Of a stretch of 20,492 nucleotides of DNA, positions 1 through 20,492 are shown one piece after another. The notes beneath the pieces are model-generated. The model was not told where the DNA came from and searched no databases. It worked only from the letters and a program-made list of their open reading frames with translations. Every line of letters starts with the position of its first letter. Position 1 is the first letter of the stretch. The translations under genes were made by a program, and so were the position numbers. The stretch is from a virus. The stretch is from IMG/VR virus record IMGVR_UViG_3300049846_000804, positions 1-20,492 of that record; one strand, 5' to 3'.

Positions 1-293
1 GGTGCTGGAAGAAGACCGAGAGCGGTCGCAAGGAAGCCGTTGAAGCTGCCCGTCTCCATGCCTGGAAACTCAAGGAGCAGCGCCGGCTGGCTGCGGGTGA
101 GCCGGTGCCTGATGTCCATTGCCTGCGCTGCAGCTTCTGGGATGAGGGGCGCTGCAGCTTCTCGTTTCCAGAAGCGGGCGGTGTGTTCGCCGCCGACTGT
201 TCCCTCTACCTTCTCGACTATGACCGACAGCTCCCCGGTGACGATCCACGACGCCGTAAACCATCCCTCTCACTACAAGCAAGGCGCCGTTGA
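1..293 (+). CDS. Partial Cys-rich small protein (5' end outside window)
   Basis: An open frame enters from the left edge (first full codon at base 3) and stops at 291-293, giving about 96 visible residues. The first third is basic and probably helical. It is followed by a cysteine pattern, CxxC then two further single Cys, with the segment FPEAGG between them, which looks like a small metal-binding fold. I do not recognise a named family; short phage proteins with this Cys spacing are common. A GTG at 105 could be an internal start, but coding-like sequence continues upstream of it. The last 74 bases overlap the DUF3310 gene, and the basic C-terminal tail lies wholly in that overlap, so the true 3' end deserves caution. 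Confidence 0.5.
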   Translation, partial: CWKKTESGRKEAVEAARLHAWKLKEQRRLAAGEPVPDVHCLRCSFWDEGRCSFSFPEAGGVFAADCSLYLLDYDRQLPGDDPRRRKPSLSLQARRR

Positions 294-459
294 GTGCATC
301 GACGCCATCAAAGCGGCGGTGGGAGATGAAGGCTTTGAGGCGTACTGCCAGGGCCAAGTCATCAAGTACATCTGGCGCTATCGCCACAAGAACGGCCTGG
401 AGGATCTTCGTAAGGCCAACTGGTATCTGACCGAGCTGATCAAGCAGTTCGGCGCGTAG
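220..459 (+). CDS. DUF3310 family protein
   Basis: This 79-residue protein contains the DUF3310 signature: VNHPSHY at about residues 13-19, then an acidic helix, then QVIKYIWRYRHKNG and DLRKANWYL near the C-terminus. The family is widespread in tailed phages. It is sometimes labelled nucleotide kinase-like, but its biochemical function is not established to my knowledge. The length is normal for the family. I chose the ATG at 220; a GTG at 238 would also keep the whole domain, and neither has a convincing ribosome binding site. Starting at ATG 40 would add about 60 residues that read as shadow of the preceding gene. The gene overlaps the upstream Cys-rich frame by 74 bases. Confidence 0.85.
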   Translation: MTDSSPVTIHDAVNHPSHYKQGAVECIDAIKAAVGDEGFEAYCQGQVIKYIWRYRHKNGLEDLRKANWYLTELIKQFGA

Positions 460-488
460 CCTATGGCTATCTAAGGGAGTTACTCCCG

Positions 489-701
489 GTGGATGACGCC
501 GCCTACCTGCGCCAACAGGCCATGAATAAGTTGCGGGTGGCAGTGACCTTCGCCACGGCCGGTGAGCTGCATCGGGCGGCGGAGTTCCTCGATTTCGCCA
601 GGGAGATCCGCAGCGGCAAGACCAGGCTGCGGCGCTCCGCCAGGAGCAAGACCCGTCAACGGGCCATCGAGCAGCACGGCTACTACGCCGGCGAGGGCTG
701 A
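489..701 (+). CDS. Small basic hypothetical protein
   Basis: This 70-residue protein starts at GTG 489, with an AAGGGAG Shine-Dalgarno-like stretch around 473-480 at suitable spacing. The first 45 residues look helical (an Ala/Leu-rich stretch ending in AAEFLDFAREI), and the C-terminal part is strongly basic (Arg/Lys-rich), so nucleic acid binding is possible but only inferred. There is no Cys cluster, membrane segment or recognisable domain. It lies 29 bases after the DUF3310 gene in the same direction and probably shares its transcript. Confidence 0.55.
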   Translation: MDDAAYLRQQAMNKLRVAVTFATAGELHRAAEFLDFAREIRSGKTRLRRSARSKTRQRAIEQHGYYAGEG

Positions 702-780
702 GACGCAGAAGACACACCACATTTAGTGGCACTTACGCCCCTAAGGGCCTATGGTCGTAGTCGCAGCCACTAGAGCGTCA

Positions 781-864
781 ATGCGCCCTGCCCAAGGCCG
801 TGCTGCCCTGGTGTGGGAGCACTACGCCAGCACAACGACCACCTACGAGATCCCTGTCCTCTGA
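781..864 (+). CDS. Possible 27-codon leader ORF
   Basis: A short frame starts at ATG 781 and ends in TGA at 862-864, and the A of that TGA is the first base of the ATG of the zinc-ribbon gene (TGATG junction). This is the same junction style as the verified-looking gene pairs further right, which suggests a translated leader that couples into the next gene. There is no clear Shine-Dalgarno sequence before 781 and the peptide has no recognisable features. It may equally be chance. Confidence 0.25.
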   Translation: MRPAQGRAALVWEHYASTTTTYEIPVL

Positions 865-1133
865 TGCCCGACGTCTACAACGAAAAGGGGGTGCGGTTGC
901 GGCACCCCTTCCCCTGTCCAAAATGCCGCCATCCCCACGGTCCCGTGGTCAACACCAGCCAAGCTGAAGGGGGCGGAACGATTCGCCAACGACGGTGCCC
1001 GGACTGTGCCTACAGCTGGGTCACCTTCCAGGAGCCGGAATACCTCCTCCCCCGCGAGGCTGTGAGGTGGGGGCGGCACAAACTCCAACTGGTGAACCCT
1101 GATCAGACTTATCTCAGTAACTCCGAGCCATGA
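864..1133 (+). CDS. Zinc-ribbon protein, NrdR-like N-terminal ribbon
   Basis: The 89-residue protein has two CxxC knuckles at about C18/C21 and C45/C48. Between and after them is a pattern like the zinc ribbon of the NrdR repressor: a V..T...GGGTIRQRRC stretch followed by C..SWVTFQEPE. The ATP-cone that follows in true NrdR is absent, so this is an isolated ribbon rather than a ribonucleotide reductase repressor. A DNA- or protein-binding role is inferred. I chose the ATG at 864, coupled to the 27-codon ORF through TGATG; a GTG at 813 would add 17 residues with no conserved look. Its stop overlaps the start of the next gene at 1130. Confidence 0.65.
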   Translation: MPDVYNEKGVRLRHPFPCPKCRHPHGPVVNTSQAEGGGTIRQRRCPDCAYSWVTFQEPEYLLPREAVRWGRHKLQLVNPDQTYLSNSEP

Positions 1134-1276
1134 CGCCCCTAAGTCCTGACGCCATCGACGCGGAGTTTCGCCGCTGGTGGGCGCAGTCCTACCCAAACGC
1201 CGCACCCAACAACCGCGCCGTCGAGATCGCGGTGGCCTTCGTTCTCTACCTGCAGGAGCAGCATGACCATCAATGA
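1130..1276 (+). CDS. Small hypothetical protein (48 aa)
   Basis: An ATG at 1130 overlaps the previous stop (ATGA) and the frame ends with TGA at 1274-1276, 14 bases into the peptidase gene. The 48-residue product has an aromatic/basic patch FRRWWAQSYP, then an Asn/Pro turn, then a hydrophobic helix VEIAVAFVLYL. I recall similar short proteins in cyanophages, but I cannot name a family. The double overlap with both neighbours and the amphipathic composition favour a real, translationally coupled gene. The hydrophobic stretch is too short to be a confident membrane segment. Confidence 0.5.
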   Translation: MTPLSPDAIDAEFRRWWAQSYPNAAPNNRAVEIAVAFVLYLQEQHDHQ

Positions 1277-1976
1277 CGCCCTGATCACGCCGGAGAAGTG
1301 GCAGGACTGCTGGGAGAACTTCAAGGGGGAACCGCAGCAGGTCTCGGGGATCTGGACGCTGTATGAGCACCTGAAGCAGTCCGACCCTTGCCTGCTGGGC
1401 GAGGCGGCCGAGTGGCTGGCGAAGTTCCGCGAGGAGCCGCCGGCGCCGAAAGCGATCCCTGTGCCCTACTTCTGCCAGCTGCAGATGGACGATGGCCAAG
1501 GCTGGCGCGACTGCTTCTCGACCACGGCCGCGATGATTGCGGCGTGGAAGGGTAAGGTCCCGCCCAACACCACCGGCGAGAACCAGTACAACCACATCCG
1601 CCAGAAGCACGGCGACTCCACCGTGGCTGGCTCGCAGTTGGCGGCGCTGGCGGAGCTGGGCCTGCACGCCAACTACGCCACCAACGGCACCAAGGCCAAG
1701 CTGATCGAGCTGATCGATCAGGGGGTGCCGGTGGGCACCGGGATCCTCCATCACGGCCAGGCCAGCAGCCCCTCAGGCGGCGGGCACTGGATGCTGATCG
1801 TGGGGCACGACGAGAGTGGGGTGGTCGCCCTGGATCCCTACGGGGAGCTGAACGTGGTCAACGGCACTTGGGCACGCCAGGGCAGCGGTGGTGATCACGT
1901 CCACTACAGCTGGAAAAACTGGCTGCCCCGCTGGGAAGTGGCCGGCGCTGACGGCTACATGCTGTGGGTGGCGTGA
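1263..1976 (+). CDS. C39-like cysteine peptidase (papain-like fold), candidate lysis enzyme
   Basis: The protein has 237 residues. Residues 1-60 form a helical module (W..NFKGEPQQ...I..L, then W...F) that I recall from hydrolases of cyanobacterial phages and that may be a targeting module (inferred). Residues 65-237 fit the C39-like/papain-like peptidase fold (Peptidase_C39_2 type). The candidate nucleophile is C84 in WRDCFSTTAAM, with Q72 or Q74 available for the oxyanion hole. The candidate His is H175 in GGGHWMLIVG and the candidate Asp is D191 in ALDPYGE. There is no signal peptide or membrane segment, so export would need a holin or other route. It is followed by a lipase gene through TGATG coupling, and the pair may act on the cell envelope at lysis. 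A regulatory or tail-related protease is the alternative. Confidence 0.75.
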   Translation: MTINDALITPEKWQDCWENFKGEPQQVSGIWTLYEHLKQSDPCLLGEAAEWLAKFREEPPAPKAIPVPYFCQLQMDDGQGWRDCFSTTAAMIAAWKGKVPPNTTGENQYNHIRQKHGDSTVAGSQLAALAELGLHANYATNGTKAKLIELIDQGVPVGTGILHHGQASSPSGGGHWMLIVGHDESGVVALDPYGELNVVNGTWARQGSGGDHVHYSWKNWLPRWEVAGADGYMLWVA

Positions 1977-2554
1977 TGGCAGTCACCGACCTGCAGATCA
2001 AGGCCGCGGCCTCCATGGCATTGGAGGTGTACACGCACCCCCGGGACTGGCTGGTGCGCAGCGATGGCACCACCACCTGGATAGCCATCGAGGGCAGCGA
2101 TGAGCTGGCTGATTGGCGTCGGAACTTTGAGTTCGTGCTGACCAGCACCGATGAGCACCTGGGCTTCGGGGCGTATGCCCGAGAGCTGATGACGCAGATG
2201 TGGGCGGCTGGTGTGCAGCTCGACCGCAATCAGACGATCGTGTTGACCGGCCATTCCCTCGGGGGTGCGGTGGCGACGATCATTGCGGCGCAGCTGCAGG
2301 AGCACCTGCCGCTGCTAGAGCTGGTGACGTTTGGCAGCCCACGCCCTGGCGGCCAGCGGTTTGCTGAGCTGTTGACGGTGCCCCACCACCGCTATGTCCA
2401 TGCCGATGACGTGGTGCCGCACTTGCCGTCACCGCTGCTGGGCTTCCGGCACACCGCACCAGCGCTGCAGCTGAAGCCGTTCAAGGTGGCTCACCTGCTG
2501 AGCGGGGTAAGAGACCACGACATGTTGACCTACAGGAAGCTGCTGAATGAGTGA
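1976..2554 (+). CDS. Class 3 lipase-like alpha/beta hydrolase
   Basis: The 192-residue protein carries the Lipase_3 hallmark TGHSLGGAVA, with nucleophile S94. The rest of a complete triad is visible: an Asp in HADDVVPHLP (D144 or D145) and H181 in RDHDMLTYRKLL. The TFGSPRPG segment after the nucleophile strand is also typical of class 3 lipases. The ATG at 1976 overlaps the preceding TGA by one base; an in-frame GTG at 1964 is less likely. No signal peptide is seen. Placed directly after a peptidase, it may attack envelope lipids or lipid-linked polymers during lysis, by analogy with the LysB esterases of mycobacteriophages, which are a different family. That role is inferred; esterase activity on some other acyl substrate is equally possible. 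Confidence 0.8.
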   Translation: MAVTDLQIKAAASMALEVYTHPRDWLVRSDGTTTWIAIEGSDELADWRRNFEFVLTSTDEHLGFGAYARELMTQMWAAGVQLDRNQTIVLTGHSLGGAVATIIAAQLQEHLPLLELVTFGSPRPGGQRFAELLTVPHHRYVHADDVVPHLPSPLLGFRHTAPALQLKPFKVAHLLSGVRDHDMLTYRKLLNE

Positions 2555-2702
2555 TTCGATTGCAAACCGGCCGAGGGCCTTCCTGGTGCGTAAGGTCCAT
2601 TCTCTGCGCAAGTTGCGCCGCGCCCAGCAGCGCCGGCAGCAGCAGCAACAGACCAAGCCACCGCAGGTGGTGCGCAACGGCTTCGGAGGCACTAGACGAT
2701 GA
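2547..2702 (+). CDS. Small Arg/Gln-rich hypothetical protein (51 aa)
   Basis: The ATG at 2547 lies inside the lipase gene's last codons and the frame ends in TGA at 2700-2702. The middle of the product is extremely basic and Gln-rich (RKLRRAQQRRQQQQQ), which would make an amphipathic or disordered nucleic-acid-binding segment. No family is recognised. It is overlapped at its end by the next ATG (ATGA). The compact overlaps on both sides support translation, but the low-complexity composition leaves the gene uncertain. Confidence 0.45.
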   Translation: MSDSIANRPRAFLVRKVHSLRKLRRAQQRRQQQQQTKPPQVVRNGFGGTRR

Positions 2703-2854
2703 CGGATCTCAAGGAGCTGGCTGAGGGGCTGGCCGACGAGCTGGCGCAGGCCGGCAACCAGCTGCGCCAGTACCGGGCCATCAAGTCCGCCGACTGCTAC
2801 GCCAGCTTGGGGCGTAAGTCACAGCACTGTCGCCAAAGCGGTAGACAAAACTAA
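2699..2854 (+). CDS. Small hypothetical protein (51 aa)
   Basis: The start ATG at 2699 overlaps the preceding TGA, and TAA is at 2852-2854. Residues 1-30 are an acidic amphipathic helix (LKELAEGLADELAQAG), and the C-terminal third is basic with two Cys. No membrane segment or known domain is visible. Coupling to its neighbour and the following Shine-Dalgarno sequence for the next gene fit a run of small genes of unknown role. Confidence 0.45.
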   Translation: MTDLKELAEGLADELAQAGNQLRQYRAIKSADCYASLGRKSQHCRQSGRQN

Positions 2855-2866
2855 CTGGAGTTGGCT

Positions 2867-3187
2867 ATGAAGAGGGAAGTACTTGAAACCCGTGGCTTGC
2901 GTATAGAGACTTCACTTGATTGGAATGGTAGATATTATTTGGCCTACAGGCCCACCTGCTCGATGTACTTCCGAGACCGGAAGGCGATGGTGAAGTGGCT
3001 GGGCTATCCGACCCAGACCCCCACCAGAGCGCTGCTGCTGGCGTGGCTGGATGAGTTGGAGGCGAAGGATGCCGCGAAAAAGGGCCCCGTTGTGGAGCCC
3101 GTCGCACATACCGAGGTGGTGGGCAGCTTTGATCCTGACGCTCATCAGGACGAGGATCCCGCGCTCAGCACCAAGATGGTCACTTAG
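2867..3187 (+). CDS. Hypothetical protein, last gene of the plus block
   Basis: The 106-residue protein starts at ATG 2867, preceded by ACTGGAG with 6 bases between GGAG and ATG, the clearest ribosome binding site in the plus block. Residues 1-65 are mixed charged/aromatic (WNGRYYLAYRP, FRDRKAMVKWLGYP), residues 50-70 look helical, and the C-terminal 35 residues are acidic and probably disordered. I recognise no family. The first 80 bases are richer in A+T than the flanks, perhaps to keep the initiation region unstructured. Its TAG stop at 3185-3187 overlaps the TAA stop of the converging minus-strand gene. Confidence 0.6.
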   Translation: MKREVLETRGLRIETSLDWNGRYYLAYRPTCSMYFRDRKAMVKWLGYPTQTPTRALLLAWLDELEAKDAAKKGPVVEPVAHTEVVGSFDPDAHQDEDPALSTKMVT

Positions 3188-3843
3188 ACCAACTTTACGG
3201 AGCGGAGGATCAGGCAGTACTGCTTGGTTCCCGCACCATTTGCAGCTTGGGTCACCAAACCGGTAGAAACGCTGGCCCCCGTGTACACACGAAAAGAGAC
3301 GCGCTGCGTACCAGGGTTCAAGTTGCTTGCTGGAGAAGCAAGGCAGCTCGTATACCCAGTCGGGGTGCCAGGGGGCTCAAAGCTGGCGGCGGTAGAGACT
3401 ATCTCATTTGTCATGCCGATAGCAATTACAGCTTCCTTTGTGGCAGTCGAAGCTGTCGTATAGGGCCCAGCTTCTGATCCGGTGGAGCTTGACGTTACGG
3501 CTCCGTTAAGCGCAGAGACTATAGTGGTCCCTGGGTATTCGAGATGCGAGACAATGGTGCGGCCGTCAGCGGCAGTAGCGGTCACAGCGGGGACTGTGCC
3601 GGTGCCGGATCGGTACAAGATAATCATGTGAAAGTTGGCTTGCGACACGTTTGTGCCCCAGGTCGTCCAGCCTGTAGCGGTGACAGCAGGGGACGCAGTG
3701 CTCGTGGAAGTGACCACTACAAAAGCAAAGCCAGCTATGTTTACATTGCCGCTAACTGGTACGATCAGGCGCGGGCCATCTTCAAGCTGCGAGGAAGGCC
3801 CGACTTTCCGTCTTAGCATCAGGGTGTTTAGAACAATACTCAC
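3184..3843 (-). CDS. Putative fibre tip or adhesin-like structural protein
   Basis: The 219-residue protein starts with GTG at 3843, overlapping the TGA of the preceding fibre gene. It is rich in Thr, Ser, Val and Gly with alternating hydrophobic strands and few helices. This fits a beta-sandwich like the small adhesion domains at the end of phage fibre clusters (for example a WTTWGTN strand and a later HMIILYRSG strand). I do not recognise a specific family. Position as the last gene of the fibre cluster suggests a receptor-binding tip or a capping protein; this is inference. G+C is lower than in the two fibre genes before it, which could reflect exchange of host-range genes. No catalytic motif is visible. 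Confidence 0.55.
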   Translation of the reverse strand: MSIVLNTLMLRRKVGPSSQLEDGPRLIVPVSGNVNIAGFAFVVVTSTSTASPAVTATGWTTWGTNVSQANFHMIILYRSGTGTVPAVTATAADGRTIVSHLEYPGTTIVSALNGAVTSSSTGSEAGPYTTASTATKEAVIAIGMTNEIVSTAASFEPPGTPTGYTSCLASPASNLNPGTQRVSFRVYTGASVSTGLVTQAANGAGTKQYCLILRSVKLV

Positions 3844-5012
3844 CTCACGTCCTCCAGCAGACTGGCAGCAATCACAGTCGTAGAAACGACGTAGTACGTC
3901 AACACGCTGGTCCCAATGGGAATGGTTGTAGCTTTCGTGCCACCAGAGAACTTCCAGTAGGTGCCGTAATTGACGGTGCGTTGGGCTGTAGTTGTAATGA
4001 CGATGCAGCCACTCTGGCCGGCGACCAGATTCGTCGGGTTCGCCAGGGTGCGGTTGCCACCCATCGTCCAGCTGAAGTTGTTGGACGATGAGAAGTCCGG
4101 CGTGACAGTGGTGCTGTCTGTCAGCGCTGTGGGTGTGCCCACGGAGCTGGCGGGAACCGTGACCCGCCCGCTGGCCGCCATCGAAATGGCCGCCACACCA
4201 CCAACCACCAGGGCCAGCTGGTTCGCTCCAGGGCTATAGAGGCCCGTGTCGACATCCCCCGTGAAGGTGATCGAGGGAGTCGCCAGCGCACCCAGCGGAT
4301 AGGCCAGGGCGCCAGTCATCGTGTCGCCCGCCTTGGCGACGTAGCTGGCCTTCAGCCCCGCAGGCGTCACCGCCAGGGCGCCGATGGTGCCAGCAGCCAC
4401 CTCAGCAGCGGTTGCCAGTTCGACAATGCCCTTCTCCGTCTCAGAAGCCTCAGCGACCGCACCACCACCACCACCACCACCGGCCGCGATCGCGTCGTTG
4501 GTGGCCTTGAGCTGATCTGCCGTCACCACCAGGCCAGCGGTGCCTGCCGTCACAGCTGCGGCATCAGCCAGCTGGACCGCCCCCTTGGCTGCCGTGGTGG
4601 CAGAGGGCAAGGCCGTTGCGGCCACTAGGTCGCCTGGTGTCTTGGGGCCCAGCGTGGTGCCGGTGCGGGTCCACACCCTGGCGGCCTCGACAAACTCCGT
4701 CGTGGCGAGCTGGGTGGTGCTGGTGCCAGCGACAGCGGTCGGTGCGCTGGGGGTGCCCGTGAAGGCCGGGCTGGCCAGAGGCGCCTGGCTCGCCAGCGCC
4801 GACTTCAGGCCGGCCGGCGTCACAGCGCGAACCGTATCGACACCCGCGGCAACCTCAGCGGTGGTCGCCAGCTCCACAATGCCCTTTGCAGTTTCGCTGG
4901 CATCCCCAACAGCAGGGGCGCTTAGCACCGCCTTGAGGTCGGCGGCGGTGCAGCGGTAGTCCACTCCACCACGGTTGACGAGGAGCAGATCAGTCTCAAG
5001 CGGAGTGCTCAT
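3840..5012 (-). CDS. Tail fibre protein with phage-tail repeats
   Basis: The protein has 390 residues. Residues 1-30 look like an attachment segment (ETDLLLVNRGGVDYR). Residues 38-73 and 188-223 are two copies of the tail-fibre repeat with core KGIVELATxAEVAAG and AVTPAGLK, as in lambda Stf and P2-type fibres. Residues 79-108 match the Stf-type element SPAFTGTPSAPT followed by ATTEFV. Residues 140-170 repeat a module also present in the long fibre. A run of seven Gly at 178-184 is a flexible hinge. Residues 250-285 (DVDTGLYSPGANQ) and a C-terminal domain from about 300 (GGNRTLANPTNL, YWKFSGGT) are familiar from fibre C-termini. It probably assembles as a trimer and recognises the host surface. 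No S74-type autoprotease is seen. Confidence 0.85.
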   Translation of the reverse strand: MSTPLETDLLLVNRGGVDYRCTAADLKAVLSAPAVGDASETAKGIVELATTAEVAAGVDTVRAVTPAGLKSALASQAPLASPAFTGTPSAPTAVAGTSTTQLATTEFVEAARVWTRTGTTLGPKTPGDLVAATALPSATTAAKGAVQLADAAAVTAGTAGLVVTADQLKATNDAIAAGGGGGGGAVAEASETEKGIVELATAAEVAAGTIGALAVTPAGLKASYVAKAGDTMTGALAYPLGALATPSITFTGDVDTGLYSPGANQLALVVGGVAAISMAASGRVTVPASSVGTPTALTDSTTVTPDFSSSNNFSWTMGGNRTLANPTNLVAGQSGCIVITTTAQRTVNYGTYWKFSGGTKATTIPIGTSVLTYYVVSTTVIAASLLEDVR

Positions 5013-7717
5013 GGCAGCAAGGGGAGAGTGGAAATGTCCTGCTTGAGGTAGCCCTCAAGGTATGCGCCGTTCAACATCTGGATGACGCCAGTGCTGGTGA
5101 TCTTCAGGCGATCGACAGGGGACGCGTTGCCTGATGTCGCGGAAGCAAATACAAGCCTCGCAGGCACCGAGCTAGCAGTAGGAGTGCCATCTACCTCGCA
5201 TCGGATGTTCCCTGCAAGACTGAAGCCAGTGCCGTTTGCGCCATGCCATTCGATGGCTCCGATGTTGTCGTCAACCTGCAGGGCCTCTCTGGCAGTACCT
5301 CTAGCCTTTGAGAACAGAAAGACATTGGGGAAAGCAGTGCTGTCGTTGCGATGGGTGCCCAAGCTGCCACTGGACCCGATGACCTGCAGCTTGCAGACAC
5401 CAGTTGTCGGATTGTGCGCATCCCCGATGGGCGTGGCGGAACCAAGAAGCAGCCTGCCGGTCCCGATCGACAGCGAGCTGCCGGCAGCCTTAGGGGTGAT
5501 CGTGCTGCCGTCGCTGGACCAGAAAGTGGCCGCCAGCAGCTGATCTGCACTCACCACGCGCCCCGCCGTGCCTGCTGTGATAGCTGAAGCATCTGCCAGG
5601 CGAACAATGCCTGCAACGGCGGTGGTGGCTGACGGCAGCAACGCCGGCAGCGACTTGTTGACCCACTGGCCACTACCCCCCAGCGCCAGAACTTCATCAG
5701 CAGCCGGCGCGGTCAAGACAACGTCCAGGAGGTCGTCGAGGTTGCTCGCGCCACCTCCCCCGCCGCCACCACTTGCGCCGTTCAGAGTGTCAACGCGCAC
5801 CCAGCCTGCAGCGGCGCCGTTACACAGGATCCAGTCGCCTGCGTCGAAGGTGGTGCTGGCGGCCTGAGCTGTGCCGGCGCCAGGCGTGGTGCAAACAAAA
5901 TAAGCGCCAGCGGCTGCGTCAGACGCGACGGGGATAGCGTCGTTGACCTTGAAACCTTCGGCGGTGCCGAACTGCGTGACACCCGTGATAACACCTGTGG
6001 CAGCATTGAAGACACCGCAGTAGCGCAGGTTTTCAGCAGTCAGGCGACCAGTACCGATCGGGAACCAGCTGTTCCCGTTCCACATGCGCACAGCTCCTGT
6101 CGATTCCTGGAGCCACAACATCCCGTTGTGGACCGTATTGGCCTGGGATGGAACTGCCTCCTGGATGAAGGAAACGGCGTAGTCGGCCAGCTTCTCCTGG
6201 GTGATGCTGCGGTTGCCGATCAGCGCGGAGTCCAGCGTGCCGCTGGTCAGCTTCCCAGCGTCCAAGCTGGGGATGTCAGCAGCCACAAGGGAGCCGCCCG
6301 CTGTGACGTGGCCCGTGGCGTTGACCGTCACTTTGGTGTGAACGCCCGCTATGACACCGCTGGTGCTGTGGGTGACTGCGCCATTGCCGTCGATAGATAG
6401 GACCGGGCCAGGAAAGGATGCCGCGCCGGCCGCTGCAGCGGTTGCCAGGGGGAGGTCAGCGGCCACCAAAGCAGCGGTGCTCTTGATATGGCCGTTGGCG
6501 TCGTAGGTGATGCCGTTGCGAGTGCCCGCCACCACGGTGTTGGAATGGCTGACTGCACCCACGCCGCTGACACTCAGGCCACCGGTGGGGCTGATCGAAA
6601 CCACCCCGGCTGCTGTGGTGGTCGCGGTGGGCAGGTCGGCCGCCTGGATGGCAGCGGTGCCCGTGATGTGCCCCTGCGCGTCGTAGCTGATGCCGTTGCG
6701 ACTGCCGGCGGTGAGCGCATTGGTGTGGCCGATGGCCCCGTTGGTGATGTCCAGCCCCCGGTCGACGATCCCCGCCGCCAGCTTGGACAACGGCACCGAA
6801 CCCGCCGCCAGCTTGGCTCCGTCAATCCCTGTCGCCAGCTTGGCGTCGGTGATCGCTCCCGCAGCCACAGCCGCAGTATCGACCGCCCCATCAGCTAGCT
6901 CTGTTGCGGTGATCGCATCGGCCGCGATCTGCACCGTGGTCACACTGCCTGAGACCAGCTTGGCTCCATCAATGCCAGCCGCCAGCTTGGCGTTGGTGAC
7001 GGCCAGGGCAGCGATAGCGGCAGTGTCAACGGCATTGTCCGCCAGCTCCGAAGCGCCGACGCTGTTGGCAGCCAGCTCGCGGGCAGTGATGCTGTCTGCG
7101 GCCAGCTTGCCGCCATCAATGTCGGTCGCAAGCAGCGTGTTGGTGATGGCGCCAGCGGCAATCTGCGTGGTGCCGACGCTGCCTGCCGTGAGTTTGGCGC
7201 CACTGATGCCGGCGGCCAGCTTGGCGTTGTCGACGCTGGCGTCGAGCAGCTTGGCACCATCAATGCCGGTGGCCAGCTTGACGTTGGTGATGGCGGTGTC
7301 CACCACCGCGGCCGTATCGACAGCCCCATCGGCCAGCTCCACTGCCGTGATGGCGTTGGCGGCGATCTGGGTCGAACCCACGCTGTCGGCCAGCAGCTTG
7401 GTGCCATCGATCCCGGTGGCTAGCTTGGCGTTGGTGACCGCCAGGGCGGCGATTGCCTCCGTGTCCACCGCGTTGTCGGCCAGCTCGACGGCGGTGACGG
7501 AGTTGGCGGCCAGCTGGGTGCTGGTCACGCTGTCGGCGGTCAGCTTGGCGCCGGGGATGGCGCCGTCGTCCACGAAGGCGATGCCTCGCTGGACCACTCC
7601 CTTGAGGCTCAGCCGGCGCGTCTCGCTGGAGCTGTAATCGGCAACCGCCAGGTCATCGGTCGCTTCCGCGTCAGCGGGTAGCAGCACCGGAAGTTCCGAG
7701 ATCCTTAGGTCCGCCAC
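5009..7717 (-). CDS. Long tail fibre protein with decapeptide repeats
   Basis: The protein has 902 residues and a GTG start at 7717. Residues 1-45 (RISELPVLLPAD, then DDLAVADYSSSETRR) resemble the N-terminal attachment segment of fibres. Residues 52-315 are an almost unbroken series of 9-10-residue repeats. Residues 327-483 hold three longer repeats built on an AGxRNGIxYDAxGHI-type core followed by AADLP or AADIP. Around 530-640 is a domain with MLWLQESTGAVRMWNG and a strand-rich stretch. Residues 649-656 are a poly-Gly hinge followed by SNLDDLLDV. Residues 696-730 match a module of the next fibre. The C-terminal 170 residues are a mixed beta domain. It ends in an ATGA overlap with the second fibre gene. 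A long trimeric fibre shaft is the likely structure. Confidence 0.85.
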   Translation of the reverse strand: MADLRISELPVLLPADAEATDDLAVADYSSSETRRLSLKGVVQRGIAFVDDGAIPGAKLTADSVTSTQLAANSVTAVELADNAVDTEAIAALAVTNAKLATGIDGTKLLADSVGSTQIAANAITAVELADGAVDTAAVVDTAITNVKLATGIDGAKLLDASVDNAKLAAGISGAKLTAGSVGTTQIAAGAITNTLLATDIDGGKLAADSITARELAANSVGASELADNAVDTAAIAALAVTNAKLAAGIDGAKLVSGSVTTVQIAADAITATELADGAVDTAAVAAGAITDAKLATGIDGAKLAAGSVPLSKLAAGIVDRGLDITNGAIGHTNALTAGSRNGISYDAQGHITGTAAIQAADLPTATTTAAGVVSISPTGGLSVSGVGAVSHSNTVVAGTRNGITYDANGHIKSTAALVAADLPLATAAAAGAASFPGPVLSIDGNGAVTHSTSGVIAGVHTKVTVNATGHVTAGGSLVAADIPSLDAGKLTSGTLDSALIGNRSITQEKLADYAVSFIQEAVPSQANTVHNGMLWLQESTGAVRMWNGNSWFPIGTGRLTAENLRYCGVFNAATGVITGVTQFGTAEGFKVNDAIPVASDAAAGAYFVCTTPGAGTAQAASTTFDAGDWILCNGAAAGWVRVDTLNGASGGGGGGGASNLDDLLDVVLTAPAADEVLALGGSGQWVNKSLPALLPSATTAVAGIVRLADASAITAGTAGRVVSADQLLAATFWSSDGSTITPKAAGSSLSIGTGRLLLGSATPIGDAHNPTTGVCKLQVIGSSGSLGTHRNDSTAFPNVFLFSKARGTAREALQVDDNIGAIEWHGANGTGFSLAGNIRCEVDGTPTASSVPARLVFASATSGNASPVDRLKITSTGVIQMLNGAYLEGYLKQDISTLPLLP
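6773..7564 (-). repeat. 27 tandem decapeptide coding repeats in the long fibre gene
   Basis: By hand I can divide fibre residues 52-315 into 27 units of 10 (sometimes 9) residues with the pattern [small][A/S][I/V]xxxx[L/I]A[A/D]. Units recur in order, making a superrepeat of about 49 residues (147 bp): SVxxxQIAA-type, AITxxELAD, AVDTAA, TNAKLAT, GIDGAKL. Four superrepeats are complete, and the units between the second and third are shortened, as expected after deletions between homologous units. The DNA repeats well enough (recurrent gccagcttggc) for recombination or slippage. Confidence 0.85.
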
Positions 7718-7737
7718 TCGCCCAGCAACGCACGAAT

Positions 7738-7755
7738 GAGGTCAGTCTACGAGGG
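7738..7755 (-). repeat. 18-bp intergenic element, copy 1
   Basis: The plus-strand sequence GAGGTCAGTCTACGAGGG matches 16 of 18 bases of the element at 9089-9106. It fills about half of the 38-base gap between the 307-residue tail-tube-like gene and the long fibre gene. Read on the minus strand it supplies a second in-frame stop (CCC TCG TAG) just after the gene's own TAG. Confidence 0.6.
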
Positions 7756-8679
7756 CTAACCGGTCTCTTCTATTGTCATGAAGCCGCCCTGTGCAGTTTC
7801 CAACCGGATCCTGTCGGAGACGCCCTGCTCTTGCAGCATGAAAGCGCTGGTGAATCGTGTCCTTAGTTTGATCTCGCCAGTAGTTACAAACTCAATAGTG
7901 GTGCGGATGGGTTCCTTCGCCGAAAAGACCATGCCGACGTTAGTGATGCGAGCGTCAAACTCGTACCAGATCTCGTCGTCTACAGCTTCTGCTCTCCCGT
8001 AGGGCTTGGGACCCCGTCTGATCAATGTGAGCTTGCCCCAGAACTCACTGCCGATCTTCGTGCGAAGAAGCAGCTGGTTCATGTAGATAGGCATCTCCAC
8101 GCTGTCAGAGCTTGTGTTGCAGGCTGCTGGGTCACAGCCTCGGTTGTCGTAGTCGAAGAAGCACTGCAGACGGCCGCTGCCGCTGATCAGCCCTGAGACG
8201 TTGCGCTTGAACTCGTCAGTAAGTGCGGTGACGTCGGTGGCGTCGCGTTCTGTGTTCAGCTCAAAATCGATGACCTGGCCAAGAATCCGCTCACTGTTGT
8301 TCCTGACTCTGAGTTCGATGCTGACAGAGCGGCCTGGGTCTACCAAGTCAACACGCCCAGCAGTTTCACCTGCGACCGCCGCATCGAAGGTGCGGTAGAG
8401 GCGGATGGCGCCCACCTCGTCAACGTAGAGGTAGAACGTCCCATCCTTGTAACGGGTGTTGGTCGGCCATCCGCTAGGGGCGATGAAGTCCAGCAAGCCA
8501 CCATCGGTGGTGCGCAGCTCCACCTGATCCCCCGTGAGAAGGGCCCCTAGCACAAAGTTGAAGCTAAATCTGTTCTTGACATAGTTGACGTCGGAGCGCG
8601 TGACTACACCGCGAACGGCTTCATCAAGGCCGGTGCGTCGCAGCTCTACCAGCCCGTTCTCACCCAGAAGAACCGCCAT
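7756..8679 (-). CDS. Tail-tube-like protein with N-terminal inserted domain
   Basis: The 307-residue protein begins MAVLLGENGLVEL, like its upstream neighbour MAVFSGKDGSLKF. An ungapped hand alignment of residues 136-179 with residues 21-64 of the 130-residue tail-tube-like protein gives 13 identities in 44, including GLxSxxG and DN at the end. The C-terminal strands also match (FDARITNVGMVFSAKE with FNCYINSVSVACSTGE, and the later TGE). I therefore read it as a paralogue carrying an extra beta-rich domain at about residues 20-130 (TGDQVELRTTDGG, YLYVDEVGAIRLY). It could form a specialised ring at the tail tip or anchor the fibres that follow; this is inference. TGATG coupling joins it to the upstream gene. 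Confidence 0.6.
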   Translation of the reverse strand: MAVLLGENGLVELRRTGLDEAVRGVVTRSDVNYVKNRFSFNFVLGALLTGDQVELRTTDGGLLDFIAPSGWPTNTRYKDGTFYLYVDEVGAIRLYRTFDAAVAGETAGRVDLVDPGRSVSIELRVRNNSERILGQVIDFELNTERDATDVTALTDEFKRNVSGLISGSGRLQCFFDYDNRGCDPAACNTSSDSVEMPIYMNQLLLRTKIGSEFWGKLTLIRRGPKPYGRAEAVDDEIWYEFDARITNVGMVFSAKEPIRTTIEFVTTGEIKLRTRFTSAFMLQEQGVSDRIRLETAQGGFMTIEETG

Positions 8680-9071
8680 CAGAGCGTTGCGCTGGTGTAC
8701 TCCCCTGTGCGGGTAAATTGAACATTGGCCGTCATCACCTCCCCCGTCGAGCAGGCGACGCTAACGCTATTGATGTAGCAGTTGAACTTCAGTGACTTAG
8801 CGCCGTAGATCAGTTCGATAGCGCCAGGAGCGGGCACCCCCGTGGTCACACAGTTGTCCAAGATGCCCTGCAAGGTAGTGTTGTCGTCGTGATAGAAGAT
8901 CGTGGCGCTGCCCGTGGCGCTCTTGAGGCCAGCGGTGTAGCTGCGGGAGATCTCCCCCAGGTTGGTGATGTCCAGCGTGTCGAAGCTGGCATCCATAGAC
9001 CAGTCACGCACCCTGGCGATGGTCGTGGTGTCGAACTTCAGACTGCCATCCTTGCCGCTGAAAACTGCCAC
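8679..9071 (-). CDS. Tail-tube-like structural protein
   Basis: The 130-residue protein has a GTG start at 9071, preceded by GAGG at good spacing. It is strand-rich with a single DN loop and ends in paired strands (NCYINSVSVACSTG, TANVQFTRTGEY), matching the size and layout of short phage tail tube proteins and related tail-terminator or tip hub proteins. Its place after the J-like gene is not the usual place of the major tube gene, which normally precedes the assembly chaperones; the gene ending at 20327 may occupy that usual place. It may therefore be a tail-tip variant of the tube fold. It is a paralogue of the next gene by hand alignment. Role is inferred from fold-level resemblance only. 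Confidence 0.6.
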   Translation of the reverse strand: MAVFSGKDGSLKFDTTTIARVRDWSMDASFDTLDITNLGEISRSYTAGLKSATGSATIFYHDDNTTLQGILDNCVTTGVPAPGAIELIYGAKSLKFNCYINSVSVACSTGEVMTANVQFTRTGEYTSATL

Positions 9072-9088
9072 TGCTACGCCTCGGAGTT

Positions 9089-9106
9089 GAGTTCAGTCTA
9101 CGAAGG
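9089..9106 (-). repeat. 18-bp intergenic element, copy 2
   Basis: The plus-strand sequence GAGTTCAGTCTACGAAGG matches 16 of 18 bases of the element at 7738-7755. On the minus strand it includes the end of the 134-residue gene (CCT TCG TAG) and runs into the 26-base gap before the 130-residue tail-tube-like gene. Confidence 0.6.
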
Positions 9107-9502
9107 GTCGAGCCTGCCAACAAACCGGCACTGCAGGGAGCTGACCCCCGGCACCACGCTCTCCACCGATGGGGGTTCAGCGAAGCGCCAGCGCAGGCCG
9201 CTGTTGTTGATCTCCGCGAAGTAGGGCGCCAGCTCATCTGAGGCTCCCACCGTGCCGTCCGTCGCGGAGAAGGTGATCCAGTCGTCTGCCACCACCGCCT
9301 GGTCGTAGAGCGCCAGCACCTGGGCAGCGCGGGCATCGGGGATGTTGGCGAAGCCCAACCGCAGCTCGGAGTCCACCCGGCGGTTGCCGTAGCGCAGGAT
9401 CGTCGTGGCGCCGTTGAGGGCCTTGAACTCCGTCTGGGGCAGGGCGCCAGGAGAGTAGCTGCGGCTGGTGGGCCTCAAGGCGGGGAAGGCTCGCGGTGCC
9501 AT
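9098..9502 (-). CDS. Small tail protein following the tail tip gene
   Basis: The 134-residue protein has an ATG at 9502 overlapping the J-like stop by one base (TGATG). The N-terminal SRSYSPGALPQTEFKALNG, a central helix (DARAAQVLALYDQAV), and the C-terminal LRWRFAEPPSVESVVPGVS form a pattern I recall from proteins next to J-like genes in cyanobacterial siphophages and prophages, which have no firm function. It is likely a tail-tip or fibre-attachment component. No enzymatic motif, membrane segment or Cys cluster (one Cys only) is present. The recollection of the family is from memory and could not be checked. Confidence 0.6.
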   Translation of the reverse strand: MAPRAFPALRPTSRSYSPGALPQTEFKALNGATTILRYGNRRVDSELRLGFANIPDARAAQVLALYDQAVVADDWITFSATDGTVGASDELAPYFAEINNSGLRWRFAEPPSVESVVPGVSSLQCRFVGRLDPS

Positions 9503-12500
9503 CAGCCCACCTCCACCTTAAACGCTGAGTCAGACCAGTCTAGGGCGGCCAGGCTGCCTGAACTCGTCAGTGGCGCGAAGCTCGCTGAGACATCCACTAG
9601 CCCGTCATCGGCGTAGCTCAGGGTCTCAACCTTGTAGGTGCGGCTGGTGGTTGTGGTGTTCTTGATGGTGAACACCGTGCCCCACAGAGCGGTCTGTGAG
9701 GTGCGGCCGTTGCTGGATGTCAGCGTGGCTTCAAGCACCCCCGTGGAGCCTGGGGCCCAGTAGATGATCGTGGCACTGGATGGCAGGGTGCCGACGCAGG
9801 TGATGGTGCCGTCGGGGCCGATGGTGCCGTTGTTGAAGCGGCTGGTGTGGCTGGCCTCCGACACCAGGCGGAAGTAGTCGCCAGGGGCCAGGCCCATGGC
9901 GGCCTGGGGAGTGGTCTTGAACTGGACGGCATGGTCCACCATCTGGCGAGTGCGCAGGGCGTACTTGGCGAAGGTGATCGGGTGCGCCTGGGTGGTACAG
10001 AAGCTGCTCATGTCGAACTGCTCCTCGGGGTCGGCGTCGCTGCCGCCCTCTGCGTCGGAGAGGCGCACCGTCACCACACGGGTCTGGGGGAAGCCGTTTT
10101 CCTTGTCCTGGCGCCACTGCAGCACCGCCTTGAACAGCTTGCGCTCCTCGGGCGAAAGGAAGGTCACCCGCAGGTCTCGGATGTTGCCATCGGTGAAAAG
10201 CGCCTTGATCTCAGGCTTGCCTGCGTTGCTGATCTTGAAGTCGGTGCCGTAGGGGACTGAGGGCACCAGGCTGAACTGACCGCCCAGGATCGTGAAGTCC
10301 AACAGGCAGTAGCCCGCCTGCTCGAAGATCCACTGTCGGATGTTCTGCTTCTCGGTGATGACCCCATCCCAGGTGAAGCCGTTGGCGTCGCAGAACCGGG
10401 CGGCCAGGGTCATGCGGGTGCGGTCCACCTGGCTGGCACTGATGGTGTTGCCGGCGCCCAGCACGGGATCGGTCAGCAGGGCGTAGGCGATCTCAGGCAG
10501 CAGGTTGGTGGCCGACCGACCGCCCTCCACCAGCCGCTCGACCATGCAGCCTCGCTTGATGAAGGCACTGAGGGAGTTGAAGCTCGTCCACTCCTTGGTG
10601 CTGTGGATCCGCAGGCCGGCGAAGGCGAGTTTGTCGTACTGCGGAGCAGCCTGCTCGACCTGCTCGTTGACGTAGACGATCTCATGCTCGGGGCTGTCGT
10701 CATGGCTGGAGCGCTCCGACGAATACAGGTTGAGGTCCGAGATGGCGTCGTACAGGTTGAGGTTTTCGGCAGTGGCAAGGGCAGTCGCATCTGTTGCCAC
10801 CGTCACGGTGGCGTTGGCCTGTGGGATGGTCACCGTTTCGCCGTTGGCAAAGCCCGTGCCTGGGTTGACAATGCTCCAGCTGGAAACACCGTTGGAATAC
10901 GTCCTGACCTGCAATACCAGCCCTGAACCGCTGCCGCCTGTTGCAGTCACCTGCCCGTCGAAGGTGACGGTGATGGAGCTGTAAGACTGCTTGGCGATCT
11001 CGTAATACTCGACCCCGGAAGAAGAATAGCGCAGATTGAGCCTTTCATAGCGAAAACCATCTTTAGTGGTAAAGGGGTTGTCACCCGAAGTGCCAACGAG
11101 CTTGTTATCCCAGTAGAACTCATGGTTGTCGCCGTAAACGTAGTAGTAGACGAGGTTCTTGCTAGTAGCGTTGGAGTTGTAGCGAGTCTCAACTGTCTGC
11201 CACCCCGTAGGAGGAATCGAGCCAGAGCTGTAACTGCTGAGGCTGTTGACCTTGCCGGTGGGCTTCGGAGGCGGGGAACCCTTGATCCACTCGCGGTTAC
11301 ACAACATCCCATCGTTCAAGTACAGCTGGTTGCCCGCAAAGGTGATCGTAAAGCCGCCTGCCTCTCCGTATTGCTGCAGCGTTCCTGGAAACAGCTGCCA
11401 GACCTTTTTGTCCTTGTAAAAACGCAGGGCGCAGTTGCCGTGGTAAGGCAAGAGACGAAACTCGTACTGGCCGAAAGGGTGGCTGATGCGGATGAAGTTG
11501 TACTGGGGCTGGGGTGTGTTGTTGCGGATACAGAACAGCGTGCCGTTGGAGATGGTCTGCCAGGTGCCGTTGCTGCCCAGCGGACGCACCTGCAACTGAA
11601 AGAAACTGAGCCGGTAGATGTACTTGGTCAGCGATCCCAGCGAGTAGCTGCCGTTGTCCCGCTCGTACTTGCTGATGGTGCGAGGGTTGGGGAGAGCGTT
11701 GACGTTGGGGAAGCCGGTGATCTGCTTGTATACCGTGGACTTCAGCCCAATTTCCGTGCAGGTACACTCGCGGTTGTTGCTAACGGTGCCAATCGCTACG
11801 CGGCTAATATGGAAATTGGCGTAGACGGGATCGACGTCTAAGTGCCCGCGAAAGTCGACTGTGCCTGCTTCCAGCGTCTTAAACTCAACAAACTTCTTCT
11901 GTCCGGGCACCCACGGCTCAGCCGGGACCGCTGCCCCCACCACCAGTTGCGACCCAATTAGGTAGGTGTCACCGACGGAGATTGCTTCGTCTGTGGCGTA
12001 GCGTTCTGATTCGGTAAATGAATTGACGTCTTCCACGCCCCAGGGCTGAAACCGCCCCGTGTTTTCCATATCACCGTTTATCTCGTAGCGAAGAAGAGTC
12101 GAATCGCCTCCCTGACTGATGAGAGCACAGAACCTGGGGAACCGCTCGCGGTAAACCTTGTTTTGCTTGATGTCGATGTCTTCCTTGAGATCGGACTCCG
12201 CATCGTCGGGCTTGAGGATCAGCTCGTAGTCGACGCGGTAGACCGCCCCGTTGGGCATGGTGTTGTAGATGCCGAACTGAGTCTGGGTGCCGGGGGTGCG
12301 GGTGCCTGAGAAGTACGGCTGGAAACTGGAACTGCGATCCCAGTAGACGCTGAAGGCATCACTGTGGGTGACGGGGATGGCGGTGCCTTGGGAGTAGCGG
12401 TCGGCGCTGCCCTCGGTGATGCGCCCGCCGTTGCGCTTGAAGTAGAGAGCCAGCTTGGCGTTGGTGTAGTTCTCCAGCAGGGTGTCGCCGATGGCGTAGC

Positions 12501-13011
12501 CAGCGAAGTCGGGTGCTGCCTCCAGCTCGCCGCTGCTGAACATTGCCAAGATGCGCAGCTGCTGGCCGGTGCCCAAGCTCAGCATCTGGGACCAGAGCAG
12601 CGAGCTGCTAACCCGCACTCCCTTGCGGGCAAACACCAAGGGAATGACGGTGCCCAGCGCCGCCAGCTCCTGCACGGAGTCAAAGGCCGTCTGGGGAGCG
12701 AAGCGGCTCTGCCCCTTGACGTCAGGAGTGCGGGCGCTTGGCGGGGTCTTCGGTTCCTGCGGCTTCGGCGCCAGCAGCGCGCTGATCGCCGTCAGCGCGA
12801 TGCCGATGACGAGGTTGATGATGATCGGGACAACAAAACCGGCCCTCACGTCGGGCACCAGCTCGTAGCCCGCTGGGCGCTCGGCGATGTAGCGCTCAGC
12901 CAGATCGACGAAGTACCAATAGTCCTCTTCGCTCAGGCCGAGGGTTTCGCAGAGGGCAACTTCTGCGCTGAGAAGCAAGCGACGACCGGCAGGGCGCCGA
13001 TGGGAGACCAT
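9502..13011 (-). CDS. Tail tip attachment protein, gpJ-like
   Basis: With the ATG at 13011 the product has 1169 residues, similar to lambda gpJ. The N-terminal 60 residues contain AEVALCETLGLSEEDYWYF and RPAGYELVPDV, familiar from cyanophage J-like proteins. Residues about 60-81 are hydrophobic (VVPIIINLVIGIALTAISAL), as in many gpJ/gpI-region proteins. Residues about 675-737 form an inserted beta module (VTATGGSGSGLVLQV then VNPGTGFANGETVTI). From about 857 onward comes the conserved J core (FCDANGFTWDGVI, IFEQAGYCLLDF, ALRTRQMVDHAVQFKT, GLAPGDYFRLVSEA). It should form the tip hub contacting the host. The frame stays open upstream to 13257, but that part is shadow of the NlpC-like gene. The true overlap with that gene is 79 bases; a TTG at 12978 is the other possible start. 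Confidence 0.85.
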   Translation of the reverse strand: MVSHRRPAGRRLLLSAEVALCETLGLSEEDYWYFVDLAERYIAERPAGYELVPDVRAGFVVPIIINLVIGIALTAISALLAPKPQEPKTPPSARTPDVKGQSRFAPQTAFDSVQELAALGTVIPLVFARKGVRVSSSLLWSQMLSLGTGQQLRILAMFSSGELEAAPDFAGYAIGDTLLENYTNAKLALYFKRNGGRITEGSADRYSQGTAIPVTHSDAFSVYWDRSSSFQPYFSGTRTPGTQTQFGIYNTMPNGAVYRVDYELILKPDDAESDLKEDIDIKQNKVYRERFPRFCALISQGGDSTLLRYEINGDMENTGRFQPWGVEDVNSFTESERYATDEAISVGDTYLIGSQLVVGAAVPAEPWVPGQKKFVEFKTLEAGTVDFRGHLDVDPVYANFHISRVAIGTVSNNRECTCTEIGLKSTVYKQITGFPNVNALPNPRTISKYERDNGSYSLGSLTKYIYRLSFFQLQVRPLGSNGTWQTISNGTLFCIRNNTPQPQYNFIRISHPFGQYEFRLLPYHGNCALRFYKDKKVWQLFPGTLQQYGEAGGFTITFAGNQLYLNDGMLCNREWIKGSPPPKPTGKVNSLSSYSSGSIPPTGWQTVETRYNSNATSKNLVYYYVYGDNHEFYWDNKLVGTSGDNPFTTKDGFRYERLNLRYSSSGVEYYEIAKQSYSSITVTFDGQVTATGGSGSGLVLQVRTYSNGVSSWSIVNPGTGFANGETVTIPQANATVTVATDATALATAENLNLYDAISDLNLYSSERSSHDDSPEHEIVYVNEQVEQAAPQYDKLAFAGLRIHSTKEWTSFNSLSAFIKRGCMVERLVEGGRSATNLLPEIAYALLTDPVLGAGNTISASQVDRTRMTLAARFCDANGFTWDGVITEKQNIRQWIFEQAGYCLLDFTILGGQFSLVPSVPYGTDFKISNAGKPEIKALFTDGNIRDLRVTFLSPEERKLFKAVLQWRQDKENGFPQTRVVTVRLSDAEGGSDADPEEQFDMSSFCTTQAHPITFAKYALRTRQMVDHAVQFKTTPQAAMGLAPGDYFRLVSEASHTSRFNNGTIGPDGTITCVGTLPSSATIIYWAPGSTGVLEATLTSSNGRTSQTALWGTVFTIKNTTTTSRTYKVETLSYADDGLVDVSASFAPLTSSGSLAALDWSDSAFKVEVG

Positions 13012-13328
13012 TTCACCGCCGACTCTGCGAAGCTCAGCCACCCGTCCTCCCAGAAAACAGCCAGGCCATAGCCCTTGTCGGCCTGGCACAGAGCAATCAC
13101 GCCACAGTCTAAATTCGCTGTCTGTTGGCCCCAGCGCTCCAGCTCCTCGCGGAAGACGGTGTAGTCGCCGCGGCGCAGGCGGCGATACCAATCCCGTGTC
13201 GGTGCTGGTGCGGTGTAGCCGTAGTGCTCCACCACAGCCTTGGCCAGCCCGAAGCAATCGGTGACACCATGGCGCTCAGGGTCGGCGCCCAGGCGGTAGC
13301 CCATCCCCACCAGCCGGTGGGGCGTCAC
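12933..13328 (-). CDS. NlpC/P60-like tail assembly protein, gpK-like
   Basis: The 131-residue protein has a GTG start at 13328 overlapping the L-like stop (GTGA). VTDCFGLAKAVVEHYGY places candidate nucleophile C25 as in NlpC/P60 cysteine peptidases, followed by WYRRLRRGDYTVFREELERW, typical of the short phage-tail versions. Lambda gpK, in the same gene position, helps mature the tail tip. The strand that should carry the catalytic His reads YGLAVFWEDGWLSF, and I see no His there; H35 is too close to C25 to take that role. The protein may be inactive as a peptidase or use an atypical residue. Its C-terminus (ACFSAQKLPSAKPSA) lies in the overlap with the J-like gene. Confidence 0.7.
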   Translation of the reverse strand: MTPHRLVGMGYRLGADPERHGVTDCFGLAKAVVEHYGYTAPAPTRDWYRRLRRGDYTVFREELERWGQQTANLDCGVIALCQADKGYGLAVFWEDGWLSFAESAVKWSPIGALPVVACFSAQKLPSAKPSA

Positions 13329-13795
13329 CGGTTGTAGATCTGTCCGCTGGTGGGGAGCGCGCCCACCAAGGTGCTGGTCAGCACCCGCATCGGCGCTGAG
13401 GCGCCCACGGCGTCGATGCTGCTGCTGAGCAGCACCTCAACGGTTTCGGTGTCGTAGCTCATGCTGGCCGCCAGCCAGAACTCGCTGGTGAGGGTCCGCG
13501 CCACCGCAAACGTAGTGGGGTTCATCGAGCAGCTGTCCACGCGGATGTTCCACTTCTGCTGAACCGCCTGGGTGGCGTAGCCCATCGACAGCGCGTTGAC
13601 CTCCAGGATCAGCCCCGCCTCCAGGTTGTCGCCCGTGCGGTTCTTGGCAGCACCTTGGTAGATGAAGCTCAGGTAGGACCAGCTGACGCCCCGGTGGCTG
13701 ATGGTCTGACCGGGCAGGCTGTTCTGGAAGCGGTGCTGCACGGCGCCGGCAGCATTGGACACCTCCAGGAAGTTGGTGAGGGCAACGACGGTCAT
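13325..13795 (-). CDS. Minor tail protein, gpL-like
   Basis: The 156-residue protein has an ATG at 13795 with AGGTGG upstream on the minus strand (about 13803-13809). It lies immediately before the NlpC-like gene, where lambda-type genomes encode gpL. The C-terminal half, with SYDTETVEVLLSSSIDA, PMRVLTSTLVGALP and a terminal QIYNR, resembles the gpL/DUF1833-like tail proteins. The Cys cluster that binds iron-sulfur in lambda gpL is not present (a single Cys at about residue 89), so cofactor binding is unlikely. It probably sits at the base of the tail tip around the tape measure C-terminus. Assignment rests on position plus weak motif resemblance. Confidence 0.6.
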   Translation of the reverse strand: MTVVALTNFLEVSNAAGAVQHRFQNSLPGQTISHRGVSWSYLSFIYQGAAKNRTGDNLEAGLILEVNALSMGYATQAVQQKWNIRVDSCSMNPTTFAVARTLTSEFWLAASMSYDTETVEVLLSSSIDAVGASAPMRVLTSTLVGALPTSGQIYNR

Positions 13796-13809
13796 CAGGT
13801 CATCCCACC

Positions 13810-13815
13810 TATAAT
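13810..13815 (+). promoter_or_regulatory. Candidate -10 box for the HNH gene at 13838
   Basis: A perfect TATAAT lies 23 bases before the ATG of the HNH gene, in the 42-base gap between divergently starting genes. No good -35 hexamer is seen 16-18 bases upstream, so this is tentative. A free-standing antisense gene would need its own promoter, which adds some weight. Confidence 0.35.
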
Positions 13816-13837
13816 TACGCGTGTAGCGTTAGTTTTC

Positions 13838-14482
13838 ATGCCTAAGGCAGGCGTTGACCGCACCGGCCAGCGGTTCGGTTCCATCGTAGTTACAGGGAGA
13901 GTTGACATGCCTTCTCACGTGGCTGGCCCGAAGTGCTGGTGGTGGAGCTACGTCTGCGACTGCGGCGGCACAGGCAAGGCGCGTGGCTCAGACATAGTTA
14001 AAAAAGTGTCATGCGCCGCCTGCACAAGACGGCGGCACGCGTTGCAGGTCGCCACTCATGGGATGAAATACACCAGCATCTACCGGGTATGGTGCAACAT
14101 GTGGCAACGCTGCACTAACAAAAATCACAGGAGCTACCACCTTTACGGTGGACGGGGCATTAGTGTCGCACCGCAATGGAAGTCGTTTGAGACATTTGTT
14201 GCCGACGTGCCCAAAAAGCCAGAAGGCACGTATCAGCTGGACAGGATAGATAACTCAAAGGGGTACGTGCCTGGCAACGTTCGGTGGGCTACCCCAAAAG
14301 AAAACAATAGAAACAGGCGTAGCAATGTGTTGCTTACATGGCAAGGCAAAACACAGTGCATTGCCGATTGGGCGGAAGAGCTAAACACCACACAGGCCAC
14401 GCTTAAGCAGCGCATTAGAAACGGCTGGTCTATTGAGAGGGCGCTTACTACGCCTCGTCAGCTACGCAAGTCCCATTCTTGA
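13838..14482 (+). CDS. HNH-like homing endonuclease with zinc knuckle
   Basis: The 214-residue protein starts at ATG 13838. Residues 40-62 hold CxC and CxxC, a small zinc knuckle. Residues 74-160 contain the phage homing-endonuclease core: IYRVWCNMWQRC, YGGRGISV, LDRIDNSKGYVPGNVRWA, then KENNRNRRSN, an HNH-like (beta-beta-alpha-metal) catalytic region. Residues 164-205 (LTWQGKTQCIADWAEE, then TLKQRIRNGWSIERAL) form a NUMOD/helix-turn-helix-like DNA-binding tail. It should nick or cut a specific site and spread into endonuclease-free relatives. It lies antisense within the tail operon between the tape measure and L-like genes. Its last 21 bases overlap the tape measure 3' end. Base composition is poorer in G+C than the tail genes, supporting transfer. 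An in-frame extension back to 13655 overlaps the L-like gene and is rejected. Confidence 0.85.
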   Translation: MPKAGVDRTGQRFGSIVVTGRVDMPSHVAGPKCWWWSYVCDCGGTGKARGSDIVKKVSCAACTRRRHALQVATHGMKYTSIYRVWCNMWQRCTNKNHRSYHLYGGRGISVAPQWKSFETFVADVPKKPEGTYQLDRIDNSKGYVPGNVRWATPKENNRNRRSNVLLTWQGKTQCIADWAEELNTTQATLKQRIRNGWSIERALTTPRQLRKSHS

Positions 14483-17400
14483 TCTGACCGACCTTTTGTT
14501 GCGCAGGTCGCCCATGACGCGGCTATGGCCGCTGGCTGCGCCCTGCTGAGCAGATTGACGGCCCATGGCGCGGACCTGCTCAACCGTGGCGTACTCCACG
14601 TTGTTGATCACGACGGTCTCCAGGGTGAAGTGTCCGCCACCTCCTGCCCCACCGCCACCACCTGCGGAGCTGGAGTCGGGGATGACGCTGCTGCCGCGGC
14701 GGCCGGCGGCGTAGCGGTTCATCGCCGCGCCCATCTTGCTGGCGGGAATGACGTACTCGCTCTCGCCGCCTTCGCCGATGATGGCGCGGGTCGGGCCGGT
14801 GACAAACCCCCCAGATGCAAAGCCGATGTTTGCCCCGAATCCTGCCATTCCAGGACCCTCGAAGTTCCAACCACCGGCCTGGGAGAACGGTCCTGCGCCG
14901 CTGAACCCACCGAAGCCACCTCCGCCAAGGCTGTTACCAAAGATGCCCAGCACCTTCATCACCAGGGCCTTGGCGATCATCTGGGTGGCCATGTCGATGA
15001 AGGCTTTGCCGATGTTGGCGAACATCTGCGACATCGCCTGCTGGACTGTGGTCGTGCCAGTGATCAGGCCGGTGATGGCGTTGCTCATGGCGCTGCCGAT
15101 CTCGCCCTCTATCGTCTGCGCCAGGCTGAGGATCATGCCCTCGGTGTCGTTCAACTCGCCTTGCAGCTGCGTGATGTAGTCACGAATCTTCTTTCCCTTG
15201 TCGCCATCGATGGCGCCCTTCTCGGCGGCGGTGCCCTTACCCTCGATGACCCCGCGCTGGGCCTTGAGCAGGTCGAGTTGTTTTTGCAGCTCCTCGGTCC
15301 ACTTGCCTTCGGCCATGAGCTTCGTCTTCGTGGCTTCCAGCTGCGCGACTGCGGTGTCCAGCTGCTCCAGCTGCAGGCGCACCTGCTCGCGGATCTTGGC
15401 GACCTGCTCCGCCAGCGCTGGGGTCATGCCGTCTTTGATCAGGCCGGCGTACTCGCGCTGGAAGGCAGCGGCGTCCTGCTGCGACTTGATGATCTGGTCG
15501 AGGGGGGCGTTGAGCTGGTCGGTGATTGCCGTGACGCTCTGGCTGAGTACCTGGGCTGCCTGCTCCTTGGTGAGCTGGGTGAACGCCTTGGCCAACTCCA
15601 GCGCATTGGTCTTGGCGCTGAGCAGCTTCTGATCCAGCTGGCCCATTGACGCCAGCAGGCCGCTGACATCTGAGGCGCCGGGGAGCTTGATGCCGCCCAG
15701 TTGGGAGGTGGCCTGACCAACGCTGGCGGGCAGTGCAGGTGCTGTCGGGGCGGGGGCGGTAGCTGGGGCAGCTGGGACTGCGCTTCCCCCAGCCAGTAGT
15801 TGTTTAACGATGGGCGCCAACTGTGCGTCGGGTACGTTCTGCAGCCCGATCCACTCCTGGCGAAGCCCGGCCATGGATTGGTTGACACTGCCTGGCACCA
15901 GGCGATTACGCGCCAGCGCGGCAAACAACTTCTCCTGCACCTCCGGGGTGAACTTGTCGTTGGCCGTGACTCCGGTGTTGCCATAGCTGCCGTTGAGCAG
16001 GCCCCGCAGCGTGCCCCCGATGATCTGGTACTTGCCGACAGCGTGGAGCTGCTGGTTGCGCGGGACGTTCGGAGCTAGCTGGCGGCGCTGGATCTCCGCG
16101 ATCGTCATGTTGACGAGGTTGGGATCGACGCCGCTGCCGTGGGCGGTGTGGCCGTTGTTGCTGCCGCCGCGGTTGAAGGCGCCGTAGTTGCCGCCGTAGC
16201 TCTCAACGCCGCCGATCAGCCCGCTCAGCGCCCCGTAGGGCCCAGCTATCTGCCCTGTAAGTCCACTGGTGGCCGCCAGCTGTTGGGCAGCGTTGGTCAT
16301 CAGGGAGATGGCCTCTTTCATCTTGGCCACCTGGTAGTCGGCAGCCTGCACTTGCAGGTCGTAGATGGCGCGGGCGGTGGTGATCTTGGCCCGCTCCACG
16401 TCGCGGGTCAGCTCGGCGCCCTGACGATTCAGCTCGTCGACCTTGCGCGCCACATCGAAGCGGAACTTCTCGGAAGCCTTCTTCAGGTCTTCCATCTCGA
16501 TGGTGTGCAGCCGCTCCTTCTGCTGGAGGTTGGCTTCGGCTTCGGAGCGGGTCTTGACGTACTGGCGGACCGCATCCAGCAGGCTGTTGGCCAGGTCTTG
16601 GCCGGGGACGTTGCCGCTGACGCGGCTGCCGGAGAGCTGCAGATCCAGTCGCTCGATCGCCAGCTGCGCCTGTTGGCGGGCGTTGTCGATCTCGATGCGG
16701 GCGATGTCCTGCCGCTTCTTGTAGATCTCGTCCTCGATGGAGCGGCGCAGGTCGAGGGTGGCCCGCTCCAGATCGGCTGCCCGCTTGCGGAAGCCGTAAG
16801 CCTGGTCCTCGATTTGAAGGCGTAGGTCTTGGGCCTGACGCTCCAGCTGGATTCCTTGGCGGCGCAGCGCCTCGGCCCGCTCTGCTGCAGCGAGCTGCTT
16901 GTCGGCGGCGTCTTGCAGCGCCTGCGGGGAGGTGGTGGTCGCGTTCGGTTTGCCTGGGGTTAGCCCGTACTGCTGGATGTAGCGCTGCTGCAGCTGCTGG
17001 AGCTTCGCTTCGTCTACGACACCACCGTTGGCGTTGCGCAGGGCGATTGAGTCCTTGAAATACTGCTGATACGCCTTGGGGCTGGCCGTGTTGAGCGCGG
17101 TGAGGAAATCGGTCTGTGCAGCCTGAGTTCGATTGCGCTTGTTGGTTTCACCAATGATGCGCGTTATCCAGTCCAGCAGGTCCGCCAGGGGGCCAGCGAT
17201 GGCCGCCTGCATCTGCAGGTTCAGCTCGGCCCATGCCTTTGCTGCCCTGTCACTGCTGTCGCCGAGCCTGGTGAGATCGTTTACTCCAGCGGCTCCGATC
17301 TTCTTCACCATCTCGCCTTGGATGATGGCGGTGGCTTCTGTGATATGTCCGACCTCGATGAGGCGGCTGATGTAATACTCCTGCGACTTGCTGGCCAGCA

Positions 17401-19084
17401 GGCCGGCCTCGGCCAGCTTCTGGAAGTTGGTGATTGGATCGCGCAGAGCTTTGCCGGTGTCCTGGGCGGCGGCCGCGAACTGGTCCAGTAGTTGGCCGAT
17501 GGCGCTGGTGAACACCGAGAAGATCGGGTTGGCAGTGTTCAGTCCCCCGCCCAGCGCGCCGCCGATGATCGAACCGGCCCCTCCGCCAAACAGCAGCGGG
17601 AACGCACCCCCGATGGCGGCACCTTCAAGGGCCTTGCCTCCTTGGGCCTTCTGAGCTTTCAGATCCTGAACACGGTCCTGGCGCCTCGCCCTGCGGATAC
17701 GAACAAGAACCTGCTCGATGCGCTGCTGCAGCTGAAGCTCCTTTTCCATGGCAGCGGCGCCGGCCAATAACTCCATCTCGAGCTGCTTGGCTGCCCCGGC
17801 CACCCTGCCGGCGAGCGCGACCTGAAGGCGGTACTGGAAGGTGGTCTGGGCTGCGGCTTTGCCCGCGGCCGTCTCAGCCGCGGCCCGTTCGCGCATCCGG
17901 TTGACCATGTTCTGGACAGAGCCCTCCACGGCGGTGGGGCTCCCGGCTGGGCCTGCGGGGCTGGCGTATCCAAACGCCACGGGGCGGCGGATTACCTCGG
18001 CGGGGGCTGCGTTCTTGGCTGCGACTGCTGCTGCCAGCCGCTTACGAGCAGCCTCGCTTTCTGTCTTCTCCAGATCGCGGACCGCACGCTCTGCCTCGTA
18101 GGCCGCAGCGGCGATCTCCTTGTAGGAAAGTCCGGGATCGTCCTCACCACTGATTCCTCGTTTCACACGGGCTCTGGCGATGGACTTGTCGATCGCAGCC
18201 TGTTCAATGCCTGAGCGGACCTGATCGGCCGCCTGACTGAACGCGGCAAAACCGGAACCAGCGCGCCCAGCGCGGCTGCGAGCCAAGTTAGTGGCTACGC
18301 TCGCCTGGCTATTGAACTCCCGCTGTGCGCGAGCGGCCGCCTGCAGCAGTGTGTTCTGCCTCTCCTGTTCGGTGTTAAGCCGCTTGGTGACATCGACCAG
18401 CTTGTAGGCGATCTTGACGGCCGTGTCTGAGTCAGAGTTGGTCTTGTTGAGGGCCGCCTGCAGCGCTGATTGACGACGCCCCAGGTTGGAGACAGTCTCG
18501 TTGACTTCATACAGCCGTCGCCTATACAACTCGACGGCCGAGGTGGAATCGCCAATGAGGGTGCTCAGCCCATTCAGACTTAGGCCGGCGCGTTGAAACG
18601 CACGTTCAATCGGGGTCTGCAGCTCCGCTGCGACCCTGGCGAGTTTGAGGGTGTCCTTAGTCGCCCGAGCAATCTGCGGTGCAAATCCGATAGCTGCGAC
18701 GGTGGCCGCCGTTAGCCCAGCAGCCAGCAGAGGGTGCGCCGCGGCCCCTGCGAGCGCTGCCTCGGTGAGTCCCGCTATTGCCTTGGTGGAGGCACCGATT
18801 ACCCCAGGCAGTCGGTCTAGCCCGCCCCCGATGATTGGAGTGCGGTTAATGTCTCGCAGGATTAACGCAAGAGTCCCTAATCCCCCTGCAGCTGTTAGTC
18901 CTCTAGTGACAGACGCAAGCCTGCTGAATGATGCGGTGATGGACTGTATGGATCGTTCACCATCAGTCCTGAAGCTCAGGCGCGTCTCTTGGATGCGCTC
19001 TAGCCGCTTGGCGATGGAGTCGATCGCCTGCTCGGCCTTCCTGACGTCCGCGCCTAAGGAGATGTTGACGTCGTAGTTGGCCAA
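14462..19084 (-). CDS. Tape measure protein with lysozyme-like domain
   Basis: The protein has 1540 residues; if the usual ruler relation (about 1.5 angstrom per residue) holds, the tail would be about 200 nm or somewhat less. The only in-frame start after the upstream stop is TTG at 19084, with AGGGG 10 bases before it. Residues 103-138 and 487-515 are hydrophobic Ala/Gly stretches. Residues 730-930 are strongly coiled-coil. Residues about 945-1100 resemble a phage lysozyme/transglycosylase domain: VESYGGNYGAFNRG with candidate acid E961, MTIAEIQRRQ, VGKYQIIGGTLRGLL and FTPEVQEKLFAALA. That domain could open peptidoglycan during DNA entry. A Pro/Ala linker follows. The C-terminus has GEGGESEYVIPASKMG, common in tape measures. 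Homing endonuclease genes lie on both sides. Confidence 0.9.
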   Translation of the reverse strand: MANYDVNISLGADVRKAEQAIDSIAKRLERIQETRLSFRTDGERSIQSITASFSRLASVTRGLTAAGGLGTLALILRDINRTPIIGGGLDRLPGVIGASTKAIAGLTEAALAGAAAHPLLAAGLTAATVAAIGFAPQIARATKDTLKLARVAAELQTPIERAFQRAGLSLNGLSTLIGDSTSAVELYRRRLYEVNETVSNLGRRQSALQAALNKTNSDSDTAVKIAYKLVDVTKRLNTEQERQNTLLQAAARAQREFNSQASVATNLARSRAGRAGSGFAAFSQAADQVRSGIEQAAIDKSIARARVKRGISGEDDPGLSYKEIAAAAYEAERAVRDLEKTESEAARKRLAAAVAAKNAAPAEVIRRPVAFGYASPAGPAGSPTAVEGSVQNMVNRMRERAAAETAAGKAAAQTTFQYRLQVALAGRVAGAAKQLEMELLAGAAAMEKELQLQQRIEQVLVRIRRARRQDRVQDLKAQKAQGGKALEGAAIGGAFPLLFGGGAGSIIGGALGGGLNTANPIFSVFTSAIGQLLDQFAAAAQDTGKALRDPITNFQKLAEAGLLASKSQEYYISRLIEVGHITEATAIIQGEMVKKIGAAGVNDLTRLGDSSDRAAKAWAELNLQMQAAIAGPLADLLDWITRIIGETNKRNRTQAAQTDFLTALNTASPKAYQQYFKDSIALRNANGGVVDEAKLQQLQQRYIQQYGLTPGKPNATTTSPQALQDAADKQLAAAERAEALRRQGIQLERQAQDLRLQIEDQAYGFRKRAADLERATLDLRRSIEDEIYKKRQDIARIEIDNARQQAQLAIERLDLQLSGSRVSGNVPGQDLANSLLDAVRQYVKTRSEAEANLQQKERLHTIEMEDLKKASEKFRFDVARKVDELNRQGAELTRDVERAKITTARAIYDLQVQAADYQVAKMKEAISLMTNAAQQLAATSGLTGQIAGPYGALSGLIGGVESYGGNYGAFNRGGSNNGHTAHGSGVDPNLVNMTIAEIQRRQLAPNVPRNQQLHAVGKYQIIGGTLRGLLNGSYGNTGVTANDKFTPEVQEKLFAALARNRLVPGSVNQSMAGLRQEWIGLQNVPDAQLAPIVKQLLAGGSAVPAAPATAPAPTAPALPASVGQATSQLGGIKLPGASDVSGLLASMGQLDQKLLSAKTNALELAKAFTQLTKEQAAQVLSQSVTAITDQLNAPLDQIIKSQQDAAAFQREYAGLIKDGMTPALAEQVAKIREQVRLQLEQLDTAVAQLEATKTKLMAEGKWTEELQKQLDLLKAQRGVIEGKGTAAEKGAIDGDKGKKIRDYITQLQGELNDTEGMILSLAQTIEGEIGSAMSNAITGLITGTTTVQQAMSQMFANIGKAFIDMATQMIAKALVMKVLGIFGNSLGGGGFGGFSGAGPFSQAGGWNFEGPGMAGFGANIGFASGGFVTGPTRAIIGEGGESEYVIPASKMGAAMNRYAAGRRGSSVIPDSSSAGGGGGAGGGGHFTLETVVINNVEYATVEQVRAMGRQSAQQGAASGHSRVMGDLRNKRSVRSRMGLA

Positions 19085-19129
19085 ACCCGCGTAGCCCCTA
19101 ACTGCGTTAGCTCACTGTAGGTCGGCAGT

Positions 19130-19156
19130 AAAAAGCGGGCCTACCGGCGGGCCCGC
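19130..19156 (-). terminator. Rho-independent terminator upstream of the tape measure gene
   Basis: On the minus strand a 7-bp G+C stem (GGCCCGC at 19135-19141 pairing with GCGGGCC at 19150-19156, as read on that strand) is followed by five T (19134-19130). It lies 46 bases before the tape measure start. It would end transcripts from the chaperone genes about 540 bases after their stop, with the HNH gene's antisense in between. Confidence 0.65.
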
Positions 19157-19229
19157 CTACTTAAGTATGATTGGGGTGCTCCAGCGGGTTGCAGCCCCTG
19201 AAGCGTGACCGATCAAAACCGCTTGACCG

Positions 19230-19712
19230 ATGACAAAGCCTAGGCCGCTGCCTCCTTTGGAGGTGCTTGAAGAGCTGTTTGCCTACGACCCATTAACCGG
19301 GGTGCTCTCCTACAGGAAACGGCCAAACAAGCACTCCACCACTCAGGCGGGCGCACCCGCTGGCACCGTTCACATCAGCGGCTACTTAGTGGTGACGGTT
19401 AATCGAACCACATATCGAGTCCACCGCATCATCTGGAAGCTGGTTACTGGGGCGGAGCCTCCTGAGCTCATTGATCACAAAAACCGGGACAGGGCGGATA
19501 ACAGGTGGGCAAACCTCCGCGCAGCCGAGGCTTGGCAAAACCTAGGAAACAGGCGGGCCCCCAAGGGAGGGGTAACGCCTGGGCGCAAGAGGGGTAGCTG
19601 GAAAGCGCAGTTCAATGGGAGCTCTAAAACGTTCCCCACAAAGGAGGAGGCCCACCAGGCTTACGCCCAGTGGCACCTCCAGTATTTCGGCGAGTTTTCT
19701 ATCTACGCCTAG
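19230..19712 (+). CDS. HNH homing endonuclease with AP2 domain
   Basis: The 160-residue protein begins at ATG 19230. Residues 15-60 form a strand-rich lead (YDPLTGVLSYRKRP, GYLVVTVN). The HNH_3-type nuclease motif follows: YRVHRIIWKLVTG with H65, IDHKNRDRADNRWANLR with D82, H83, N91 and N95. Residues 114-158 resemble an AP2 DNA-binding domain (GSWKAQFNG, KTFPTKEEAHQAYAQ, then GEF near the end). This domain pair is a classic free-standing phage homing endonuclease. It is antisense to the tail operon, between the tape measure and the assembly chaperone. Its last 14 bases overlap the 3' end of the chaperone's frameshifted extension. The nearest -10-like element is TATGAT at 19166-19171, without a clear -35. 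Confidence 0.88.
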   Translation: MTKPRPLPPLEVLEELFAYDPLTGVLSYRKRPNKHSTTQAGAPAGTVHISGYLVVTVNRTTYRVHRIIWKLVTGAEPPELIDHKNRDRADNRWANLRAAEAWQNLGNRRAPKGGVTPGRKRGSWKAQFNGSSKTFPTKEEAHQAYAQWHLQYFGEFSIYA

Positions 19713-20230
19713 CACTCTTCATGGCTTTCTCCTGTTCGTCATTCAGATGACCGAAGAATGCGGACCAGAGTAACAACTCTTCTTGGGTTATTTCTGCCCA
19801 GAGTCTAGTCAGGGTGTAACCCAGTTCTTTAGCCACTGATAACGACAGGAGAAGCCATTGATCCTTACTTAGCTGTTGCTGAACTGCTTTTGGGCTCCAG
19901 GGGGGCCTCGTCGTCGGAGGCGCTGAGGACGGCCAACATCAGCTGCTGCAGGTCGGCGTCACGCACTTCGTTCTTCAGCTCCACCATGTCGGCGGGGATG
20001 AACAGCTTCTGGCCGTTCTCGTCAAGGGCCTTGTCCACCAGCAGCTGCAGCGCGAAGGCGTTGGCGTCGTCGGACTTGGCGTTGCGTTGGGCGCGGTCAC
20101 GCTCCGCCATGGTCAGCGGTCTCGACCAGAAGGTGAAGGTGCTGCCATCGGACAGCTCCACATCCTTGCGGCTGGGCACCAAGTTGGCGGCGTTCTTCAG
20201 ACGGTCGATGGCGCGGATGGCTGATGCCAT
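19699..20230 (-). CDS. Frameshifted tail assembly chaperone (GT-type fusion)
   Basis: A second frame, +1 (equivalently -2) relative to the 121-residue chaperone, is open from before that gene's end to TAG at 19699-19701. Its translation after the chaperone region reads KDQWLLLSLSVAKELGY, then LTRLWAEITQEELLLWSAFF and GHLNDEQEKAMKSARRR. This strongly resembles the T part of tail chaperone fusions in many siphophages (a VAKELG..... motif followed by ELxxWxAFF). The T frame has no start codon of its own in a sensible place, so it must be read by frameshifting. Slip at either candidate site (bases 19888-19905) gives a 176-residue product by +1. The fusion would bind the tape measure and recruit tube subunits. 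The reading is mine from the bases; product size needs experiment. Confidence 0.75.
19865..20230 (-). CDS. Tail assembly chaperone (G-type, unshifted product)
   Basis: The 121-residue protein has an ATG at 20230, and no strong Shine-Dalgarno sequence is seen. It has the usual layout of a G-type chaperone: an N-terminal strand region (DVELSDGSTFTFWSRPLT), then ERDRAQRNAKSDDANAFALQLLVDKALDENG helices, FIPADMVELKNEVRDADLQQLMLAVL, and a short acidic, Ser-rich tail. The position between the putative major tail protein and the tape measure is the standard one. It should coat the tape measure during tail assembly and be absent from virions. Most ribosomes would stop at TAA 19865-19867; a fraction should shift into the T frame. 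A terminator just upstream separates it from the major tail protein transcript. Confidence 0.8.
   Translation of the reverse strand: MASAIRAIDRLKNAANLVPSRKDVELSDGSTFTFWSRPLTMAERDRAQRNAKSDDANAFALQLLVDKALDENGQKLFIPADMVELKNEVRDADLQQLMLAVLSASDDEAPLEPKSSSATAK
19888..19905 (-). promoter_or_regulatory. Candidate programmed frameshift site
   Basis: Two runs could support the shift into the T frame. A C6 run (plus-strand G at 19900-19905) lets a CCC codon re-pair with CCC after +1, or also after -2, giving EAP then WSPKAV. An A4 run (19888-19891) lets AAA re-pair with AAA after +1, giving EPK then AVQQQL. I cannot tell which is used; the lambda-type -1 heptamer is not appropriate, since the T frame is not at -1. 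Confidence 0.5.
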
Positions 20231-20255
20231 GCAGTTGCAAGTAACTACTCAGTTA

Positions 20256-20261
20256 AGTATA
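20256..20261 (-). promoter_or_regulatory. Weak candidate -10 box before the chaperone gene
   Basis: On the minus strand TATACT lies just after the terminator and 25 bases before the chaperone ATG. The longer string ATACTTAA recurs at 19161-19168. No convincing -35 is seen, since the expected place falls in the terminator stem, so the call is tentative. Confidence 0.2.
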
Positions 20262-20276
20262 GGTCTTGACGCCGAT

Positions 20277-20301
20277 AAAAAGCCCCCGCTTGCGCGAGGG
20301 C
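20277..20301 (-). terminator. Rho-independent terminator after the putative major tail gene
   Basis: On the minus strand an 8-bp stem (GCCCTCGC with GCGGGGGC, one G-U pair) closes a GCAA tetraloop and is followed by TTTTT. It lies 26 bases after the stop at 20327. A strong terminator after a highly expressed structural gene fits a need for more tube protein than downstream tail proteins. Confidence 0.85.
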
Positions 20302-20326
20302 GAACAGTCCACTGAACCAGTCTGGC

Positions 20327-20492
20327 TCAGACGAGGCTGAGGTTGAACAGGTGGGTCGGAGGGCCGGACAGGTTGAAGTTGATCGAGGCCACCAGGGCGT
20401 CGCTGGTGTTTGCCGAAACCGAGAAGCCGCCGAGGGAGATCGGCGCCTCGATGTAGGACGAGAGGGTGTCATCGATGACGCTGCCCACGCCT
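20327..20492 (-). CDS. Partial structural protein, putative major tail protein C-terminus
   Basis: A frame runs in from the right edge and ends in TGA at 20327-20329, giving 54 visible residues (GVGSVIDDTLSSYIEAPISL at the left, ending PPTHLFNLSLV). The segment is strand-rich with small and hydroxylated residues, as in tail tube proteins (ALVASINFNLSG). No diagnostic motif is present in this short piece. The call rests on gene order, immediately upstream of the assembly chaperones where lambda-like phages place the major tail protein, and on the strong terminator that follows. A tail terminator or another virion protein is the alternative. Confidence 0.5.
   Translation of the reverse strand, partial: GVGSVIDDTLSSYIEAPISLGGFSVSANTSDALVASINFNLSGPPTHLFNLSLV

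Follow-up and report, generated by a model that had tools for sequence, protein, structure and literature searches.

The tail operon of a siphovirus-like phage contains two genes that are best explained as independent, putative free-standing HNH homing endonuclease genes (HEGs), each sitting antisense within the final codons of a tail gene and moving together with a rebuilt end that spares the gene it enters. We assign this reading as a whole a probability of roughly 0.8. The window, meaning the whole stretch of DNA that was analysed, is an IMG/VR fragment of 20,492 bases whose tail protein J distantly resembles the J proteins of Synechococcus phages S-LBS1, S-CBS1 and S-CBS3. In filled alleles, the tail gene ends in a copy of its own C-terminal codons that is diverged as DNA and similar as protein, and the native end persists on the far side of the insertion, where it bears the start region of the next gene or a hairpin. 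The cassette is inherited as a unit with the rebuilt end. With neighbouring tail genes overlapping, any insertion has to restore the C-terminus of the upstream gene and keep the start of the downstream gene, and the anatomy of the HEG sites does both.

The behaviour of HNH homing enzymes and of the free-standing HEGs of T4 (PMC2988022) suggests how such alleles would spread, namely by cutting of the naive end followed by carrier-templated repair. In a mixed infection, the HEG enzyme would cut the tail gene of a naive phage at its conserved 3′ end, and repair would copy the HEG cassette together with the rebuilt tail-gene end. The rebuilt end would keep the tail protein functional with the downstream signals retained, and the new filled allele would no longer have the cut site.

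Two HNH genes converging on tail genes

Both HEGs lie on the plus strand, against the tail operon, and flank the tail length tape measure gene (TMP; 14462..19084, minus strand). The TMP product has 1540 amino acids, an internal lysozyme-like segment at residues ~941-1096 and a C-terminus that matches the phrog_339 tape measure (2e-14). HEG1 (13838..14482) encodes 214 amino acids with an N-terminal CxC..CxxC ribbon and an LDRIDN..Y..N..W core. It has no Pfam match, and it matches phrog_374 (1e-53) and phrog_3377 (7e-53), both annotated ‘HNH endonuclease’. An Arg occupies the position of the first His in a canonical HNH enzyme. In a search with the predicted fold of HEG1, the structure 3ldy_A (PacI) ranks first, although weakly (Z 5.6, rmsd 3.4, 76 residues aligned; Z 3.1 for the row that follows; Foldseek E 0.58). 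HEG2 (19230..19712) encodes 160 amino acids that match HNH_3 of Pfam above the cut-off (1e-12) and phrog_99 at 5e-45; the AP2 match at its C-terminus is weak (0.0036) and falls below the Pfam cut-off. A sequence search of solved structures gave no HNH match for either protein, and its TPR matches for HEG2 were set aside as repeat artefacts. Thus, an HNH nuclease domain is recognized in HEG2 by Pfam and in HEG1 by PHROG profiles, and nuclease activity is predicted for both proteins.

The tail genes on which the HEGs converge are all on the minus strand. Beyond TMP lies the tail assembly chaperone, composed of an N-terminal part (G, 19868..20230) and an extension (T, 19699..19890). The extension is reached via a programmed +1 (or -2) shift at CCC-AAA-AGC within GAGCCCAAAAGC (19886..19897). 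The shift site of the window reads CCCAAAAG, and this motif was parsed with an identical shift in 22 loci. On the other side, a tail protein gene downstream of TMP (13325..13795) borders the HEG1 site on its far side. HEG1 and TMP overlap by exactly 21 b (14462-14482), and HEG2 and the chaperone extension overlap by exactly 14 b (19699-19712). These overlaps are more than chance, since the tail gene receives its own C-terminal codons from the cassette. The initial annotation had described this arrangement, with its strands, its overlaps and two distinct families of HNH gene, and our analysis agrees with it on each count. The difference in family (phrog_374/3377 for HEG1, HNH_3/phrog_99 for HEG2) also rules out duplication of a single HEG. 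A location inside an intron or intein was likewise rejected: Rfam found none in the window, and the junctions are simple insertions that restore coding without splicing and could not accommodate an intron. Both genes therefore stand outside any intron or intein.

Empty and filled alleles at the two sites

Relatives were gathered with J, TMP, chaperone, downstream-tail-gene, HEG1 and HEG2 queries. All compared sequences (L numbers) are metagenomic contigs, many of them short, and the genome contigs searched yielded no relatives. The HEG2 site, between chaperone and TMP, is empty in about 115 distinct contigs, in which the spacer from the G stop to the TMP start is mostly 143-242 b. It is filled only in the window and in L019 and L020, which carry antisense HEG2 homologues at the same point (88% and 79% amino acid identity, respectively) and have spacers of 760-781 b. 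The HEG1 site, at the 3′ end of TMP, is empty in about 90 contigs, and there the TMP stop touches or overlaps the next start codon. HEG1-family genes, all of them antisense, occupy this position in the window, L050, L109, L205 and L207. Indeed, among the 478 relatives recovered in a scan with a HEG1 profile, the three best (L205, L206 and L207, where L206 is the same contig as L109) all lie at a TMP 3′ end. Both sites are seen filled together in the window only. In L019 and L020 the chaperone-end site is filled, and both contigs end inside TMP, before its 3′ end.

Since the sites are empty in most relatives and filled in separate lineages, empty alleles are common and the sites have been refilled. 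Presence/absence polymorphism at a fixed site is thus combined with horizontal spread. To this extent the initial annotation is supported: the HNH genes are mobile and patchily distributed, have empty alleles in relatives and carry flanking sequence along. L048 is a near-exact empty allele of the HEG2 site.

Comparison with L048 places the HEG2 insertion within the final codons of the chaperone extension. At this site L048 reads GAAAGCGATGAA-GCGGGCCCGCCGGTAGGCCCGCTTTTTACTGCC..., and when the window is read downwards from position 19156, beginning GCGGGCCCGCCGGTAGGCCCGC, 87 of its first 90 bases agree with L048. Thus, the ancestral extension end (R-A-R-R-stop) and its hairpin remain intact on the TMP side of HEG2. 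This remnant, CGG GCC CGC CGG TAG (19135..19156, minus strand), lies inside a GCGGGCC/GGCCCGC hairpin that is followed by TTTTT. The extension end in use, AGT GCT AGG CGT AGA TAG (SARRR-stop; 19699..19716, minus strand), comes from the HEG2 cassette and is partly the antisense of the last codons of HEG2. The inserted cassette of about 560 b (19157..19716) is bounded by ATGAA(G) at 19717-19731 and by the remnant, and empty-type sequence resumes at once on its far flank. The junction in L020 is the same as that of the window. L019 has no remnant, and its retained end, KKAQRRR-stop, resembles those of the empty contigs L055 and L060.

HEG1 most likely sits inside the last codons of TMP in a similar way. 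The rebuilt TMP end of the window (14462..14500, minus strand; NKRSVRSRMGLA followed by the stop), in which the last 21 b are also HEG1 codons, shares a peptide type, NKRSVRSR.G., with empty L147, and most of the last ten codons differ, although at this site even the nearest empty relative is too remote for a codon test of much power. On the far flank, AGGTGGGATGACCTGATGACC (13790..13810, minus strand) is probably left over from the ancestral TMP end and from the ribosome-binding region of the next gene, for which L147 has AGGTTGGGGATGCGCTGATGACC; it is short and has a 2-b gap, and so constitutes moderate evidence by itself. Short remnants also occur at this site in L050 (GCCTGCGATGACC) and L109. 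The final 15 residues of the L050 TMP are identical to those of empty L149, and 10 of their 15 testable codons differ. In the cleanest case, L109 compared with the TMP of empty L110, synonymous change affects 10 of 12 codons among the last 15 versus 10 of 58 upstream (p 2e-5). For 119 empty-empty pairs the mean difference is 0.05 (s.d. 0.19), a figure that serves as a guide and not as a set of independent trials, because the pairs share ancestry.

Origin and transfer of the diverged ends

The window and the empty contigs L047 and L048 are 91-95% identical in G at the nucleotide level, whereas the adjoining extension is only about 68% identical. Likewise, L020 and its empty sister L052 are 95% identical in G and 78% in the extension. 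Synonymous changes rise from 15 of 106 in G to 24 of 41 in T for the window and L047 (p 2e-7), and from 10 of 104 to 23 of 48 for L020 and L052 (p 3e-7); none of seven empty-empty control pairs has such a jump. Overlap coding was considered as the cause of the codon changes and rejected, because the change in T spans about 60 codons and the overlap is 14 b, and because at L109 the last ~12 codons are changed with an overlap of just 4 b.

The gene trees are in conflict over this segment. Carriers of HEG2 are dispersed in the G tree, in which well-supported branches force at least three changes of HEG2 state, and in the T protein tree the window pairs with L019 (support 95/93). The extension and HEG2 of the window match an L019-like phage, and the rest of the chaperone matches L047 and L048. 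The simplest reading is that the window acquired HEG2 plus about 190 b of extension from an L019-like phage. This visible converted tract lies in the chaperone extension, on the opposite side of HEG2 from TMP.

Two accounts of the diverged ends have to be weighed. The cassettes may be natural home-and-rescue elements: at least two unrelated HNH families would separately have settled in antisense orientation at the 3′ ends of essential tail genes, bringing a recoded version of the target’s C-terminal codons that resists cleavage. We advance this idea tentatively, at a shade under even odds; if it is true, the C-terminus of the target protein is specified, from the opposite strand, by the 3′ end of the HEG itself. 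The diverged ends could instead have been imported and not selected, in which case they would be foreign tail-gene fragments, dragged in with an illegitimate insertion or co-converted from distant donors, and resistance would be a by-product. This is a serious contender that we nevertheless doubt somewhat more than we believe it. The grouping of the window extension with that of L019 agrees with import, as does the conservation of the C-terminal protein motifs across distant lineages, which would make any import look synonymous, and horizontal transfer has been used to explain the inserted C-termini of fungal genes (PMC3630166). Against import, GC3 is low in the extensions of all three HEG2 carriers (0.45-0.48, with 0.48 in the window) relative to 15 empty close relatives (0.71-0.85), and the L020 extension is closest in protein to that of its G-sister L052 (87% identity) even though 48% of their shared codons differ. 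A sister-like protein of this kind would fit either selected recoding or import from an unsampled donor.

At the TMP site, contigs L109 and L207 preserve a snapshot of transfer. They share 751 identical bases comprising the whole HEG, the 48 b of TMP that precede the stop, and a flank that reaches just past the next start codon. Beyond this tract the two contigs differ by several percent, and the interiors of their TMP genes (877 and about 894 codons, respectively) do not align. Thus, the cassette travelled with the rebuilt end and left the tape measure behind.

These data bear on a more ambitious proposal of the initial annotation, in which the HEGs flank TMP as cargo and sweep a single tail-length allele through phages by co-conversion of the whole gene, so that divergence should drop across TMP. 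What stands of this proposal is that short flanking 3′ ends move with the HEGs, as the T tree and the tract common to L109 and L207 indicate. The opposite of the expected drop is observed, because TMP is more diverged than its flanks and is the most divergent gene of its neighbourhood (34-58% amino acid identity to relatives that align at length, versus 75-95% for the chaperone). The geometry does fit, in that an essential gene is flanked by HEGs, and HEG islands that bracket essential genes, among them tail genes and TMP, with HEGs of different classes have already been described (Barth, Dunham and Seed 2023, PMC10448857). However, those islands are defined by very similar cargo in otherwise diverged phages, which is not what was found here: the TMP interiors of L109 and L207 do not align despite a common HEG1-type cassette, and L050 and L109 are filled at the TMP-end site only. 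We consider whole-gene cargo very unlikely. The start of TMP that is common to the window and L020 was also rejected as a HEG-linked tract, because empty L048 shares it. In sum, the sequences indicate that the HEGs move and co-convert short 3′ ends, and a sweep of the entire TMP is not supported; they argue against a swept tail-length allele, although less strongly for phages with both HEGs, of which the window is the single known example. TMP would then lie between two filled sites through the coincidence of two insertions, which illustrates that a gene is not cargo simply because HEGs flank it on both sides.

Related systems and other tail-operon insertions

The closest parallels to the end-rebuilding anatomy are mobile endonuclease ORFs of fungal mitochondria that bring a foreign C-terminus, as in Allomyces atp6 and in Glomus atp6, atp9, cox2 and nad3 (PMC3630166). 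Like the HEGs described here, these ORFs enter an essential gene towards its 3′ end, supply a C-terminus fused in frame, leave a remnant of the native C-terminus downstream (in our data clear at the HEG2 site), and produce few protein but large DNA differences. Unlike the HEGs, they share the strand of the target, often in phase, and encode LAGLIDADG or GIY-YIG enzymes; the phage genes are antisense HNH genes, and the final codons of the HEG, read as their reverse complement, form part of the rebuilt end. Free-standing seg and mob endonucleases of T4, which practise intronless homing (PMC2988022), similarly reside beside an essential target and are associated with co-conversion, and their HEG-bearing alleles are expected to resist cleavage through sequence difference, as we propose here. 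However, the T4 HEGs are intergenic and their enzymes cut at a distance of hundreds of bases or more, whereas the present insertions are antisense inside the last codons of the target.

HNH endonucleases of Skunavirus (I-HmuI-like and PacI-like; PMC12724721) also have a patchy distribution in site-specific clusters, with lower identity in adjacent core genes. Some have exclusion activity in vivo and most sites are in the replication module, and the portion of that account on which we draw mentions neither a rebuilt C-terminus nor a remnant. Synthetic home-and-rescue (HomeR) gene drives (PMC7968924) cut an essential gene, insert there and carry a recoded rescue copy, although these are engineered Cas9 drives in Drosophila and the likeness to phage HEGs is an analogy of logic only. 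In the literature searched, of which coverage was partial, no antisense, end-rebuilding HEG in phages was found to be described. The homing logic is thus familiar from fungal mitochondrial ORFs and T4, and what looks new is a version whose phage elements are antisense and rebuild the ends of tail genes.

In this phage group tail genes overlap or lie tightly packed, which leaves a selfish gene with few neutral places to land. The anatomy suggests a way in, by rebuilding the end that the homing gene breaks and sparing the start signals of the next gene, and it predicts exact cut sites and the codons that would confer resistance. The phage cassettes would thereby be a natural parallel to engineered rescue drives.

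Other HNH genes occur elsewhere in the tail operon, and their orientation was also compared. Distinct tail-module insertions are antisense in eight of nine cases (two-sided p 0.04, few events). This bias and a TATAAT upstream of HEG1 (13810..13815, plus strand), which is suggestive only as a possible -10 element for antisense transcription, might be taken to mean that the HEGs are fixed, immobile residents that damp tail gene expression, but this is scarcely credible given their patchy occurrence, the tree conflict, an identical cassette in diverged phages, a sigma-70 scan that performed at chance level and did not score the TATAAT as a promoter, and HEG1 relatives at other locations that mostly share the strand of both neighbours (36, versus 21 antisense).

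Antisense HNH genes lie between the downstream tail gene and an NlpC-like gene in L054 and L153, and beside a minor tail gene in L153. Neither of the antisense insertions in L153 is accompanied by a rewritten target end or rewritten codons. A C-terminal extension in L054 is also present in L153. Another antisense HNH gene, in L127, lies between the NlpC-like gene and J, and there the target end is changed. End-rebuilding is therefore common, not universal, among these insertions. HNH genes in sense orientation are located downstream in L006 and L149.

Chaperone extension and the start of the tape measure gene

In many relatives (the metagenomic phage contigs L004, L047, L048, L052, L054, L058 and L059), a GC hairpin with a run of T nucleotides overlaps the stop codon of the tail assembly chaperone extension, directly ahead of the tape measure gene. 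The corresponding element in the window (GCGGGCC...GGCCCGCTTTTT) occupies positions 19135-19156 on the minus strand. Such a structure could attenuate transcription from the chaperone into the tape measure gene. Entry into the chaperone extension itself occurs at CCC AAA AGC (19886-19897, minus strand) through a +1 or -2 frameshift, rather than the usual -1.

Tape measure end and HNH genes elsewhere in the tail operon

A different minor tail gene follows the tape measure gene in L047, L049, L059 and other relatives, and thus this group of phages also has a module boundary at the tape measure end. Within the window's tape measure protein, residues ~941-1096 (about 15,800-16,265, minus strand) resemble Synechococcus phage proteins annotated as endolysin or lysozyme.

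HNH genes also occur elsewhere in relatives' tail operons. Sense-oriented HNH_3 genes lie in the tail-fibre part (L006:5175-5687 and L149:6635-7231). Two other HNH genes, L054:8126-8686 and L153:529-1155, share one tail-gene junction and belong to different HNH families, and in both phages the gene upstream carries the same hydrophobic C-terminal extension.

Other reading frames in the window

A long tail-fibre-like protein (5009-7717, minus strand) contains many TAIAALAVTNAKLATGIDGTKL-type repeats. The plus-strand frame at 1964-2554, which adjoins another at 1263-1976 (plus strand), has a GHSLGGA motif, and its predicted product is probably a lipase-like hydrolase.
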